Shown one piece after another: positions 1-60,379 of a stretch of 60,379 nt of DNA. The notes beneath the pieces are model-generated. The model was not told the DNA's origin. It searched no databases and saw only the letters and a list, made by a program, of their open reading frames with translations. The DNA lies in the NCBI GenBank assembly GCA_008501735.1, contig QQUF01000021.1, positions 1-60,379 of the forward strand. The letters are read 5' to 3'. How positions within the stretch are numbered: the stretch's first letter is position 1; each line of letters starts with the position of its first letter. The position numbers and the translations under genes are program-made. Source of the stretch: Calditrichota bacterium. GTDB taxonomy: Bacteria > CLD3.

Positions 1-628
1 CCAAAGTTCCACCTGTGTCAAATTGTTCCCAAGTTGCAGTTATAGCTGTAACATTTGCTGCTGTTGGATGTGTGCCATTTTTGTTACCTGTTACTGTTAC
101 TGCAAAGTCCAAATCTGGTCCTGTAATCGGTGTGTCGTCAAAGTATAAAGTATCCATCAAAACTGGAGGTGCTTGACCACTCATTGTTGTCGTTGGGATT
201 ACAAAATCACCTGTTTGACCATTGTTCTCAGTTGTTAGAAATTGTGTCTGTGTTACAAAAGTTGGGTCATTCAGATTTATTTCAAATCTGAAAAAAGTAT
301 TAAAAACTGCTGGAGAAAAGATTAATGCTCCACCAAAATTGGCTAAATTGAATGTCAAATCTCCTGTGGCTTCAATATAATTGAAACCTGAAGTTCCTCC
401 TGAAGTTGTCGGAACATCAGGACCTGCTGTAAAACTCTGAAACGGATTTCCACCTGTCAAAGATGAATAAGTTCCTGTGATGTCAACAATACTCGCTTCA
501 GGTAAAAATCCTCCATTACTCTGTCCCGATACATTCACTCGCATTGCTACAAATGTCTGTGAGTAAGCTAATTGGGTTAAAAAAACAGTTAACCCCAGAA
601 CGGATAACTTAAATGAAATATGTTTCAT
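1..628 (-). CDS. Secreted hypothetical protein, C-terminus cut off by window edge
   Basis: An open frame runs from ATG at 628 off the left edge of the window (about 209 codons visible). The start is supported by an AGAGGAAAC ribosome-binding site 4 bases upstream. The N-terminus (MKHISFKLSVLGLTVFLTQ, cleavage near AYSQ) is a clear signal peptide. The rest is Thr/Gly/Asn-rich and predicted beta, with no motif I recognise, so it resembles an extracellular or surface protein of the type carrying a C-terminal sorting domain, but that end is outside the window. No function can be assigned. Sure that it is coding, unsure of its role. Confidence 0.8.
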   Translation of the reverse strand, partial: MKHISFKLSVLGLTVFLTQLAYSQTFVAMRVNVSGQSNGGFLPEASIVDITGTYSSLTGGNPFQSFTAGPDVPTTSGGTSGFNYIEATGDLTFNLANFGGALIFSPAVFNTFFRFEINLNDPTFVTQTQFLTTENNGQTGDFVIPTTTMSGQAPPVLMDTLYFDDTPITGPDLDFAVTVTGNKNGTHPTAANVTAITATWEQFDTGGTL

Positions 629-770
629 TTGTTTCCTCTCGTTTAATTCTAAATTAAAATATTTTAGTAAAGCAAAATTAGTACCATACTATTTAAGTAT
701 AGATTTTTAAAACTAACAAACTTGAGATAGAAGTCAAATAAAAAATGACCTAAATATCATTTTAAAGAAT

Positions 771-1475
771 CTAAAACAACATTTCTCTTAGTCTCTTACT
801 TCCTGAACGACTACAAATTATCTTTTCTTGGTTAGTAACGGTTATACAAATCTTCCCATTGTCAATTGTCTGAAAGTTTACACATTTTTCTAAATTGATA
901 ACAAATGAGCGATGAACCCTGAGAAAATTTTGTTTAGGAAGGTTAGACTCGGCTTGTGATAAATTTTTAGAAAGCAAAAATTCATCATTTTCGGTTACTA
1001 CTTTTGTGTAGTCATTTTCAGCTTCTAAATACAAAATCTCAGAAACCTTTAAAAACTTTAATGAACTTCCACTTCGGATAAAAATCTTATCTTTCACCCT
1101 TCCTGAAGGTTTTATTTCAAAAACCTTAACAATTCTCTCAACAGCTTTGCAAAATCTTTCTTCGTCAAATGGTTTAAGTAAGTAATCTAAAGCATTCTTC
1201 TCAAATGCTTTGACAGCAAACTCGTCATAGGCTGTTGTAAAAATTATTTTTGGTAAATTTGTAATATCTTCTAGAACTTCAAAGCCATCTTTACCAGGCA
1301 TTTGGATATCAAGAAACACTAAATCTGGATTTAGCAAGTTTATCTTTTTAACTGCTTCAACTCCATTTTGGCATTCATCAATGATTTCAATTTGTGAAAC
1401 TGATTCGCAAAATTCTTTGATAAGTTGACGGGCTAAAGGTTCATCATCAATGATGATTGTTTTGATTTTTTGCAT
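771..1475 (-). CDS. LytTR-family response regulator
   Basis: A 234-aa two-component response regulator. Residues 1-120 form a receiver domain with the acidic pair D10/D11, phospho-acceptor D56 in FLDIQMPG, and a conserved lysine in LLKPF. Residues from about 135 to the end are a LytTR DNA-binding domain (VSEILYLEAENDYTKV, NFLRVHRSFVIN). By family knowledge it is phosphorylated by a membrane histidine kinase of the LytS type and activates transcription, often of envelope genes. No kinase is visible nearby, so it is an orphan here. Its start codon lies about 5 bases beyond the T-run of the upstream gene's terminator and has no clear SD, so expression may depend on read-through. Confidence 0.93.
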   Translation of the reverse strand: MQKIKTIIIDDEPLARQLIKEFCESVSQIEIIDECQNGVEAVKKINLLNPDLVFLDIQMPGKDGFEVLEDITNLPKIIFTTAYDEFAVKAFEKNALDYLLKPFDEERFCKAVERIVKVFEIKPSGRVKDKIFIRSGSSLKFLKVSEILYLEAENDYTKVVTENDEFLLSKNLSQAESNLPKQNFLRVHRSFVINLEKCVNFQTIDNGKICITVTNQEKIICSRSGSKRLREMLF

Positions 1476-1483
1476 AAATAAAA

Positions 1484-1508
1484 AAGGCTCTGCTTTACAC
1501 AGAGCCTT
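1484..1508 (-). terminator. Intrinsic terminator after the TPR gene
   Basis: AAGGCTCTG (1484-1492) pairs perfectly with CAGAGCCTT (1500-1508) around a 7-nt loop. On the minus strand the stem is followed by a run of T broken by one A. It ends the 1525-2580 transcript just before the LytTR start codon. Confidence 0.85.
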
Positions 1509-1524
1509 CTAAAAACATTTTCAA

Positions 1525-2580
1525 CTAATTTTGTTCTAATGAAGGGTCATTTGTTACTTTAATTCCCCATTCTGCAACAGATTTCCAAATTCCATCTTCC
1601 GCACAAGCATTAAAATTTTCAATTGCTTGTGATTTTTTGCCTAATTTTCTGTTTGCTTCTCCAAGCTCACAATAACATTCAGCTTTTCTTTTTGATTTTC
1701 CTTTGAGAGCTTGACTACCTGCATTCAAAGCATTTTGGTGTTGCCCCAAAGCATTATAGGCTTTTGCGAGTCCAACGTTTGCATCTGCTTTATATCGGCC
1801 TCTCTTAGAAGCAATTTTATAGGCTTCAATTGCCTTTGAAAATTGTTTCACAATTTCATTTGCAACTCCTAGATTGTAAGCAGCAGTTGTACTTTTAGGG
1901 TCAACTCTGAGTGCAGATTCAAAACTTGAAATAGCTTTTTGAACATTTGAATCTCCGCCACGACTCATATACACTTCACCTTTTCCAATATAAGCATTGT
2001 CGTTTGCTTGTGCTGCAATTGACATATCGTAGTTTTCAATTGCTTTACCGTATTCTTCTTGTTTTTTGTAAACATTTCCAATTGCATTGTAGGCTTTTGA
2101 TCTTATTGAAGCATTCTCTGTGTGTTGGATTGCACTTTGATAATTAGTCAAAGCTCCATCATTATCACCAAGAACTCCATAACATTGACCAGCTAAGTAA
2201 TAGGCTTTGTCAAAGTCAGGTAAAATTTTAACAGCTTCTTCTAATTCAGCAATTGCTTCGGTGTATCTTTTTTGTTTCATCAAACCTAAGCCACTGTTGT
2301 ATTTTCTTTTCGCTTCACCTTCTGCATTGACGATTTTTCTTAAATCGCTAATTTTTTGCTTTTCGGTTTCGATTTCCGCTTTTTTAGTTTCGTACTCTTC
2401 TTGAGTAACTGCTCCAGATTGAGAATCTGCTGCAAGGTCAGTAATTTTTTTGTTTAAGGATTCTGTTCTTTTTTTGATTTCTGCTTGGATTTGGTCAAGG
2501 TTTTTGCCGTCTTGAGCAAAGAGACTTGTTGAAAGTGCAAAAGTCAAACCGACCAAAATTAAGATTTTTTGTAACTTCAT
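1525..2580 (-). CDS. Periplasmic TPR-repeat protein
   Basis: A 351-aa protein with a signal peptide (cleavage after SLFA) and an SD of AGAGGA upstream of the ATG. Residues 28-95 are charged and predicted coiled coil (many E/K/Q). From about residue 96 there are six to seven tetratricopeptide repeats (for example RYTEAIAELEEAVKILPDFDKAYYLAG). TPR arrays are protein-protein scaffolds, and this one would act in the periplasm or on the inner leaflet of the outer membrane. A well-formed terminator follows it, and a small barrel protein is encoded upstream. The partner is unknown. Confidence 0.88.
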   Translation of the reverse strand: MKLQKILILVGLTFALSTSLFAQDGKNLDQIQAEIKKRTESLNKKITDLAADSQSGAVTQEEYETKKAEIETEKQKISDLRKIVNAEGEAKRKYNSGLGLMKQKRYTEAIAELEEAVKILPDFDKAYYLAGQCYGVLGDNDGALTNYQSAIQHTENASIRSKAYNAIGNVYKKQEEYGKAIENYDMSIAAQANDNAYIGKGEVYMSRGGDSNVQKAISSFESALRVDPKSTTAAYNLGVANEIVKQFSKAIEAYKIASKRGRYKADANVGLAKAYNALGQHQNALNAGSQALKGKSKRKAECYCELGEANRKLGKKSQAIENFNACAEDGIWKSVAEWGIKVTNDPSLEQN

Positions 2581-2613
2581 TTTTTTCCTCTGAGTTTATT
2601 TTATTTTCTTTTT

Positions 2614-3120
2614 CTACTTTACGTAATAAATAATGTTTAGAGCCGAGTACTGACGAAAACCTTTAAATGTATCGTATGCGTCTTTTGTGAAATCAAATTC
2701 AAGGTAAGGTGCAAAAGTTAACCCAAAACTTAAATCTTCAATTACAAAATATTCGAACCCAAAAGATGGTGCAACTTTTAAAATAAATTCAGTTTCTTTA
2801 TCACTTGACCTATGGATTCTAACACTGCTTCCTACACTTGCTCCGACAAAGCCATAAATTTTTTCACTTTTTTTTATCTTTTGGGCAAAAGTCAAATTTG
2901 GCTCAAGAGTCAAAGTCTTATTGTTTGCACTTTGATTTGACAAATTAAAATCCAATGCAAAATCAATAATTTTATTTTCTTGGTTAACTCGTAAAATGTA
3001 ATTTTGAGGTACACTACTTTCAGTATTTAAAGCAGAAATCCCCAAACCTATTTTACTCTGGGCAAAAACTCCAACTGAAATTGTCAAAGTTAAACCTAAA
3101 GTCATTAAGTTTTTTTGCAA
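2614..3120 (-). CDS. Small outer-membrane beta-barrel protein
   Basis: A 168-aa protein. The TTG at 3120 is chosen because AGAGG sits 7 bases upstream; the first ATG (3105) would leave the SD 22 bases away. A signal peptide (VGVFAQ) is followed by alternating hydrophobic/polar strands with aromatic girdle residues (FGFEYFVIEDLSFGLTFAP) and a terminal aromatic-containing strand (SALNIIYYVK), which is the pattern of an 8-stranded barrel of the OmpX/OprF class. The function (adhesion, structure or none) is not visible. It lies between a TPR gene and pgeF on the same strand. Confidence 0.75.
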   Translation of the reverse strand: MQKNLMTLGLTLTISVGVFAQSKIGLGISALNTESSVPQNYILRVNQENKIIDFALDFNLSNQSANNKTLTLEPNLTFAQKIKKSEKIYGFVGASVGSSVRIHRSSDKETEFILKVAPSFGFEYFVIEDLSFGLTFAPYLEFDFTKDAYDTFKGFRQYSALNIIYYVK

Positions 3121-3135
3121 ATTTTACCTCTTTTT

Positions 3136-3897
3136 TTAATCCGAAACAAAACCAATCACACCAAACATTCTTCCTGTTTTCCCTTTGTCTCGTCTGTGAG
3201 AAAAAAATAGTTCTCTTTCCCCAAAAGTACAAAAATTGGAAGTTTCGATGTTTTCCGTTCTAATTCCTGTTTCTTCTAATTGTCTAACAATAATTTTTTC
3301 TAAATCCACAAAGGGTTTAGATTTTCTTTTTATAAATTTTGCCTCAAAATTCTGAGCAACTTCTTCACCTACTTCAAAATTTTCTTGCGAAATTCCAGGT
3401 GTTACAAAAGCCAAAATTTCTGCTCGTTCACAACCAAATTCCGTTACCAGTTTTTGAACTGCTTTCTTAGAAATTTCAGCAACAGTTCCTCGCCAACCTG
3501 AATGAACTCCGCAAACAACTTTCTTTACAGGCTCGTAGAAAAAAATACAGTAACAATCCGCTGCCGTCAAAGTCAAAAATGTGTTCGCTTGGTTTGTAAC
3601 TAATCCATCGCATTCCCTTTGTAAACCGAAGTTTTGCGGGCAAACAATTTTATCTTCGTGAACTTGTCCAGCCAAAACGACTTCGCTTTGCTCAATGCCA
3701 AGTGAAGAAAAAAACAAATTACGATTTTTCAAAACATTTTTCTCTTCATCTTCAACGCTCAAACTTAAATTTAAGTTTGAGAAATCACCTTCACTAAAAC
3801 CACCTTGCTTAGTACTAAAGCCAAATTTAAGTTCGGGAAATTTTGAAAAGATTTCAGATTTAAGAATTTTAAGACCGTTTACTTCTTCAAAGAACAT
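3136..3897 (-). CDS. pgeF: Peptidoglycan editing factor / laccase-domain purine nucleoside phosphorylase (PgeF, YfiH family)
   Basis: A 253-aa protein matching the Cu-oxidase_4 (DUF152) family in length. Visible metal-binding motifs are the histidine in LAGQVHED, the cysteine in TAADCYC, and the histidine in CGVHSGWRGT. Family members remove mis-incorporated L-Ser from UDP-MurNAc-peptides or act on purine nucleosides as phosphorylase/deaminase; the two activities cannot be told apart by sequence. It is cytosolic. It is followed on the same strand by the barrel gene 15 bases away. Other cell-wall genes lie nearby, which suits the editing role, but that is inference. Confidence 0.92.
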   Translation of the reverse strand: MFFEEVNGLKILKSEIFSKFPELKFGFSTKQGGFSEGDFSNLNLSLSVEDEEKNVLKNRNLFFSSLGIEQSEVVLAGQVHEDKIVCPQNFGLQRECDGLVTNQANTFLTLTAADCYCIFFYEPVKKVVCGVHSGWRGTVAEISKKAVQKLVTEFGCERAEILAFVTPGISQENFEVGEEVAQNFEAKFIKRKSKPFVDLEKIIVRQLEETGIRTENIETSNFCTFGERELFFSHRRDKGKTGRMFGVIGFVSD

Positions 3898-3934
3898 TGT
3901 TTTTTAGTTATCATTTTTTTCTGTATTGCAGACT

Positions 3935-5770
3935 TTAGTCATTAATTTTTACAATTTCACCATGTTGGAACTTTAGCACGTGAAGGTAGTCGTTGACATT
4001 ATTTTTAAAACTAAAGTTGTGTTGTCTTCCTTTAAAATTCCTGACATTTTGCAACGCTTCAACAAAATCTTTTCTTCCAGACTGAGCACCTTCAAGAGTT
4101 TCCAAAACCAATTTTGCAGTGTCATAACCATAAAAACTAAGATTGTCCGGAGTTGTTTTCATCGAAACTCGATAATCGTTAATAAATTTATCAGTAAAGA
4201 AATCATTCGTATCCCAAAAATATTCGGAGAAGAAAATCACTCCTTCGGTATAAATTTTATTTTCGTTCAAAAGTCTCTCATCGTACCAGGACTCTGCTCC
4301 AACGACTTTTCCTTGAATGTTTTGAAAAGCGAACTGAGCCAAAACAAAACTTAATTCGTCAGAATAGCAAGGCATAAAAATCGCATCAATTTTTTTGACA
4401 GGAATTTTTAACAAATCGTCTTTTGTTTCCTTGAGCCATCTTGCAAGAACTTCTTGTTTGAGAAATTCTTCGTTAAAGTTAGTTACTTTTCCGTCTTTTA
4501 ACTCAATTCCCAAAGTGTCTTTCATAGCTTGCAAAGTGTCTGTTAGAAGCATTTCAAAACCGATGTTCCGAATTCTCTCAAATTGCTGAGTAAAATCTGT
4601 TGTTCCAGGAGCATACCATTCTTCCGCAATGATTTTTGTTTGGGATTCATTAAGTTTTTCAGAAAAACCTTCGACAATTTTTGAGCCGTAGTTGTCAAGA
4701 GGTGCAAGAATAGCAAAAGTTGAACAACGAAGAGTTTTGACCAAGTAATCCGCAACTATTGAACCGCGATTTTTTAGGTCAGTGTTTGCTTGGAAAATTG
4801 TTTTGCCCAAAGTCGTAATTCCTGACCCTGTTGCCGTTGGCGAAACTATTGGAAAATCGTATTCCGCCGCAATCGCTGCTGCTCCGATAAATTCCTCTGT
4901 TCGAATTGGTCCAACCGCACAAATTACGTCGGAAGAAAGTGCAAATTTTTTCGTGATTTTAATAACGTTCACAAATTCTGAAGCAGTGTCTTCAATTCGC
5001 AAAGCGACATTCAAAGGGCTTTGTTTGATGTATTCGTTAAAAGAAAATTTAATTCCGTCCAGAATTCGATTTCCCATTTCACCGTCAATTCCACTGAGTG
5101 GTAAAATCACGCCAATTTGAATCGGTTTAGAGTCTGAATTTGCGATGAAACTTTGGAGTTCTTTAGCTTCTGCAAAATATTCATCAGGAAGACTTGAAAA
5201 TATTTTTGTCAGTTCTGCTTCTGCTTCTTGAGTTCTTCCTGCGTTAGCAATCTTGCGAATCAGTTGAAAATTAAGGAAAGTTTTTAGGCTGCTCTGCCTT
5301 TGCTCGGAAATGATTTTTCGTAACGAATGTTCAGAAAGATTTGAAATAGAAATTTTTGAAACTAAATCTTTTGCCTCATTGACTTTTGATTGGTCTGAAC
5401 TCTCAGAGACAATTTCAAGTAAGTTTGAAACTGATTCCTTGTAGTGCTCTAATTTATAATTTGTTTTGGCAAGAAGTAAACTTGCATCGTCTTTGTAACG
5501 ACTTTGAGGAAAATCTTTTCTAAAAGTCTCACAAAGTTCTTTTGTTTCGGAATATTTTTTTTGTTGGTAATTCGTCTGTGCTAACAAAAGTGTCGAGCTT
5601 GAAATCAAATCATTTGAACCAGTTCTCAAGACCAATTCAAATTTGTTTTTAGCTGTTAAGTATTTTTGTTTTTGGTAGGCTCTAAGCCCGTCTTGAAAAT
5701 CACTTTTGTAGTCAGCAAATGCGTTACTTGTCAGAAGAAAAAGTAAAGTAAAAAGTAGTTTTTGTTTCAT
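3935..5770 (-). CDS. TPR plus type-1 periplasmic-binding-fold protein, LpoA/LppC-like or amino-acid ABC receptor
   Basis: Starts at ATG 5770 (611 aa), because the signal peptide MKQKLLFTLLFLLTSNAFA begins there; a longer frame to 5818 would overlap the upstream terminator. Residues 20-220 are TPR-like helical repeats (YQKQKYLTAKNKFELVLRT). From about 235 there is a Leu/Ile/Val-binding-protein fold (IGVILPLSGIDGEMGNRILDG, VGPIRTEEFIGAAAIAAEY, ILAPLDNYG). The TPR-then-binding-fold order is that of LpoA, the outer-membrane activator of PBP1A, although the closer sequence match is to ABC receptors. No ABC permease or ATPase is adjacent. There is no lipobox cysteine, unlike LpoA. Confidence 0.8.
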   Translation of the reverse strand: MKQKLLFTLLFLLTSNAFADYKSDFQDGLRAYQKQKYLTAKNKFELVLRTGSNDLISSSTLLLAQTNYQQKKYSETKELCETFRKDFPQSRYKDDASLLLAKTNYKLEHYKESVSNLLEIVSESSDQSKVNEAKDLVSKISISNLSEHSLRKIISEQRQSSLKTFLNFQLIRKIANAGRTQEAEAELTKIFSSLPDEYFAEAKELQSFIANSDSKPIQIGVILPLSGIDGEMGNRILDGIKFSFNEYIKQSPLNVALRIEDTASEFVNVIKITKKFALSSDVICAVGPIRTEEFIGAAAIAAEYDFPIVSPTATGSGITTLGKTIFQANTDLKNRGSIVADYLVKTLRCSTFAILAPLDNYGSKIVEGFSEKLNESQTKIIAEEWYAPGTTDFTQQFERIRNIGFEMLLTDTLQAMKDTLGIELKDGKVTNFNEEFLKQEVLARWLKETKDDLLKIPVKKIDAIFMPCYSDELSFVLAQFAFQNIQGKVVGAESWYDERLLNENKIYTEGVIFFSEYFWDTNDFFTDKFINDYRVSMKTTPDNLSFYGYDTAKLVLETLEGAQSGRKDFVEALQNVRNFKGRQHNFSFKNNVNDYLHVLKFQHGEIVKIND

Positions 5771-5806
5771 TTGAATTTTTAAAATTAATTTTTGGGGCAG
5801 AAAATT

Positions 5807-5835
5807 AAGCGATTCCACTTTTGGTAGAATCGCTT
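5807..5835 (-). terminator. Probable intrinsic terminator after glmS
   Basis: AAGCGATTC (5807-5815) pairs with GAATCGCTT (5827-5835), with a further short CCA/TGG pairing inside. The minus-strand tail is only moderately T-rich (TTAATTTTC). It separates glmS from the gene starting at 5770. Confidence 0.6.
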
Positions 5836-5841
5836 TTAAAT

Positions 5842-7674
5842 TTATTCAACTGTTACACTTTTTGCAAGATTTCTTGGTTGATCAACGTTACAACCTCGCA
5901 TAACAGCAATGTGGTAAGAAAGAAGTTGCAAAGGAATTATCGAAAGCAAAGGAGTCAAGAAACGCAAAGTGTCAGGAATGTAAATTACGTGGTCAGCTTT
6001 GCCCTTTATTGTTTCGTCTCCTTCAGTTGCAATCGCAATTACTTTTCCGTCTCTTGCTTTTACTTCTTCGATATTGCTAATTATTTTCTCGTACATTCCG
6101 TCACGAGTTGCAACAACAACAACTGGCATATTTTTGTCAATCAGAGCAATTGGTCCATGTTTCATTTCTGCAGCAGGATAACCTTCTGCGTGAATGTAAG
6201 AAATCTCCTTGAGTTTGAGAGCTCCTTCAAGTGCAACAGGAAAATTATAACCTCTTCCAAGGTAAAGGAAATTTGAAGCATCTTTGTAATGCTCTGCTAT
6301 TTTGATAATTTCGTTTTCAGTAGTTTCTAAAATCCTTCCGACTTTGTCTGGGATTCTTGAAAGTGCTTTCGCTAAATCTGAACCTTGAATCGAAGACATT
6401 GACTTCATTCTTGCAATCATTATTGTCATCAAACAAAGAACCGTTACTTGCGAAGTGAAAGCCTTTGTCGAAGCAACACCGATTTCAGGTCCTGCATGAA
6501 CGTAAACTCCTGCATCTGTTTCACGAGCAATTGTACTTCCGACAACGTTACAAATTCCGAAGACCGTTGCACCTTTTGTTTTTGCTTCACGAATTGCAGC
6601 AAGTGTGTCAGCAGTTTCACCACTTTGGCTAATTGCAATTACAACATCGTCTTGTTGAATCACAGGTTCTCTGTAACGGAATTCGGAAGCGTACTCAACT
6701 TCAACTGGAATTCTTGTGTATTTTTCCAACATATATTCGCCGAGCAAAGCTGCGTGCCACGAAGTTCCACAAGCAACAAAAATTATTCTTTTGGCATTTC
6801 TAAATTTATCCAAATGGTCTTGAAAACCACCTAATCTCACATTCCCTTCGTCAATCATCAATCTTCCACGCATTGCATCTTTGATTGTTTGTGTTTGCTC
6901 AAAAATCTCTTTTTTCATAAAATGGTCGAAACCACCTTTTTCGATTGCTTCAAGAGTCATATCAAGTTCAAGAACGTCAGGAGTTATTCTTTCAAAATCA
7001 ATATTTAATATGTTAATCGAGTCTTTGGTAAGAATAGCAATTTCATCTTCACCGAGATAAATTACATTTTTCGTGTGAGCAATAATTGCTGAAGGATCAG
7101 AAGCGACAAAATTTCCATCTTCACCGACGCCAACAATAATTGGACTTCCACGACGTGCAACGACAATTTTTTCAGGTTCATTTTCTGCCATTACAGCAAT
7201 TCCGTAAGTGCCACGAATTTCTTTGAGAGATTTTCTTACAGCCTTTTCTAGATTACCTTCATAATTATTCTCAATTAACGAAACCAGAACTTCCGTATCT
7301 GTATCTGTTCTAAAAACAAAACCTTTACCCAAAAGGAACTCACGAATTGCAGCGTAATTTTCAATGATTCCATTGTGAACCAAAACAAATTTTCCGTTTG
7401 AAGAATTATGAGGGTGAGCGTTCAAAGTTGAGGGAACTCCGTGAGTCGCCCATCTTGTATGTCCAATTCCAACAACGTGTTTTTCCAAACCTTTATCTAA
7501 AAGTTTCTCTAATTCTACAATTTTGCCTTTGGCTTTTCTAATTAGAATTTCATTATTTTCATTAAAAAGAGCAACTCCTGACGAATCATAACCTCTGTAT
7601 TCGAGTCGCTTTAAACCATTAATTATCATTGACAGACAAGGTTTTGTTCCAATGTATCCAACTATTCCACACAT
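5842..7674 (-). CDS. glmS: Glutamine--fructose-6-phosphate aminotransferase (isomerising)
   Basis: A 610-aa, full-length GlmS. It converts fructose-6-phosphate and glutamine to glucosamine-6-phosphate, the first step to UDP-GlcNAc for peptidoglycan and LPS. The N-terminal glutaminase domain begins MCGIVGYIG with nucleophile C2 and has YRGYDSSG and HTRWATHG. Two SIS sugar-isomerase domains follow (about 285-420 and 455-595, with ACGTSWHA and SQSGETADT). It ends in LAKSVTVE, the usual catalytic C-tail. It lies 111 bases after the GlmU-like gene on the same strand, so the two probably share expression. I see no glmS ribozyme in the short upstream gap. Confidence 0.98.
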   Translation of the reverse strand: MCGIVGYIGTKPCLSMIINGLKRLEYRGYDSSGVALFNENNEILIRKAKGKIVELEKLLDKGLEKHVVGIGHTRWATHGVPSTLNAHPHNSSNGKFVLVHNGIIENYAAIREFLLGKGFVFRTDTDTEVLVSLIENNYEGNLEKAVRKSLKEIRGTYGIAVMAENEPEKIVVARRGSPIIVGVGEDGNFVASDPSAIIAHTKNVIYLGEDEIAILTKDSINILNIDFERITPDVLELDMTLEAIEKGGFDHFMKKEIFEQTQTIKDAMRGRLMIDEGNVRLGGFQDHLDKFRNAKRIIFVACGTSWHAALLGEYMLEKYTRIPVEVEYASEFRYREPVIQQDDVVIAISQSGETADTLAAIREAKTKGATVFGICNVVGSTIARETDAGVYVHAGPEIGVASTKAFTSQVTVLCLMTIMIARMKSMSSIQGSDLAKALSRIPDKVGRILETTENEIIKIAEHYKDASNFLYLGRGYNFPVALEGALKLKEISYIHAEGYPAAEMKHGPIALIDKNMPVVVVATRDGMYEKIISNIEEVKARDGKVIAIATEGDETIKGKADHVIYIPDTLRFLTPLLSIIPLQLLSYHIAVMRGCNVDQPRNLAKSVTVE

Positions 7675-7784
7675 TTTTTAATGTCCTAAGTTTAAATTTT
7701 GCTTCTGTTATTTTCCGAAGAAAACTAAAGTTTTTCAAGATAAGAAAATATTACTGTTTTGAGTATCCTAAAAAAACAAGCAAT

Positions 7785-8522
7785 TTAGCCTCTTGCCAAA
7801 AAGATTTGTTCAACATTTTTGAGTTGCTCAACGGTATTAATTCCATGAGTTTCGTTAATATCTTTCACAATGTAAGCCGAGACAACTTTGTTTGCTTTTT
7901 TAAAAATTTCTACCGTATCTGTCAAGTAGTATTCATTCTGTGCATTTTCTGATGTCAGCATTCCAAGTGCTTCGGACAAGTCTTTTGCCTTAAAGAAAAA
8001 GATTCCTGAGTTAATCTCTTTAACTTCTAATTCTGCTTCGGAAGCGTCTTTTTGTTCTACAATTTTTTCAACCGAACTGCCCGAATTTCTGATGATTCTT
8101 CCATAACCTGTTGAATCCTCCAAAACTGCAGTCAAAATTGTTGCTGAGGCATCTGTATTTTTGTGAACTTCGTAAAGATTTTGCAAAGTCTCAACTGTGA
8201 TTAAAGGAACATCTCCCAAAAGCACTAAAACATCATTTTCCTCTTCGTCAACAAAATTTTTGGCTTGCATTACTGCGTGACCTGTTCCGAGTTGTTCTTC
8301 TTGAAGTGCATAAAAAACTCCAAACTCTGCGGTTGATTCTTTTACTCTATCAGCTTGGTGACCAATGATTAAAACTATTTTTTCGGAACCCGACTCTTTA
8401 GCTGCTTTAATTACGTGGTGAACAAGTGGTTTTCCAGCCATTTCATTTAGAACTTTTGCCAAGTCCGATTTCATTCTTGTCCCTTTACCTGCTGCCAAAA
8501 TTAGTGTTGTAAAACTTTGCAT
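7785..8522 (-). CDS. GlmU-like UDP-GlcNAc pyrophosphorylase domain protein (uridyltransferase only)
   Basis: A 245-aa nucleotidyltransferase. LILAAGKGTRM plus KVLNEMAGKPLVHHV is the GlmU N-domain signature; QLGTGHAVMQA and LLGDVPLI are the uridine/metal-binding motifs. It would form UDP-GlcNAc from GlcNAc-1-phosphate and UTP in the cytosol. Bifunctional GlmU is about 450 aa and has a left-handed beta-helix acetyltransferase domain at the C-terminus; that domain is wholly absent. The stop is genuine in this sequence, and the next gene starts normally, so this looks like a short form rather than a break. It sits between the phosphatase gene (10 bases upstream) and glmS. Confidence 0.88.
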   Translation of the reverse strand: MQSFTTLILAAGKGTRMKSDLAKVLNEMAGKPLVHHVIKAAKESGSEKIVLIIGHQADRVKESTAEFGVFYALQEEQLGTGHAVMQAKNFVDEEENDVLVLLGDVPLITVETLQNLYEVHKNTDASATILTAVLEDSTGYGRIIRNSGSSVEKIVEQKDASEAELEVKEINSGIFFFKAKDLSEALGMLTSENAQNEYYLTDTVEIFKKANKVVSAYIVKDINETHGINTVEQLKNVEQIFLARG

Positions 8523-8532
8523 AAAATTACCT

Positions 8533-11500
8533 CTATTTTGTAACCTTCACGACAACAACAGTAATATCGTCATCTTGAGGGCGTGTTTTCATAAATTCTT
8601 TTACTCCTCCAATAAGAGCATTACACAACTCTCTTGCCGAAGGTTTAACTGTTACGTATTTGAAAATTAATTCTTTAAGTCTTTCGTATCCGTACTGTTG
8701 AGAAAGTTCATTAAAAGCTTCTGGCAAACCATCAGAAATGAAAATAAAATAGTCATCTTTTTGAAAACTCGTTTCGACTGCTTTGTAAGATGCCCATTTC
8801 GATTTTCCAAGTAAAAAACCATTTACGCGAATTTCCTCTAATTTTTTTTCTGAAGCCACGAAATGGTACGGATAAGGCATTCCACCTGAGACTGTAATCA
8901 TTTTTCGTTTTTCAATGTCCAAGATCGAATAACAAAGTGCCATCGCAGAATCGCTTTTGCCTGAAGCAGTTTCACGAATTACATCGTTTAAATTATCCAT
9001 TAAACTTTCAATTTCAAGATTCTTCACAGACATCAACATTCCTGATTTTGTTGTAGCAACAAGAAGTCCTGAACCAATTCCGTGACCTGTTGCATCTCCG
9101 ATTGAAATTCCAAGTTGTGTCTTGCTCAAAGGGAAAAAATCGTAGTAATCGCCACCAACTTCTGTCGCAAAAACAGAAACTCCGTGAACTTCCAAGCCTT
9201 CAAAATTTGGGTCTTGTGAAGGCAACATTGCAGCTTGAATCCTTGCTCCTTGTTCAAGTTCTTCTCGGTAACGTTTATTTTGAAGTGCCGCAATTTCGAG
9301 TTTCTTCTCTTGAGTTATTTTTTCGAGTTCTTCTGAATGTTCTCGTTCGAGTTTGTGAACAATTATTCTTTTCCCTTCCCAAATCAAAAGCAAAAAAGCA
9401 AAAGTCGAAAAGATGTAAAAATACCAAGTTTCCCACCAAGGAGTAAGAACCTCAAAAGTAAACTCTACTGGTTCTTTTGTCCAAACCCCATCGTTATTTC
9501 CAGCCTTTACAAGAAAAGTATAAACTCCTGAAGGAAGTTTTGGATAAGCTGCTTTTCCTTCTCTCACTTCTTCTGACCAACCTTCGTCAAGACCTTCAAG
9601 TTTGTAACGATAAAGAACTTTTTCAGGAACTCGTAACGAAACTCCCAAAAAGTTAATCGTCAAAGAATTTTGTGTCTGCGAAAGCACCAAACCATTTTTA
9701 GGTTCGAGAATTTCCTTAGCTGAAGTCTGAATTTCCAGAAGATTTAAGTAAGGTGCAAGCGTGTTAATTTTGTCTTTCTTTTTTTGAAAATGAAAAACAC
9801 CTTTTGTTGTCCCAAACCAAAAATCATTTTTGTTGTCTCGAAAAGTTGCATTTTTATTCAAAGAAAAGGCTGTAAAACCTTCGTGTTTTCCGTAACGTTT
9901 GAAATCGTGAGTTTTAGGATTAAATCTCAAAACCCCTGCATTTGTCGCAAGCCAAAGATTGTTTGAGGTATCGGCTTCAATCGAAGTAATTCCTCTAAAA
10001 TAATTTTGTTGTTCTTTCGGTAAAACTGATTCAAAATATTTGTCAGTTTCTTCGGAGTTTGGCAAATATTTTAAAAGTCCTTTGTCAGTCCCAATCCAAA
10101 CATCTTTCTCAAAATCAACTGCCAAAGAATTTATTTCCAAATATCTCGAAAGTCCACCTTCTCCAAGACGAAAGGACTCAAATTTTTCGTTTTCAAAAAT
10201 CGAAATTCCGTTTTGAGTTGCAACCCAAATTCTTCCTTCTGAGTCTTCAAGAATATCAACGATGTGGTTGTCAACTAACTTCTTTAACTCTGATTCGTCA
10301 ATGGCTTTTTTGTAATTTTTGAATTTCCCATTTGAAAATTTACTCAATCCATCTTTCACTGTTCCAACCCAAACATTGCTTTCTGAGTCGACAAAAATTT
10401 TAGTCACTTCATTTGAAGCCAAACCATTTTCAGTTGTAAAATTTCTAAAAACTCCTTCTTGAAAAACTGAGATTCCATTCTCTTTGGTAGCAACCCAAAT
10501 TCTGCCATTTTCGGCTTTTGATATTGAAACTATTTCATTGCTTAGAAGCCCGTTTTCTGTTGAGTAAGAAATAAATCTATTCCCATCAAAACGAGTTAAA
10601 CCTGAGCGAAAAATTGAAAACCAAAAATTCCCTTTCGTATCTTGGGTAACTCCTGAAACGTTATTTCCTTTTAACCCATCTTGAGTTGTAAAGACTTCAA
10701 AAACCTTTGGGTAAAATTTTGCGATTCCAAACTCCGTTCCGACCCAAATATTTTTTTCAGAATCTAAAAACAAACAGTTGACAATGTCGTTCCCCAAACC
10801 GTCATTAATTGAATACTTTTTTAAAATTTTATTTTGGTCAGTGTAAAGACCCGAACGAGTTCCGAACCAAAGGTTCCCTTCTTCGTCTTCAAGAATTGAA
10901 ACTACTTTTTTATTTTTTAGTTTTTCAAATCTCTTTGGAACCTCAAACTTTTTACCGTTAAATCTTGCAACACCATTGTTTGTTCCGACCCAAATTTCGC
11001 CATTTTTCCTGATAAAAACTTGGTTTACATTTTTGTTCGGCAACCCCTTTTCTTCTGTGAAAGAATTTATTTTGCCGTTTTCAAAAGTTGCGACTCCGTT
11101 AAAAGTTGCGAACCAAAGTTTGCCTTTTTTATCTTGAGTAATAGAAGAAACGAAATTTTCAGGAAGTCCATTTTCAGTCGAAAAAGTTTCAACTTTTCCA
11201 TTCTTGAGTTTTTTGAGACCGAAATTTGTCGCAAACCAAAGATTACGTTCTTTGTCTTGAAAAACATTGTGAACAAAGTAATTTTTTAACTCTTCAACCT
11301 CTTGCGACATCAAGGTTTCAGTATTTAGCTTGAATAATTCTGTAGAGGTCGAAACCCAAAGAGTTTGATAGTTATCATAAAAAATCGAAAGTACGAAATC
11401 ATTTGACTTGGTAAGCGGCACAGACTGAAAATTAATCCCGTCAAATTTGGAAAGACCGTTTTTTGTTCCAACCCAAAGATAACCTTTGGAATCTTGAACA

Positions 11501-11694
11501 ATATTTAAAACGGAAGGATGAGGCAATCCCTTTTCTACAGAATAATTTGTAAAAGTTAGGTTTTGGGAAAAAAGAGAAATAGGGAGAAGAAATAAAAAAG
11601 CCAAAAAAATCAGACTTTGAAAATTACCAACCTTAACTTTTTTGAGAACCAAAAACCGATTAAAGTCGGCAACTCTGTGCATAATTTTTTGCAT
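8533..11694 (-). CDS. Two-component-type beta-propeller sensor with SpoIIE/PP2C phosphatase output
   Basis: A 1053-aa membrane sensor. A signal peptide/TM ends at FSQ (about residue 43). Then come about 13 Reg_prop repeats (LWVGTKNGLSKFDG style) forming two seven-bladed propellers, a Y_Y_Y domain (KLPSGVYTFLVKAGNNDG), a TM at about 770-790 and a coiled coil. The C-terminal 220 residues are a PP2C-type SpoIIE phosphatase (GGDYYDFFPL, GDATGHGIGSG, FISDGLPEAF, DDITVVVV) with the metal-binding aspartates present. It would sense a periplasmic ligand and dephosphorylate the STAS protein encoded 28 bases upstream, releasing the kinase's other partner. This replaces the histidine kinase normally fused to such propellers. 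Confidence 0.93.
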   Translation of the reverse strand: MQKIMHRVADFNRFLVLKKVKVGNFQSLIFLAFLFLLPISLFSQNLTFTNYSVEKGLPHPSVLNIVQDSKGYLWVGTKNGLSKFDGINFQSVPLTKSNDFVLSIFYDNYQTLWVSTSTELFKLNTETLMSQEVEELKNYFVHNVFQDKERNLWFATNFGLKKLKNGKVETFSTENGLPENFVSSITQDKKGKLWFATFNGVATFENGKINSFTEEKGLPNKNVNQVFIRKNGEIWVGTNNGVARFNGKKFEVPKRFEKLKNKKVVSILEDEEGNLWFGTRSGLYTDQNKILKKYSINDGLGNDIVNCLFLDSEKNIWVGTEFGIAKFYPKVFEVFTTQDGLKGNNVSGVTQDTKGNFWFSIFRSGLTRFDGNRFISYSTENGLLSNEIVSISKAENGRIWVATKENGISVFQEGVFRNFTTENGLASNEVTKIFVDSESNVWVGTVKDGLSKFSNGKFKNYKKAIDESELKKLVDNHIVDILEDSEGRIWVATQNGISIFENEKFESFRLGEGGLSRYLEINSLAVDFEKDVWIGTDKGLLKYLPNSEETDKYFESVLPKEQQNYFRGITSIEADTSNNLWLATNAGVLRFNPKTHDFKRYGKHEGFTAFSLNKNATFRDNKNDFWFGTTKGVFHFQKKKDKINTLAPYLNLLEIQTSAKEILEPKNGLVLSQTQNSLTINFLGVSLRVPEKVLYRYKLEGLDEGWSEEVREGKAAYPKLPSGVYTFLVKAGNNDGVWTKEPVEFTFEVLTPWWETWYFYIFSTFAFLLLIWEGKRIIVHKLEREHSEELEKITQEKKLEIAALQNKRYREELEQGARIQAAMLPSQDPNFEGLEVHGVSVFATEVGGDYYDFFPLSKTQLGISIGDATGHGIGSGLLVATTKSGMLMSVKNLEIESLMDNLNDVIRETASGKSDSAMALCYSILDIEKRKMITVSGGMPYPYHFVASEKKLEEIRVNGFLLGKSKWASYKAVETSFQKDDYFIFISDGLPEAFNELSQQYGYERLKELIFKYVTVKPSARELCNALIGGVKEFMKTRPQDDDITVVVVKVTK

Positions 11695-11722
11695 AAAAAT
11701 AAATTAAATCAGAACTTAGAAA

Positions 11723-12085
11723 TTAAGATTTTTTTATATCTGCTTGCATTGCTTCTTCTGCCATTGCTTGAGTTTCATAAATTTCGACAAATTTTGTAAT
11801 TCCCATAATTTCCATTGTTTGAGCAATTATTGCAATACAATTTGAGAATTTAAGTTTACCTTTTAACTCAAGAAGTCCGTCTAAAACTTCGATTAAAATG
11901 CAAGCTCCGATACTGTTAAGAATTTCGCTTTTTTCAAAATTAATCACAAAATGTTTGAAGCCCTTTTCAGTGTATTCCTCAACTTTATCTGCTATTGCTC
12001 TTCCACCTAAATTATTGATATAACCGTCAGTTTTTAAAACTACGTAATTTTCTTTTTCTTCAATGTAAATATTAAAGTTAACCAT
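11723..12085 (-). CDS. STAS-domain anti-sigma-factor antagonist (RsbV/SpoIIAA-like)
   Basis: A 120-aa single STAS domain. The phosphorylatable serine is S58 in EILNSIGACIL, matching the DSSG site of SpoIIAA. By family knowledge the unphosphorylated form binds and inactivates an RsbW-type kinase; phosphorylation releases it. The kinase gene is immediately upstream (13 bases) and the cognate phosphatase immediately downstream, so all three parts of a partner switch are present. No sigma factor is encoded in the cluster, so the final output could be a remote sigma factor or another protein. The C-terminal QAMAEEAMQADIKKS tail is specific to this copy. Confidence 0.92.
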   Translation of the reverse strand: MVNFNIYIEEKENYVVLKTDGYINNLGGRAIADKVEEYTEKGFKHFVINFEKSEILNSIGACILIEVLDGLLELKGKLKFSNCIAIIAQTMEIMGITKFVEIYETQAMAEEAMQADIKKS

Positions 12086-12098
12086 TTTAAAACCACTT

Positions 12099-12524
12099 TT
12101 ATTTAAATTTTGTCATTGTTACTTTTGTACCTTTTGAGTCGGAAGCAAAATCAACTTTGTCCATAAGTTCAGTAATAATTTTAATTCCCCAACCTCTTTT
12201 ATAATCACTTTTAAATTTCTCTGCAATTTCAGGCGAAGCGACAAGTTTTGGGTCAAAGCCTTTTCCTGAATCTTGTACAGTCACATCAATTTTCTCTTGG
12301 CTGCAAAAGAAATCAACTTTTATTGATTTCTCATCTGAAACTCCGTGTTCAAAAGCATTTAAACAAGCTTCAATTGTTGCCAATTTTATTTCGTCAATTG
12401 TCTTTTGGTCAAAACCCTTAATCTTACCGAGTTTGTCAGTTAGTTTTGCAGCAATCAACTCCATTCCTGATTTAACAGGAAGAACCAAGTTAATTTCTTT
12501 TGTTTCAGATTGCTCAGAGGTCAT
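12099..12524 (-). CDS. RsbW-like serine kinase / anti-sigma factor (HATPase_c)
   Basis: A 141-aa GHKL ATPase. The N box is EACLNAFEHG (E52, N56, H60), the G1 box DSGKGFDP (D85) and the G2 box RGWGIKII. These are the motifs of RsbW/SpoIIAB kinases, which phosphorylate a STAS partner and sequester a sigma factor. Its ATG overlaps the stop of the secreted endonuclease gene (ATGA), so translation is probably coupled. It is cytosolic. The client is not encoded here. Confidence 0.93.
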   Translation of the reverse strand: MTSEQSETKEINLVLPVKSGMELIAAKLTDKLGKIKGFDQKTIDEIKLATIEACLNAFEHGVSDEKSIKVDFFCSQEKIDVTVQDSGKGFDPKLVASPEIAEKFKSDYKRGWGIKIITELMDKVDFASDSKGTKVTMTKFK

Positions 12525-14221
12525 TTTAGTAAAAGCATTTTTCGTGTTTCCGAAAAGCTACTTGTTTTTAAAGTGTAAAAATAAATTCCACTCGAAACTT
12601 GTTTTCCAAAAGAATTTGTTCCGTCCCAAATAACAGAACCTTTGTTTGTAGTAAGTTCAAACTCTTTGATTTCTTCGCCCAAAACGTTAAAAATTACCAA
12701 CCCACTTTTCTCGTAATTCGTATTTCGTAATTCGTAATTTATCGTTGTTGTTGGGTTAAAAGGGTTTGGGAAATTTTGGCTTAGGTAAAACAATTTTGGT
12801 ATTTCAAATTTCTCTTCAACAGAAGAATTTACGTCTCCGATTCCAGAAAGTGGAATTGTGATTGTTCCTTCGTCTGAGTCGTTGCTTTGAACAATCAAAT
12901 TTGTCGAGTAATTTTGAGAAACAACAAGAGGTTTAAACTTAATTTTCACTTGAACAAAATCGTAAGAAGAAACGCTTGAAACTGAATTCACAACACTGAA
13001 AATCGCATCTTGAGATTGAATTCCTGAAATTGAAAGGTTAGCGTTTCCGCTATTCACAATCGTCAAAAGCCATTCACTTGAGTCACCAACTGCAACACTT
13101 CCAAAATCCATAACTTGCGGAGAAACAGCAATTTCTGGAGCAAAAGTAAGAACTGGAGTTCCCGCAAGAGTTGAAATTCTTTCCATAAATTCTGGGTGGT
13201 CAATGAAAGGATTTCTTGTGTTTTGGTAAACTTCGATTCCGTTGTTTCGATTAATTTCTTTTGTGCTAACAGGGTCAAAAGTGTGCCATTGTCGCAAAAC
13301 GTCTTCTTGGTTTTCAACACTTATGTAATCGTTTGGATTTCCGTAACGCAGTGCAAAGTAAAACATCGCTCTCGCACAATCGCCTTTGTGAACGTCTCGC
13401 GGTTCGAAGACTGTTGCACCATTTGAATTATCACCTTTTTTAGAACCGCCTTGATTCCAAGAAATATTTGAAACAACGTCGCCAAAAGGATAACTTCCTC
13501 TTTGCGAATTTGAAGTTGCGTCAGTTGGAAAAAGGTGATTCATATCGGATTTCGCAGTTCCAGAAGCTCCTTGACTTTGGGGCCAAGTGTGTTCAGCGTT
13601 AAAGAAAGTTGGAGCACTTGCACTTGGGTTACAATCGCAACCTGAGTCGTGATAAATTTTTCTTCCTGTGTAAACACATTCCAAAGAATCTTGAAAATTG
13701 TCGTAGTCAGTGTACATTTTTTTTCGAGCGTTTGTGTAGCCAAGATTGTTATGATTATCAACGAGGTTAAAAAGTGCGTTGTAAAGACTTTGTCCCGAAA
13801 GGTCTTGCGTACTTGAGTAGTAAACGTCTGAGTAGTGAAACGAAGCATAAATTGGTAAAACAAGAGATTCTTGGAGTTCGGAATTTTCAATTACCAAAAA
13901 ATCTTCAAAATCAAGGTTATGCTTTGAATCTGCGTAAACAAAAACCAACGAGCTGTCGCCCGGAGAAATGCTCAACGAATTAATTTTAAGTGAAAATTCA
14001 GATTGAAAAGTCAAAAAATCCGTAGCGTTAAAAGTCGTCGTTCCATTATTTTTTATCCAAAAAGAAAGGCTGTCAGTTTGGTTTGCAAATACAATTCCAA
14101 AATCAAGTTCACCTTCAGAAAGTTGAATGACATTTTGAAGGTCAACAGTTTGTTTCCCATTTCCGCCAAAAACGACAGTAAAGGAAGTTAGTAATAAAAA
14201 AAGTGTAGTTGAAAATTTCAT
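12521..14221 (-). CDS. Secreted endonuclease I family nuclease with type IX sorting domain
   Basis: A 566-aa secreted protein. The signal peptide ends near VVFGG. Residues 30-135 are an immunoglobulin-like (ASPM/HYDIN-type) beta domain. About 140-350 is endonuclease I (EndA/NucM) with AEHTWPQSQGA and SDMNHLFPTD, the beta-beta-alpha metal signature, plus GDCARAMFYFALRYGNP. A second Ig-like domain covers 360-460, and the C-terminus is a sorting domain (LSQNFPNPFNPTTTINYEL). It should be exported by the type IX system and cut DNA/RNA outside the cell. A heptamer tandem repeat lies inside the sorting-domain coding sequence. Its stop overlaps the RsbW-like gene. Confidence 0.93.
   Translation of the reverse strand: MKFSTTLFLLLTSFTVVFGGNGKQTVDLQNVIQLSEGELDFGIVFANQTDSLSFWIKNNGTTTFNATDFLTFQSEFSLKINSLSISPGDSSLVFVYADSKHNLDFEDFLVIENSELQESLVLPIYASFHYSDVYYSSTQDLSGQSLYNALFNLVDNHNNLGYTNARKKMYTDYDNFQDSLECVYTGRKIYHDSGCDCNPSASAPTFFNAEHTWPQSQGASGTAKSDMNHLFPTDATSNSQRGSYPFGDVVSNISWNQGGSKKGDNSNGATVFEPRDVHKGDCARAMFYFALRYGNPNDYISVENQEDVLRQWHTFDPVSTKEINRNNGIEVYQNTRNPFIDHPEFMERISTLAGTPVLTFAPEIAVSPQVMDFGSVAVGDSSEWLLTIVNSGNANLSISGIQSQDAIFSVVNSVSSVSSYDFVQVKIKFKPLVVSQNYSTNLIVQSNDSDEGTITIPLSGIGDVNSSVEEKFEIPKLFYLSQNFPNPFNPTTTINYELRNTNYEKSGLVIFNVLGEEIKEFELTTNKGSVIWDGTNSFGKQVSSGIYFYTLKTSSFSETRKMLLLK
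12711..12738 (-). repeat. Four tandem heptamers inside the endonuclease gene
   Basis: On the plus strand the unit TCGTAAT occurs four times in a row, with one base change in copy 2. It encodes residues around ELRNTNYE within the sorting domain, where relatives usually have a non-repetitive strand. The reading frame stays open although 28 bases is not a multiple of three. Confidence 0.8.
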
Positions 14222-14369
14222 TTTATACCGAGTTTTGTGAAGAGTTTCTCTTATAAAAAGGAGTCTCTTTAGTTTTTATTTCAAAATTTAGTGTGTGAAT
14301 TTACTTCTTGAAACTATTTGAGACAAGAGTTTTTAGGCAAAGTAGGTTTAAAGAAATTTAAAAGCGGTT

Positions 14370-15449
14370 TTAGTTTGAGGCAAGCTCAATGTTTCTTTTT
14401 AAATTTTGAATTGTCTTCATCAAAAGTTTTCCATCAAAAGTTGAATTTACGCCAAAAACTCCATCAAAATTTGCCGACAAAATCCCTCGTGAAGTTACCA
14501 AAAAAACGGCGTTGTAACAGTAGTGCGAAGTCGGAACATCAGGAAAGACTTGAGTTCCGTCAAGATATTGCGAACTCAAAGAAGGGTCGTCGTAAATTTT
14601 TACCAAAAAATTCTGAATTCCTAGAGCAAGTTCACCTTTTGTAATCGATTCTTCCCTGCCAAAAGTTCCGTCAGGAGCGAGTTCGAGAATCTGAAATTCC
14701 AAAAGAGGTTTAATTAAATAATTTGAACGTAGCCTTGAACCTAAATCAATGGCAAGCGAATCACTGAAAATTCTTTTTTTGAGGTATTTTTCCTTAACAA
14801 GTTCTCGAATGTCAAAAGTTCCTGCAAGTGCAATCGCGAAATCTGAACGAGTAATTCGAGACTTACCTTCTAACTTTTTCAAAAAACTTTCGATGTCAAA
14901 ATCTTCACTTGAAAGCAAGTCAACTTCGCTAAAACCAGCAAAATCTTGCAACTGCTTTAATTTTAACTGAGCTTCAAGACTTTGTGGAGAGAGTTTAGAA
15001 GCAGTTTTGTAAGCGTTGTAAGCTCTACCAAATTGCTCAAGTTTGAAGTAAACTCTGCCAAGAAGCAAGTAAGCGGAATATTTTGTAGAATCAATCAGAA
15101 CAGATTTTTTTAGGTAAGGCAGTGCTTCAAATTCTTTTTTTTGTAAAATCGAAATTTGAGCTAAACCGAGCAATGCTTGTGTGGAATTTGAGTCAAGTTC
15201 TAAGGCTTTGTTGAAATATTTTTTTGCAGTTCTGAAAGTTTTTTTCTTGAGTTCAATTGAACCAAGACCTTCGTAGGCTTTTGCGAAATTTGGGTCAATT
15301 TTCCTTGCTGCTTCGAACTCTCTTTTCGCTTCGACAAGTTTAACTTTCGAAAAAAAGTCAACACCTTTTTGGTAGTGTTCTTCCGCTTCGTCCGCCAAAG
15401 CAAAATTTAAAATTAATGCCGTAAAAATTAAGCTAAACCAAAATTTCAT
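14370..15449 (-). CDS. TPR protein with C-terminal SLH-like region
   Basis: A 359-aa secreted protein. The signal peptide ends at FALA. Residues 22-180 hold four TPR repeats (KLVEAKREFEAARKIDPNFAKAYEGLG). The C-terminal half looks like degenerate S-layer-homology repeats: ITRSDFAIAL, then LAPDGTFGREESITKGELALGI, then FPDVPTSHYCYNAVFLVTSRGIL. SLH modules anchor proteins to the cell wall or pack against the outer membrane in some Gram-negatives. The 148-bp gap downstream holds nothing I recognise. The role is unknown beyond envelope scaffolding. Confidence 0.8.
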   Translation of the reverse strand: MKFWFSLIFTALILNFALADEAEEHYQKGVDFFSKVKLVEAKREFEAARKIDPNFAKAYEGLGSIELKKKTFRTAKKYFNKALELDSNSTQALLGLAQISILQKKEFEALPYLKKSVLIDSTKYSAYLLLGRVYFKLEQFGRAYNAYKTASKLSPQSLEAQLKLKQLQDFAGFSEVDLLSSEDFDIESFLKKLEGKSRITRSDFAIALAGTFDIRELVKEKYLKKRIFSDSLAIDLGSRLRSNYLIKPLLEFQILELAPDGTFGREESITKGELALGIQNFLVKIYDDPSLSSQYLDGTQVFPDVPTSHYCYNAVFLVTSRGILSANFDGVFGVNSTFDGKLLMKTIQNLKRNIELASN

Positions 15450-15467
15450 TTAAAAAATCTTTCAAAA

Positions 15468-16061
15468 TTATTTTCTATTTTTTGAGTATTCTTCGTACAA
15501 AAATTTCAAACCTCTTCGAAAAAAGAAAGAAAATTTAACTTCAAAATCACCCTCGTAACCCCAGAAATTAATTTTCGGAACGACTTGAAAATTTAGCTTC
15601 TTGAAAGCATTTAAACTAAAAAGATAACCGCTTACCAAACCGCTTCTTGCAGGTTCTCCGAGTCCGAGAAATCCAGTCGCTCGAATATAATTAAGACTGA
15701 AAACTTTTCTGACAAGTTTAAAAATTCTTTTAGGAGTAAAAAAACTTTGCTTCGGTTCTGAAGTTTCCTCTTCCGAGACTTCTTCTTTTTCCTCTACTTC
15801 TTCAAATTCTTCTTCTTCAGAATCCTCAGTTTTGTCAAAAGGTTTTATTGCTTTTAGTTCTCTGTTAAAAAGAAAAAGCCTAACCGTTTTGTCTTCGTAG
15901 ACATAACTTAGTCGGATTTTTGGTAAAGGTAAAAGCCAAAAGATTTTAGCAAAAAAACTAATTTCCTTAGCCTGAAAGCCAAAATTCAAAGTAATTTTAA
16001 GTGGAAAAATTACCAATAAAACTAAAATTATAAACGGTAACGAAATGCAAAACCAAAGCAT
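15468..16061 (-). CDS. Membrane-anchored DUF2953-like protein
   Basis: A 197-aa protein with one N-terminal TM segment (residues 3-24, MLWFCISLPFIILVLLVIFP), an acidic low-complexity stretch (about 75-100, rich in E) and a C-terminal domain with GFLGLGEPARSGLVSGYL, which resembles the GLGDP-TG motif of DUF2953. That family has no known function; in Firmicutes it accompanies sporulation genes. Here it is 18 bases upstream of the TPR/SLH-like gene on the same strand, suggesting an envelope role. Family assignment is moderate. Confidence 0.6.
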   Translation of the reverse strand: MLWFCISLPFIILVLLVIFPLKITLNFGFQAKEISFFAKIFWLLPLPKIRLSYVYEDKTVRLFLFNRELKAIKPFDKTEDSEEEEFEEVEEKEEVSEEETSEPKQSFFTPKRIFKLVRKVFSLNYIRATGFLGLGEPARSGLVSGYLFSLNAFKKLNFQVVPKINFWGYEGDFEVKFSFFFRRGLKFLYEEYSKNRK

Positions 16062-16113
16062 TAAACAAACTTCCGACTAATTTTTTAAGAAGATAAAAAA
16101 TTAAAAATCAGTC

Positions 16114-16142
16114 TTGACAATCAAAAAATGTGTCGTTAAATT
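16114..16142 (+). promoter_or_regulatory. Sigma-70-type promoter candidate for the structured RNA
   Basis: TTGACA (16114-16119), a 17-base spacer, then TAAATT (16137-16142). The initiator tRNA at 25.9 kb has the same -35 box and spacer length, which supports this architecture in this genome. Transcription would start near 16150. Confidence 0.55.
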
Positions 16143-16149
16143 AATTTTC

Positions 16150-16337
16150 ACAATTAGCCAAAGTTAAACTCTTGGAGCCAAATTTTATAGAAAAACCGTT
16201 ACAACTGACTTACTGATTTCTTAAAAGAAATTTTCCCGATTACATTTTTACGTTTTGTAATTATTTTTTAGTATGTCAATTGTAACGGCTTTTTTATGCA
16301 AAGCCTAAGTTCAGTTGACCTTTGGCTTTTTTTATTT
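16150..16337 (+). ncRNA. Structured RNA candidate: leader/attenuator or free-standing small RNA
   Basis: This fills most of the 356-bp gap 16062-16417. Arm 16186-16213 pairs with 16271-16298 over about 28 positions with 3 mismatches and 2 wobbles. Inside lie two hairpins: ATTTCT/AGAAAT (16216-16231) and ATTACA/TGTAAT (16239-16261), giving a three-way junction. A strong terminator follows at 16300. CAACTGA of the 5' arm (16202-16208) is also perfectly complementary to TCAGTTG (16311-16317) in the terminator loop, so two exclusive folds are possible. I do not recognise it as 6S, tmRNA, SRP RNA, RNase P or a known riboswitch. The 5' and 3' ends are estimates. Confidence 0.5.
16300..16337 (+). 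terminator. Intrinsic terminator upstream of the radical SAM cassette
   Basis: AAAGCC-T-AAG (16300-16309) pairs with CTT-T-GGCTTT (16320-16329) with one T-T mismatch and a 10-nt loop, followed by a long T tract broken by single A bases. It points toward the 16418 gene, so it ends the structured RNA or attenuates the operon. Confidence 0.8.
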
Positions 16338-16417
16338 TATGCAGAAAGGAATGCGGTTTGATTAATTGATACCATTTAACTTTTAAACTTCTAAACTAAA
16401 TTCAAGAGGTAAGTAAA

Positions 16418-16672
16418 ATGGTTAATCCAATCCCTGATTTGGTACCAAACGAGTTATTCACACAACTCGAAAAATTTAACTTTTTAAACGAACGAGCAAT
16501 CCGCGACTACGAAATTCGTAAGCGTTTTGCTGACTTGAAAAAACGAATGTCTGCTCACGAAGCTATTGAAGAAATTCGAGATTCTTATCCCTACCTTTCT
16601 TACGACACTGTCAGAAAGATAGCTTACACTTTATCGGATTTCGAGAAGAGAGTTTCTGAGTTTGCTTTTTAA
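16418..16672 (+). CDS. Small helical protein of unknown function, HTH-like
   Basis: An 84-aa protein with SD AAGAGG 8 bases before the ATG. It is predicted all-helical and highly charged; AHEAIEEIRDSYPYLSYDTVRKIAYTL reads like a helix-turn-helix with the turn near YPYLS and recognition helix YDTVRKIAY. A DNA- or RNA-binding regulator is plausible but unproven. It is the first gene after the structured RNA and is 15 bases upstream of the radical SAM gene, so it is probably co-transcribed. It is similar in size to RiPP recognition elements but lacks the PqqD pattern. Confidence 0.75.
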   Translation: MVNPIPDLVPNELFTQLEKFNFLNERAIRDYEIRKRFADLKKRMSAHEAIEEIRDSYPYLSYDTVRKIAYTLSDFEKRVSEFAF

Positions 16673-16687
16673 ACCGAAAGAAAAACA

Positions 16688-17746
16688 ATGTTAGAGCTTG
16701 CCAAACAAGCAAAAAATTTCGTAAAAAATGCTGTTCACGACAGACCTGTCAACTCAACGACTGAAATCCGCTTGACTTATCTTTGCACTCAAAGATGCAG
16801 ACAATGTGTAATTCCATTCAAAGGAACTGACCCAAAGTGGTTGACTTTTGAACAATTCAAGTTCATTGGCGACAGGCTTCGTGATTACGGCTCTTACATT
16901 GGATTTATTTCTGGTGGCGAAGTAACGATGGTTCCTGATTTAGACAAAATTTTATTAGAAGCGAGAAAAATTTTCCCTGTAGCTCTAACTTTAGTTACAG
17001 GACTTTACAACAAGCCTGAGATTATTCGCCCAATCGCAGAACTCGCTCTTGCTAACGACATTAACATTCAAACTTCTCTTGACGGTTTCGACGAAATTGG
17101 CGACGATTTGAGAGGCTCAAAAGATTTTTTCAAAGTGGTTTATGGAAATATGAAAATGATTGCCGATATGAAGCCCGAAAGTTCAAAGTCTTTGCTTTAC
17201 ACAAACATCGTAATGAGCCAACTCAATTTAGATCAAGTTCCCGAACTAATTAAAAGAACTAACGATGCAGGTTGGAAAGCAACAATCGGAATGTACCACG
17301 ACTTGACTGCTTCAACTCGTGCAAATGACGATATGTTTCTTGAGCCTTCCGAAAAATTAGACAACTTGATTAAGTATTTGAGAGAAGGAAAAAAAGTCCT
17401 AAACCTCGATTCTTACCTTGCAGGAATTCCCGAATACGTTAGAACCCACAAAACAGATATTTGTGCTTACAGACAATCGAAAGTGCTCTCTTCAAGACTT
17501 TTAGTGATGGAAAACGGAGACGTTCATCTTTGTATCGGAAATCCAATAGGAAATCTTTTCCAAAGTAGTTTGGAAGAAATCTTTGAAGCTGAGACTTACC
17601 GTCAAAGACTAAAGGAATACGAATCCTGCGAAGGTTGTTGGACAACTTGTTACACACAACGCTACTTACTTTCTCACCCAAGAAATTTCCAAGAAGTAAA
17701 AAATAATTTCTTCAAAGTAACCAAACTAAAACCCGAAACTGCTTAA
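16688..17746 (+). CDS. Radical SAM enzyme with SPASM-type C-terminal cysteines
   Basis: A 352-aa protein. The CxxxCxxC cluster is C33-C37-C40 in YLCTQRCRQC; the SAM-binding GGE motif is ISGGEVT (74-80). C259, C282, C314, C317 and C321 form a SPASM-like auxiliary Fe-S region (CEGCWTTC). Such enzymes modify peptides, proteins or small molecules by radical chemistry. There is no obvious precursor peptide next to it, and the substrate is unknown. It is co-directional with the 84-aa gene upstream, and the methyltransferase GTG directly follows its stop codon. Family is certain, reaction is not. Confidence 0.9.
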   Translation: MLELAKQAKNFVKNAVHDRPVNSTTEIRLTYLCTQRCRQCVIPFKGTDPKWLTFEQFKFIGDRLRDYGSYIGFISGGEVTMVPDLDKILLEARKIFPVALTLVTGLYNKPEIIRPIAELALANDINIQTSLDGFDEIGDDLRGSKDFFKVVYGNMKMIADMKPESSKSLLYTNIVMSQLNLDQVPELIKRTNDAGWKATIGMYHDLTASTRANDDMFLEPSEKLDNLIKYLREGKKVLNLDSYLAGIPEYVRTHKTDICAYRQSKVLSSRLLVMENGDVHLCIGNPIGNLFQSSLEEIFEAETYRQRLKEYESCEGCWTTCYTQRYLLSHPRNFQEVKNNFFKVTKLKPETA

Positions 17747-18415
17747 GTGAAAATCAAACGAGTCCGAACCAACGATGGAACAGACACAATTTTCAACGAA
17801 AAATTTGGCGAAACTTACCACTCTTACACAGGTGCTTACGAAGAAGCATTGAGAAAATTCACTCTTCCAACTCAAATTCAAGACTTTGCAGAAACACAAA
17901 ATACCATAAAAATTTTAGACGTTTGTTTTGGACTTGGTTACAACTCTTCTGTTTTTGCGGAAATCGTTACCCAAATCAATCCCAAAATTAAAATTAAGAT
18001 TACTGGTCTTGAAAATGACTCTTGGATTTTGGAGCAAATTTCTCAAACTGAGTTTCCAACTGAAAATTGGCAACTCTTTCAAACAATGCAAAATTTTGAA
18101 ATTCACTCTAAAAATTTAGATTTAAAAATCTTCATTGCAGATGCACGAAAGACTTTAACAAACCTTAGTGAAAAATTTGACTTTGTTCTTTTTGACCCAT
18201 TTTCGCCAAAAAGTTGCCCTGAGCTTTGGGAAGAAAACCTTCTTGAAAAAATTACCAAAGTAAGCAAAAAAGGAACAAAACTTACAACCTACTCGTGCAA
18301 CAAAAAGTTCAGAAAATCACTTGAAAATTTAGGTTGGAAAACCTCTGACGTTAAAGGAGTTGGAAGAAAAAGCCCTTCAACTTTGGCAGAGTTTTCACCT
18401 CAAAAATCGGAGTAA
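17747..18415 (+). CDS. MnmD-like tRNA (5-methylaminomethyl-2-thiouridine) methyltransferase
   Basis: A 222-aa Rossmann-fold SAM methyltransferase with a GTG start directly after the previous stop. The N-terminus VRTNDGTDTIFNEKFGETYHSYTGAYEEA is the DUF752/MnmC N-domain signature; ILDVCFGLGYNS is the SAM-binding motif and FVLFDPFSPKSCPELW the catalytic-domain motif. It would methylate nm5s2U34 to mnm5s2U34 in tRNA. It is the stand-alone form (the MnmC oxidase domain is absent), as in Aquifex. Its place in a radical SAM cassette is unusual. Confidence 0.88.
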   Translation: MKIKRVRTNDGTDTIFNEKFGETYHSYTGAYEEALRKFTLPTQIQDFAETQNTIKILDVCFGLGYNSSVFAEIVTQINPKIKIKITGLENDSWILEQISQTEFPTENWQLFQTMQNFEIHSKNLDLKIFIADARKTLTNLSEKFDFVLFDPFSPKSCPELWEENLLEKITKVSKKGTKLTTYSCNKKFRKSLENLGWKTSDVKGVGRKSPSTLAEFSPQKSE

Positions 18416-18418
18416 AAA

Positions 18419-18952
18419 ATGCAAAAATTAAACCTTCCAAAACCGACTCACAACGACTGTTCGGAATATTTTTTCACCTACATCAACAAAGTTCCCGAAG
18501 GAAATGTTTTAGAACTTTTCAGAAGTCAAGTCTCTGATTTCAAAGAGGAGTTGGGGAAACTAACCGAAGAACAATCTCGTTTCCGTTACGCAGAAGGAAA
18601 GTGGAGCATTCGCGAAGTTTTGGGACACATCATCGACACGGAAAGAATTTTTGCTTCTCGTTCCTTGCACTTTGCCCGAAACGAAAAACAGCCTCTTGTA
18701 GCTTTTGACCAAGATGCTTATATGAAAAACGTAAACTTCCACGAAAGAAATTTAGCTGAACTTTTAGCTGAACTTGAGGCTGTCAGAAATTCTATTACTC
18801 TACTCTTTGAAAGCTACACAGAAAAAATGTGGCAAAATGTTGGACACACAACCGAAACAAAATTCGCAAACTTTTCGATTCCTTACATTCTTGTCGGACA
18901 TTTGATTCATCACCTTGCAGTAATCCGCGAAAAATATTTTACAAAATTTTAA
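18419..18952 (+). CDS. DinB/YfiT-superfamily protein
   Basis: A 177-aa four-helix-bundle protein of the DinB_2 type. The metal-binding histidines are visible in VLGHIIDTERI and LVGHLIHHLAVI. Members are cytosolic, metal-dependent thiol transferases or hydrolases, mostly uncharacterised. It starts 3 bases after the MnmD-like stop, so it closes the radical SAM cassette. The substrate is unknown. Confidence 0.88.
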   Translation: MQKLNLPKPTHNDCSEYFFTYINKVPEGNVLELFRSQVSDFKEELGKLTEEQSRFRYAEGKWSIREVLGHIIDTERIFASRSLHFARNEKQPLVAFDQDAYMKNVNFHERNLAELLAELEAVRNSITLLFESYTEKMWQNVGHTTETKFANFSIPYILVGHLIHHLAVIREKYFTKF

Positions 18953-19024
18953 CGCAAGTTTTTGTTTCTTTGAGCGTCTAAGATTTTGAACCTCTCGTGA
19001 AAAGACAAAACAAGGAACTCAAAG

Positions 19025-19573
19025 ATTAACGCGAAACCCGAAGATTTTTTCAGGAAACTTGTCGAAGAAAACCAAGACAAAGTTATCAGCATTTGCAACC
19101 GCTTTTTGAACAACAAACAAGATGCGGAAGACACTGCTCAGGAAGTTTTTATTCAAGTTTACAAGTCTTTGGAAAGTTTCCGAGAAGATGCAAAAATTTC
19201 AACTTGGATTTATCAAATTTCAGTCTCAAAATCTTTGGATTTAATTCGCAGTAGAAAACGAAAAAAACGAATTGGTTTTTTCAAAAACTTGGTTGGCTTA
19301 GATTCTTTTGAGTCTCAAAAAACAGCTTCCGAAGAACTAAACCCAGAAGAAGGTTTTGAAGCAAACGAACGAAAAAAAGTTCTTCACGAAGCAATTAATT
19401 CTCTGCCCGAAAGCCAAAGAATCGCGTTGAATTTGACAAAGTTCGACGGGTTCAGTTACCAAGAAGCTGCGAAAATTATGGAGACTTCTGTTTCGTCAGT
19501 TGAGTCGCTTTTGTTTAGAGCGAAAAAGAATTTGCAGAAAAAACTTTCGGCTTACTACGAGAAAAATTTGTAG
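19025..19573 (+). CDS. ECF RNA polymerase sigma factor with an apparent ATT start
   Basis: A 182-aa sigma-70 family protein. Region 2 is FFRKLVEENQDKVISICNRFLNNKQDAEDTAQEVFIQVY; region 4 is LPESQRIALNLTKFDGFSYQEAAKIM. The frame is open upstream to 19001 with no ATG, GTG or TTG before 19106, yet homology to region 2 begins near 19037. ATT at 19025 follows AAGGA with 8-base spacing and gives the N-terminus expected for the family. A TTG start at 19106 would delete half of region 2.1. It is followed by a TM protein and a periplasmic sensor-like protein, which resembles a CnrH-CnrY-CnrX arrangement. Confidence 0.85.
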   Translation: MNAKPEDFFRKLVEENQDKVISICNRFLNNKQDAEDTAQEVFIQVYKSLESFREDAKISTWIYQISVSKSLDLIRSRKRKKRIGFFKNLVGLDSFESQKTASEELNPEEGFEANERKKVLHEAINSLPESQRIALNLTKFDGFSYQEAAKIMETSVSSVESLLFRAKKNLQKKLSAYYEKNL

Positions 19574-19632
19574 GTTAGCACAAGTTTTTGAAAAAAGTGT
19601 CGTCAAAAGAAATGAACCAAAAAGGCAAAAAA

Positions 19633-19983
19633 ATGAACCGAAAAAATAAAATTGAAAATGAAGTCAAAAAGACTCTAAGCCTTTTAGACGAAAAAGAATT
19701 TCTTGAACACAACGAGCATTTTTACACCGTTCTTCAAGCAAAAATTAATAGACTTGAAGACGAGAAAAAAGTAGCAGTTTTGAAACCAAAAAACTCTGTC
19801 GGCATTTTAAGACCTGCTTTTTTGAGCTTAATGTTTGTTGCTAACTTGGTAACATTTTTCTTTGTCGCCCAAAATTCAGAATCGCAAGACACTGAGACTG
19901 AAAATTTGAGCGGACTTTTTGCCCAAGAGTATTCTTTAACAAACGAAAACACTGACATTTTAAACAGCTTTCAGGTGGAATAA
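19633..19983 (+). CDS. Single-pass membrane protein, probable anti-sigma factor
   Basis: A 116-aa protein. The start at ATG 19633 has AAAGG 8 bases upstream; longer frames from 19588 or 19612 have none. Residues 1-60 are cytosolic, charged and helical (IENEVKKTLSLLDE), one TM segment lies at about 70-90 (PAFLSLMFVANLVTFFFVA), and the tail is periplasmic and acidic. Its position directly after an ECF sigma gene and its topology fit a small anti-sigma factor like CnrY, but I see no zinc-binding HxxxCxxC motif. The next gene's ATG abuts its stop codon. Confidence 0.75.
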   Translation: MNRKNKIENEVKKTLSLLDEKEFLEHNEHFYTVLQAKINRLEDEKKVAVLKPKNSVGILRPAFLSLMFVANLVTFFFVAQNSESQDTETENLSGLFAQEYSLTNENTDILNSFQVE

Positions 19984-20499
19984 ATGGACTACTTTACGAA
20001 CAAAAAATTTATGACTTGGACTATTGCAATTCTTGTTTTGTTGAACATCTTAACTCTTTCAGGAATTTGGTTTCTAAAATTTTCACCAAAGCCTCCTTTT
20101 GCAGATTTTCCAAGGAAAGAAAGGTCAGAGTTTTTGCTAAAGAAAAAATTAAACCTTACTGACGAACAATTGCAAAAATTCCGAGACTTACGAAAAAAGC
20201 ACTTTGAGGAAACACGAGAATTTGGAAATAAAATTCACAATTTGAAAAGAGAATTGTCCGAAGAAGTTTTTAAAAAAACTCAAAACCAATCGGAAGTCGA
20301 AAAACTAATTGAGAAAGTCGGTCAGTTAGAAATGCAAATTGAGAAAGGAAAATTCAAGCATTTTCTTGAGTTAAAATCTGTTTGTACCCCCGAACAGCAG
20401 AAAAAATTCAGAGAGATTTTTAAGGAAATTATGCCTCCACACAAAGTAACCCATTCTCACCGCCGTGAAAAAAAACATCGTTTTCGTGGTAGAGAATAA
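19984..20499 (+). CDS. Spy/CpxP-CnrX-like periplasmic sensor protein
   Basis: A 171-aa protein with an N-terminal TM (MTWTIAILVLLNILTLSGIWF) and a helical periplasmic domain. LNLTDEQLQKFRDLRKKHFEE and VCTPEQQKKFREIFKEIM are LTxxQ-like motifs of the Spy/CpxP/ZraP superfamily. The C-terminus is His/Arg-rich (HKVTHSHRREKKHRFRGRE), a possible metal site. It starts immediately after the anti-sigma stop. In related circuits this protein senses metal or misfolded protein and controls sigma release. Confidence 0.8.
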   Translation: MDYFTNKKFMTWTIAILVLLNILTLSGIWFLKFSPKPPFADFPRKERSEFLLKKKLNLTDEQLQKFRDLRKKHFEETREFGNKIHNLKRELSEEVFKKTQNQSEVEKLIEKVGQLEMQIEKGKFKHFLELKSVCTPEQQKKFREIFKEIMPPHKVTHSHRREKKHRFRGRE

Positions 20500-20575
20500 A
20501 AAGTAAATTTTCAAATAATTCTAGATTAGTACAATTCTTTAAATGTATCGAATTGAGACATTTAATGTAAAATGC

Positions 20576-20614
20576 TAAATTATAGGTAGTTATATACTCT
20601 ATAATTTATTTTTG
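20576..20614 (+). terminator. Possible terminator after the sigma operon
   Basis: TAAATTATAG (20576-20585) pairs perfectly with CTATAATTTA (20599-20608) around a 13-nt loop, followed by TTTTTG. The stem is almost all A/T, so strength is doubtful. The rest of the 264-bp gap (20500-20763) holds interleaved inverted repeats at 20532-20563 and no gene. Confidence 0.45.
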
Positions 20615-20763
20615 TTTCACAACAATTCAAAAACACCCTTCTCCATTAATCGCACTTAAGTAATTTATTATCATTAACTTATAACCACTCTATAAAATTG
20701 GCATAAACTGTGTAAACAATGTTCATTAGTTAAAATAACTTTCATCTTATTTAGAGGTTAAAA

Positions 20764-21867
20764 ATGAACACTGGAATTAGAGAAATTACTTTTGCAATAA
20801 TCTTAGGATTATTCAGTTTTACGAACCTTGTCAATGCACAAATCACAATTGATGAAAATGACATCGACACAAGTTTCGGCACTACATTTACGTTATTCCA
20901 AACAGACAATGACAGTTTGCCAATTAATGTAAATCTTGGAACTGCTGGAGGACCAAATGCTTGGCAATTCGACCCAGCAGACTTTCCTCCTGGAGATTCT
21001 ATTCCTTACAATATTATTGACCCAGCTTCTACTCCTTGGGGAAACGAATTTCCTAATGCAGACCACGTTTGGAACTTTGTCGAGCCTGAAAACAACCTAA
21101 ACACTTACAGTTTTACTGAAGTCTCAAACAATGGTTACTTACACCATTCGGCAGTTTTTCAAGTTGGACCAAATGTTTTTAAAGTAGTCTTTTCGACTCC
21201 TCGTACTTTGCTTACTTTCCCTGCAACTCTCGGAACAACTTGGACTGACAACTACATCATTATTCCACTTTTTGATCCTGCAAATTCTGACATTGACTCA
21301 ACAAGTGCTGTTTCAACTGTTGACGCTTGGGGAACAATCACAACTCCTCTTGGAACTTTTGATTGCTTAAGAGTTCGTGTTAACGAAACCGAAATTACTC
21401 ATTCTTATCAAAATGGAGTCATTGTTGACAGTGACACAACAACAAATATAAATTATTTATTCTACACTGAAAGCGAAGGATATTTTGCTGAAATCTCAAG
21501 TTTAGAAGGTGAAACAAACCCAAACTTCACAATAGCTTCTGACATTAATTTTAGAATGCAAAATATCGCAGTCGGAATCGAAGAGATTTCAAATCTCAAA
21601 CTTAGAACTTTCGATTTAGCTCAAAACTATCCAAACCCTTTTAACCCTTCGACTCAAATTAACTACTCACTTTCAAAATCAAATTTTGTGAACCTTACTG
21701 TCTTCAATGAAATTGGACAAGAAGTTCAAATCTTAAAAAATGGTTTTCAAAGTGCAGGGAATTTCAACCTAAGCTTTGACGGAAGCAACCTTGCAAGTGG
21801 AACTTATTTTTACAAACTCAAAGTAGGAAATCAAACCGAAACTAAGAAAATGCTTTTAATCAAATAA
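20764..21867 (+). CDS. Secreted protein with type IX sorting domain
   Basis: A 367-aa protein. The signal peptide ends at VNAQ, and an SD of AGAGG precedes the ATG. The body is beta-rich with WGTITTPLGTFDCLRVRVNETE, a pattern common in secreted proteins of this lineage. The C-terminal about 85 residues (LAQNYPNPFNPSTQINYSLS to GTYFYKLKVGNQTETKKMLLIK) are a type IX (Por) sorting domain. It should be exported and either anchored to the surface or released. No enzymatic motif was seen. It has its own strong terminator. Confidence 0.85.
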   Translation: MNTGIREITFAIILGLFSFTNLVNAQITIDENDIDTSFGTTFTLFQTDNDSLPINVNLGTAGGPNAWQFDPADFPPGDSIPYNIIDPASTPWGNEFPNADHVWNFVEPENNLNTYSFTEVSNNGYLHHSAVFQVGPNVFKVVFSTPRTLLTFPATLGTTWTDNYIIIPLFDPANSDIDSTSAVSTVDAWGTITTPLGTFDCLRVRVNETEITHSYQNGVIVDSDTTTNINYLFYTESEGYFAEISSLEGETNPNFTIASDINFRMQNIAVGIEEISNLKLRTFDLAQNYPNPFNPSTQINYSLSKSNFVNLTVFNEIGQEVQILKNGFQSAGNFNLSFDGSNLASGTYFYKLKVGNQTETKKMLLIK

Positions 21868-21876
21868 ATTACTTTT

Positions 21877-21915
21877 AAAGGCTACAAACTTTAGAAGTTT
21901 TGTAGCCTTTTTCTA
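21877..21915 (+). terminator. Intrinsic terminator after the T9SS protein
   Basis: AAAGGCTACAAACTT pairs with AAGTTTTGTAGCCTTT with a single bulge, followed by a T run. It separates 20764-21867 from the PQQ-propeller gene. Confidence 0.85.
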
Positions 21916-21930
21916 AAACAGGAGCTTAAA

Positions 21931-23538
21931 ATGAAATTAAGCAAAAACTACTCAGCCATTTTAATCTTAGCAATTTTCGTTAGCTTTTTACAAGCTGCAA
22001 CACCAAACTGGAGTATTGATTTTGAGAAAAAAATAAAATGGGAAAAACTTACTTCTACTGGACATTTAGTCGTTAGTACTGACGGAGGACTTTATGGAAT
22101 TAATCCTGACGACGGCTCAATCGCTTGGAAGATGGAAGAAATAAAAAAGCTCAATGAAGAAATGTTCGAACTAATTCCTTTCACACCTTACGCGATTGTG
22201 AATACTGGGAAAGGGCTTTTCAGCGTTTTAAATCGAATGACTGTAATTAATGTTGCCGATGGGAAAGAAATTTGGAGCAGTGACGAACTTGACATCAATT
22301 CCTCAATGGGACAATTTATCTTACCTGAAATGAATGCACTTTTTATTTACGGAACAAACTCTAAAGGAAAAACAAAAGTTACTGTTGTAGAAGTTGATAC
22401 AGGAAAATTAATTTGGGAAGATGTAGATTTTTTCAAAAAACGCAACGCTGTTGTTTTCCCAATGACTAAGGTCAAACAAACAATTGTTGGAAACCAAGAG
22501 CCACTTTTCGACACTCCTGAAACAATGATTACTTTTCTTGACAATAAAGGTCTTAGAAAACACAATGCCAAAACAGGCGAATTAATTTGGGATTGTGAAT
22601 TCAAAAAAACTCACGCACCAGCACTTCTTCGCGGTTATTCACCAATGTTTTTTGACGGAGAAAACAAAGTCGTTTACGTTCCAAGTTTGAACAAAATCAT
22701 TGCCGTAAAAACTGACGATGGAGCTAAGGTCTGGAAAAAATCAGAAAAATTAAAAGGAATGGTTCAACAAATTGCTTTAACTCCTCAAGGTTTACTTGTG
22801 AAAACAGGTGGTGGAAGTGACGGAAAAAGTGGGAAACCTTCAATTGTTTTACTCAACACAGAAACAGGAAAAAAAGCATGGAAAAAAGAATTTAAGAAAC
22901 TTAAAAATTCTACAAACTTTGTAGTCAAAGACGACAAGGTTTTAGTTTACTCAGACAAAAAAATCTATTCAATTAACCTCTCAGACGGAAAGTACGAGGA
23001 GGTTGCTAAAAAGTTAAAGTTTAAAGGTGGTGAATACCCTTACGGTTTGACTTTACGAGAAGACGGATTGTTTTTGCAATCAAGCCAAAATTTGATGCTT
23101 CTTGATTTCAACGGTGAACAAAAATTCCACAGTCACTTCAAAGCTCCAGGTTCAAGTATGTTTGCAAAAATAGCTTCGACAGCGGCAATTATGGCAGTTA
23201 ATGCAATGTCAGTTGCAAGTGCTCACAGTCGAGCTCAAACAAATGCTTACAACAACGGAGGAAGAGGAAGTGCCGAATATTCTCTAATCAATAGTAATCC
23301 TTACATTTCCAAGAGGTTCAAAGCAAGTAAGGACGCTGCAAACTTCACTTACATTCTTACAGAAGTAAAAAATGATGATGAAAAAGGTCCAGGAATTGTA
23401 AAAGTAAATAAAATTACTGGTGAAAAAGAAAAAGGAATTGTCTTAGGAGAAAAAGAACCTGTTTACGAAATCGACGAAATTGACGGGAGAATTTTCTTCA
23501 AATCAGATAAAAAACAAATTCAGTGCTTTAAATTTTAA
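21931..23538 (+). CDS. Secreted PQQ-like beta-propeller protein
   Basis: A 535-aa protein with SD AGGAG and a signal peptide ending near LQAA. It has at least five PQQ-type blades of the form LNTETGKKAWKKEF and INPDDGSIAWKMEE. The propeller lacks the residues of a quinoprotein dehydrogenase, so it is likely a scaffold like BamB rather than an enzyme. A hydrophobic stretch near residues 405-425 (SMFAKIASTAAIMAVNAMSVASA) is an odd insertion between blades. A perfect-looking terminator follows. Confidence 0.85.
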   Translation: MKLSKNYSAILILAIFVSFLQAATPNWSIDFEKKIKWEKLTSTGHLVVSTDGGLYGINPDDGSIAWKMEEIKKLNEEMFELIPFTPYAIVNTGKGLFSVLNRMTVINVADGKEIWSSDELDINSSMGQFILPEMNALFIYGTNSKGKTKVTVVEVDTGKLIWEDVDFFKKRNAVVFPMTKVKQTIVGNQEPLFDTPETMITFLDNKGLRKHNAKTGELIWDCEFKKTHAPALLRGYSPMFFDGENKVVYVPSLNKIIAVKTDDGAKVWKKSEKLKGMVQQIALTPQGLLVKTGGGSDGKSGKPSIVLLNTETGKKAWKKEFKKLKNSTNFVVKDDKVLVYSDKKIYSINLSDGKYEEVAKKLKFKGGEYPYGLTLREDGLFLQSSQNLMLLDFNGEQKFHSHFKAPGSSMFAKIASTAAIMAVNAMSVASAHSRAQTNAYNNGGRGSAEYSLINSNPYISKRFKASKDAANFTYILTEVKNDDEKGPGIVKVNKITGEKEKGIVLGEKEPVYEIDEIDGRIFFKSDKKQIQCFKF

Positions 23539-23556
23539 TCTTTTCTCTCATTCCAA

Positions 23557-23593
23557 AAGTGGAGGCTGATTTCGTCAGTCTCTGCTTTTTTTC
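23557..23593 (+). terminator. Intrinsic terminator after the PQQ-propeller gene
   Basis: AAGTGGAGGCTGA pairs with TCAGTCTCTGCTT (13 pairs, three wobbles) around TTTCG, followed by seven T. It sits in the 140-bp gap between convergent genes. Confidence 0.85.
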
Positions 23594-23678
23594 ATTTAAG
23601 AAACTACTCTTAAAAACCAATAAGATTGGATTAATGATATTTTGCGATAAATAAATTTTACGGCAATGCGTCTTTTTT

Positions 23679-25853
23679 CTAAAAACCTGCTTTTCTACCG
23701 TTCTGCCTAATTCCCGAATGTTTTTTACAAGTTGTAGTTGGAAGGAATTTCGAGTTGTAAATTTCTTTTGTGAGCGGGCAAAGTTTAGTCGGTAAATCGA
23801 AAGTCTCAGAACAAATTTCAACCTCAGTAATTCCTGCTGGAGCTAAAAATTCCTCTTGTGAAAGTTGTAAAGTATCACAAGCACAATTCATAAAATCTGC
23901 CCAAATTGGTAAAGCAACTTTTCCACCTGCTTGACCTCTTCCGAGTGTCTTTTGTGGGTCATCAAAACCAACCCAAACTCCAGCTGTAAATTGTGGAATA
24001 AAACCTACAAACCAAGCATCAGTGAACTCGTTAGTCGTTCCAGTTTTCCCCGCAGCAGGTCTTTGAAAATTGAATTTGTAACGAAGTGAAGTTGCTGTTC
24101 CTCCGTTTACAACTCCTTCTAAGAGACTTGTCATCAAGTAAGCAGTTTCTTTGCTGAGTGCTTCTCGACTTTCAGGATAAGTTGTTTCGATTGTGTTTCC
24201 AAAACGATCTTCAATTTTTTCGATTGAGTAAGGTTTTGTGTAAACACCTTGATTCGCAATTGTTCCATAAATCCCAACCGCTTCAATCGGCAAAATTCCG
24301 ACTGCTCCAAGTGCAATTGCATCAAAAGGTGGAATTCTGCTTTTGACTCCAAGTCGTTTTGCATAGCTCACAACCTCTTTTGGTGGAACGATTTTCTGTA
24401 CTGCAAGCCTTACTGAAATTAAATTCAAGGAACGTTTAAGAGCTTCTCTTAAGGTTGTCAAACCTCCTATTGAATGGTCGTAATTTTGTGGAGTCCAACG
24501 ACTTCCATCAGGCATAAACATTGCAATTGGTTGATTTAAAAGGCGATAATTTACTGGAACTCCGTTATCGAGTGCAGAAGTGTAAAGAACTGTCTTAAAA
24601 ACACTTCCAGGTTGACGTATTGCTTGAACTGCACGATTGAATTTTGTTTTTGTAAAATCTCGCCCACCAACCATCGCAAGAATTTTTCCTGTTCTGTGGT
24701 CAAGTGCTATCAAAGCCGTTTGTGCGTGAAAGTCTTTCATTACAAGCGAATCCAAAAAATCTTTATGCCTTAAAACTGAGTCAGGTTTTAGTTCAGGATG
24801 AAACTGTTCAAGGTAATTCACGACGTATTTTTCAGATTTTGTGATATCTCGTGTTCTTTCCTCGATTTCAGGAAGGTGCTTTGCAACTGCTTTTTCTGCA
24901 CATTCTTGAAGCCTGCTGTCAACAGTTGAATAAACTTTCAAACCATCTTCGTAAATGTTTACACCAAGTTTTGACTGCTTTTTCTCAAGTTGTTGCCTAA
25001 CAAATTCAGTAAAGTAAGGTGCTTCTCCGTAAGTTGCATCTCCTTCAGCAACTTGGTCAACTTTGTGAGTAATCGGCAATTCCTTAACAATCTTGTAAGT
25101 CGAGTCAGGTAAAAAACCAGCTTGATTCATTCCGAATAAAACAGTGTTTCTTCTCTGTAAAGCTCGTTCAGGATTTAAAAGTGGTGAGTAGTGAGTTGGT
25201 GCTTTGAGTTGCCCTGCTAACAAAGCTGCTTCTTCGGGAGTTACTTGACTTAAAGTTTTGTGAAAATATTTTTTAACTGCTTCTTGAATTCCGTAAGCTC
25301 CGTGACCGAAATAAACTGTGTTCAAGTACATCTCAAGGATTTCTTCCTTTGAGTAAGTTTTTTCAATTTGAAGCGAAGTGAGAAGTTCCTTGAGTTTTCT
25401 TTCAATTGTTTTTTCACGAGTTAAGAACAGGTTTCGAGCAAGTTGTTGTGTTAAAGTACTTGCTCCTTGACGAAATTGCAAAGTCGTTAGATTTGCAGCA
25501 AATGCTCCAAAAAGTCTTTTTAAATCAATTCCCCAATGCTCATAAAATTTTCGGTCTTCTGTTGCAAGGACTGCATCTTGAATTACTTTTGGAATTTCTT
25601 TGAGAGGTGTTAAGGCTCTTTTGTGGGTAAAAATTTCTTTAATTAGCTTTCCATCAGCCGAATAAATTTTTGTAACAAGTTGTGGGTCGTAGTTTTCCAA
25701 TTGCTCCAAAGAAGGTAAATCTTGACTAATTTCATCTAAATATTTTTTACCAAAATGAATACCCGCAACCGAGATTAGAATTAACAAAAAGCCTAAACTA
25801 AAGAAAAACAGCTTAGAGAAAATTGTTTTAGATTTTTTATTTTTTTTATTCAT
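23679..25853 (-). CDS. Bifunctional penicillin-binding protein 1A
   Basis: A 724-aa class A PBP. One TM at 14-34; a GT51 glycosyltransferase domain with catalytic E99 in LATEDRKFYEHWG and RQGASTLTQQLARN; and a transpeptidase domain with S417xxK420 (RQPGSVFK), SLN 475-477 and KTGTT 603-607. It polymerises and cross-links peptidoglycan at the outer face of the inner membrane. The C-terminus has a short Cys-containing tail (CNCACDT, CSET, CKKH) of unknown role. The tRNA promoter begins only 10 bases upstream of its start on the other strand. Confidence 0.96.
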   Translation of the reverse strand: MNKKNKKSKTIFSKLFFFSLGFLLILISVAGIHFGKKYLDEISQDLPSLEQLENYDPQLVTKIYSADGKLIKEIFTHKRALTPLKEIPKVIQDAVLATEDRKFYEHWGIDLKRLFGAFAANLTTLQFRQGASTLTQQLARNLFLTREKTIERKLKELLTSLQIEKTYSKEEILEMYLNTVYFGHGAYGIQEAVKKYFHKTLSQVTPEEAALLAGQLKAPTHYSPLLNPERALQRRNTVLFGMNQAGFLPDSTYKIVKELPITHKVDQVAEGDATYGEAPYFTEFVRQQLEKKQSKLGVNIYEDGLKVYSTVDSRLQECAEKAVAKHLPEIEERTRDITKSEKYVVNYLEQFHPELKPDSVLRHKDFLDSLVMKDFHAQTALIALDHRTGKILAMVGGRDFTKTKFNRAVQAIRQPGSVFKTVLYTSALDNGVPVNYRLLNQPIAMFMPDGSRWTPQNYDHSIGGLTTLREALKRSLNLISVRLAVQKIVPPKEVVSYAKRLGVKSRIPPFDAIALGAVGILPIEAVGIYGTIANQGVYTKPYSIEKIEDRFGNTIETTYPESREALSKETAYLMTSLLEGVVNGGTATSLRYKFNFQRPAAGKTGTTNEFTDAWFVGFIPQFTAGVWVGFDDPQKTLGRGQAGGKVALPIWADFMNCACDTLQLSQEEFLAPAGITEVEICSETFDLPTKLCPLTKEIYNSKFLPTTTCKKHSGIRQNGRKAGF

Positions 25854-25862
25854 TAATTTTTA

Positions 25863-25891
25863 TTGACATCACTTTTTAAAGTAGTTACATT
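25863..25891 (+). promoter_or_regulatory. Promoter of initiator tRNA
   Basis: TTGACA (25863-25868), 17-base spacer, TACATT (25886-25891), 14 bases before the mature tRNA 5' end. It is the clearest sigma-70-type promoter in the window. Confidence 0.85.
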
Positions 25892-25905
25892 GGTCGCCCT
25901 TACAT

Positions 25906-25979
<74 letters not shown>

Positions 25980-25984
25980 TTTTT

Positions 25985-26015
25985 AAAGCTCGGTTCATTG
26001 AATCGGGCTTTTTTT
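25985..26015 (+). terminator. Intrinsic terminator of the tRNA
   Basis: AAAGCTCGGTTC (25985-25996) pairs with GAATCGGGCTTT (26000-26011) around ATT, then T run. The 3' half overlaps the last codons of the convergent glycosyltransferase gene. Confidence 0.9.
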
Positions 26016-27272
26016 GTTTGTAAAAGTTCCAAGTGTTTCTGCTAATTTTTTTGTTAAAATTCTTCTTTCAAATTGCGAAATTTCCGACTCATTCAAATTT
26101 AAATCTCCATTTTCCCAATTTTGATAAAATTCACTAACTGCTTGCAAAATCCCTTCTTCGTCTTTCGGTTCACAAACTCTTGCGTTGTCAATTTCGTCTA
26201 AAATCTTTTTTGTGTCGGAGTCTGGCAAAACTGCGAGAACTTGTTTTCTAAAAGCCAAATATTCATAAATTTTTGAAGAAGGAACAACTCCTGTTCCATT
26301 TTCCTCTGTAAACAAGAACAAAACATCAGACTTAGACGCTTCAAGAAGTGCCTCAGAATGACTCAAGTAACCAATTCTCTGAATTTCAACAAATTCACTA
26401 AAAGCCTGAATTTCATTCCAAATTTCATTGTTTGTGAAAGTGCCGATAAATTTAACAATAATTTTTTCTTTTCCCACTTTTTCCGATAGTTTTTTTAAGG
26501 CTAAAAGGATTCTTTTAGGGTTCGCATATTTTGAAATTGAACCTAAGTAAGTCAAAGTAAACTTCGGTTGCACTTCTTTGGGCATTAAAAAATTAAAATC
26601 AGATTTATCAAAACCGTTTGTAATTGTAATTAGTTTATTTTTGAGATTGAGAGATTTTTGCAAAAAATCTTCTGAACACTTATGATTAAAAGAAACAACC
26701 AAGTCAGAATTCTTAAGAATTTTCTTTTCCATTCTTCGTAAAATTGAATTCTTGAATGAAGAATTTTCTTGTTCAAGATAACTGTCTGCCCAAGGGTCTC
26801 GAAAGTCTGCAACCCAAGGAATTCCGAACTTTCTTTTCAAGTAAAGCCCGATGAAATGAATCGAGTGAGGTGGTGAAGTTGTTAAAATTGCATCGAATTC
26901 TTCTCTCTTGAAAAGTTCGACTGCTTTTTGAATCGCAAACGGAGCCCAAAGAATTTTATTGTCAGGCAAGAATAGCTCTGACATAAAATTTAAAATTGAT
27001 TTTTGAGAACTTTTGGAAGGTTTAATTTCTTTTTTTGCACCAAGTTTAAAAGCAACTCTTAATGGGTCAAGTGATTCTGTTCTATAAATTTTAGTTAGTG
27101 GAATTTCATCAAGTAAAGTTTCATCGAAGCCATAGTAAACTGTGTTTTTGACAGTAATTACTGTTGGTTGCCAACCGAACTCTGGAAGGTATTTGCAAAA
27201 TTTTGTAATTCTTTGCACTCCTCCCATTCCCATTGGTGGAAAGTAGTAAGCAAAAATTAGTAGCTTTTTCAA
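25995..27272 (-). CDS. GT4-type glycosyltransferase
   Basis: A 425-aa GT-B fold enzyme. The N-terminus MKKLLIFAYYFPPMGMGGVQR is the donor-domain glycine-rich loop of the GT4 family; LTYLGSISKYANPKRILLAL and SKIYEYLAFRKQVLAV hold the E-x7-E region. It would transfer a sugar in surface polysaccharide or glycoprotein synthesis in the cytosol. Donor and acceptor cannot be read from the sequence. A strong terminator separates it from the peptide operon upstream. Its 3' end is shared with the tRNA terminator. Confidence 0.88.
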   Translation of the reverse strand: MKKLLIFAYYFPPMGMGGVQRITKFCKYLPEFGWQPTVITVKNTVYYGFDETLLDEIPLTKIYRTESLDPLRVAFKLGAKKEIKPSKSSQKSILNFMSELFLPDNKILWAPFAIQKAVELFKREEFDAILTTSPPHSIHFIGLYLKRKFGIPWVADFRDPWADSYLEQENSSFKNSILRRMEKKILKNSDLVVSFNHKCSEDFLQKSLNLKNKLITITNGFDKSDFNFLMPKEVQPKFTLTYLGSISKYANPKRILLALKKLSEKVGKEKIIVKFIGTFTNNEIWNEIQAFSEFVEIQRIGYLSHSEALLEASKSDVLFLFTEENGTGVVPSSKIYEYLAFRKQVLAVLPDSDTKKILDEIDNARVCEPKDEEGILQAVSEFYQNWENGDLNLNESEISQFERRILTKKLAETLGTFTNKKSPIQ

Positions 27273-27358
27273 TAATCTTTCTAAGAAATTTGGTGAGTAA
27301 AATTTGGAGGGTAAGTTAACAGAAATTAATTTTTAGGGCAAGAATTGTACAAAATAAA

Positions 27359-27385
27359 AGGTGAAAAAGAGAGCCTTTTTCACCT
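27359..27385 (-). terminator. Intrinsic terminator after the Cys-Cys peptide gene
   Basis: AGGTGAAAAAG (27359-27369) pairs perfectly with CTTTTTCACCT (27375-27385), 5-nt loop. The minus-strand tail is TTTATTTTG. Three further small hairpins lie between it and the peptide stop codon (27401-27462). Confidence 0.85.
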
Positions 27386-27400
27386 GATAATTTTTTGAGT

Positions 27401-27462
27401 TCAAAGTCAAAAAGAAAACTTTGAGTTAGTTTCTTGAAACTAAGTAAAGAGTAATTTTACTC
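27401..27462 (-). other. Three consecutive small hairpins in the 3' untranslated region
   Basis: TCAAAGT/ACTTTGA (27401-27424), TTAGTTT/AAACTAA (27426-27443) and GAGTA/TACTC (27449-27462) are each perfect short stems, back to back, between the peptide stop and the terminator. A role in message stability or processing is only a guess. Confidence 0.5.
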
Positions 27463-27468
27463 AATTTC

Positions 27469-27582
27469 TTAACAACAACCTTCTCCAGGAGGTGGAGGTT
27501 CAGGTGGTAATCCTGTACTTTGTTGTGCTTCGATTGAAAGAAGTTGTGTTTCAAGCACTAATGGTTTTTCATAAATTTTCAT
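27469..27582 (-). CDS. 37-aa proline-rich peptide ending in Cys-Cys, RiPP-precursor-like
   Basis: A short gene absent from normal ORF length cut-offs. The N-terminus MKIYEKPLVLETQLLSIEA looks like a leader: the Y-EKP-x-V opening is common in ribosomal natural-product precursors. The C-terminus is GLPPEPPPPGEGCC, a proline-rich core ending in two cysteines. A strong SD (AAGGTGA, 6 bases before ATG) overlaps the region just after the upstream stop. It follows the 120-aa gene by 10 bases and is followed by a perfect terminator. No modifying enzyme is adjacent; the nearest radical SAM enzyme is 10 kb away. Likely expressed, function unknown. Confidence 0.75.
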   Translation of the reverse strand: MKIYEKPLVLETQLLSIEAQQSTGLPPEPPPPGEGCC

Positions 27583-27592
27583 TTTATTCACC

Positions 27593-27955
27593 TTAATTAA
27601 TATTGTTTTCTAAAATTTGTAAATCGGTAAGATTACCGTACCAAAAACCACTTTTGTGGCTTAGGTCAAGATTCAAGTCAAAAGCGAGTTCGAATGTTTT
27701 GGTTAAATCTTCTTTAACTAGCTTTAATTTACTTAGAATCGCTTTCGGCAAAGGAGTTAGTAAAGTTATCGAACTTTTTTTGCCGTTTAGCAAAATCATT
27801 AAGTTTCCTTTTGAAGAATTTTTAACTTTTAAGTCTTTCGGGTCTAACTTAACTCGGAAACTCGGAATGATTTTCAAAGTCGCCAAATAATTAATCCAAT
27901 CTACAAGAGATTGAGATAAATCAAAGCGTTCAAGTTTTAGTTCAAAAGGTTTCAC
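27593..27955 (-). CDS. 120-aa hypothetical protein, partner of the Cys-Cys peptide
   Basis: An unrecognised 120-aa protein without signal peptide or TM. Strand/helix alternation (GNLMILLNGKKSSITLLTPLPKAILSKLKLVKEDL) suggests a small alpha/beta domain. It ends 10 bases before the Cys-Cys peptide start, so the two are almost certainly co-transcribed. Candidate roles are leader binding, immunity or chaperone, but there is no motif to decide. Upstream on the same strand, 114 bases away, is the RecJ-like gene. Confidence 0.6.
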   Translation of the reverse strand: MKPFELKLERFDLSQSLVDWINYLATLKIIPSFRVKLDPKDLKVKNSSKGNLMILLNGKKSSITLLTPLPKAILSKLKLVKEDLTKTFELAFDLNLDLSHKSGFWYGNLTDLQILENNIN

Positions 27956-28069
27956 TGTTTTTCCAAAGTAAATTTAGAATTAATTTCACCTAAATAAAAC
28001 AATCGTAACCTAATAAAATTCTTCACTTTCGACAAACGATTAAAATTCTTCGATAAACTGTTTTAGTTA

Positions 28070-29227
28070 TTAGAGTTGTTGTAAAATTTCAAAAATTTCT
28101 TTTCCATTTAAGCCTCTTAACCTAAACCAGCACTTAGACTTAGTTAATCGCCTGTTCTTAAAATAAACTTCAAAGTTGTTGAAGAAATTTCTTTTGAATG
28201 AGTCTAAGCCAAAGATTGTTCCGATTTTCTCATTCCTAAGCTTAGTTGAAATTAAAATTGAGTTTTTGCCAGTCTTATTTGCTAAGGTTCTTGCAAAGAT
28301 TCTCAAAAAACCTAATTCGAAATGACCAACCAAAACACAGAAATCGGTTTCATCATTGCCATAAAATTCAAAATTGCCGTTCTGCAATTTCTCCTCAAAT
28401 AACTTTAAAAGACTTTTTCTTTGCAAATATTTTTGTATTAGAATCTTCAAACAATTTTCAAGTTGCTTAGTTTCTTGTCCCTCAGTTAAAACCTTAAAGA
28501 CTAACTCAGAACGCCCAAATCTTAAAGCATTGACTAAAATTTTCATCAAAAATTTTTGCTGTTCTTCAAAGCACTTTGGCGTTTTTTCTTCAACTTCAAA
28601 AATTTCAAAGAGATTTTCTATCCGTAAGCAAAGCTCTTTAAGTTGAATTTCTAAATTTTCTTTTCTTAGGTTAGAGAATACTTCAAAATTACTTCCGACT
28701 AAAGCTGTAAACCCATTTTGGAAAGCCAAAAGTAAAGGTAATTCGTTTGGTATTCCGAGGTTCAGTTTTTGCACAAGTGTCCAAACTAAAGTAACTGGGT
28801 TCTCTGAAAAAATTTCTTCATTTTGTGGAAAGTGAATGGAATTTGGAATTTCAGGTTTTTGCGAGAAACCACAAATTAAAACGAAATCAACATTTTTAAG
28901 TTTCGAGGAATTAAGTAAAATTTTGAATTGATTTCCGAAACCTTCGTTTTCTCGAGTTGCAAAGTTTAAAGAAGGTGAAACTCCGTTTTGCTTTAAAATT
29001 TTGTAAAGCAAAACGGCAGAGCAAACAGCTTCAAGAGTGAAATCAACGTGAAGTAAAACTCGTTTTGATTTCAAGGCTAATTGGAAATTCTTTTCAAAAA
29101 GATTTGAGTAGTGAGTTGGAAGTGGAAATTCTAAAATATTTTTGGATTCGGCTTTTTCACCAAAAATTAAATCTTCTAAAATTTGGGGCATTTCCGAACT
29201 TGGAAGGCTTTCAAGTCCTTTTCTCAT
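28070..29227 (-). CDS. Degenerate RecJ/DHH-family protein, probably catalytically dead
   Basis: A 385-aa protein that follows the RecJ DHH-DHHA1 layout but has lost its catalytic residues. LLHVDFTLEAVCSAVLLYKIL (58-78) stands where RecJ has its DYDVDG motif; only D62 remains. ATRENEGFGNQ resembles the next strand, and LICGF (117-121) replaces the metal-binding DCG. There is no DHH triad. FGRSELVFKVLTEG matches the RecJ linker region, and FELGFLRIFARTLANKTGKNSILIS the DHHA1 domain. Function could be structural, as in Cdc45. Assigned by pattern only, so moderate confidence. Confidence 0.6.
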   Translation of the reverse strand: MRKGLESLPSSEMPQILEDLIFGEKAESKNILEFPLPTHYSNLFEKNFQLALKSKRVLLHVDFTLEAVCSAVLLYKILKQNGVSPSLNFATRENEGFGNQFKILLNSSKLKNVDFVLICGFSQKPEIPNSIHFPQNEEIFSENPVTLVWTLVQKLNLGIPNELPLLLAFQNGFTALVGSNFEVFSNLRKENLEIQLKELCLRIENLFEIFEVEEKTPKCFEEQQKFLMKILVNALRFGRSELVFKVLTEGQETKQLENCLKILIQKYLQRKSLLKLFEEKLQNGNFEFYGNDETDFCVLVGHFELGFLRIFARTLANKTGKNSILISTKLRNEKIGTIFGLDSFKRNFFNNFEVYFKNRRLTKSKCWFRLRGLNGKEIFEILQQL

Positions 29228-29247
29228 TTTTTAATCCTTTGGTAAAA

Positions 29248-29284
29248 TCAACCCGAAAAGTACTTACTTCACAATTCGGGTTGA
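29248..29284 (-). terminator. Intrinsic terminator after the CDGSH gene
   Basis: TCAACCCGAA (29248-29257) pairs perfectly with TTCGGGTTGA (29275-29284); the minus-strand tail is TTTTACC. It isolates the CDGSH gene from the RecJ-like gene. Confidence 0.75.
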
Positions 29285-29295
29285 GATATTAAACT

Positions 29296-29532
29296 TTACA
29301 ATTTTGAATGAACTCCATCGCAGAAAGGTTGGTTTCCACTGTGTTTACAACCACACCAAGCAACTTTTTTGTCTTCTTCAATTTGAGCAAGTAAAGGAGA
29401 AATTCCCGAACCTTTATGACTTCCGTCGCAAAAAGGTTGATTTCCTGAATGTCCACAAGCACACCAAGCATAGTTTCCTTTTACTGTGTCAAGAACGTAA
29501 GGTTTTTTCTGTATAATTTTAGGTTCTGCCAT
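29296..29532 (-). CDS. Tandem CDGSH iron-sulfur domain protein
   Basis: A 78-aa protein with two CDGSH motifs. Site 1 ligands are C24, C26, C35, H39 (CACGHSGNQPFCDGSH); site 2 ligands are C60, C62, C71, H75 (CGCKHSGNQPFCDGVH). Each binds a labile 2Fe-2S cluster by 3Cys-1His. Bacterial members are cytosolic and thought to act in electron or cluster transfer. It is monocistronic by its terminator. Confidence 0.95.
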   Translation of the reverse strand: MAEPKIIQKKPYVLDTVKGNYAWCACGHSGNQPFCDGSHKGSGISPLLAQIEEDKKVAWCGCKHSGNQPFCDGVHSKL

Positions 29533-29569
29533 TTTTCTGCCTTTTTTAAAAATTAGAGTTTTTAGGAAT

Positions 29570-30172
29570 TTACTTTTTTACACTTTTTAGTAGTGAAACG
29601 AAATCTTCGTGAGATTTTTTTACTTCACTTTCAGGTCCAGTGATTTTAAAGAAGACAGGTCCTGTTTCACTTTCACAAACAGCTGCTAACATTCCGAAGT
29701 CAGGCTTTGGAATCGGATTTCCTGTCATTGTTCCTGTGATGAATGTTCCTTGAAGCGAAAGCAAAGTGATGTTTATTCCGTTCTCAACCATCTTATCAAC
29801 CTTTGGTTCTGTTCTGTCAGTTTCAGCGAACTGTCCAACCCAACGGTCAATGTTTGCTTGAACATCTCCTCCCTGGCCTTCACCAAAGTAGAAAACTGCA
29901 CAGTCTGTTTCTGTATCAATCTGGTAAGTCGCAACTCTCATACTTCTCGAAGCATCAATTTTCCAATGTGCAGGAATTTCCCAACTTAAACCTGAAGCTG
30001 AGTTTGGAGTCGCTTTAGGAGCAATTTTATCTTTTCTGTGAGGATTTCCTCGCATACTCTCGTGAGGATTTTCTTGGACTGACTTTGTTTCTGCTTTTGA
30101 TTGTTCAGTCTGTTCTGATTTTGAAGCACAACCAATTAGAAATGCGAGAGTTAAGATGAGTAATGTTTTCAT
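29570..30172 (-). CDS. Lipoprotein of unknown function
   Basis: A 200-aa lipoprotein. The start at ATG 30172 gives the signal MKTLLILTLAFLIGC with lipobox LIGC; a longer frame begins with TTG at 30187 inside the PNP gene. After a polar linker, residues 60-200 form a compact domain (SGLSWEIPAHWKIDASRSMRVATYQI), resembling secreted domains that bind or sense small ligands; I cannot name it. Its ATG is 1 base from the PNP stop, so it belongs to that operon. Confidence 0.8.
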   Translation of the reverse strand: MKTLLILTLAFLIGCASKSEQTEQSKAETKSVQENPHESMRGNPHRKDKIAPKATPNSASGLSWEIPAHWKIDASRSMRVATYQIDTETDCAVFYFGEGQGGDVQANIDRWVGQFAETDRTEPKVDKMVENGINITLLSLQGTFITGTMTGNPIPKPDFGMLAAVCESETGPVFFKITGPESEVKKSHEDFVSLLKSVKK

Positions 30173-30173
30173 T

Positions 30174-30995
30174 TTAAATTTTTCCAATAATTTCTGTTAC
30201 AAGTTTACTAAAATTTTCTGAAACGCTGTTTGCAGTTTCGCTGACTTCTGAGTGTGAAAGTTTATGAGGTGAAATTCCTGTCCCAAGGTTTGTGATGCAC
30301 GAGATTCCAAGAACTTTAATTCCAAGATGAGAACAAGTAATTGTTTCGGGGACTGTTGACATTCCAACTGCATCTGCTCCGAGAATTTGAAGCATTTTTA
30401 CTTCGGAAGCTGTTTCGTAAGTTGGCCCTGTGAGTGCAAGGTAAACACCTTTTTTCGTCGGAACTCTCGTTTCTAAAGAAACTTCCTCGGCGATTTTTAT
30501 TAATTCTTGCGAGTAAGGTTGACTCATATCAGGAAAACGAGGACCTTCTTTTTCGTCATTTTTTCCAATGAGAGGATTTCTGAAAGTGAAATTTATACAA
30601 TCGTCAATAATCATTAAATTTCCAGGTTTGAAACGTGGGTTCAAACCTCCTGCTGCATTTGTTACGATTAAATTTTTAATTCCAACTTTTTCCATTAATT
30701 TTAACCCAAAAACTACTTGTTTAATTGAGTAACCTTCATAAAAATGATTTCTGCCTGACATCGCAACGATTTGTTTTCCATTAACTTTTCCGAAAACAAA
30801 CTTTCCCGAATGCCCTTCGACAGTTGATTTTGGGAAATTTGGAATTTCCTCGTAGGGAATTTCAGTTTCAACTTGGATTTGTTTTGCAAAAAACCCAAGT
30901 CCCGAACCGAGAATAACACCAACTTCATAATTTTTTGAAATTTTATTTTTTATTGTAGAAAATGCTTCTGCAAGCTGTTTGTTAAAATTTTCCAT
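30174..30995 (-). CDS. Purine nucleoside phosphorylase (class I trimeric)
   Basis: A 273-aa PNP. GVILGSGLGFFA is the phosphate loop; GHSGKFVFGKVNGKQIVAMSGRNHFYEGY and LIVTNAAGGLN are family motifs; TGPTYETASEVKML and GMSTVPETI form the base pocket. It cleaves inosine or guanosine with phosphate to free base and ribose-1-phosphate, in the cytosol. It precedes the lipoprotein and follows the MFS gene (39-base gap), which suggests a nucleoside-salvage unit. Confidence 0.95.
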   Translation of the reverse strand: MENFNKQLAEAFSTIKNKISKNYEVGVILGSGLGFFAKQIQVETEIPYEEIPNFPKSTVEGHSGKFVFGKVNGKQIVAMSGRNHFYEGYSIKQVVFGLKLMEKVGIKNLIVTNAAGGLNPRFKPGNLMIIDDCINFTFRNPLIGKNDEKEGPRFPDMSQPYSQELIKIAEEVSLETRVPTKKGVYLALTGPTYETASEVKMLQILGADAVGMSTVPETITCSHLGIKVLGISCITNLGTGISPHKLSHSEVSETANSVSENFSKLVTEIIGKI

Positions 30996-31034
30996 TAGAT
31001 ACTCTTCATTAAGTTGAAGGAGAAATAAAATAAA

Positions 31035-32249
31035 TTAATTCGCTTCTGCAAATGGATTTCGAGTTTCTCTTAAGCGGTTTACGAAAAAAACCATAATTGC
31101 TCCCAAAATCGTAAAAATGCTCCCAATCAAACCGATTGTTCCAACCCCTTCAATTCTTCCATTAATTCCTTCTGAGATAAAAGGAGCCGCCCAAAAAGCA
31201 CCAACTCCAATTCCTGTACTTGTGATTACACTTAGTAAAGACATAATTCGCCCTCGCTCATAAATCGGAACTAAAATTGTTCCAAGCGTTCTTAAAGGTG
31301 GCATTCTCAAGCCACCTGAAAACATCATCGTTGCAGTTCCGACAGCAATCCATTCTCTTGAGTAGAACTCATTACTAAAAAAGTAAATTGCACAAGCCAT
31401 TGCACAATTCCCTAAAATGATTATTTTATAATCTGCGAAACGGTTTGCGAATTTTCCAGTCAAGTAAGAACCGAAAGCGGAAGCAAATCCGCCGACTAAA
31501 AATAGATGACCAATTTCAGTTGTGTTCAAGTGATAATTTTGTGAGAACCAAATACTAATATTTGAGATAAAACCAAAAATTCCTGTGAGCATACAAAATG
31601 CTCCTGCAACGTAAAAGAAAACAACTGGCCGAAGTGAAATCTGAAACATTTCTTTAACTTCTTGTCCTAAAGAAAGTCCTTTTTCCTTACCCGTTTCGAT
31701 GTGTTCCAAATACTTATAAACTCCCCAAATTATCGGAATACCTAAAATTCCAATTACTAAAAAAGGTGTTCTCCAAGAGTAAAGTGAAGTCAAGTAAGCT
31801 CCAACAGGAACCCCCAAAACTGACGAAAGAGAAAACGACATTGCCAAAATACTCATCACTTTTGTTCGACTTTCTGCTTTGAAATAATCACCAACGTAAG
31901 CGTTAATATTTGCAAAAACAGGTCCTCCGAAAAGCCCAGAGACAATTCTTGCAGTAAAAAGTAAAAAAGTGTTTGGAGCTAAAGAACAGGCAAAAGTTGA
32001 AATAACAAAGCCAATGATTCCATAGACAATTACTTTTTTCCGTCCTAAAATGTCTGAAAGTGAAGCAGTTAAAATTCCCGCAAAAGCTGAACTTAACGAA
32101 TAACTTGAAATCAAAAGACCTCCATAAGAAGGTTCCATTTTTAGATCTTCAATTATTTCGTTAACCAACGGCACAACAAGAAGATGGTCAATTGCTAAGA
32201 GAAAACTAATTCCAAAGAGAATAAATGTTACTTTTTGAGATTTGTTCAA
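31035..32249 (-). CDS. MFS transporter
   Basis: A 404-aa protein with 12 predicted TM helices. SDILGRKKVIVYGIIG (about residues 66-81) matches the loop 2-3 motif of the major facilitator superfamily, and GPVFANINAYVGDYF lies in TM5. The substrate cannot be told; neighbours PNP and NDK hint at nucleosides, but drug or sugar efflux is equally possible. The next gene upstream, ndk, is separated by a terminator. Confidence 0.85.
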   Translation of the reverse strand: MNKSQKVTFILFGISFLLAIDHLLVVPLVNEIIEDLKMEPSYGGLLISSYSLSSAFAGILTASLSDILGRKKVIVYGIIGFVISTFACSLAPNTFLLFTARIVSGLFGGPVFANINAYVGDYFKAESRTKVMSILAMSFSLSSVLGVPVGAYLTSLYSWRTPFLVIGILGIPIIWGVYKYLEHIETGKEKGLSLGQEVKEMFQISLRPVVFFYVAGAFCMLTGIFGFISNISIWFSQNYHLNTTEIGHLFLVGGFASAFGSYLTGKFANRFADYKIIILGNCAMACAIYFFSNEFYSREWIAVGTATMMFSGGLRMPPLRTLGTILVPIYERGRIMSLLSVITSTGIGVGAFWAAPFISEGINGRIEGVGTIGLIGSIFTILGAIMVFFVNRLRETRNPFAEAN

Positions 32250-32267
32250 TATTATTTTTCAAAGGGT

Positions 32268-32301
32268 AAACCTGAAAGGCTTAAACTTTCCTTTCAGGTT
32301 T
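32268..32301 (-). terminator. Hairpin between ndk and the MFS gene
   Basis: AAACCTGAAAGG (32268-32279) pairs perfectly with CCTTTCAGGTTT (32290-32301), 10-nt loop. The minus-strand tail has few T, so partial termination is likely. Confidence 0.65.
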
Positions 32302-32307
32302 TAAAAT

Positions 32308-32733
32308 TTAGGCAAGATTAACTTGGTCTTGACGTGAGAAAAAGAAATTGCTTTCAATTGCTGCGTTTTCGTCTGAGTCTGAACCGTGAACAGCATTTTC
32401 GCCTTTGCTGTCTGCGTAAAGTTTACGAATTGTTCCTTCTTCTGCTTCTGCTGGGTCAGTTGCTCCGATTAAAGTTCTGTAATCTGCAACAGCATTTTCT
32501 TTTTCAAGAATAATTGGGACAACAGGTCCTGAACACATAAAATCTACTAATTCGCCGTAAAAAGGTCTTTCTTTGTGTACTTCATAAAAAGCACCAGCAA
32601 CTGCTTTTGTGAGACGAGTTTTTTTCATTGCGACGACTTTGAATCCAGCTTCTTCCATCATTGCGATAATTTTTCCACAAACATTTTTCTTAACAGCATC
32701 AGGTTTGATAATTGCAAGAGTTCTGTTACTCAT
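32308..32733 (-). CDS. ndk: Nucleoside diphosphate kinase
   Basis: A 141-aa NDK of standard length. [10 protein letters not shown] opens the fold; the phospho-histidine is H116 in NAVHGSDS. It transfers the gamma phosphate of ATP to (d)NDPs in the cytosol. The ATG has a weak upstream region. It is separated by hairpins from both neighbours, so it is probably monocistronic. Confidence 0.97.
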
Positions 32734-32804
32734 TTTTTTATATTTCCATATTTTTAGGTAAAAGTTTTTAGTTATTTAATTTGCATCTAAAAGTAACGAA
32801 AAAA

Positions 32805-32834
32805 ATAGGCTCTTGAGGTTTTCAAGAGCCTATT
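32805..32834 (-). terminator. Intrinsic terminator after the SAP-domain gene
   Basis: AATAGGCTCTTGA (32805-32817) pairs perfectly with TCAAGAGCCTATT (32822-32834) around GGTT. The minus-strand tail is a run of T. The strongest terminator in the window. Confidence 0.9.
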
Positions 32835-32840
32835 CAAAGT

Positions 32841-33050
32841 CTATTTTTCTTTTGGCATTGGTAAGAGACAATCATCTCTCCAAAGACAATCAAGTTGGTC
32901 ACATTCGTAACCAGCAGTTCCGAAACAATCGAAATTGCCTTCTGCAAGCTGAATTTCACGAATGATGTCAGCTTTTTTCTTACCAACAACACCTTTAATG
33001 TTGTGTTGTTTAGCAAGTTTACGTACTTCGTTGATTTTTACTTTAGCCAT
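32841..33050 (-). CDS. SAP/Rho-N-like small protein with conserved cysteines
   Basis: A 69-aa protein. Residues 5-35 (NEVRKLAKQHNIKGVVGKKKADIIREIQLAEG) are a helix-extended-helix SAP or Rho-N fold that binds nucleic acid. The tail NFDCFGTAGYECDQLDCLWRDDCL has four cysteines and matches a conserved family of unknown function. The cysteines may bind zinc or an Fe-S cluster. It has its own strong terminator and a hairpin-forming leader (33121-33155). Confidence 0.85.
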   Translation of the reverse strand: MAKVKINEVRKLAKQHNIKGVVGKKKADIIREIQLAEGNFDCFGTAGYECDQLDCLWRDDCLLPMPKEK

Positions 33051-33120
33051 TTTATTTATCCTTTAATTTGTGCTATCAAATTAATTTTAATTACTTTAAA
33101 GCCCAAATTTAATTTTTTAT

Positions 33121-33155
33121 TTTTCCTTTTGCAACTCTTGTTTTCAAAAGGAAAA
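33121..33155 (-). other. Hairpin in the leader of the SAP-domain gene
   Basis: TTTTCCTTTTG (33121-33131) pairs perfectly with CAAAAGGAAAA (33145-33155), 13-nt loop. No T tract follows on the minus strand, so it may be an operator or a leader structure. The rest of 33051-33240 is AT-rich with no gene. Confidence 0.4.
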
Positions 33156-33240
33156 TCCTAACTTTGAACCTAATTTTTTTTGTAATCCAAGATTTATTTT
33201 GGTCTAATCAAATCAGCACGTTTTGCCAGAAATAAAAAAA

Positions 33241-33276
33241 GACACAAAAATCAGGATTTTACCGAATCTTTGTGTC
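33241..33276 (-). terminator. Intrinsic terminator after sucD
   Basis: GACACAAA (33241-33248) pairs with TTTGTGTC (33269-33276); the minus-strand tail is seven T plus ATTTC. Confidence 0.85.
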
Positions 33277-33293
33277 CTTGATAATAAAAATTA

Positions 33294-34169
33294 TTAAGAA
33301 AGTACGGATTGTACAGTTTCACCAATCACGGCAGGTGATTCGCAAACGTGAATTCCGGCACTTCTCATTGAAGCCATTTTTTCAGAAGCAGTTCCTTTTC
33401 CACCAGAAATAATTGCACCTGCGTGTCCCATTCTTCTTCCTGGAGGAGCTGTTTGTCCTGCAATAAAACCGACAACTGGTTTTTTAACATTTTCTTTAAT
33501 GTAAGCAGCAGCTTCTTCTTCAGCAGTTCCACCAATTTCTCCAATCATAACAACTGCTTCAGTTGCGTCGTCTTCATTGAAGAGTTTGATTGCATCGATG
33601 AATTTTGTTCCGATAATTGGGTCGCCACCGATTCCGATACAAGTTGACTGACCAATTCCGAGAGCAGAAAGTTGTGCAACAGCTTCGTAAGTCAAAGTTC
33701 CAGAACGGGAAATCACACCAACAGGACCTTTTGGAGTATGAATAAATCCAGGCATAATTCCAACTTTACACTCCCCTGGAGTAATAATTCCTGGACAGTT
33801 TGGTCCGATAAGTCTTGCACCTTTTTTTTGAACGAATTCGTAAGCAGAAATCATATCGCGAACAGGAATTCCTTCTGTGATACAAACGATAAGCTCGATT
33901 CCACCTGCTGCAGATTCCATAATCGCATCAGCAGCAAAAGCCGCAGGAACAAAAATTACTGAAACATTTGCTTGAGTTTGCTTAACAGCAACGTCAATTC
34001 TATTAAAAATTGGAACTGAGTCATTCCAAGATTGTCCGCCTTTTCCAGGTGTTACACCAGCGACAACATTTGTTCCGTATTCAAGCATTTGGGTTGCGTG
34101 AAAAGTTCCTTCACCACCAGTGATTCCTTGCACTAAAATTCTTGAATTACTATTAACTAAGATACTCAT
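33294..34169 (-). CDS. sucD: Succinyl-CoA synthetase alpha subunit
   Basis: A 291-aa protein. The N-terminal CoA-binding Rossmann domain has [17 protein letters not shown], and [10 protein letters not shown] is conserved. The phosphorylated active-site histidine is in [14 protein letters not shown]. With SucC it interconverts succinyl-CoA and succinate with NTP formation in the TCA cycle. It is 26 bases downstream of sucC and ends with a terminator. Confidence 0.97.
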
Positions 34170-34195
34170 ATTTTTCTAAACCTTAATTTTTTCAA

Positions 34196-35362
34196 TTAGT
34201 CGTTTTTGATTGCCGAAACAATTTTTTCAGCAGCTTCTTTGAGGGTGTCTGCAACTGCAAAATCCATTCCTGACTCGTCAAGAATTTTTGCTGCTTCAAC
34301 TGCATTTGTTCCTGCAAGTCGAATCACAACGGGAACGTTAATGTCAACGCTTTTGCGTGCTTCAATAATTCCGTTTGCAACTCTATCGCAACGCACGATT
34401 CCACCAAAAATATTAATCAAAATTGCTTTAACATTTGGGTCAGAAAGAATGATTTTGAAACCATTTTTGATTGTTTCAACATTTGCTCCGCCCCCTACAT
34501 CAAGGAAATTTGCTGGAGAGCTACCAGAATATTTAATGATGTCCATTGTTCCCATTGCAAGTCCAGCTCCGTTTACCATACAACCAACTTCACCATCAAG
34601 TTTGATGTAGTTCAAATTATATTTTCCAGCTTCAACTTCAAGAGGGTCTTCTTCATCAAAGTCTCTCATTTTTACAATGTCTGAGTGTCTGTAAAGTGCA
34701 TTTGAATCAAAACTCATTTTCGCGTCAAGTGCAATTACATCGCCTTCCTTAGTAACGACAAGTGGATTAATTTCCATTAAAGCAGAATCAGTTGCTTCGT
34801 AGGCTTTATAAAGTGCTCCGAAAAATTTAACTGCATTTTTGAATTGAGTTCCGCTAAGCCCAAGTGAAAAGGCAAGTTTTCTTGCTTGGAAGCCTTGGAA
34901 ACCGATTGCAGGGTCAATGATTTCTTTTACAATTTTTTCGGGAGTTTCTTCGGCAACTGTTTCAATTTCCATTCCACCTTCTGTAGAAACCATAAAAACA
35001 TTTTGCGAAGTTGCTCTGTCTAAAACAATTCCAGCATAAAATTCTTTGTCAATATTACAACCTTCTTCGATGAGAACTTTTTTTACTACTCTTCCTTCAG
35101 GTCCTGTTTGGTGAGTTACAAGGTTCATTCCGATAATTTCACTTGCAAGTCTTTCAGCCTCTTGTGGATTCTGAGCGACTTTTACTCCGCCGCCTTTTCC
35201 TCTTCCACCAGCGTGAATTTGTGCTTTTACAACCAAAACCTCACTGCCAAGAAATTCAGCAATTGAAGGAACTTCGTCAGCCGAAAAAGCAACTCTTCCT
35301 TGTGGTACAGGCACATTATATTTTCTGAGGATTTCTTTTGCCTGATATTCGTGGATTTTCAT
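34196..35362 (-). CDS. sucC: Succinyl-CoA synthetase beta subunit
   Basis: A 388-aa subunit of standard length. An ATP-grasp domain fills the N-terminal 240 residues ([35 protein letters not shown]), then a CoA-ligase domain ([24 protein letters not shown]). It forms the nucleotide-binding half of the SucCD heterotetramer. SD AGAGG precedes the ATG. It leads the sucCD operon. Confidence 0.98.
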
Positions 35363-35389
35363 TTTTTCCTCTATGATTATTTAAATTAA

Positions 35390-36364
35390 TTATTTACTAG
35401 AATTACGAACTATCTTAGTTCCTGCATCTTTAAAAACTGAATCTTTTACATTTTCGATTGATGAAATAATTGCTTTTTCACCACCATTTTCCAAGAATTT
35501 AATCGCAGCCTCAATCTTTGGTCCCATACTTCCTTGAGGAAATTGACCTTCTTGCAGATATTTTTTTGCCTCTTCTAAAGTGATAGAATCAAGCTGTTTT
35601 TCGTTCTTTTCGCGAAAGTTAAGAAAAAGTTTGTCAACTCCTGTTAAAAAAATCAATTCCGAAGCATTAATTTGGTTTGCAAGTAAAGTAGCTGTTAAAT
35701 CTTTGTCAATCACTGCATCAATTCCGTCCAATTTTCCGTCTTCCATCTCGTAAACAGGAATTCCACCTCCTCCTCCAGCAATAACCATCACAGAGTTTTT
35801 TATCAGAATTTCAATGATTTTTCCTTCAACAATTTTCAAAGGTTTTGGAGAGGGAACTACTCGACGAAACCCTCTTCCTTTATCTTCTTTTACAAACCAA
35901 CCTTTTATTCTCTGGGCTTCGTAAGCTTCTTGTTGAGTCAAAAACTTGCCAATAAACTTTGTCGGATTTGTCAAAGAGGGATCATTTTTATCGCAAAGAA
36001 CTTGTGTAACAATCGTGCAAACTTCTTTGTCAATGTTTCTTTCCGCAAGTTTATTGTGTAAAGTTTGAGCAATCATATACCCCATTCCACCTTGATTGTC
36101 AGCAACTAAAACTCCAAGCGGAATTGTTGGGACAACTTTACTTGCTTCCTCAACTCGTTGTAAATCTTGTCCAATTTGAGGTCCATTTCCGTGAATGATT
36201 ACAACGTTTCTTCCAAGCTCAACAAGTTTTACAATTGATTCAATGCAAGTTCTTGTGTTCAAAAATTGCGTTGTAATGCTTCCGTCTTCGCCTTCTCGTG
36301 AAATAGCATTTCCACCAAGTGCAATTACCGATGTTTTTATATTTGTTTTTATCTTTTCTGACAA
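35390..36364 (-). CDS. arcC: Carbamate kinase
   Basis: A 324-aa amino-acid-kinase fold. The start is TTG 36364 with GGAGA upstream; a longer frame to 36415 lies inside argS. VIALGGNAISREGEDG and IIHGNGPQIG are the carbamate-kinase signatures; NQGGMGYMIAQ, IAGGGGGIPV and DKDLTATLLA are active-site motifs. It converts carbamoyl phosphate and ADP to carbamate and ATP. No arginine deiminase or ornithine carbamoyltransferase is in the window, so its pathway is unclear. Start and argS stop are 1 base apart. Confidence 0.93.
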   Translation of the reverse strand: MSEKIKTNIKTSVIALGGNAISREGEDGSITTQFLNTRTCIESIVKLVELGRNVVIIHGNGPQIGQDLQRVEEASKVVPTIPLGVLVADNQGGMGYMIAQTLHNKLAERNIDKEVCTIVTQVLCDKNDPSLTNPTKFIGKFLTQQEAYEAQRIKGWFVKEDKGRGFRRVVPSPKPLKIVEGKIIEILIKNSVMVIAGGGGGIPVYEMEDGKLDGIDAVIDKDLTATLLANQINASELIFLTGVDKLFLNFREKNEKQLDSITLEEAKKYLQEGQFPQGSMGPKIEAAIKFLENGGEKAIISSIENVKDSVFKDAGTKIVRNSSK

Positions 36365-36365
36365 A

Positions 36366-38099
36366 TTACATTTTCTCCACTGCTTTGATTCCAAGCAGAT
36401 AAAGTGAGTTTGCAAGAGTGATTTTCACTGCTTGCAAAAGAGCAATTCTTGCTTGGATTTGTGATTCATTTTCAAGGCTCAAAACAGAGTGCCTGTCATA
36501 AAACTTGCTAAAATTCTTAGCTACCAAATAACTGTAAGAAGCAATTTTCGAAGGGTTTTGACCAATTGCAGCTTCTTTAACAATCTCAGGAAAGTTTGAA
36601 ATCAAACGTAAAATTGCAACTTCTTCAGGTTCTGCTAAAAGCGAGAAGTCAACTTCCATTGGTAAATTTTTACCAAACTTTTTCAGAATTGAGCAAATTC
36701 TTGTGTGACTGTACTGCAAGTAAGTTCCTGTCATTCCCTGAAAATCAACTGATTCGGCAGGGTTGAAAAGAATTCTTTTGTTCGGGTGAACTTTCAAAAT
36801 GAAAAATGAAATCGCCCCGTGCCCGATTGCTTCTGCTAATTCTTCAATTTCAGTTTCATTCATTTCAATGTTGTCAGTTCTCATTTTTTCTTTTGCAATG
36901 TTCTTCAACTCGTCCAAAAGTTTATCAGCGTCAACAACTGTTCCTTCACGAGACTTCATTTTTCCACTTGGAAGGTCAACCATTCCGTAAGAAAGGTGAA
37001 AACATTCGTCAGCCCAACCAAAGCCATACTTCTTGAGAATTTTGAAAAGAACTTGAAAGTGATACTCTTGCTCATTTCCGACAATGTAAATCATTTTGTC
37101 GAAATTTATTTTTTCGCTTCTTTCGGCTGCTGTTCCAAAATCTTGAGTGATGTAAACAGTGGTTCCATCTTTTCTAACAACTAATTTTTCGTCTAGACCT
37201 TCATTAGTCAAGTCAATCCAAATCGAAGAATCTTCTTTTTGGAAGAAAACACCTTTCTCTAAACCCTTGAGTGAAATTTCTTTTCCAAGCTTGTAAGTGT
37301 CACTTTCAAATTGTGTGTAATCGAAACTCGAACCAAGTCGTTTGTAAGTCGCATTGTAACCTTCGTAAACCCAATCACTCATTTTTTCCCAAAGAGCAAT
37401 TGTTGCTTCGTCTCCGTCTTCCCATTTTTGCAAAACTTCTTGGACTTCTTCTGTAAGTTCAGGTTGTTCTTTTTCGAGTTTGGAAAATTTTACATAAAGG
37501 TCGCCGACGTAATGGTCAGGTTTCATTCCTGCTTTTTCGGGAGTATTTCCGTTTTCAAATTTTTCGTAGTAAAGCATTGATTTACAAATCTGAATTCCTC
37601 TGTCGTTGTAAAGACAAACGGTTTCAACTTCGTAACCTGCCATTTTCAAAATTCTCGAAATTGAAATTCCAAGAAAATTGTTCCGAATATGTCCAAGGTG
37701 AAGAGGTTTGTTAGTTGTTGGAGAAGAATACTCGACGAGAAATTTTTGTTTTTCCCCAAAGTCAGTAGAACCAAAACTTTCACCTTCTTCCAAAATTTGC
37801 TCAATCGCTGTTTTGAAGAATGATTCTTTTTTCAAATTAAAATTCAAAAAAGGTCCGACAGCTTTTACTTCTTCGAGAAAGTCTGTTTCGGGAAAATTTT
37901 CGGCAATCTGTGAGGCAATTTTAAAAGGTGCATTTCTAAGAATTTTGCTAAGTGGAAAGCAAGCAAAAGCAAAGTCTGAATTTTGTTCTTCAGGCGGAAT
38001 TTCAAGTTTAATTTCCGACTCAAATTTTACTTCAAATGCTTTCTCAATCGCAGTCGAAATGCCTTCTTTGATTTGTTTTTTTAGTGTTTCAATGCTCAT
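36366..38099 (-). CDS. argS: Arginyl-tRNA synthetase
   Basis: A 577-aa class I synthetase. N-terminal Arg-tRNA domain; the HIGH motif is in SPTTNKPLHLGHIRNN; KMKSREGTVV stands for KMSKS; a DALR anticodon domain closes the protein (TYLQYSHTRI to LYLLGIKAVEKM). It charges tRNA-Arg in the cytosol. Its stop is 1 base from the carbamate-kinase TTG, suggesting coupling of arginine use and carbamoyl-phosphate metabolism (inference). Confidence 0.98.
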   Translation of the reverse strand: MSIETLKKQIKEGISTAIEKAFEVKFESEIKLEIPPEEQNSDFAFACFPLSKILRNAPFKIASQIAENFPETDFLEEVKAVGPFLNFNLKKESFFKTAIEQILEEGESFGSTDFGEKQKFLVEYSSPTTNKPLHLGHIRNNFLGISISRILKMAGYEVETVCLYNDRGIQICKSMLYYEKFENGNTPEKAGMKPDHYVGDLYVKFSKLEKEQPELTEEVQEVLQKWEDGDEATIALWEKMSDWVYEGYNATYKRLGSSFDYTQFESDTYKLGKEISLKGLEKGVFFQKEDSSIWIDLTNEGLDEKLVVRKDGTTVYITQDFGTAAERSEKINFDKMIYIVGNEQEYHFQVLFKILKKYGFGWADECFHLSYGMVDLPSGKMKSREGTVVDADKLLDELKNIAKEKMRTDNIEMNETEIEELAEAIGHGAISFFILKVHPNKRILFNPAESVDFQGMTGTYLQYSHTRICSILKKFGKNLPMEVDFSLLAEPEEVAILRLISNFPEIVKEAAIGQNPSKIASYSYLVAKNFSKFYDRHSVLSLENESQIQARIALLQAVKITLANSLYLLGIKAVEKM

Positions 38100-38170
38100 T
38101 TTTTCATCTTTTTGAGTTTCTTAAGAAAGAGGCGAAACGTAAGGAATTTTTGATTTGGAAACAACACAAA

Positions 38171-38205
38171 ACAATGAGCAATAAACAGTGAACAATGAAC
38201 AATAA
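38171..38205. repeat. Five tandem heptamers (ACAATGA type)
   Basis: Units of exactly 7 bases: ACAATGA, GCAATAA, ACAGTGA, ACAATGA, ACAATAA. It lies between argS and the HAD gene. Nearby 38117-38128 is a perfect 12-base palindrome (TTTCTTAAGAAA). Confidence 0.8.
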
Positions 38206-38215
38206 ATTTTGAAGA

Positions 38216-38827
38216 TTACTTTGATGTAAGTGCTAGAGTGTTAAGGACTTCCTTTAATGACTTTACTTCCAAGTCTGCGAACTCTGAAAATTTAAAATCG
38301 CCTTTTGCGTCAATGTGAACAGTTTTGCAATTTGCATCTTTTCCTGCTTGCAAATCGTACTTGAAATCTCCAAGCATTACAGTTTCTTCCGAGTTTGCAT
38401 TCCAAAGATTTAACAAGTGTTTAATTGCTGCTCCGTCAGGTTTGTGCGGCTCAAACTCTCTTCCAAGAATAAATTTCGGTTCAAAAAACTCTTCCAAATC
38501 TGTAACTCGCAAAGTGATTTCAACTCCTTCAAGTGAGTTCCTCGTTACGATTCCAAGATTTACGTTTTGATTTTTAAGAAAGGTAAGAAGCTCGAAAACG
38601 CCTTCTGCACGAATGTTGTTTTCAGCAATTTTATTTTCAAGGTCGTTTAACTTGCGGTTAATTTTGAGTTGCTCTTCTTTTGGCATTTCAGAAATTTGTT
38701 CGAGAATTGAGCCACTAACTCTCAATCCCAATTCTCTTTTGATTGCGACAAAATCGTGAATTGCAACGGTCAGAGTTCCGTCCATATCGAAAATCCAGTT
38801 TTTCATTTTGCCAATCCATTGCGTCAT
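38216..38827 (-). CDS. HAD-superfamily hydrolase
   Basis: A 203-aa haloacid-dehalogenase fold. Motif I is FDMDGTLT (nucleophile Asp), motif II T in GIVTRNS, and motif IV GDFKYDLQAG. The cap is helical (residues 30-75). It resembles phosphoglycolate phosphatase-like enzymes, but the substrate cannot be told. Its ATG overlaps the moaC stop (ATGA), so it is translationally coupled to molybdopterin synthesis. Confidence 0.88.
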   Translation of the reverse strand: MTQWIGKMKNWIFDMDGTLTVAIHDFVAIKRELGLRVSGSILEQISEMPKEEQLKINRKLNDLENKIAENNIRAEGVFELLTFLKNQNVNLGIVTRNSLEGVEITLRVTDLEEFFEPKFILGREFEPHKPDGAAIKHLLNLWNANSEETVMLGDFKYDLQAGKDANCKTVHIDAKGDFKFSEFADLEVKSLKEVLNTLALTSK

Positions 38828-39309
38828 TTTTCACCGCCGAATTTGAAGTGTCCGCTTTTGCCACCGCTTTTTTCCAAGAGTTGAATTTCAGAAATTACCA
38901 TCTCTTTGTTGACCGCTTTGCACATATCGTAAATGGTAAGACAAGCAACAGAAACAGCTGTTAAAGCTTCCATTTCAACGCCTGTTTTTCCTTCTGTTTT
39001 TGCAGTTGCCTTGACCCAAACAGCACTTTCTTTTTCGTCTAACTCGCAACTAACGTCAACTTTTGAAAGAAATAAATTGTGGCATAAAGGAATCAATTCA
39101 CTTGTCTTTTTTGCTCCCATAATCCCAGAAATTTGAGCAATCGAAAGCACATCACCTTTTTTGATTTTGTTCTCTTGAATGTGCTCAAAGGCTTCTTTCC
39201 CAACAAAGATTTTACCTTGAGCAACCGCAATTCTTGAAGTCTTTTCTTTTGCAGAAACATCAACCATTGTTGCTTTACCCGAATTGTCAACGTGAGATAA
39301 TTTAGACAT
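38824..39309 (-). CDS. moaC: Cyclic pyranopterin monophosphate synthase
   Basis: A 161-aa MoaC. IPLCHNLFLSKVDV and KTGVEMEALTAVSVACLTIYDMCKA are the family signatures and hold active-site residues. It converts 3',8-cyclo-7,8-dihydroguanosine triphosphate to cPMP in molybdenum-cofactor synthesis. moaB lies 1 kb upstream, but moaA and moaE are not in the window. Confidence 0.97.
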   Translation of the reverse strand: MSKLSHVDNSGKATMVDVSAKEKTSRIAVAQGKIFVGKEAFEHIQENKIKKGDVLSIAQISGIMGAKKTSELIPLCHNLFLSKVDVSCELDEKESAVWVKATAKTEGKTGVEMEALTAVSVACLTIYDMCKAVNKEMVISEIQLLEKSGGKSGHFKFGGEK

Positions 39310-39338
39310 AAATTTAAGTCCTAAAAATGTTTAATCTT

Positions 39339-39554
39339 TTACAAGACTTCAGGAATTACTTTGATTTCATTTTTCTCTTCGGCAATTTTTTTTGCCAAAA
39401 ACATCACTACTCGCATTCTATCCCAACTTTTTAGGCAGCGAATCATTTCTTTAAAAACATTCAAGTCAACTTCTCTTTCACCTTCTGAGAAAAATGCTTT
39501 TTCAATATAGTCATAAACGAAGTCAATGTAATTTTCGTAATCTTTTTGTTCCAA
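39339..39554 (-). CDS. 71-aa hypothetical protein
   Basis: A charged, mainly helical 71-aa protein without TM or signal. The sequence (YDYIEKAFFSEGEREVDLNVFKEMIRCLKSWDRMRVVMF) matches nothing I recognise. It sits in line between the cohesin-like gene (16 bases upstream) and moaC (29 bases downstream) on one strand, so it is probably part of this operon. Coding is likely, function unknown. Confidence 0.6.
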   Translation of the reverse strand: MEQKDYENYIDFVYDYIEKAFFSEGEREVDLNVFKEMIRCLKSWDRMRVVMFLAKKIAEEKNEIKVIPEVL

Positions 39555-39570
39555 TTTTTCACCTAAACTT

Positions 39571-40290
39571 TTAATCTTTTTTATCCCGCAAAGCCAAAAC
39601 CCCTAAAGCTAAAATCAAAAAACTCACAACTCCAAAAGTTGTTGTTGAAATCGGAGATTGAATTTTAATTGGTTTCTTTTGCCCAATTGTTACTCTTCCG
39701 CTTACAAGTCGGAAATCAACTTCCTTGTCAAATTCAAAACCACTTTCACCGACCAAACCGTGTTGTACAAAGAAAATGTCTGAAAATGTTTTTTTACCGT
39801 AATATTTCCTTCGGAAACACTTTAGATAAACCAAGACTCCGTCTTCCAAAACCAAAGTTTGTTGCCCGCGACAGTCAACAGCAACTCTTCCAGTCATTAA
39901 TGGATTTACCGACAATAAAAAATCGCCAACAAGAATTGTGTTTTCGCTTGAATAACCATTTACAATGAAGATTTCAGGGTCATAACTCAAACCAAATCTA
40001 AAAGATTTAATTTCAGAATCCGTTGCACCTGAGATTTTGATTGGTAGAATAAACTCTTTTTCAGTCTCGTTCAAATTCAGTTTTGGGATTTCAATTCGAA
40101 TCTCCGCAAGGGCAGTAAGAATTGAGCAATGAATAATGAACATCATTAAGCCAAAAGACTTTTTTTCTTTCCAAGCAAAGCACGAAAGAACACTAAAAAA
40201 GAGAAAAGTAAAATCAAAACTAACTAAACCCTTAAGTTTTGCACCTAACCAACTATTTGTAATTTTAGTGTGAAGCACAGCCTGAATCAT
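39571..40290 (-). CDS. Cohesin-like secreted protein with C-terminal membrane anchor
   Basis: Up to 239 aa. The start is unsettled: the full frame overlaps the end of moaB by 26 bases and has two hydrophobic segments, while ATG 40146 gives a shorter form starting MMFIIHCSILTALA. The central beta domain (LPIKISGATDSEIKSFRFGLSYDPEIF, AVDCRGQQTLVLEDGVLVYL) looks like cohesin. The end has a TM then RDKKD, as in PEP/IPTL-CTERM-like anchors. Placement between moaB and moaC is unexpected. Confidence 0.65.
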   Translation of the reverse strand: MIQAVLHTKITNSWLGAKLKGLVSFDFTFLFFSVLSCFAWKEKKSFGLMMFIIHCSILTALAEIRIEIPKLNLNETEKEFILPIKISGATDSEIKSFRFGLSYDPEIFIVNGYSSENTILVGDFLLSVNPLMTGRVAVDCRGQQTLVLEDGVLVYLKCFRRKYYGKKTFSDIFFVQHGLVGESGFEFDKEVDFRLVSGRVTIGQKKPIKIQSPISTTTFGVVSFLILALGVLALRDKKD

Positions 40291-40804
40291 CCTTAATTCT
40301 TGGCATTAATTCTGCGAAATTGCAAGGTCTGAAAGTCAAGTTCATTTGGTCGAGAATTATTCTTTCCATTCCAAGTCTGCAAGCTCCTGTTGAACCAGGA
40401 AGCAAAAATGCAATTGTGTGTCCAATTAGTCCTGCATCAGCTCTTGATTGTATTGTTGAAGTTCCGATTTCTTCAAAAGACAAATAGCGGAAAAGTTCGC
40501 CAAACCCTGGAATATGTTTTGTAAAAAGTGGTTTAATTGCTTCTGGAGTTACATCTCTTTGAGTTACCCCTGTTCCACCAGTAACAATCACAAATTCGAT
40601 ATTTCCACTTTCTGCCCAATTTTTTACTGTTGAGCGAATTGTCTCAAGGTCATCTTTTACAATCTTTCTGTCTGCAAGATTATGTCCCGCTTCTTCTAAA
40701 TAACTTACAATTGAGTTGCCTGACTTGTCTGTTTCCAAAGTTCTTGAATCTGAAACTGTGAGAACTGCAACATTTGTTGGTAAAAATTGAACTTCTTTTT
40801 TCAT
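40265..40804 (-). CDS. moaB: Molybdenum cofactor biosynthesis protein B
   Basis: A 179-aa MogA/MoaB-fold protein. VLTVSDSRT opens the molybdopterin-binding domain; IVTGGTGVTQRDVTPEAI is the substrate loop; FLLPGSTGACRLGMERII follows. It is thought to adenylylate molybdopterin. The 5' gap has an inverted repeat TTCTTGATT/AATCAAGAA (40815-40854) next to the SD. Confidence 0.95.
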   Translation of the reverse strand: MKKEVQFLPTNVAVLTVSDSRTLETDKSGNSIVSYLEEAGHNLADRKIVKDDLETIRSTVKNWAESGNIEFVIVTGGTGVTQRDVTPEAIKPLFTKHIPGFGELFRYLSFEEIGTSTIQSRADAGLIGHTIAFLLPGSTGACRLGMERIILDQMNLTFRPCNFAELMPRIKDDSGCASH

Positions 40805-40930
40805 TAAAAAACCTTTCTTGATTTCTAAAAAGCTCTTGAAATTTTAATCAAGAACTAAAAAATTATTAATTTATAAATCATTTCATTAATCATTAAATTT
40901 ACACTTCTTTTTAAAAAATTAAACTGACAA

Positions 40931-42187
40931 ATGAACTCAAAAAACAAAAAACTCGTTTTTGGAATTTTCACTTTAGTTTTTCTTTTGCTTTTTATTGAAA
41001 TTGGTCTTTGGACTACGACTCTTTTTTCGACAAAAGTTGAAATGATTCTTGCAAGAGACCCAAGTGAAGTAAGTGTTTCACAAATTCCACACACTGTTGC
41101 CGATGAAATCTTAGGTTGGCGACCAAATCCCGAAGTTCCCGAACACGACGCAAAAGGTTTCCGAAACAAGGAAGTTCCAAACAAAACCTCAATTCTTGCA
41201 CTTGGTGATTCGCAAACTTATGGAACAGGAGTTTCTGCCGACGAGAATTGGACTTCGCAGTTAGCAAAAATGTTAAATAAAAATGTTTATAATTTAGCTT
41301 ACGGAGGTTACGGACCAGCTCAAAGCTTGGTTCTTTTGGAAGAAGGCTTAGAACTTAAACCTGAAATTGTTATTGAGGCTTTTTACTCTGGAAACGACCT
41401 TTTCGACTGTTTCTCATTTGTTTACACAAAAAATCAGCTTCAAGAGTTAAAGTCAAAAGATGAAAAAATTGTAAAACTCGTTGACTCTTTAGAGACAAAT
41501 TTCCCTCTTCAAAAAGAAGTTCAAGCGATTTTTAAAAGCTTTGTAAAACAAGATTCGATTACAAAGAATATTGAAGAAACAGGATTTTCTTTCAAAGAAT
41601 TTTTGGCGGAGACTTCAAAACTTTATGGAGTTTTTAGAGCTTTTAAAAGACTTTCTGAGCAAAAACAGGAAAATCTTTATTGGGAATCAATCAAAAAAGT
41701 TGAAGTAAAAAATGAAGGGAATTTGATTTTCGAAAACCCGAAAGCAAACACAATCCTAACTCCGAATTACCGACTTTTAGCTTTAAACTTAAACGATCCA
41801 AGACTTCAAGAAGGTTTGAGAATTTCACTTGAAGCGATAAAAAAACAAAAAGAGAAAGCGGAAAAAAGTGGTGCAGAGTTTTATGTCTTATTCATTCCGA
41901 CTAAAGAGCTTGTTTTTCGTGATTTATTTTATGGTGGGTTTGCAAGTGTTCCGAGAAATTACTCTTGGCTAATTGAATGCGAAACCAAATTTCGTAAAAC
42001 TGCCCGAAATTTCTTTGAACAAAACAGCATTAAATACATTGATTCTTTGCCTTCTCTAAAGAAATCTTTACAAAAAGGGCAAAGTCCTTATAAACAAATA
42101 TCAGACGGACATCCGAATGCAATTGGTCAGAAAGCCATTGCCGAAGTTGTTTTTTCTGAACTAATTAAGCATTTTGAGAAAAATTGA
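40931..42187 (+). CDS. SGNH/GDSL-type hydrolase, membrane-anchored
   Basis: A 418-aa protein with one N-terminal TM (residues 9-30). The nucleophile block is LALGDSQTYG (S94), and the catalytic Asp/His are in SDGHPNAIG near the C-terminus. This layout resembles AlgJ/AlgX-type polysaccharide acetyl-handling enzymes, acting in the periplasm. Substrate unknown. It is divergent from moaB. Confidence 0.85.
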   Translation: MNSKNKKLVFGIFTLVFLLLFIEIGLWTTTLFSTKVEMILARDPSEVSVSQIPHTVADEILGWRPNPEVPEHDAKGFRNKEVPNKTSILALGDSQTYGTGVSADENWTSQLAKMLNKNVYNLAYGGYGPAQSLVLLEEGLELKPEIVIEAFYSGNDLFDCFSFVYTKNQLQELKSKDEKIVKLVDSLETNFPLQKEVQAIFKSFVKQDSITKNIEETGFSFKEFLAETSKLYGVFRAFKRLSEQKQENLYWESIKKVEVKNEGNLIFENPKANTILTPNYRLLALNLNDPRLQEGLRISLEAIKKQKEKAEKSGAEFYVLFIPTKELVFRDLFYGGFASVPRNYSWLIECETKFRKTARNFFEQNSIKYIDSLPSLKKSLQKGQSPYKQISDGHPNAIGQKAIAEVVFSELIKHFEKN

Positions 42188-42248
42188 AAAATGTTTACAT
42201 TTCCAAACTATTTTAGAAGAAAATTAAAATATTTTTAGGATAAAAGTT

Positions 42249-43409
42249 ATGAACGAATTATTAACCAAACAGAACTTAGAATACCAAGCAAAAACTCGTG
42301 AAATTGCTCAAAAATACATCAAACCTGTTGCTTTAGAACTTGACTTAAACCAAACTTACCCTTGGGAAATTGTAAAACACTTACAAGATGCAGGTTTAAT
42401 GGGAGTTTGGATTCCGAAAGAATACGGAGGACATAGTGGCGGAGTTATGAATTTGGTTTTGATTGTTGAAGAACTTTCTCGTGCGTGCGGTGGAATCGGA
42501 GTCGGTTTTGCAGTAAATGCTCTCGGTTCTTTCCCAATTATTCTTGGTGGAACAGAAGAGCAAAAACAAAGATTTTTACCAGACGTTGCTGCAGGAAAAA
42601 AGTTAGTAGCTTTTGGACTTTCTGAAAAAAGTGCTGGAAGTGACGCAGGAAGTTTAATTTGTCGTGCTTGGAAAGATGGCGAACACTACGTTCTTGACGG
42701 CGAGAAGAAATGGAATACAAATGGAACAGCCGCTTCAACTTACACAATTTACGCTTCAACAAATCCTGAAAGAGGTGGAAGAGGAATCAGTGCTTTCATC
42801 GTTGAGAAGGGAGCTGAAGGTTTCACAATTCCAAAAGAAGAAGACAAATTGGGAATTCGTTGCATCGGAGTTGCAGAACTTCTTTTTGACAAATGTAAAA
42901 TTCCTGCTGATCAACTTCTCGGCGGAACAGAAGGTCGTGGATTTATGAATGCAATGATGACTCTTGATAGAGCTCGTCCTGGAGTTGCTGCTCAAGCTCT
43001 TGGTTTGGCTCAAGGGGCTTTAGACTTAACTTTAGAATACGTTGCAACGGCGAATTTAAACGGCGAATCCGTTTCTTCCTCACAAGGAATTCAATTTATG
43101 CTTTCCGATATGGCAACTCAAATTGAAGCCGCAAGAAGACTCACTTACGCTGCTGCTCAAGCAATTGACGCAAATGCAAAAGGCGTTTCCAAACTTGCTG
43201 CAATGTCAAAACTTTTTGCAAGCGATGTTGCAATGAAAGTAACAACAATGGCAACAGAGATTTTCGGTGAACTCGGAATTATTCGTGATACAGGAATTGA
43301 AAAATACTTTAGAGATGCAAAAATTACTCAGATTTACGAAGGGACAAACCAAATCCAACGCCTTGTAATCGGAAGAACTTTACTCAAAGAAGCTGCAAGT
43401 AAGGCTTAA
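42249..43409 (+). CDS. Acyl-CoA dehydrogenase
   Basis: A 386-aa flavoenzyme of normal length. FGLSEKSAGSDAGSL and WNTNGTAASTYTIYA are FAD/substrate motifs; MMTLDRARPGVAAQALGLAQGALD and the C-terminal YEGTNQIQRLVIGRTLL signature are present, with the catalytic Glu in IYEGT. It oxidises acyl-CoA to enoyl-CoA, passing electrons to ETF. Chain-length specificity cannot be told. SD AGGA precedes the ATG. Confidence 0.97.
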   Translation: MNELLTKQNLEYQAKTREIAQKYIKPVALELDLNQTYPWEIVKHLQDAGLMGVWIPKEYGGHSGGVMNLVLIVEELSRACGGIGVGFAVNALGSFPIILGGTEEQKQRFLPDVAAGKKLVAFGLSEKSAGSDAGSLICRAWKDGEHYVLDGEKKWNTNGTAASTYTIYASTNPERGGRGISAFIVEKGAEGFTIPKEEDKLGIRCIGVAELLFDKCKIPADQLLGGTEGRGFMNAMMTLDRARPGVAAQALGLAQGALDLTLEYVATANLNGESVSSSQGIQFMLSDMATQIEAARRLTYAAAQAIDANAKGVSKLAAMSKLFASDVAMKVTTMATEIFGELGIIRDTGIEKYFRDAKITQIYEGTNQIQRLVIGRTLLKEAASKA

Positions 43410-43442
43410 TTTTTAACCTTTACGTTTTTAGGAAACTGCACG

Positions 43443-44264
43443 TTGACGATTTTTGAAGCGGTAATTTTAGGCATAATTCAAGGTTTAACTGAGTTTTTGC
43501 CAGTTAGTAGTTCTGGTCATTTTGTTCTTGGCGAATATTTTCTTGGAATCAAAGAAAGCGATGACGTTACCTTTGTGGTTTTACTCCACTTTGGTACTTT
43601 CTTAAGTGTTGTCATTTACTTTCGAGAAAGAATTTTTGAAATTCTAAATGCAATTAAACTTGGACTTTCAGGCAACATTATCCAAGTTGCAAAAGAGAAC
43701 TACAAAGTAAAAGAAGCGATTTTTCTCCTCACAGCTTCAGTTCCTGCTGCTGTGATTGGACTTGCTTTTGAAGACTTTTTTGAAGAAGCATTTTCTAACC
43801 TTCTTGGAGTAAGCATTGCTTTGATGGTTACTGGAACAATTCTTTACCTTTCCGAGAAGGCAACACCTGGAACTAAAAGACTAAACTCAACAAACACATT
43901 TTTAATCGGTTGTGCTCAAGCAGCTGCTATAATTCCAGGGATTTCACGTTCAGGTTCAACAATTTGTACAGGACTTTTTCTTGGAATTAAAAAAGAGATG
44001 GCGGCAGAATTCTCTTTTTTACTCTCACTGCCCGTAATTTTGGGAGCGACAATTCTCAAAGTCGGCGGAATGATTGGAGCAAATTACACAAACCACGAAT
44101 TGATTGCCTTTACAATCGGAACAATTGCCTCGTTCATTTCTGGTTACTTCGCAATCGTCTTAGTTATGGATACAATTAAAAAGAAAAAATTCTCTTATTT
44201 TAGCTACTACTGTTGGGCTGTTGGTTTATTCGGAATTGTTTACTTTGGGTTCTTTCTTCCTTAA
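43443..44264 (+). CDS. uppP: Undecaprenyl-diphosphatase
   Basis: A 273-aa BacA-family integral membrane enzyme. The TTG start is 9 bases after AGGA and gives the standard N-terminus MTIFEAVILGIIQGLTEFLPVSSSGH. Motifs: E17 and the SSSGH block, then IPGISRSGSTI. Seven or eight TM helices. It recycles undecaprenyl pyrophosphate for cell-wall synthesis at the inner membrane. Confidence 0.97.
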   Translation: MTIFEAVILGIIQGLTEFLPVSSSGHFVLGEYFLGIKESDDVTFVVLLHFGTFLSVVIYFRERIFEILNAIKLGLSGNIIQVAKENYKVKEAIFLLTASVPAAVIGLAFEDFFEEAFSNLLGVSIALMVTGTILYLSEKATPGTKRLNSTNTFLIGCAQAAAIIPGISRSGSTICTGLFLGIKKEMAAEFSFLLSLPVILGATILKVGGMIGANYTNHELIAFTIGTIASFISGYFAIVLVMDTIKKKKFSYFSYYCWAVGLFGIVYFGFFLP

Positions 44265-44277
44265 AATTTTTATTTCT

Positions 44278-44327
44278 GAGACGCACAACCGTGCGTCTCT
44301 ACTTGTCATTCCTGCGAATACAGGAAT
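44278..44327. repeat. Pair of adjacent palindromic dispersed repeats
   Basis: GAGACGCAC (44278-44286) pairs perfectly with GTGCGTCTC (44291-44299), and ATTCCTG (44308-44314) with CAGGAAT (44321-44327). Both resemble REP-type repeats known from many genomes. They fill the gap between convergent genes. Confidence 0.75.
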
Positions 44328-44352
44328 CCATTCTGAATTTTCCAAAAATCTG

Positions 44353-45195
44353 TTAAAAAAAACCCTTCTCTCGCATTTCTTCCAAAAAATTATCAAAAGG
44401 TCTTTCCTTAGAAACTCCTGCTCCAAAAATTGCAAAGTCATACTTTATCGGATCTTCGGGACAAAATTCCCTAAGTCTTGCAGTGATTTCTTCAGAGGTT
44501 TTCCAATTGTCTTGTTTTCGTGAAGTCAGGTTTAGCATTCGCGAAATTGTCGAAACGTGAGCGTCCAAAGGAATCATCAATTCGGAAGTCGGAATTTCTG
44601 ACCAAATTCCAAAATCAACTTCGTCTTTTCTGACAAGCCAACGCAAAAACATTTGGATTCTCTTGCAAGCACTTCCTTTTGCAGGGTTCGGAAGCAAAGA
44701 CTTAACAGTTCTTTCGATTTCTGTAATTCCTTTTGGCAAATCCAAACTATAAAATTCATCGACTAATTTTGTTTGTGCTTCTTTTGTAGTTGGCGAATTT
44801 TGGTAGTGAAAAAGAAAAGCCTCTTTGATTGAGCCGTACTTTTGAATGATTTGTTTTGTCCAATTCAGAAGCACAACGACTGTTGAACCGTGAATTGTCG
44901 AGTAAGCGAAATGGCTGAAATCTTTTAAATCTTCAAGAGTTTTTGTGGTGTCAAGTTCAGCGATTTTTTCAAAAGGACTTTCACCTAAGTAAGTACAAAG
45001 TTTGTCGCCACTTTCGAGAATTTTAGTTCTTCTTCCCATAGAAATCCAAGAAATCATAAAAGCAATTGTTTCGATGTCTCGCGGATTTTCGTAGCGTTTT
45101 GGAAATGAAATCGGGTCAGCAGGAATGAATTTTTCTGTACAGTAACGTTCGTAAAGAAAATCTAAATATTCTTTCAAATGGTCGTCGTAGTTCAT
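44353..45195 (-). CDS. TIGR02757/DUF2400 family protein
   Basis: A 280-aa protein. ENPRDIETIAFMISWISMGRRTKIL and the C-terminal PTSELMIPLDAHVSTISRMLNLTSRK are the family hallmarks. It is a helical, HhH-GPD-like family; a DNA-repair role is suspected but not shown. Widespread in Bacteroidota. Sure of family, not of function. Confidence 0.9.
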   Translation of the reverse strand: MNYDDHLKEYLDFLYERYCTEKFIPADPISFPKRYENPRDIETIAFMISWISMGRRTKILESGDKLCTYLGESPFEKIAELDTTKTLEDLKDFSHFAYSTIHGSTVVVLLNWTKQIIQKYGSIKEAFLFHYQNSPTTKEAQTKLVDEFYSLDLPKGITEIERTVKSLLPNPAKGSACKRIQMFLRWLVRKDEVDFGIWSEIPTSELMIPLDAHVSTISRMLNLTSRKQDNWKTSEEITARLREFCPEDPIKYDFAIFGAGVSKERPFDNFLEEMREKGFF

Positions 45196-45231
45196 TTTTT
45201 TGACTTTGTAATAAATTTTATTGGGTTAAAC

Positions 45232-45289
45232 AGGATTGCGGACTTTATTCCGTTTATAAGCACAGAAACGGAATAAAGTCCGCAATCCT
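45232..45289. repeat. Perfect 24-bp inverted repeat
   Basis: Arm 45232-45255 and arm 45266-45289 are perfectly complementary with a 10-nt loop (ATAAGCACAG). Each arm also holds a small internal palindrome (CGGA...TCCG). No T tract follows. It lies between two minus-strand genes. Confidence 0.9.
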
Positions 45290-45301
45290 AAATTTTGATT
45301 T

Positions 45302-45976
45302 TTATCGATTAAAAATCTCTGCTAACTCACCGACAATTTCTGTGAAAGTGGCAAAGTTCGGCATAAAAGTTTCGTCAAATTCAACGGCTTGTTGTGTTAA
45401 ATCTAAGGCTTCGAGGTAGCGTCTTTTGGAAATCAATTTTTCGATTTCAGCCTTGAGTCTTTTTGCTTCGTCGGAAGCAGGAGGTTTTTCCTCTTGATTC
45501 TGGTCTTGCTGTTGTTGGTCTTGTTGTTGCTGTTTCCGTTGTGCAATGATTTGTTGAGCTAGTTCCAAATTTCTACGAGCTTTGTTGTTTTCTTGGTTTT
45601 CTTTCAAAACCTTTTTGTAGTAATAAAGACTTTTTTCCAAAGCTTCTGTGCTTTGAGTTGTGTCGTTAATTCCTTGAGTAAGAAGAGAATTCCCGATGTT
45701 GTAAGTTGCTTTTCCTCTCAAAGTTGAGTCAGAAAGTGATTTTGCAAATTCTTCGATTGCACCTTCGAAATCGCCATTTTTGAACTTTGCTGTCCCTAAA
45801 TTGTAGTGCAAGATTCCAGACTCTGGCTCACCCTCAACAGCTTCTTGAAAAAGTTTTTCTGCTTCTTGGAAATTGGCTTCTTTGAAAGCTTTAATTCCGT
45901 CATCAACCGTTCCACTTGTGGTAGCAAAAAGGTTTTGTGTGAAAATAGAGAGAAAAATTATTAGTGAAGTTTTCAA
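45302..45976 (-). CDS. Periplasmic TPR protein, BatC/BatE-like
   Basis: A 224-aa protein. The signal peptide ends at LFAT. Residues 24-130 hold three TPRs (NFQEAEKLFQEAVEGEPESGILHYNLGTAKFKNGDFEGAIEEF), then a Gln-rich linker (QQQQDQQQQDQ) and a helical C-domain. This is like the TPR part of the Bat operon of Bacteroidota, but BatA, BatB and BatD are absent here, so the name is by resemblance only. Confidence 0.8.
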   Translation of the reverse strand: MKTSLIIFLSIFTQNLFATTSGTVDDGIKAFKEANFQEAEKLFQEAVEGEPESGILHYNLGTAKFKNGDFEGAIEEFAKSLSDSTLRGKATYNIGNSLLTQGINDTTQSTEALEKSLYYYKKVLKENQENNKARRNLELAQQIIAQRKQQQQDQQQQDQNQEEKPPASDEAKRLKAEIEKLISKRRYLEALDLTQQAVEFDETFMPNFATFTEIVGELAEIFNR

Positions 45977-46149
45977 TATTTTTGTTCCATATTTTTTTCA
46001 GTTTGAACTTGAAAATTAACAAAAACTTATCGTTTTGTGCAAACCAAAATCGAAGAATCACAGTTGAATAATTTTGCTTTTAAAAAATATTTATTTCTTT
46101 TAATTTTAGAATCAAATTATTTATCAATTTTTTATAGGATTTAATAAAA

Positions 46150-47493
46150 ATGTTTAATGAAAGACAAGCATTAATAAATGCCAAAAACAACCCTTGGCAA
46201 GTCAAATACGAGTTGGATTCTTACAACTATTACTTTCAACAAGAAATGGAAGAATCAGGCAAAGAGCCGTTTCAATTAGACAAACACATTCACGGTGTTT
46301 ATCCTGTTCTTGGCGAAAAATTTGAGTATTTCAAAAAAACAAGCCAAATGCTTTTCAAAATTTATGAAAAGGTAATCGCTGAAAGGCACAGAGCGTTGTG
46401 TGCAGGTGAAGACGATTTTGGGTTTTCTGAGTTTCAACAAAGACTCGCCAAAGTAAAACCAAACTCTGGAAAACTCATCAGACATATGAGGCTTGATGCA
46501 ATTTACTCACCATCTCACGGAACTTTACAAATTTTGGAAAACAACCCTGAAAATCCAGGTGGAATTTGGGACAACGATTTTGCTGTTAGTTGTATGCAAA
46601 GAAATATGAGCAAAATTTATTCTGACCTTTTTGCACCTAATGGAGATTTCTCAAAAATTAATGCTGACAAGCAAAAAGAAAGATGTCTCAACTCTATCGT
46701 CTCTGCTTACGAAACTCAATTCGGTAAAAAGCCAAAAACAATTGCAGTAGGAATCTTCCCTGAAGATTACGAAGATTTCATCGCTTACACACAAGCAAAT
46801 TATTTTCGTAAAAACGGTTACAACGCTATTGTTTGTGACCCTTGCAAACTTCGTTATGTTGACGGAAAAGTTTACTTTGAAGACACTCAAGTTGATGTTG
46901 TTTTCAGAGGTTGTTTGATGAGTGAAATTGAAGACCATTCCCACGAACTCGAAGATTTTGCTGCGGCTTATGAGAATCAAGATTTGTGTGTTGTTCCACC
47001 TCTTTGCGATGCTCTCGGAAACTCAAAAGCACTTTTGGCAGAAATTCCAACTAAGTACGCAAAATTATTAAATGCTTCTGAGAAAAAACTTTTAAGAGAA
47101 GTTTTTCCACAAACAACTTTAATTACAGAAGAAAACTACGACGAAATTATGTCTGACTTGATGAATACAGTTATTAAATGTTCAGAAGGTTACGGCGGTT
47201 TTGGAGTGATTGTTGGTCGCGAATCTTTTGACAAAGAATTACCAACTCTTGAAGAAATCAAAGCAACTCCTTGGGTTGCCCAAAAATACTATCCTCACGA
47301 AACAATCAAATGCCCTTACTATCACTCAGATGGAAGTGTAACAATTGAGACTGTTAACATCGTTCTTGGAAACCTCGTGATTATGGGCGAGTATTCAGGA
47401 ACTCTCGTCAGAGGTTCTTTGACAAATGTCATAAACACTCATCAAGGTGCAGAAATCCTCACTTCTTTTGACCAAGGTTACATTATAAAGTAA
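46150..47493 (+). CDS. Circularly permuted ATP-grasp-like protein
   Basis: A 447-aa protein. LENNPENPGGIWDNDF and IKCSEGYGGFGVIVG are the ATP/Mg-binding motifs; GSLTNVINTHQGAE ends the fold. It resembles glutathionylspermidine-synthase-type and other carboxylate-amine ligases, which form peptide-like bonds from ATP. Substrates unknown. There is no neighbour in the same operon (terminator at 47506); the upstream 173-bp gap is AT-rich with no gene. Confidence 0.7.
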   Translation: MFNERQALINAKNNPWQVKYELDSYNYYFQQEMEESGKEPFQLDKHIHGVYPVLGEKFEYFKKTSQMLFKIYEKVIAERHRALCAGEDDFGFSEFQQRLAKVKPNSGKLIRHMRLDAIYSPSHGTLQILENNPENPGGIWDNDFAVSCMQRNMSKIYSDLFAPNGDFSKINADKQKERCLNSIVSAYETQFGKKPKTIAVGIFPEDYEDFIAYTQANYFRKNGYNAIVCDPCKLRYVDGKVYFEDTQVDVVFRGCLMSEIEDHSHELEDFAAAYENQDLCVVPPLCDALGNSKALLAEIPTKYAKLLNASEKKLLREVFPQTTLITEENYDEIMSDLMNTVIKCSEGYGGFGVIVGRESFDKELPTLEEIKATPWVAQKYYPHETIKCPYYHSDGSVTIETVNIVLGNLVIMGEYSGTLVRGSLTNVINTHQGAEILTSFDQGYIIK

Positions 47494-47505
47494 AATTCAA
47501 TTTTT

Positions 47506-47536
47506 AACCTCCAAGTTTAAAACTTGGAGGTTTTTT
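47506..47536 (+). terminator. Intrinsic terminator after the ATP-grasp gene
   Basis: AACCTCCAAGTT (47506-47517) pairs perfectly with AACTTGGAGGTT (47521-47532), 3-nt loop, then T run. Confidence 0.9.
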
Positions 47537-47557
47537 AACTCAAACACAGGCTAAACA

Positions 47558-48031
47558 ATGTCAGATTTTTTTCAAGAAACATTAATTGGAATACTCACAA
47601 GTCCATTTTTTCAAGGACTTTTTATTGGTCTATGTTTAGCTCTTTTCATTTTTGTTAAAGATTTTATCAAATTGAGAAATACCAAAAAAGAAACTCAAAA
47701 ATTTAAAGACCATCTTCAAACAAAATTTGAACTTGAAACAGATGCAAACGTAAGCCTCAAACAAGAACTTGATAGGCTAAAAAGTGACAATGAGAATTTA
47801 CAAACAACCGTTCGCTCACTCTCACAAAAACCTGACAAACAAGATTTGAAACAACTTTATGCCTTCCAAAGAGCGATTGATCTTTTGCTTGAAAGAAATT
47901 CAGGTTTGATTCCAACTTGGCAAAGCACTGTGAAAGAAGCCGAAGAAGAAGTTGAAAAATCTCAATCAGGTGAATTGCCACTCCTTAGCAAATTCTCAAA
48001 ACATTCATTTTGGGAAAGATTAAAACCTTAG
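47558..48031 (+). CDS. Membrane-anchored coiled-coil protein
   Basis: A 157-aa protein with one TM (residues 14-34, FFQGLFIGLCLALFIFV) and a cytosolic coiled coil (45-105) rich in K/E/Q. The C-terminus is acidic then basic. It looks like small scaffold proteins; no named family was recognised. It is convergent with the flavoenzyme gene, 6 bases apart. Confidence 0.7.
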   Translation: MSDFFQETLIGILTSPFFQGLFIGLCLALFIFVKDFIKLRNTKKETQKFKDHLQTKFELETDANVSLKQELDRLKSDNENLQTTVRSLSQKPDKQDLKQLYAFQRAIDLLLERNSGLIPTWQSTVKEAEEEVEKSQSGELPLLSKFSKHSFWERLKP

Positions 48032-48037
48032 AAACTA

Positions 48038-49657
48038 CTATTTCAAAGATTCCTCAAAAGGGATTTTTAATTTTTCTAAAATTTTCTGTGCGTTCAAAAC
48101 TCCCCAATAATTTGCTTCTTCAAAAATTGAAATTCCACTTAAGTCCGAATGTGCAAAATAAATTTTACCTTTAGGTTCGGCGAGTTTTTGAATTTTGGGA
48201 TTCCAAACAAAGTCAACTTTTGGGCGAATCATTCCGTGTCCCCAAATCATCACATCAATTTTTGTAACGAGTTTTTCGATTTCAGGGTGAGCTTTTTGCA
48301 AATCTTTAAGAATTATTTCTTTCCAATCTTCCCAAGAATTCTTTTCAATTTTTATTCTCTCTGACTTTCCTTTCAAAAAAGGCAAGTAGTAAGTCAAGAC
48401 GCTTGAAATCGCTTTGTTTGGCTTTGTTTGGTGAGTTGCAATTACGTAACCTAAAGAATCGCTTTGAAAAATTACGTTATCCCAAGAAGGTTTCACTCCT
48501 GAGTTTTGCGGAATTTCTTTCACACTCAAGTTTGCGACAAGCCAAGAAGAGTAGTCGAAAGAATTAACTTCTTCTGGTTTTTCGGGCAACAAATACTTTA
48601 CAACAAATTTCGGCAAAGCAAGAACCACAAAATCACTTTCAACTTGAGTTACTTGTTTGGTTTGTGTGTTTAAAAACTTCAAAAACACTTTCGATTCCTT
48701 TTCCTCAATTTGAAACAAAAGTTCATTTTTTGAAAGATTTGGTGAAAGTCTTTCAGCAAAATTTTTAACAAACCAGCCGTTTCCTTCTGCCCAAGTAAGT
48801 TGACTTCCTTCGTCTGAGTAACCGCTTCTTCCCGTTCGACTTGCGTAGTAATGAATTCCTGCCCAAGCGGAGACGTTTTCGATTGTTCCTCCGTAATCAT
48901 CTCGCATTCCGTAGTTCACGAACCAAATTAATCTTTCAGAATTGAGGTTCTTTGAAGCCAAAAACTCTGCCATCGAAATTTTGTCGAGTTTCAGAATTTC
49001 TGGGTTTTGGCTACTAAACCGAAGTGGAATAGCAAAAGCCTTTTTCCCTTCCTCATCGCGAAAGTCTTGGAATTTTTTTATGATTTTTTGAAATTTCAAG
49101 TACTGTTTCAAATCTTCTTTAGAAGCTCTTTCAAATGGGAAAATTCCTTCTTGCCACTTCCCGTTAATCCAGAGTCTTTCGGTTGGATTTCGAGTCAAAA
49201 ACTCTTTTTTGTAAATCGGAATTCCTTCGACGGTGTAAGATTCGATTGCTCCAAAATCTTCGAGAATTTCGACGACTGCTTTTGATTCTTTAGTCGGCAA
49301 AGGCAAGTAGTGAGCTCCCCAAGGAAATTCGGAAATTTCATTTTTGCCCGAAGCAGAATTTCCCCCAAAATGATTTTCAAGTTCAAAGATATGAAAATCA
49401 TTGAAGCCTGATTTTTGGAATTTCCAACCTGCTGAGAGTCCAGAAATCCCGCTTCCAATAATTGCAACTTGTGTTTTTAGAAATTTTGTTGGGGTTTGAT
49501 TTTGGATTCCACTTCGCAAAAGGTGTCCGAAACTTTTGGACACTCCGACAATTTTGCCTGTGATTTCGTGTTGTTCTGTAAAAAAATCAGGAAATGAAAA
49601 TTGGCTTGCAAGAAGAGCAGAAAAAGATGTTCTGAAAAAATCTCGGCGGTTTTGCAT
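48038..49657 (-). CDS. Tat-type FAD-dependent oxidoreductase (amine-oxidase family)
   Basis: A 539-aa flavoenzyme. The N-terminus MQNRRDFFRTSFSALLASQF is a twin-arginine signal, so it is exported folded. The FAD-binding loop is VAIIGSGISGLSAGW, followed by the amine-oxidase second motif (FELENHFGGNSASG). The C-terminus has a YFAHSDLSGISIFEEANYWG FAD-contact motif. Substrate unknown. It lies 10 bases downstream of the dihaem cytochrome c gene on the same strand, suggesting cytochrome c as electron acceptor. Confidence 0.87.
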   Translation of the reverse strand: MQNRRDFFRTSFSALLASQFSFPDFFTEQHEITGKIVGVSKSFGHLLRSGIQNQTPTKFLKTQVAIIGSGISGLSAGWKFQKSGFNDFHIFELENHFGGNSASGKNEISEFPWGAHYLPLPTKESKAVVEILEDFGAIESYTVEGIPIYKKEFLTRNPTERLWINGKWQEGIFPFERASKEDLKQYLKFQKIIKKFQDFRDEEGKKAFAIPLRFSSQNPEILKLDKISMAEFLASKNLNSERLIWFVNYGMRDDYGGTIENVSAWAGIHYYASRTGRSGYSDEGSQLTWAEGNGWFVKNFAERLSPNLSKNELLFQIEEKESKVFLKFLNTQTKQVTQVESDFVVLALPKFVVKYLLPEKPEEVNSFDYSSWLVANLSVKEIPQNSGVKPSWDNVIFQSDSLGYVIATHQTKPNKAISSVLTYYLPFLKGKSERIKIEKNSWEDWKEIILKDLQKAHPEIEKLVTKIDVMIWGHGMIRPKVDFVWNPKIQKLAEPKGKIYFAHSDLSGISIFEEANYWGVLNAQKILEKLKIPFEESLK

Positions 49658-49667
49658 TTTACGAAAT

Positions 49668-50255
49668 TTACTTTCTCATTTTGCGAATCAAAGCCACCAA
49701 AGACCAAATTTCTTGTTCGTTTAATTTTGCTCCGTAATCGGGCATTTTCCCTCTTCCTCTTTGAATCACTTTAAAAATGTCATTGCCAGAAAGAGATTCG
49801 TGAAGTTTAGAATCTTGAAGATTTTTCGCTTTTGGGAAAAGTGGTTCGCCTGTTGGCAAGTGGCAACGGCTACAATTTTTTTGGAAAATTTCTGTAGGAT
49901 TTATTTTTGCAGAGAACTCTACTTTTTCACCTAAAGTTTTGAGGTAACGCTTTACAACTTTTTCTGCTTTATTTTTGTCTGAGTCAATAATTTCAGAATG
50001 TTTGGAATCCTCAGTAAGAAAATTTACTAATTCAGTTTCACTTTTGGAGCGTTGCCATTTTAAGGTTGTAAAGTCAACTTTTGATTTTTCGGTTGGTTTT
50101 CCTTCAAGCGAATGACAGGCAGTGCAATCTGAACTGTAGATTTTTTTTGCAGATTGTGCGTGAAGATTTGTAGTGAATAAAACTAGAAATGATGTGATTA
50201 AACTTAAAATAAGCAAAATAATTCCTTTGAGTTCTCTTTTAAAAGCTAAAGGCAA
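49668..50255 (-). CDS. Dihaem cytochrome c
   Basis: A 195-aa secreted protein with two CxxCH haem sites: C44-C47-H48 (CTACH) and C128-C131-H132 (CSRCH). An N-terminal signal/anchor (GIILLILSLITSFLVLF) ends at HAQS. The start used is TTG 50255; no ATG is available. Each haem domain is about 80 residues (a class I tandem). It would carry electrons in the periplasm; the partner flavoenzyme is directly downstream. Confidence 0.9.
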   Translation of the reverse strand: MPLAFKRELKGIILLILSLITSFLVLFTTNLHAQSAKKIYSSDCTACHSLEGKPTEKSKVDFTTLKWQRSKSETELVNFLTEDSKHSEIIDSDKNKAEKVVKRYLKTLGEKVEFSAKINPTEIFQKNCSRCHLPTGEPLFPKAKNLQDSKLHESLSGNDIFKVIQRGRGKMPDYGAKLNEQEIWSLVALIRKMRK

Positions 50256-50431
50256 GTCGGGTTCAAAACAAGAAAAAATTTGGTTAGTCTTTTTAAAAGT
50301 ATGAATCTTTTGTTTCTATAATTTTTACGATTTGTAAAATCTTCAAAAAAATCTAATTTTTATTCGTTTGATTCTACTTTCTTGTTTAAATTAGGCTTCT
50401 CAAAAATTCTAACAAGAGAATGTAATTTTTA

Positions 50432-51703
50432 ATGAAAAATATTTTCCTTTTTACCGTCTTATCTTTTTTCCTAATTCAGAATGAACTTTCTGCAACTTCA
50501 CTTCTTTTACAAAGTGGACTTGGTGAGATAAACTATTCGGCAAACGTTCGTTCCGCTGGAATGGGTGGAACAAGCATTTCTATTTACGATTCTTACAATT
50601 TAAATCGATTCAATCCTGCTTCTTGGACAGGTGCAAAAAATGCGAGATTTTCCGCAGAAGTTATGGGAAAAACTACTTCTGTTTCAGGGAATTCTTCAGG
50701 TTCCTTGAAGTCAGGAACTTTCAACGGTTTGAGTTTTGGTGTTCCAATTAAAAATAGAGTTTTTCTTGGAATCGCTCTTACTCCTTACTCTGATTACGGT
50801 TTTGAAGCAACTGCAACAGGAGCTCAAACAATCTCAATCGGAGATTCAACTGAGATTTACGACTTCACAGAGAAAATCAGTGAAACAGGTGGCTTAAGCA
50901 ACGTTCTTCTGGGAACTGGAGTTAGAGTGAACCAATATTTATCTTTGGGCTTTAAGGCTGATTTTTTAATTGGCAAATTGCGTGAAGAACGAACTGTAAA
51001 TTACGACAGCATTAGTTCTGTTGGAACAATCGCAGACTTTTCAAGGTCAGTTGAAGCAAAGATGAAAGGTTTGAATTTATCTTTCGGTGCTTTGGTTTCA
51101 CCAACAAAAGAACTTTCCGTTGGTTTAACTTACGGACTTGGAAATACAATTGACTACGAAATCGAAAGATTTTTTGATTACGACGAGTACTATAACGAAG
51201 ACGAAAGACCAACACGAATTGACACTCTTGAGCTAAAAATTCCTGCTTCGATTGGAGTTGGAGTTTCCTACAAAGTGTTACCAAGATTGCTTCTCGCAGC
51301 TGAGTACTCAAAACAAAACTGGAACAATTTTAAAATTGTTGGCTCAGAAAATAACTCACAAGTTAGGTACTTAAACAGCCAAAGATTCAAGTTTGGAGGC
51401 GAATTAAGCCACAATCCAAGATACGATGCAAAAATTTGGGATAAGTTCAAATACAGATTTGGCTTTAATTTTGCCAAACTTTACCAAACAGATTTAAAAG
51501 GTAACAGTATTAACGAGTACCTTGTTTCATTAGGTGTTGGATTTCCTTTCATTTACAGTTCAGGCTCAACCCAACTTGATGCGGCTTTTGAATTTGGAAA
51601 AAGAGGAAGCACTTCGAAAAATGAAATTTCAGAGACACTTTATAAATTCACAATCGGAATTACGGGTCTCGAAACTTGGTTCGTAAATCGTAGAAGAAAA
51701 TAA
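50432..51703 (+). CDS. Outer-membrane beta-barrel protein, PorV-like
   Basis: A 423-aa protein with signal peptide (NELSA). The N-terminus SANVRSAGMGGTSISIYDSYNLNRFNPASW matches the start of PorV/FadL-like barrels of Bacteroidota. Many amphipathic strands follow. It may be the OM shuttle of the type IX system or a transporter; there are several such paralogues per genome. 17 bases upstream of the TPR gene, probably co-transcribed. Confidence 0.83.
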   Translation: MKNIFLFTVLSFFLIQNELSATSLLLQSGLGEINYSANVRSAGMGGTSISIYDSYNLNRFNPASWTGAKNARFSAEVMGKTTSVSGNSSGSLKSGTFNGLSFGVPIKNRVFLGIALTPYSDYGFEATATGAQTISIGDSTEIYDFTEKISETGGLSNVLLGTGVRVNQYLSLGFKADFLIGKLREERTVNYDSISSVGTIADFSRSVEAKMKGLNLSFGALVSPTKELSVGLTYGLGNTIDYEIERFFDYDEYYNEDERPTRIDTLELKIPASIGVGVSYKVLPRLLLAAEYSKQNWNNFKIVGSENNSQVRYLNSQRFKFGGELSHNPRYDAKIWDKFKYRFGFNFAKLYQTDLKGNSINEYLVSLGVGFPFIYSSGSTQLDAAFEFGKRGSTSKNEISETLYKFTIGITGLETWFVNRRRK

Positions 51704-51720
51704 AATCAGAGGTTAAAATT

Positions 51721-52998
51721 ATGTTTACCAAAAAACTCAGAATTTCTGCTTTAGCATTAAGCATTATGATTTCCACATTCTCTGTTGCTTTTGGGCAATA
51801 TACAGAATTACAAAAATTACAAAGTTTTGCTAATCAGTACATCAAAAATAAAAACTACGAGACAGCAAAAGAAAAACTTTACACAATGTTTGCACTTGCT
51901 AACAGCGATTCAACCCAAGATAAAACTGGAAAAATTTACCCTTGGATGGTAAAAAAGATGGTTTTCATTTTTGGAACTGTTGAAAGCAATCCTGACAGTG
52001 TCATTCACTACTGTCAAATTGGAATTGATAAATCAGGTAGCGATGATTACCTCTATTCGCAAATGGCTTACTATCTCGGAATTCAAGGTAAAAACAGAGA
52101 AGCTGCAGAAGCGTACACAAAAGCCTTAGAAACTGCTGACCAATCTAAACCTACAAGAATTGCTGATACTTACAGAAGAATCTCAGACATTTACTTTAGT
52201 CTTTACGAAGAAGAAGAAAACCAAGAAGACTTGATGAAGTCAATTGAAACTATTGAAATGGCTTGTGAGCTTGACTCAGAAAACCAAGAATACAAAAATA
52301 TTAGAGACGGAAGAAGAAGCCTTCTTGACCCAACTGAATTAATTGCAAAACTTGAAGAACAACTTGCAACAGAACCTGACAATCTTAAAGCTAAAAAAGA
52401 CATTGTAGGACTTTACAGACAACAAGGTGAAGACGGAAAAGCTAAACCTTACTTAGATGATGTTTTGGAAGCTGAGCCTGAAAATATTCCGATGTTAGAG
52501 TACAGAGCTAAAATTAGTGTAAGTTCAGGAAGCCATTCACAAGCTCTCAAAGATTACAAGAAAATCAATGAAGTAACTCCTGAAAATATTAACTCTGCAA
52601 TTGAAATAGCACGAATCTACAAAGACAACTTAAACAACAACGATCAAGCAAGAAGTTGGGCTTGGAAAGTCGTCAATTCAGGAAAACAAACTCAAAAAGG
52701 TTACTACATTCTTGGTCAAATCTTTGAAGATATTGCACAAAGCTGTGTTGATTCGAAAGGTGGATTTGAAAAACTTGATTTGAATGATAGGCTTGTTTAC
52801 CACATCGCTTACGTTTGTTTTAAAAAAGGCGGCGGAAACGGAAAATCTAAAGCAAACTCACTTAAAGAAATCACTGTTACCAAAAGCCAAAAATTTATGG
52901 ACGGAAAAACAAACTTCCCCAAAACAGCTTGTTATTCTTGGATAAAACCTGATATGCCAGAAGTAAAATGGATGCAAGAAGATTGGGGCAAAATTTAA
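51721..52998 (+). CDS. Periplasmic TPR-repeat protein
   Basis: A 425-aa protein; SD AGAGG-like and signal peptide ending near FGQ. At least seven TPRs cover residues 35-340 (REAAEAYTKALETADQ, KDIVGLYRQQGEDGKAKPYLDDVLEAEPEN). A helical C-domain follows (SQKFMDGKTNFPKTACYSW). An envelope scaffold, probably paired with the barrel encoded upstream. It has its own terminator. Confidence 0.85.
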   Translation: MFTKKLRISALALSIMISTFSVAFGQYTELQKLQSFANQYIKNKNYETAKEKLYTMFALANSDSTQDKTGKIYPWMVKKMVFIFGTVESNPDSVIHYCQIGIDKSGSDDYLYSQMAYYLGIQGKNREAAEAYTKALETADQSKPTRIADTYRRISDIYFSLYEEEENQEDLMKSIETIEMACELDSENQEYKNIRDGRRSLLDPTELIAKLEEQLATEPDNLKAKKDIVGLYRQQGEDGKAKPYLDDVLEAEPENIPMLEYRAKISVSSGSHSQALKDYKKINEVTPENINSAIEIARIYKDNLNNNDQARSWAWKVVNSGKQTQKGYYILGQIFEDIAQSCVDSKGGFEKLDLNDRLVYHIAYVCFKKGGGNGKSKANSLKEITVTKSQKFMDGKTNFPKTACYSWIKPDMPEVKWMQEDWGKI

Positions 52999-53019
52999 GA
53001 AGAATAATTTTTTAGACTT

Positions 53020-53050
53020 AAGGCAGTTCAACTAATGAACTGCCTTTTTT
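53020..53050 (+). terminator. Intrinsic terminator after the TPR gene
   Basis: AAGGCAGTTCA (53020-53030) pairs perfectly with TGAACTGCCTT (53036-53046) around ACTAA, then T run. Confidence 0.92.
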
Positions 53051-53065
53051 GTTTTTAAGAATTTT

Positions 53066-54025
53066 ATGGAAAAAGAAAAAACAATCTCATTCCAAATTAA
53101 CAAATTCGCCGAAACTCAAAACTTTCGCGATTTTCTTGTCTCGAAGTACAGAGCTTTCAAGAAAGTTTCTGTTGAGCAAGTCTTTGCAGAAAAAAGGTTT
53201 GAAATTAACGGTAAACTCGCTAACGAAAAGACGGTTGTAACTTCTGGCGACATTTTGACTTTTAGGCATTCATCAAAATTTGAGCTTTCACCAGAACCTG
53301 AATTCAGAGTGATTTTTGAAGACGAAAATATTCTCGTAATTTCCAAAGACAACTGTGTTCCCGTTACGCCGATTTCTTTTGTTTACTTTAACTCACTTGT
53401 GATTTTCCTTCGCGAAGAATTTCAAAACCCTGAACTTTCTCCAGTCAACAGACTTGACATCGAAACGACAGGAGTTATGATTTTTTCAAAAAAAAAGAAT
53501 TTCACAAAACGACTCACAAAAATTTTCGAGAAAAGAAAAATCTATAAAGAATACTTTTGTGTAGTTTTTGGAAAAGCCAATTTTTCTGAAAAATTAGTCA
53601 AAGGCGAACTTGTCAGAGATTCAGAAAGCAAGATTTTTACGAAGTTCAAATTACTTGAAAATGAAACTCCAAACTCTGAAACAAACTTTACTCTACTCAA
53701 CTCTGAGGAAAAACCTAAAGCTCAAAAAATATTTCAATTCTACGAAGAGGGAAATTTTTCCTACCTAAAAGCAATTCCTAAAACAGGCAAGACTAACCAA
53801 ATTCGGATTCACTCAAGTTCTCTTAGTTTACCGATTGTTGGCGACAAAAAGTATTTTCCTGACGAAAAAGTTTACCTTGATTGGTTTGAGAATGATTTTA
53901 CAGAAGAAGTCCAAAGCAAACTTTTGACCAAAAGACAACTTCTTCACTGTTACAAGAATGAATTTGTTCACCCAATTACAAAAGAATTAATTTCGTGTAC
54001 CTCAGAGCCAAAAGAAAATTCTTAG
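53066..54025 (+). CDS. RluA-family pseudouridine synthase
   Basis: A 319-aa protein. An N-terminal S4-like region (EQVFAEKRFEINGKLANEKTVV) precedes the catalytic domain, where SPVNRLDIETTGVMIF holds the catalytic Asp of the RLD motif. ISKDNCVPVTP and KTGKTNQIRIHSSSLSLPIVGDKKY are conserved. It isomerises uridines in rRNA or tRNA. The exact target is unknown. Confidence 0.9.
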   Translation: MEKEKTISFQINKFAETQNFRDFLVSKYRAFKKVSVEQVFAEKRFEINGKLANEKTVVTSGDILTFRHSSKFELSPEPEFRVIFEDENILVISKDNCVPVTPISFVYFNSLVIFLREEFQNPELSPVNRLDIETTGVMIFSKKKNFTKRLTKIFEKRKIYKEYFCVVFGKANFSEKLVKGELVRDSESKIFTKFKLLENETPNSETNFTLLNSEEKPKAQKIFQFYEEGNFSYLKAIPKTGKTNQIRIHSSSLSLPIVGDKKYFPDEKVYLDWFENDFTEEVQSKLLTKRQLLHCYKNEFVHPITKELISCTSEPKENS

Positions 54026-54080
54026 GAACTATTCTCAACTCTTCTTAAATTTCACAAAATTTTCAGAAAAGGTAAAAATA

Positions 54081-54296
54081 ATGTTTGTAGTAATTCTCAG
54101 AATAATGATTCTTTTCCCAATTTTATTTTATTTCACACCTGCTTTCGACATCATTAACCAAGAACTTGATTTTGTCTGGAAAATTTTTCTTTACGGATTC
54201 TTAATCCTCTTTGAACTTTGGGCAATAATCGTAATCGTTAGAGACACACAACTTCGTAAGCAATTCAAAGCAGAGCAAAATGCCGAAGAAGATTAA
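54081..54296 (+). CDS. Small two-TM membrane protein
   Basis: A 71-aa protein with two TM segments (about 4-22 and 33-53) and a charged tail. SD AAAGG precedes the ATG. Its last 17 bases overlap the start of the reductase gene, so the two are translationally coupled. No family is recognised. Confidence 0.7.
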   Translation: MFVVILRIMILFPILFYFTPAFDIINQELDFVWKIFLYGFLILFELWAIIVIVRDTQLRKQFKAEQNAEED

Positions 54297-55356
54297 GATT
54301 GCCGGAGCTGGACTTTCAGGTTTAACCGCTGGAATGGTTCTTGCAAAAGAAGGGCGAGAAGTCGAAATCCACGAGCTCACAAATTCAATCGGAAACAGAT
54401 TCGGCGACGATTTTCAAGGACTCGAAAACTGGACCAAAAAAATTGACGTAATCGAACAATTCCAATCTCTCGGAATCCCAACAGATTTTGAATTTTTTCC
54501 CACAAAAGAACTTTCGGTAATTTCACCAAAGGGAAAAATTTATTCCTTTTCTTCAAGACGAAATTTCTACTACTTAATCAGACGCGGAAAACAAAACGGA
54601 AGACTTGACAGCACATTTTTTGAAAAAGCAAAAAACTTTGGTGCAAAAGTGATTTTTAATTCAAAATTGCCGTCTAACGAAATGGACATTGACGCAACAG
54701 GTCCGAAAGTAACAAGTGCAATGGCTTTCGGTTTCACTTTTAAAACAGACAAAAAATCGCGAAATTTTATGATTCTTGACAACGATTTAGCTCCGAAAGG
54801 TTACGCTTACTGTTTGACTCGCGAAGGTTGGGGAACAGTCGCAACCGCTTTTTACGGAAATTACCAAAAAGGCAAAATTTACCTTGAAAAGACTTTGCAG
54901 AGATTTAAAGAAATTCTTGGTTTGCCTCACGAAGAATTGCATTACTTTGCTTGTCGTGGAAGTTACTTTCCAACACAAACTTTGAAGCGAAACAAAACTT
55001 TGCTCGTTGGCGAAAGTGGAGGTTTGCAAGACTACCTTTTGGGTTTTGGACTTCGTTACGCAATTCTTTCGGGTTACTTTGCTGCTCAAAGCATTTTGCA
55101 AAACAAAGACTTTGATAAACTTTGGAAACGCGAATTTCAGAAACCTTTGAATGCTTCTTTAGTAAATAGATTTGCTTTTGAAAAATTTAGGAATGAAGAT
55201 TTTGAAAAGGTTTTGCCAAACATCGGAAGCGAAGAAAGTTTGCACAAATTTTTAACAAAAGTTTACAACTTGGGTTTAGCAACAAGTTTTGCTTTCCCGA
55301 TAATTAAATGGAAACTAAAAGACAGATTTACAAAATTTGAACAAGATTTAATTTAG
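54280..55356 (+). CDS. FAD-dependent reductase, geranylgeranyl-reductase-like
   Basis: A 358-aa flavoprotein. IAGAGLSGLTAGMVLAKEG is the FAD dinucleotide loop; LLVGESGGLQDYLLGFGLRYAI is the C-terminal FAD/substrate motif (the GD motif appears as GESGG). Members reduce isoprenoid double bonds or oxidise aromatic substrates. The specific reaction is not visible. It lies between a small membrane protein and a TolQ-like gene. Confidence 0.8.
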   Translation: MPKKIKIAGAGLSGLTAGMVLAKEGREVEIHELTNSIGNRFGDDFQGLENWTKKIDVIEQFQSLGIPTDFEFFPTKELSVISPKGKIYSFSSRRNFYYLIRRGKQNGRLDSTFFEKAKNFGAKVIFNSKLPSNEMDIDATGPKVTSAMAFGFTFKTDKKSRNFMILDNDLAPKGYAYCLTREGWGTVATAFYGNYQKGKIYLEKTLQRFKEILGLPHEELHYFACRGSYFPTQTLKRNKTLLVGESGGLQDYLLGFGLRYAILSGYFAAQSILQNKDFDKLWKREFQKPLNASLVNRFAFEKFRNEDFEKVLPNIGSEESLHKFLTKVYNLGLATSFAFPIIKWKLKDRFTKFEQDLI

Positions 55357-55363
55357 GAACTTG

Positions 55364-55975
55364 ATGGAAACAATTCAGGAACTTTTCAGACAAGGCGGAA
55401 TAATGATGTATCCGCTACTTTTTTCTTCGATTTTAGCTTTGGCTGTTTCGATTGAAAAATTTCTCACACTCAAAACATCAAAAATAATCGACCCGAAAAT
55501 TCTTTCAGTTTTAGATGCAATAAAATCAAACGAAGACATTAATGTTGCCAAAAATGTTTGTAAGTCAAACTTAGGCGTTTTTTCAAACATTGTTTTAGTA
55601 GCTTTGGAATATAGGGAAGAATCTCAAGAACAAATCCGCCAAATCCTCAACGACCAAGGAAGGCAAGAAGTTCGCGTTCTTGAGTCAAGACTTGGAATTT
55701 TAGAAACAATTTCGGGAATTGCTCCACTTCTTGGACTTCTCGGAACAGTTCTTGGAATGATTCAAGTTTTTAAAGTGATTGCTGAAAAAGGCTTGGGAAA
55801 TCCAGCTTTGCTTTCAGGAGGAATTTCTGAGGCTTTAGTAACAACAGCCGTTGGACTTGTAATTGGAATTTTGGCTCTAATTTCCTTCAACTACTTCGAC
55901 AACAAAGCAAATTCAATAATTCTCGACATCGAAAAATACTCAACTGAACTGGTTTTAAAACTCTCGAAACTCTAA
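55364..55975 (+). CDS. MotA/TolQ/ExbB-type proton-channel protein
   Basis: A 203-aa protein; ATG 55364 is preferred over TTG 55361 as AGGA sits 5 bases upstream. Three TM segments: about 16-36, 110-135 and 150-175, with SGIAPLLGLLGTVLGMIQVFK the TM2 signature. It would use the proton gradient with an ExbD/TolR partner to energise an outer-membrane process. No ExbD/TolR gene follows; the next gene is convergent. Confidence 0.9.
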   Translation: METIQELFRQGGIMMYPLLFSSILALAVSIEKFLTLKTSKIIDPKILSVLDAIKSNEDINVAKNVCKSNLGVFSNIVLVALEYREESQEQIRQILNDQGRQEVRVLESRLGILETISGIAPLLGLLGTVLGMIQVFKVIAEKGLGNPALLSGGISEALVTTAVGLVIGILALISFNYFDNKANSIILDIEKYSTELVLKLSKL

Positions 55976-55983
55976 GGGAGAAA

Positions 55984-56046
55984 GGAGTCAGGAGTCAGAA
56001 TGAAAATTTCACAAGCGAAATTTCTATTCGTCATTATTCATTAATC
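55984..56046. repeat. Heptamer repeats flanking a hairpin between convergent genes
   Basis: GGAGTCA occurs twice (55984-55997); ATTCGTC, ATTATTC, ATTAATC follow at 56026-56046, again in 7-base steps. Between them GAATGAAAATTTC pairs with GAAATTTCTATTC around ACAAGC, with one mismatch and one wobble. The last copies overlap the stop codon of the WYL gene. Confidence 0.65.
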
Positions 56047-57000
56047 ATTAGACTTGTAGAGTTCGCAAATTGCTTTGGCTCTTTCAAAAATTTCATCTTG
56101 AAGCGATTTTGGTTCTAAAATCTTAATTCTATCTCCGTAAGAAATTACCCAATATTTCAAAAGTTCCGTGTTTGGAACTAAGTAAGTGAAGACAAATCCG
56201 TCTTTCATTTCCTCGTCGCGAAAATACCCGTAACGGAATCTGATTCGTACTTCATCTGCTGTGTCTTTCCTGACCAAAAGTTTAACCTCAGTTGAATTAA
56301 GTCTGTCCAAATTTTGAAGTTCCTTAACGTACCTGCTTGGAATAAATTTTTCACGAGGTTTAAAAGAATGACCTGTAAGTAAAAGTGTTTTAATTCTGTC
56401 CATTCGGAAATCACGAAAATCCTTTCGGGTTTGACAGTAAGCAATTAAATGCCAAGCTCCTCCATAATAGACAATTCCTGAAGGTTCGATGTAACGCTTT
56501 GAAAGTATATCGCGAGATTGGGTGTAGTATTCGATTTGCAAAACTTTGTTGTTAGCTATTCCTTCTTGAACGTCTGAATGCACTTTATTGTCGTATTTTC
56601 TGTCAACTCCGATTCCGATTGCGAGATGTGTAGCAGTTCTGATTTTTTCGATGTAGTCTTTGGTTTCTTCGGGTAAAACTGAACGGATTTTTGCGTGTGC
56701 GGAAATTATCGGCTTGTGTAAAGAAGGGTCAGTTGCTTTCATCGCAAATTCTCCACCAAGGAAAAGTGCCGAAGCTTCTTCCGTTGTAAACATCAAAGGT
56801 GGCAAGTGATAACCTTCGATTAAACTGTAACCTTCTCCAGAATTTGAGACAATCGGAACTCCAGCTTCGTCAAGAGTTTGAATGTCTCTGTAAATCGTTC
56901 TGACACTTACGTCAAAGTAGTCTGCGATTTCGTGGGCTGAGATTGTTTTTTTGCTCTGAAGCAATAAAATTGTACCCATTAACCTGTCAATTTTATGCAT
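56041..57000 (-). CDS. WYL-domain transcriptional regulator (YafY type)
   Basis: A 319-aa protein. An HTH_11 domain at residues 1-60 (ISAHEIADYFDVSVRTIYRDIQTLDEAGVPI) is followed by a WYL domain (about 140-220) and a C-terminal WCX region. WYL domains bind nucleotides or nucleic acid, and members often respond to DNA damage. The target is unknown. It is divergent from the O-antigen-ligase-like gene over a 194-bp AT-rich gap with no gene. Confidence 0.92.
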   Translation of the reverse strand: MHKIDRLMGTILLLQSKKTISAHEIADYFDVSVRTIYRDIQTLDEAGVPIVSNSGEGYSLIEGYHLPPLMFTTEEASALFLGGEFAMKATDPSLHKPIISAHAKIRSVLPEETKDYIEKIRTATHLAIGIGVDRKYDNKVHSDVQEGIANNKVLQIEYYTQSRDILSKRYIEPSGIVYYGGAWHLIAYCQTRKDFRDFRMDRIKTLLLTGHSFKPREKFIPSRYVKELQNLDRLNSTEVKLLVRKDTADEVRIRFRYGYFRDEEMKDGFVFTYLVPNTELLKYWVISYGDRIKILEPKSLQDEIFERAKAICELYKSND

Positions 57001-57194
57001 TTCTGACTCTTGATTTTTTCTAAGATACTTAAAGTAATTTTGTCTTAAGGTTTGCTAAAGTTCCTAATTTAAAAATACTTAATCAAAATACAACGCAATT
57101 AATTCATTTGAGCTATTAAGAAAATCCATTTTTTTATACAGAATAAATTGTTAGATTTGAACTTCATTAGATTTTTAATAAGGTAGCAATAGTT

Positions 57195-58637
57195 TTGGAT
57201 AGACTTTCACGAGTAGATGGAAATCAATCAATTCAGCCGATGCACATCTTTTTAGTTGTCGTACTTTTGTCGGTTGTCTTTGGACTCCTTTTTATAATCC
57301 TTAAATTCGATACCACAATTGTAATAGCCGTAGCAATCGGTATTGCAATCGTTGTATTCTCATTTGTAGAGCCTAAATACGCTATTTTTATTTTGATTTT
57401 TTCGATGCTTTTGTCGCCTGAATACGGACAAAGGTCAACGGAAGGAAGTGGTGCGACTTTACGCCTTGAAGATTTCTTCCTTTCCATTATCACGTTCATT
57501 TGGTTCCTAAAAATGGCACTCAAAAAAGATTTAGGGCTAATTCTCAAAACGAATCTTAATGGTCCTATTTTCATTTATATTGCGATGTGTTGTCTTTCCA
57601 CTCTTTGGGGAATGATTGGAGGAAGAGTAAACCCCACAACAGGAACTCTGCACGTAATTAAGTACTTACAGTACTACGTTATGTTTTTTATGATTATCAA
57701 TAACATTGACTCCAAGCAGACTTTGCGGCAATTTATGACAGTGATGTTTATTACAGCTTTCATTGTTGCAATAGTTGCACTTGCCCAAATCCCTGGCGGA
57801 GAGAGAATTTCAGCTCCTTTTGAAGGAAGCGAAGGTGGAGAACCAAACACTCTTGGAGGTTATTTGACGCTAATGCTTGGACCTGCGATTGCACTTTTCC
57901 TTTTCTCTCCAAATGCTTTATTTCGAGCAATTTTTGCAGGATTATCAGGTTTACTAATGATTCCTTTGCTTTACAGTCAATCTCGTTCTTCTTGGGTTGC
58001 TTTTGGAGTAATGTATCTTGTAATGCTTATCGTTTCAACTCGAAGGTCTGTTCTTTTTGTTGGCTTAATTGCTGGAATAGTAATTTTGCCTTTAATTGCA
58101 CCTTCAAGCGTAATTGACAGATTCCAATACACTTTTAGTGGTCAAGAAGAAACTCTTGATGTTGAAAGAGCTCAGTTAGGAGAGCTAACTTTAGATGCTT
58201 CGACTTCAGAAAGATTTGACGCTTGGAAAAGAGTTTGGAATGACCTTCCGAAACACCCGTTCATTGGCTTTGGAATTACAGGTTGGAAATTTTTAGATGC
58301 CCAGTACGCAAAAGTAATAATTGAAACAGGAGTTTTCGGACTGATATTTTTCCTGTATTTAAAGTTTGTAGTTCTCAAAAACCTTTGGTCTGTTTATAGA
58401 CGTGATGACTACGAAGATTGGATTTTTAGAGGACTTTCTCTTGGAGCATTTTGTGCGACTTTTGGAATGTTAGCACACGCATTTGGTGCGAATACTTTTA
58501 TCATTGTAAGAATTATGGAACCGTTTTGGCTTCTTGTTGGAATGGTAATGATGGTACCTGAAATGATTTCTTCTGATAAAGTAATTATCGAAAAATACAA
58601 ACCTGTTGGTTTTACAAAAACAAGCGAACTAACTTAA
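57195..58637 (+). CDS. O-antigen ligase/polymerase-like membrane protein
   Basis: A 480-aa protein; TTG start with AAGG upstream. About 11-12 TM helices, with a large periplasmic loop (about 290-350) before PFIGFGITGWKF, the Wzy/WaaL-like motif. YSQSRSSWVAFGVMYL is also typical. It would polymerise or ligate a polysaccharide at the outer face of the inner membrane. Which of the two is not known. Confidence 0.87.
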   Translation: MDRLSRVDGNQSIQPMHIFLVVVLLSVVFGLLFIILKFDTTIVIAVAIGIAIVVFSFVEPKYAIFILIFSMLLSPEYGQRSTEGSGATLRLEDFFLSIITFIWFLKMALKKDLGLILKTNLNGPIFIYIAMCCLSTLWGMIGGRVNPTTGTLHVIKYLQYYVMFFMIINNIDSKQTLRQFMTVMFITAFIVAIVALAQIPGGERISAPFEGSEGGEPNTLGGYLTLMLGPAIALFLFSPNALFRAIFAGLSGLLMIPLLYSQSRSSWVAFGVMYLVMLIVSTRRSVLFVGLIAGIVILPLIAPSSVIDRFQYTFSGQEETLDVERAQLGELTLDASTSERFDAWKRVWNDLPKHPFIGFGITGWKFLDAQYAKVIIETGVFGLIFFLYLKFVVLKNLWSVYRRDDYEDWIFRGLSLGAFCATFGMLAHAFGANTFIIVRIMEPFWLLVGMVMMVPEMISSDKVIIEKYKPVGFTKTSELT

Positions 58638-58645
58638 GGAATGGA

Positions 58646-59326
58646 ATGAAATTATCTGAAAAACTACTTTGGGGAACTACTTCGATTTTAATGTTTATTT
58701 CTATCTACCTTGTTTTTGTTTACGCTCCAGTGGAAAAATCAATGGGAATTGTTCAAAAGATATTTTATTTCCACGTTTCATCTGCTTGGATTGGCGGTTT
58801 AGCTTTTTTTGTGGTTTTTGTTTGTAGTATTTGGGGTTTGATAAAACAAAATAGAACTTCTGATATTTTAGCTCAAGGCTCAGCAGAAATAGGGTTACTT
58901 TTTACAACAATTGTTTTGATTACAGGTCCAATTTGGGCAAAACCTGTTTGGTTAACTTGGTGGGTTTGGGATGCAAGATTAACTTTAACTTTAGTAGTTT
59001 GGTTAATTTATTTGGGTTACGTAATGCTTCGTTATTACCTTCCAAACAATGCTTCAAAATCGAACCTTCTTTCAGTTGTTGCAATTATCGGCTTTATAGC
59101 AATTCCTATAAATTATATGGCAATTCGTTGGTGGAGAACACAACATCCTTCTCCTGTCATTGGTGGAGGAGAAAACTCAGGACTTTCACCTGAAATGCGA
59201 ACAGTATTTTTTACTTGTTTGTTCACTTTCACCTCGCTCTACCTTTTATTACTCAACCGAAGAATGGTAATTGAGAAAACAAAAGATGAGGTTGATTATC
59301 TTTTCAAACTATTAAACTCAAGATAA
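58646..59326 (+). CDS. ccmC: Haem exporter protein CcmC
   Basis: A 226-aa, six-TM protein of the CcmC/CcsA family. The tryptophan-rich motif is WAKPVWLTWWVWDARLT, and FYFHVSSAW plus TQHPSPV hold the haem-axial histidines. It loads haem for cytochrome c maturation, in line with the dihaem cytochrome in the window. 8 bases after the previous gene. Other ccm genes are not visible here. Confidence 0.93.
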   Translation: MKLSEKLLWGTTSILMFISIYLVFVYAPVEKSMGIVQKIFYFHVSSAWIGGLAFFVVFVCSIWGLIKQNRTSDILAQGSAEIGLLFTTIVLITGPIWAKPVWLTWWVWDARLTLTLVVWLIYLGYVMLRYYLPNNASKSNLLSVVAIIGFIAIPINYMAIRWWRTQHPSPVIGGGENSGLSPEMRTVFFTCLFTFTSLYLLLLNRRMVIEKTKDEVDYLFKLLNSR

Positions 59327-59340
59327 TTTGTGGGAATAAA

Positions 59341-59898
59341 GTGAAAAAAATAGCTACTCTTTGCTTACTAATTTTTGCTTTTTTTTCTGAATCCAAAGCA
59401 CAAGAGCTTGGTTTTGGATTCGGTTGGGTAAACTTAGGTGAACCTCAAAAAGAAATTGCCGAAGGAGAGGAAAAACCAAAAGAAATTGGACCAGGTTTTG
59501 GTTTCCGTGGTTATTACACTCGCCCGATTACAGATTTTCTCTCATTCAGACCTGAATTTGCTTACAACTTTCAAGATAATATTTTAGTTGATTACGAAGT
59601 TCTTACTCTTTCTTCAAATTTTCTTTTTACCTACGGAAGTTTTGATTTCAAAGTTTATGCTGGAGGCGGAATCGGTTACGATTGGGTTCGAGAAAAACAA
59701 GTTTTTGAAAGGAAAAAAACCGATGGTCATTATAATTGGGATATTGTTGCAGGTTTTCAATTTCCTTTTTTACCACAACTTCAATTTTTCCTTGAGCCAC
59801 GTTATACACAAGTTTTAGGCAAAGTAAAGATAGATGAAGAATTTATCCCTGGAATGAACAAAGTTGAGATTTACGGTGGATTTATGATTGGACTTTAA
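59341..59898 (+). CDS. Outer-membrane beta-barrel protein (tandem copy 1)
   Basis: A 185-aa protein, GTG start 14 bases after ccmC. Signal peptide ends at SKAQ. Alternating strands with GFGWVNLGEP, GFGFRGYYTRPI and VYAGGGIGYDW point to an 8-stranded barrel. Clearly paralogous to the next gene. No function assigned. Confidence 0.82.
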   Translation: MKKIATLCLLIFAFFSESKAQELGFGFGWVNLGEPQKEIAEGEEKPKEIGPGFGFRGYYTRPITDFLSFRPEFAYNFQDNILVDYEVLTLSSNFLFTYGSFDFKVYAGGGIGYDWVREKQVFERKKTDGHYNWDIVAGFQFPFLPQLQFFLEPRYTQVLGKVKIDEEFIPGMNKVEIYGGFMIGL

Positions 59899-59932
59899 TT
59901 TTTTAATAATTCAAAATTTGGAGATTACAAAA

Positions 59933-60379
59933 ATGAAAAAATTAGCACTACTTACTGTTGGAGTTTTAGGACTCGGACTTTCTTCTGTGCAAGCACAAGA
60001 AATTGGATTCGGAGTTGGTTGGCAAAGATTTGGCGAACCTTCTGTAGAAGAAGCTGCTGCTGCAGGTGGTAAAATTGAAAACCTTGGAAATGGTTTTGGG
60101 TTTCGGGCTCATTACAGCCAATCAATTATGCCACTCTTTAGTATTAGACCAGAATTTGCTTACAGCACTGTAACAAAAGATAAAGTTGATTACACTGTAA
60201 AAAATGTAACTGCCAACTTGATACTTAGTTTGCCTATCCCAATTCTTTCTGTTTATGGTGGAGCTGGAATCGGTTACGATTGGACAAGTGCAGATTATGA
60301 AGGGGCAGAAACAAGTGGTAATTTAAACTGGGATATTCTCGCTGGTGCAAAGATGTCTTTACTTCCTTTTGTTGGACTT
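59933..60379 (+). CDS. Outer-membrane beta-barrel protein (tandem copy 2), C-terminus cut by window edge
   Basis: 149 codons are visible from ATG 59933 (SD GGAG) to the window edge. The signal peptide ends at VQAQ. GFGVGWQRFGEP, GNGFGFRAHYSQ, IRPEFAYS and VYGGAGIGYDW line up in order with copy 1, so it is a tandem duplicate. A further copy may follow outside. Confidence 0.82.
   Translation, partial: MKKLALLTVGVLGLGLSSVQAQEIGFGVGWQRFGEPSVEEAAAAGGKIENLGNGFGFRAHYSQSIMPLFSIRPEFAYSTVTKDKVDYTVKNVTANLILSLPIPILSVYGGAGIGYDWTSADYEGAETSGNLNWDILAGAKMSLLPFVGL

Follow-up and report, generated by a model that had tools for sequence, protein, structure and literature searches.

An uncatalogued structured RNA with a predicted promoter and tandem terminators upstream of a radical SAM gene in a Calditrichota bacterium

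Introduction

Bacterial trans-acting small RNAs of the intrinsic-terminator kind are composed of their own promoter, a leader, a stem-loop, and a U-tailed terminator. The RNA described here resembles them in having a predicted promoter and a predicted intrinsic terminator of its own, as well as a secondary structure that is conserved with compensatory changes between the two genomes compared. 6S RNA (RF00013) and 6S-Flavo (RF01685) are alike in size, likewise have their own promoter and terminator, and form a rod that is also a possible fold of our sequence; however, in 6S RNA a closing stem formed by the 5′ and 3′ ends surrounds a large open bubble, whereas here the closing stem is found in only one of the two genomes and the middle of the stem is continuously paired. 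SAM-Chlorobi (RF01724; PMC2864571) is alike as a structured element behind a strong promoter, located 5′ of SAM-linked genes in another bacterial group, but it precedes metK/ahcY, whereas the element studied here precedes an 84-aa ORF and then a radical SAM enzyme, a consumer rather than a producer of SAM. SAM-Chlorobi is the nearest described system by theme, and not by sequence or gene context. Finally, Chlorobi-1 (RF01696) and Bacteroidales-1 (RF01693) (PMC2864571) are examples of orphan candidate RNAs that emerged from comparative genomics, and are also intergenic, lineage-restricted, structured with covariation, and functionally unassigned; the present RNA differs in having no match in Rfam 15, and in being known from two genomes, which is far below the depth of evidence usual for such orphans.

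The stretch of DNA analyzed here, referred to as the window, comprises 60,379 nucleotides of a Calditrichota bacterium (assembly GCA_008501735.1, contig QQUF01000021.1). A first-pass annotation had placed in it an undescribed, structured, three-way-junction RNA with two mutually exclusive folds, considered typical of an attenuator or riboswitch, with a free-standing small RNA of about 190 nt as the other reading. Taken together, our comparisons indicate that this is a real structured small RNA of an ordinary kind, uncatalogued and restricted to its lineage, and they favor the second of these two readings.

Results and Discussion

Genomic context and distribution

The promoter, long stem, internal hairpins, and terminator that had been annotated are all present (Table 1), in a gap flanked by two divergent genes. 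Because the upstream, DUF2953-like gene is oppositely oriented, plus-strand terminators within the gap must serve a transcript that is born in the gap, which leaves a small RNA and an interrupted leader as the two options for this RNA. Downstream of the radical SAM/SPASM gene, the window encodes a MnmC2-like methyltransferase and a DinB-like protein.

Table 1. Predicted features of the RNA locus and its neighboring genes (window coordinates; G001 is the comparison genome)
Feature	Position	Strand	Remarks
DUF2953-like gene	15468–16061	−	Start at 16061; DUF2953 match weak, below cut-off
Sigma70-type promoter, TTGACA-N17-TAAATT	16114–16142	+	TTGACA 16114–16119, TAAATT 16137–16142, spacing 17
Predicted 5′ leader	16150–16185	+	Start at ~16150 placed from the promoter; conserved block TTAAACTCTTGG at 16164–16175
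Long imperfect stem-loop	16186–16298	+	5′ arm 16186–16213, 3′ arm 16271–16298
Apical hairpins, two in the window genome	near 16213–16231 and 16237–16262	+	Predicted fold
GTCAATT in 3′ arm	16275–16281	+	Complementary to AGTTGAC in the terminator loop, 16313–16319
T6 run at stem base	16290–16295	+	First possible intrinsic terminator; T7 run at the G001 counterpart
Second hairpin, AAAGCC(T)AAG-N10-CTTTGGCTTT + T7	16300–16333	+	Intrinsic terminator, −9.6 kcal mol–1; arms AAAGCCTAAG (16300–16309) and CTTTGGCTTT (16320–16329), then T7
80-nt spacer to 84-aa ORF	16338–16417	+	Conserved block TTTGA(8–9)TACCATTT; Shine-Dalgarno
84-aa ORF	16418–16672	+	No known family; 66–68% identical in G001
Radical SAM/SPASM protein, 352 aa	16688–17746	+	Below all NCBIfam cut-offs

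All comparisons were made with one other genome of the family, which belongs to a related genus (MAG SJ803, contig JADZEA010000121; hereafter G001). This genome has the same order of a minus-strand DUF2953-like gene, an RNA gap, an 84-aa ORF (L027:2874–3116), and a radical SAM gene whose product is 80–82% identical to that of the window, while the gene order past the radical SAM gene differs. Within the G001 gap, a promoter pattern is accompanied by the conserved block TTTAAAACTCTAAGG..AAAAATATAGAAAA, and by a hairpin and a strong predicted terminator. A DNA match at G001:C239 was rejected as unrelated to the orthologous locus.

A covariance model of the RNA (R1) run against 98 genomes recovered the two known loci alone, and neither this model nor DNA searches gave a convincing second copy, antisense matches being the hairpin matching itself. 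The model also gave a weak plus-strand match at window positions 28512–28632 (26.8 bits, E = 0.1), which is probably due to chance. In the sister family and in KSB1 bacteria, the radical SAM gene is 49–56% identical, and is found there without an upstream 84-aa ORF or RNA. The same two genomes are thus the only ones from which RNA and 84-aa ORF are known, as expected of a cis-acting leader, and this counts against a small RNA, although the co-occurrence cannot discriminate between the two because only two genomes are involved.

We note that the 84-aa protein, which is kept in two genera within this family of genomes only, with the radical SAM/SPASM protein as its partner, has no relatives in phages, viral contigs, Pfam, NCBIfam, PHROGs, or the PDB. 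Those relatives of the radical SAM/SPASM protein that are found in KSB1 bacteria (~50% identical) are encoded downstream of a glycosyltransferase-like gene.

A promoter of the stable-RNA type

The pattern TTGACA-N17-TANNTT occurs at two sites in the 60-kb window, compared to 0.35 expected, with the second site situated where a promoter of the initiator tRNA would lie, 13 nt upstream of this gene (25905). The initiator tRNA-Met locus (window 25863–25979), with its TTGACA-N17-TACATT promoter and a hairpin and T-run following the gene, provides a local yardstick for stable-RNA promoters. Across the whole genome, there are 48 matches to the pattern, vs 23 to the same pattern read backwards, and inspection of 30 loci placed four sites directly 5′ of tRNA-fMet, of tRNA-Leu(CAA) together with SRP RNA, of a tRNA-Thr/Tyr/Gly/Thr cluster, and of tRNA-Leu(TAG). 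As these sites directly precede tRNA and SRP RNA genes, we assign TTGACA-N17-TAnnTT on sequence grounds as the promoter type of stable RNA genes in the source genome, with many matches of the pattern being due to chance. G001 retains TTGACA-N17-TAAGTT at the orthologous locus (L027:2612–2640), even though the flanking sequence does not align. Other sites of this pattern (e.g., L055, L056, L057, L070, and L071) have no known RNA gene behind them, and some of these may mark further small RNAs.

A hairpin conserved in shape rather than in sequence

The segment 16114–16340 folds with a minimum free energy (MFE) of −53.5 kcal mol–1, compared to a mean of −32.4 ± 4 kcal mol–1 for dinucleotide-shuffled sequences (z = −5.28, with none of 200 shuffles reaching this value), and the orthologous G001 gap folds at z = −5.27. 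The two genomes were aligned with MAFFT on sequence alone, and the consensus fold of this alignment again contains the long stem, which carries five double compensatory changes, of which three are in the base helix (CCGTTA/TAACGG in the window vs TTTGCTA/TAGCAAA in G001) and two further up; the annotation of an undescribed structured RNA, for which compensatory stem changes in relatives had been the proposed check, is therefore upheld. The energy of this consensus fold is reached in none of 500 column shuffles (z = −6.8) and in none of 400 shuffle-and-realign replicates (z = −8.3). The count of double changes is weaker evidence than the energy, being reached by 44 of 400 shuffle-and-realign replicates for the stem region, and by 12 of 500 column shuffles when the terminator is included. 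The RNA sequences themselves are modestly similar, to a degree reached by 2 of 1000 shuffles, whereas the encoded proteins are 66–82% identical. This two-genome comparison shows a predicted hairpin whose shape is under selection, but whose letters have not been preserved. The three-way junction proposed for this RNA, in turn, holds for the window, whereas G001 has one unbranched apical hairpin.

These observations bear on the suggestion that there is no RNA gene here, but rather an AT-rich gap with inverted repeats in tandem, whose folding is due to chance or which function as sites in the DNA. The AT-richness and low primary conservation of the gap are consistent with such an explanation, which we nevertheless regard as the least probable of those considered, in light of a z of −5.3 obtained separately in each genome, the compensatory changes, and the retention of both the promoter pattern and the U-runs on one and the same strand.

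Searches with all 4227 families of Rfam 15, including SAM-Chlorobi and 6S, gave no match at the gathering threshold at either the window or the G001 locus, and extending the search to E values of up to 10 gave only weak eukaryotic microRNA and snoRNA matches, far below their cut-offs. A whole-genome search with 6S (RF00013) returned nothing at E values of up to 10, and one with 6S-Flavo (RF01685) returned nothing above its cut-off, such that the 6S slot in this genome is open. A lineage-specific 6S RNA, that is, a rod that binds RNA polymerase, would fit this vacancy, as well as the length of ~185 nt, the promoter and terminator, and the closure of the window rod by its own ends. Such an assignment is nevertheless very improbable, as the RNA itself has no 6S-like match even at these permissive E values, G001 lacks the closing stem, and the mid-stem is paired where 6S RNA has its large open bubble.

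Tandem terminators

It had been noted that the T-run at the end of the stem could serve as a second terminator, and this run is conserved in G001. In both genomes, the long stem has a U-run directly at its base, and immediately behind this comes a second hairpin that likewise carries a U-run, the G001 counterpart of this second hairpin being AAGCCAACTTG-N10-CAAGTTGGCTT + T6 (−17.2 kcal mol–1). This succession of hairpin and U-run, occurring twice, is predicted to constitute tandem terminators in both genomes. In the spacer that follows, the similarity between the window and G001 is reached by 30 of 1000 shuffles, and its conserved block is possibly a separate weak promoter of the 84-aa ORF, or an operator.

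Alternative folds and the question of a switch

A cis-acting leader, whether attenuator or riboswitch, would make the RNA the 5′ UTR of the 84-aa ORF and radical SAM genes, with a signal selecting whether the RNA folds with its terminator intact or opened. Its position directly 5′ of the same gene in both genomes, and the shared distribution of RNA and ORF, are in line with this reading, as are the energetics of the window RNA when unconstrained MFEs of the predicted transcripts are compared: here, AGCCAAAG (16156–16163) can pair over its full length with the terminator 3′ arm, and the full-length RNA reaches −51.4 kcal mol–1 without the terminator vs −45.5 kcal mol–1 with it, so that the opened rod is ~6 kcal mol–1 better. 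The two exclusive folds put forward in the first-pass annotation are thus thermodynamically plausible in the window. They are, however, absent from G001, the one orthologue compared, where the MFE structure (−36.0 kcal mol–1) holds an intact terminator with no close competitor, and where the predicted transcript begins just downstream of the place equivalent to AGCCAAAG, and hence without the pairing segment. Similarly, CAACTGA (16202–16208) is perfectly complementary to TCAGTTG (16311–16317) in the window, as had been described, but this pairing has no comparable match in G001 and does not stand as a conserved switch.

Furthermore, the search for an aptamer core gave only short conserved blocks between the window and G001, with a similarity barely above that of shuffled sequences, unlike what is expected of an aptamer next to proteins conserved to the extent seen here, and no short ORF that could encode a leader peptide is common to both genomes. 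On the predicted folds, the proposed terminator/antiterminator switch is not supported by the single comparison available, and the attenuator or riboswitch character ascribed to the RNA has neither a conserved antiterminator nor aptamer-like sequence conservation behind it. Taking into account also the tandem terminators, which point to insulation, and the stable-RNA type of the promoter, we consider a cis-acting leader rather unlikely, although it is the strongest competitor of the small-RNA reading.

A different pairing does recur in both genomes. The seven-base complementarity between the 3′ arm and the terminator loop (Table 1) is also found in G001, as GTCAATT with AATTGAC, and the isolated GUCAAUU/terminator-loop duplexes have energies of −9.1 and −12.0 kcal mol–1 in the window and G001, respectively. 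This pairing is a possible pseudoknot. It could also belong to an RNA switch of a new kind, whose terminator loop, with A(G/A)UUGAC, invades the stem, and whose GUCAAUU pairs with either the 5′ arm or the loop; this is an improbable scenario in our estimation, but one in which the state of the upstream domain would be coupled to termination ahead of the 84-aa ORF and radical SAM genes.

A free-standing small RNA as the favored reading

Because of the tandem terminators, the stable-RNA-type promoter, the conserved spacer block, and the lack of both a conserved antiterminator and aptamer-like conservation, we favor a free-standing small RNA gene with a strong promoter of its own and tandem terminators, acting in trans via its leader, and judge this reading to be probable, albeit with some reserve. 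The alternative of a small RNA of about 190 nt, already raised in the first-pass annotation, is accordingly the better of its two proposals, given that the promoter type and the tandem terminators are found in both genomes and that sequence conservation is low.

For such a small RNA, RNA polymerase would start at ~16150 from the stable-RNA-type promoter, and produce a transcript with a partly unpaired 5′ leader followed by the long hairpin. The transcript would end either at the U-run of this hairpin (~16296), giving an RNA of ~147 nt, or at the second hairpin (~16333), giving one of ~184 nt. The second hairpin may serve as a backup, shielding from the strong promoter the 84-aa ORF and radical SAM genes, which would be served by their own leader sequence. 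The RNA would then use its conserved leader, AACUCU..GG, to base-pair in trans, with the hairpin providing stabilization. The leader block TTAAACTCTTGG corresponds to TTTAAAACTCTAAGG in G001, where the leader is mostly unpaired; in the window, it is partly within a small local hairpin, which counts against a small RNA with a pairing leader. We also note that the leader is no more complementary to the 84-aa ORF start or its Shine-Dalgarno region than shuffled sequences are (98/500 and 58/500).

Conclusions

As an ordinary small RNA without a known target, the element described here would be of modest interest in itself, while giving this little-studied lineage of uncultured bacteria a small RNA gene that is comparatively supported but unnamed. 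Should the cis-leader reading instead be true, it would represent a new regulatory RNA tied to an uncharacterized radical SAM enzyme. In addition, TTGACA-N17-TAnnTT sites can help to find stable RNA genes in this lineage.

Follow-up and report, generated by a model that had tools for sequence, protein, structure and literature searches.

A conserved 37-residue peptide gene in a Calditrichota genome as a possible RiPP-type precursor

Introduction

Mining for RiPPs mostly begins at the modifying enzymes and then seeks precursors beside them. The stretch of DNA analysed here (the window, 60,379 nucleotides of the Calditrichota genome G000) contains, at 27582-27469 of the minus strand, a frame of 37 residues, MKIYEKPLVLETQLLSIEAQQSTGLPPEPPPPGEGCC (ORF translation), of which the opening had been likened to RiPP precursors in a reading of the sequence only. 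Two questions arise, namely, whether this short frame is a gene and, if so, whether its product could be a precursor that is matured by proteins encoded elsewhere in the genome. No paper could be tied to the peptide or to its leader, which says little, given that such sequences often appear only in figures or supplements.

A conserved peptide gene

The gene runs from an ATG at 27582-27580 to a stop codon at 27471-27469, and stops interrupt the plus-strand frame of the same interval. The sequence-only reading thus had the coordinates exactly right and had taken for a gene what proves to be one, but it left the minus strand unstated. Its strong Shine-Dalgarno sequence is present (AAGGTGA, 27594-27588), as is the gap of 10 bases to the upstream gene, a 120-codon ORF that ends at 27593. 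A GTG in frame at 27591 is an alternative start that would yield 40 amino acids; the ATG is favoured because it fits the conservation with the homologue described below. The 'perfect' terminator is a T-tailed hairpin of 12 pairs, but it begins 83 bases beyond the stop codon of the peptide gene rather than at it. Three hairpins, the terminator counted in, lie 3' of the gene in positions 27350-27470, and the RNA from the stop codon through the terminator folds far more stably than its shuffles (200 of 200; z -5.84). The features of the locus are collected in Table 1.

Table 1. Features of the peptide gene and its operon in the window.
Feature	Position	Strand	Basis
37-residue peptide gene, stop codon included	27469..27582	-	ORF; L020 homologue 71% identical; purifying selection
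Putative leader, residues 1-23, MKIYEKPLVLETQLLSIEAQQST	27514..27582	-	MKxYxKPxI match to leaders from other groups, good for the G001 copy, weak for the window copy; boundary inferred
Putative core, residues 24-37, GLPPEPPPPGEGCC	27472..27513	-	GLPPEPPPP and CC same in L020, where N replaces GEG; boundary inferred
Shine-Dalgarno-like AAGGTGA	27588..27594	-	Read from the sequence; L020 has GAGGTG in the equivalent position
Intrinsic terminator-like hairpin 3' of the peptide gene	27359..27385	-	L020 likewise has one after its copy (its 7146-7169)
120-residue protein of unknown family, directly upstream	27593..27955	-	Counterpart fused to DHH-like protein in L020; no Pfam match over cut-off, no NCBIfam match
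385-residue DHH-like protein, weak RecJ match near the N-terminus	28070..29227	-	TIGR00644, E 7.7e-5, 21.2 bits vs cut-off 396.9; no DHH string by inspection

None of the models in Pfam, NCBIfam and PHROGs matches the peptide, and the best hit in a sequence search of the PDB has an E of 0.24. A homologue, MKPYQKPEILEVRTLEIEAQQSGGLPPEPPPPNCC, is encoded at the same end of the same operon in a second genus (genome G001, contig JADZEA010000187.1, locus L020), with 71% identical residues. G001 is the sole other genome of the family that was compared, and the data set comprises only two sequences of the peptide. The stretch GLPPEPPPP is identical in both copies and only the residues directly ahead of the terminal Cys-Cys differ (GEG or N). 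The expectation of a conserved C-terminus behind a variable linker was accordingly borne out for the C-terminus but not for the linker.

Among the 35 aligned codons, 20 differ, with 10 synonymous and 10 nonsynonymous differences, and the nucleotide changes between the two genomes are distributed over codon positions 1, 2 and 3 as 12, 8 and 14. The NG86 method yields dN 0.30, dS 1.14 and a dN/dS of ~0.27, a rough figure for so short a gene. When the same 34 changes were placed at random, the observed residue identity (at least 25 of 35) was reached in none of 20,000 simulations, and a stop appeared in 16,387; the two gap codons of the 37 were excluded from both calculations. The absence of an in-frame homologue and near-neutral substitution had been named in advance as grounds for giving the peptide up. 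What was found is a homologue with the frame kept and substitution that is not neutral, and a chance ORF or non-coding conservation is rejected on these two grounds. The shortness of the frame and the lack of a match to any family model speak for such an explanation; in addition to the simulations, the best-aligning antisense frame (21 of 34), which has stops in both sequences, speaks against it, and its probability is negligible. By the evidence of its sequence, the frame is a genuine, conserved peptide gene without a named family, and the pattern of substitutions indicates that it is kept by purifying selection in a second genus.

The distribution of the peptide is narrow. A protein search of 60 genomes gave matches at E ≤10 in 14, with those in G000 and G001 examined; none was detected in the other seven genomes of the class (same threshold), and protein searches gave no second copy in either G000 or G001. 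A contig search returned one relative, L020, among 105 stretches with the pattern, whereas 45 such stretches from viral contigs included no relative and plasmids gave no match. At the DNA level, the opening pattern MK..YxKP, which is not bound to a frame, occurs at 10 sites in G000, no more frequently than the reversed-pattern control (9), and at 70 sites in the nine genomes of the class (control, 45), a comparison that weighs against the precursor reading proposed below. Thirty of the 70 sites were read as loci, together with three further places in G002 (one a repeat), and the remainder as matched strings. Besides the two peptides, 12 in-frame occurrences were seen, of which six are frames of ≤32 residues and five lie inside longer frames; the 70 residues read in G004 and G008 form the tail of a 123-codon frame. 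The twelfth, L033 of G001, is an ORF of 74 residues that starts with MKFFRYRKPSLKT and has another core, the sole other short free-standing YxKP frame in the loci read.

Operon neighbours

The window and L020 share the gene order purine nucleoside phosphorylase, lipoprotein, DHH-like protein, 120-residue region, peptide (names assigned partly by reading the sequences). The DHH-like and 120-residue parts are fused in L020 and split in the window. A gene for a CDGSH iron-sulfur protein lies within the window operon (29296-29532) and is missing from the same place in L020. The DHH-like protein is fast evolving and possibly a degenerate phosphoesterase; structure prediction was poor both for the fused neighbour of L020 (mean pLDDT 42.8) and for the 120-residue protein (58.1).

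The DHH-like protein is present in two of the nine genomes of the class, the same two that encode the peptide, with no match at E ≤0.001 in the other seven. This co-occurrence, the adjacency of the peptide and the upstream gene in both genomes, and the fusion of the upstream protein in one genome but not in the other are compatible with the peptide being a small unmodified partner or regulator that binds the DHH-like or 120-residue protein, for example, through its proline-rich stretch. However, the family is represented here by two genomes, so that any family-specific gene would co-occur. Furthermore, the identity between the two genomes is 72% for the phosphorylase, 47% for the lipoprotein, 38% for the DHH-like protein and 31% for the 120-residue region, and therefore the peptide, at 71%, equals the enzyme in conservation and far exceeds the adjacent proteins, its supposed partners. 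A partner of this kind would also leave unexplained why the leader of the G001 copy recurs in peptides from other groups (see below), and such a role appears unlikely.

The peptide gene might instead be regulatory, with the polyproline stretch stalling the ribosome and thereby controlling a downstream gene; stretches of the PPEPPPP type do stall ribosomes. Yet in both genomes the peptide gene is followed by a terminator-like hairpin and then by different genes, a same-strand glycosyltransferase in the window versus an unrelated opposite-strand ORF in L020, which makes an attenuator unlikely. In addition, Rfam detects no cis-regulator above its gathering score, and a T-box match on the opposite strand reaches 16.5 bits versus the gathering score of 93. 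Regulation by stalling is therefore barely credible.

A leader shared with unnamed peptides of other groups

A profile built from the two peptides matches 90 of 386 genomes at E ≤0.5, but it covers the whole peptide in G000 and G001 alone. Fourteen loci from this match set were read; 13 look like chance, and the remaining one, in the unrelated genome G111, was followed. There, the profile meets the leaders of three tandem short ORFs (E 0.038, 0.056 and 0.4), and a leader profile that already includes these three finds 11 leader matches in the same genome. Eight of the 11 were profiled; left out were those on contigs C90 and C70, from which no ORF was extracted, and the second match on C106, a 17-residue ORF. 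The eight peptides read MKxYxKPxIxSExxxEKxALxC, followed by cores that contain Tyr and Cys. The G111 matches (L083, L114, L115, L117, L119) are dispersed among contigs, some of which are short, and mostly have no recognised enzyme next to them; only for the C106 peptide is a radical SAM gene close by, separated from it by a gene resembling glycosyltransferases (neighbouring ORFs read by eye).

With rows from G000, G001 and G111, the wider leader profile matches seven of the 386 genomes at E ≤0.02, namely, these three as well as G112, G156, G272 and G294; G112 was set aside, as its match showed no YxKP ORF. In G294 and G156, which represent two genera of another family, the same order is found: an aminotransferase-like gene, a radical SAM gene and, directly behind it, the leader peptide. 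The two peptide-adjacent enzymes are 63% identical; among the models that they match best are NirJ2, AhbD, mycofactocin, PqqE and ScmE, in no case over the cut-off. A protein resembling HprK and ScmC is encoded 291 bases behind the G272 peptide on the same strand, and, for the second G294 peptide, another lies ~1 kb away on the opposite strand, beyond one ORF.

The relationship was also sought in the opposite direction. Among 4262 stop-to-stop frames, a profile of the eight G111 leaders has its top hit in the G001 peptide (E 0.001), with the G000 peptide next (E 0.44), and a profile of 13 leaders from outside the family places the G001 peptide first (E 0.0016) and the G000 peptide third (E 1.8, a weak match) among 6030 frames. 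With these values, membership of the window peptide in a family defined by the leader KxYxKPxI..E..LE..A is tentative. The G000 match to these leaders involves 9-10 residues and is weak by itself, and therefore the leader link stands on the G001 copy together with the identity between the G000 and G001 peptides. The likeness of the leaders may reflect convergence on a docking motif.

The peptides from G111, G156, G294 and G272, with the consensus [KR]xYx[KR]PxIxSExxFExxALxC, share with the window peptide the [KR]xYx[KR]P motif near the N-terminus of a short ORF, cysteines in the C-terminal part and, often, the lack of an adjacent enzyme. The leader is common among them and the core is not; the core of the window peptide is unrelated to theirs, and the window peptide has neither the SE pair nor the cysteine after the leader alanine. 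They are themselves unnamed: eight peptides scanned with Pfam gave one match and 13 scans against NCBIfam gave one, each below the cut-off. A solitary, conserved, precursor-like gene, the leader of which resembles those of unnamed and often solitary peptides, suggests an overlooked class of precursors.

The Cys-Cys end could also, as the sequence-only reading offered among its alternatives, be that of an unmodified product, in which the pair would bind a metal or form a vicinal disulfide. The pair is kept and the residues ahead of it vary, as this explanation would have it; neither the conserved N-terminal motif nor the invariant GLPPEPPPP would be needed for such a function, and two cysteines alone make a poor metal site. 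This explanation is distinctly improbable.

Comparison with known systems

According to PMC12710340, YxxP is one of the motifs by which lasso RREs recognise their substrates, whereas the broader W/Y/LxxP/L/I is common to the FusE, McjB, PqqD and StsC groups of RREs. Lasso precursors (leader YxxPxL) resemble the window peptide in the YxxP, in the hydrophobic residue two places on and in a Gly at a plausible core start, and one PqqD-type protein has a lasso chaperone as its best model, at 38 bits versus a cut-off of 70. They differ in the spacing and the ring acceptor, which is an Asp or Glu at core position 7-9. With G24 as core position 1, the acid residues of the window peptide fall at positions 5 and 11 and the Tyr at -20, compared with Asp8 and a YxxPxL motif at -17 to -12 in the case described in PMC10368454. 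The B2-type peptidase PF13471 was found in neither G000 nor G001 (among 14 control genomes, six match, one over the cut-off), and, with the misfit of acceptor and spacing, a lasso precursor is rejected. A YcaO product (thiazole, thioamide) is rejected as well, given that YcaO was found in neither of the two genomes (seven of 14 controls match, five over the cut-off).

The PqqA, mycofactocin and SynChlorMet systems, each with a short peptide, a PqqD-like chaperone and a radical SAM/SPASM enzyme, resemble it in that a handle of the W/YxxP type serves their PqqD-type domain (PMC12710340) and in that the enzymes beside the leader peptides of other groups score best against models of this kind. Unlike these systems, the window peptide gene has no cassette around it, and the peptide matches no NCBIfam model up to E 10, although with HMMER filters a weak match to a short model may be lost. 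For genes located away from the enzyme there is a precedent in the prochlorosins, the precursor genes of which are scattered in this way (PMC10783134); these differ in having a Nif11-type leader, the ProcM enzyme and dozens of copies, compared with one per genome for the window peptide.

Candidate partners in trans

Two of the general features of RiPPs can be assessed directly. The gene is short (37 codons) and its leader is conserved, being shared with G001 and, more weakly, with the peptides from other groups; an adjacent modifying enzyme is found in the operon of neither G000 nor G001. That no familiar modifying enzyme lies beside the peptide had been noted before and is true of the surrounding ORFs that were read; the sole SPASM match on the window contig is at 16688-17746, 9.7 kb from the peptide gene. 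The likeness of the YEKP opening to RiPP precursors holds up in part: YxKP ties the peptide, through its G001 copy, to short peptides some of which adjoin radical SAM/SPASM-type enzymes, but no RiPP enzyme was seen in its own operon.

Proteins that could act in trans are few. In each genome there are two discrete proteins of the PqqD type that match over the Pfam cut-off, with their genes in L067/L070 and L068/L069. SPASM matches number five in G000 and three in G001, with three pairs 79-86% identical between the genomes; the genes of the shared SPASM enzymes are at window 16688-17746, in L059/L060 and in L063/L065. Both components of PqqD- and SPASM-dependent RiPPs are thus present in the two genomes, and their pairing with the peptide is putative. 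From the published role of YxxP as an RRE handle and the occurrence of PqqD-type and SPASM proteins in both genomes, the peptide is taken as a precursor, of a RiPP or a peptide-borne product, matured in trans, the best of the readings considered, though one that could equally prove right or wrong. Residues 1 to ~23 would be the leader, with YxKP docking on a PqqD-type recognition domain (RRE), and residues 24-37 (GLPPEPPPPxxCC) the core, with the two cysteines or the proline/glycine run as the probable sites of modification. The modifying enzyme would be encoded elsewhere in the genome and most likely be of the radical SAM/SPASM type.

Among the shared SPASM pairs, L063/L065, which joins radical SAM, SPASM and ArsM-like methyltransferase parts, is the best match to the enzymes encoded next to the peptides in G156 and G294 (~25% identity), with a slight lead over L060 for G294 (E 1.5e-15 versus 1.2e-14). 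This fusion (L065, 355-2949; L063, 205-2718) is 86% identical across two genera, and its G001 copy also matches PqqD, below the threshold. The SPASM protein of the window contig, 82% identical in G001, is followed by an MnmC2-like methyltransferase (16688-18415 together). As for the PqqD-type proteins, one adjoins MurA-like and glycoside-hydrolase-like genes (by reading of the sequences), and the other belongs to an operon with an ATP-grasp protein and a LysA-like decarboxylase.

The latter operon, PqqD-like - ATP-grasp - LysA-like decarboxylase, is conserved between the two genomes (L068, 8609-11305; L069, 2150-4842), and its decarboxylase carries an N-terminal extension, YYEKP[VI]I.RHTVGLTNKFGRNP, which contains the same YEKP motif and lies outside the LysA match (starting at residue 35). 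This operon might then act in trans on the YxKP peptide as its genome-borne substrate or carrier, with YEKP as a docking tag for one recognition protein, common to the enzyme and a separate Cys-Cys scaffold peptide; this is very unlikely, but, if true, it would amount to a new kind of RiPP-like pathway.
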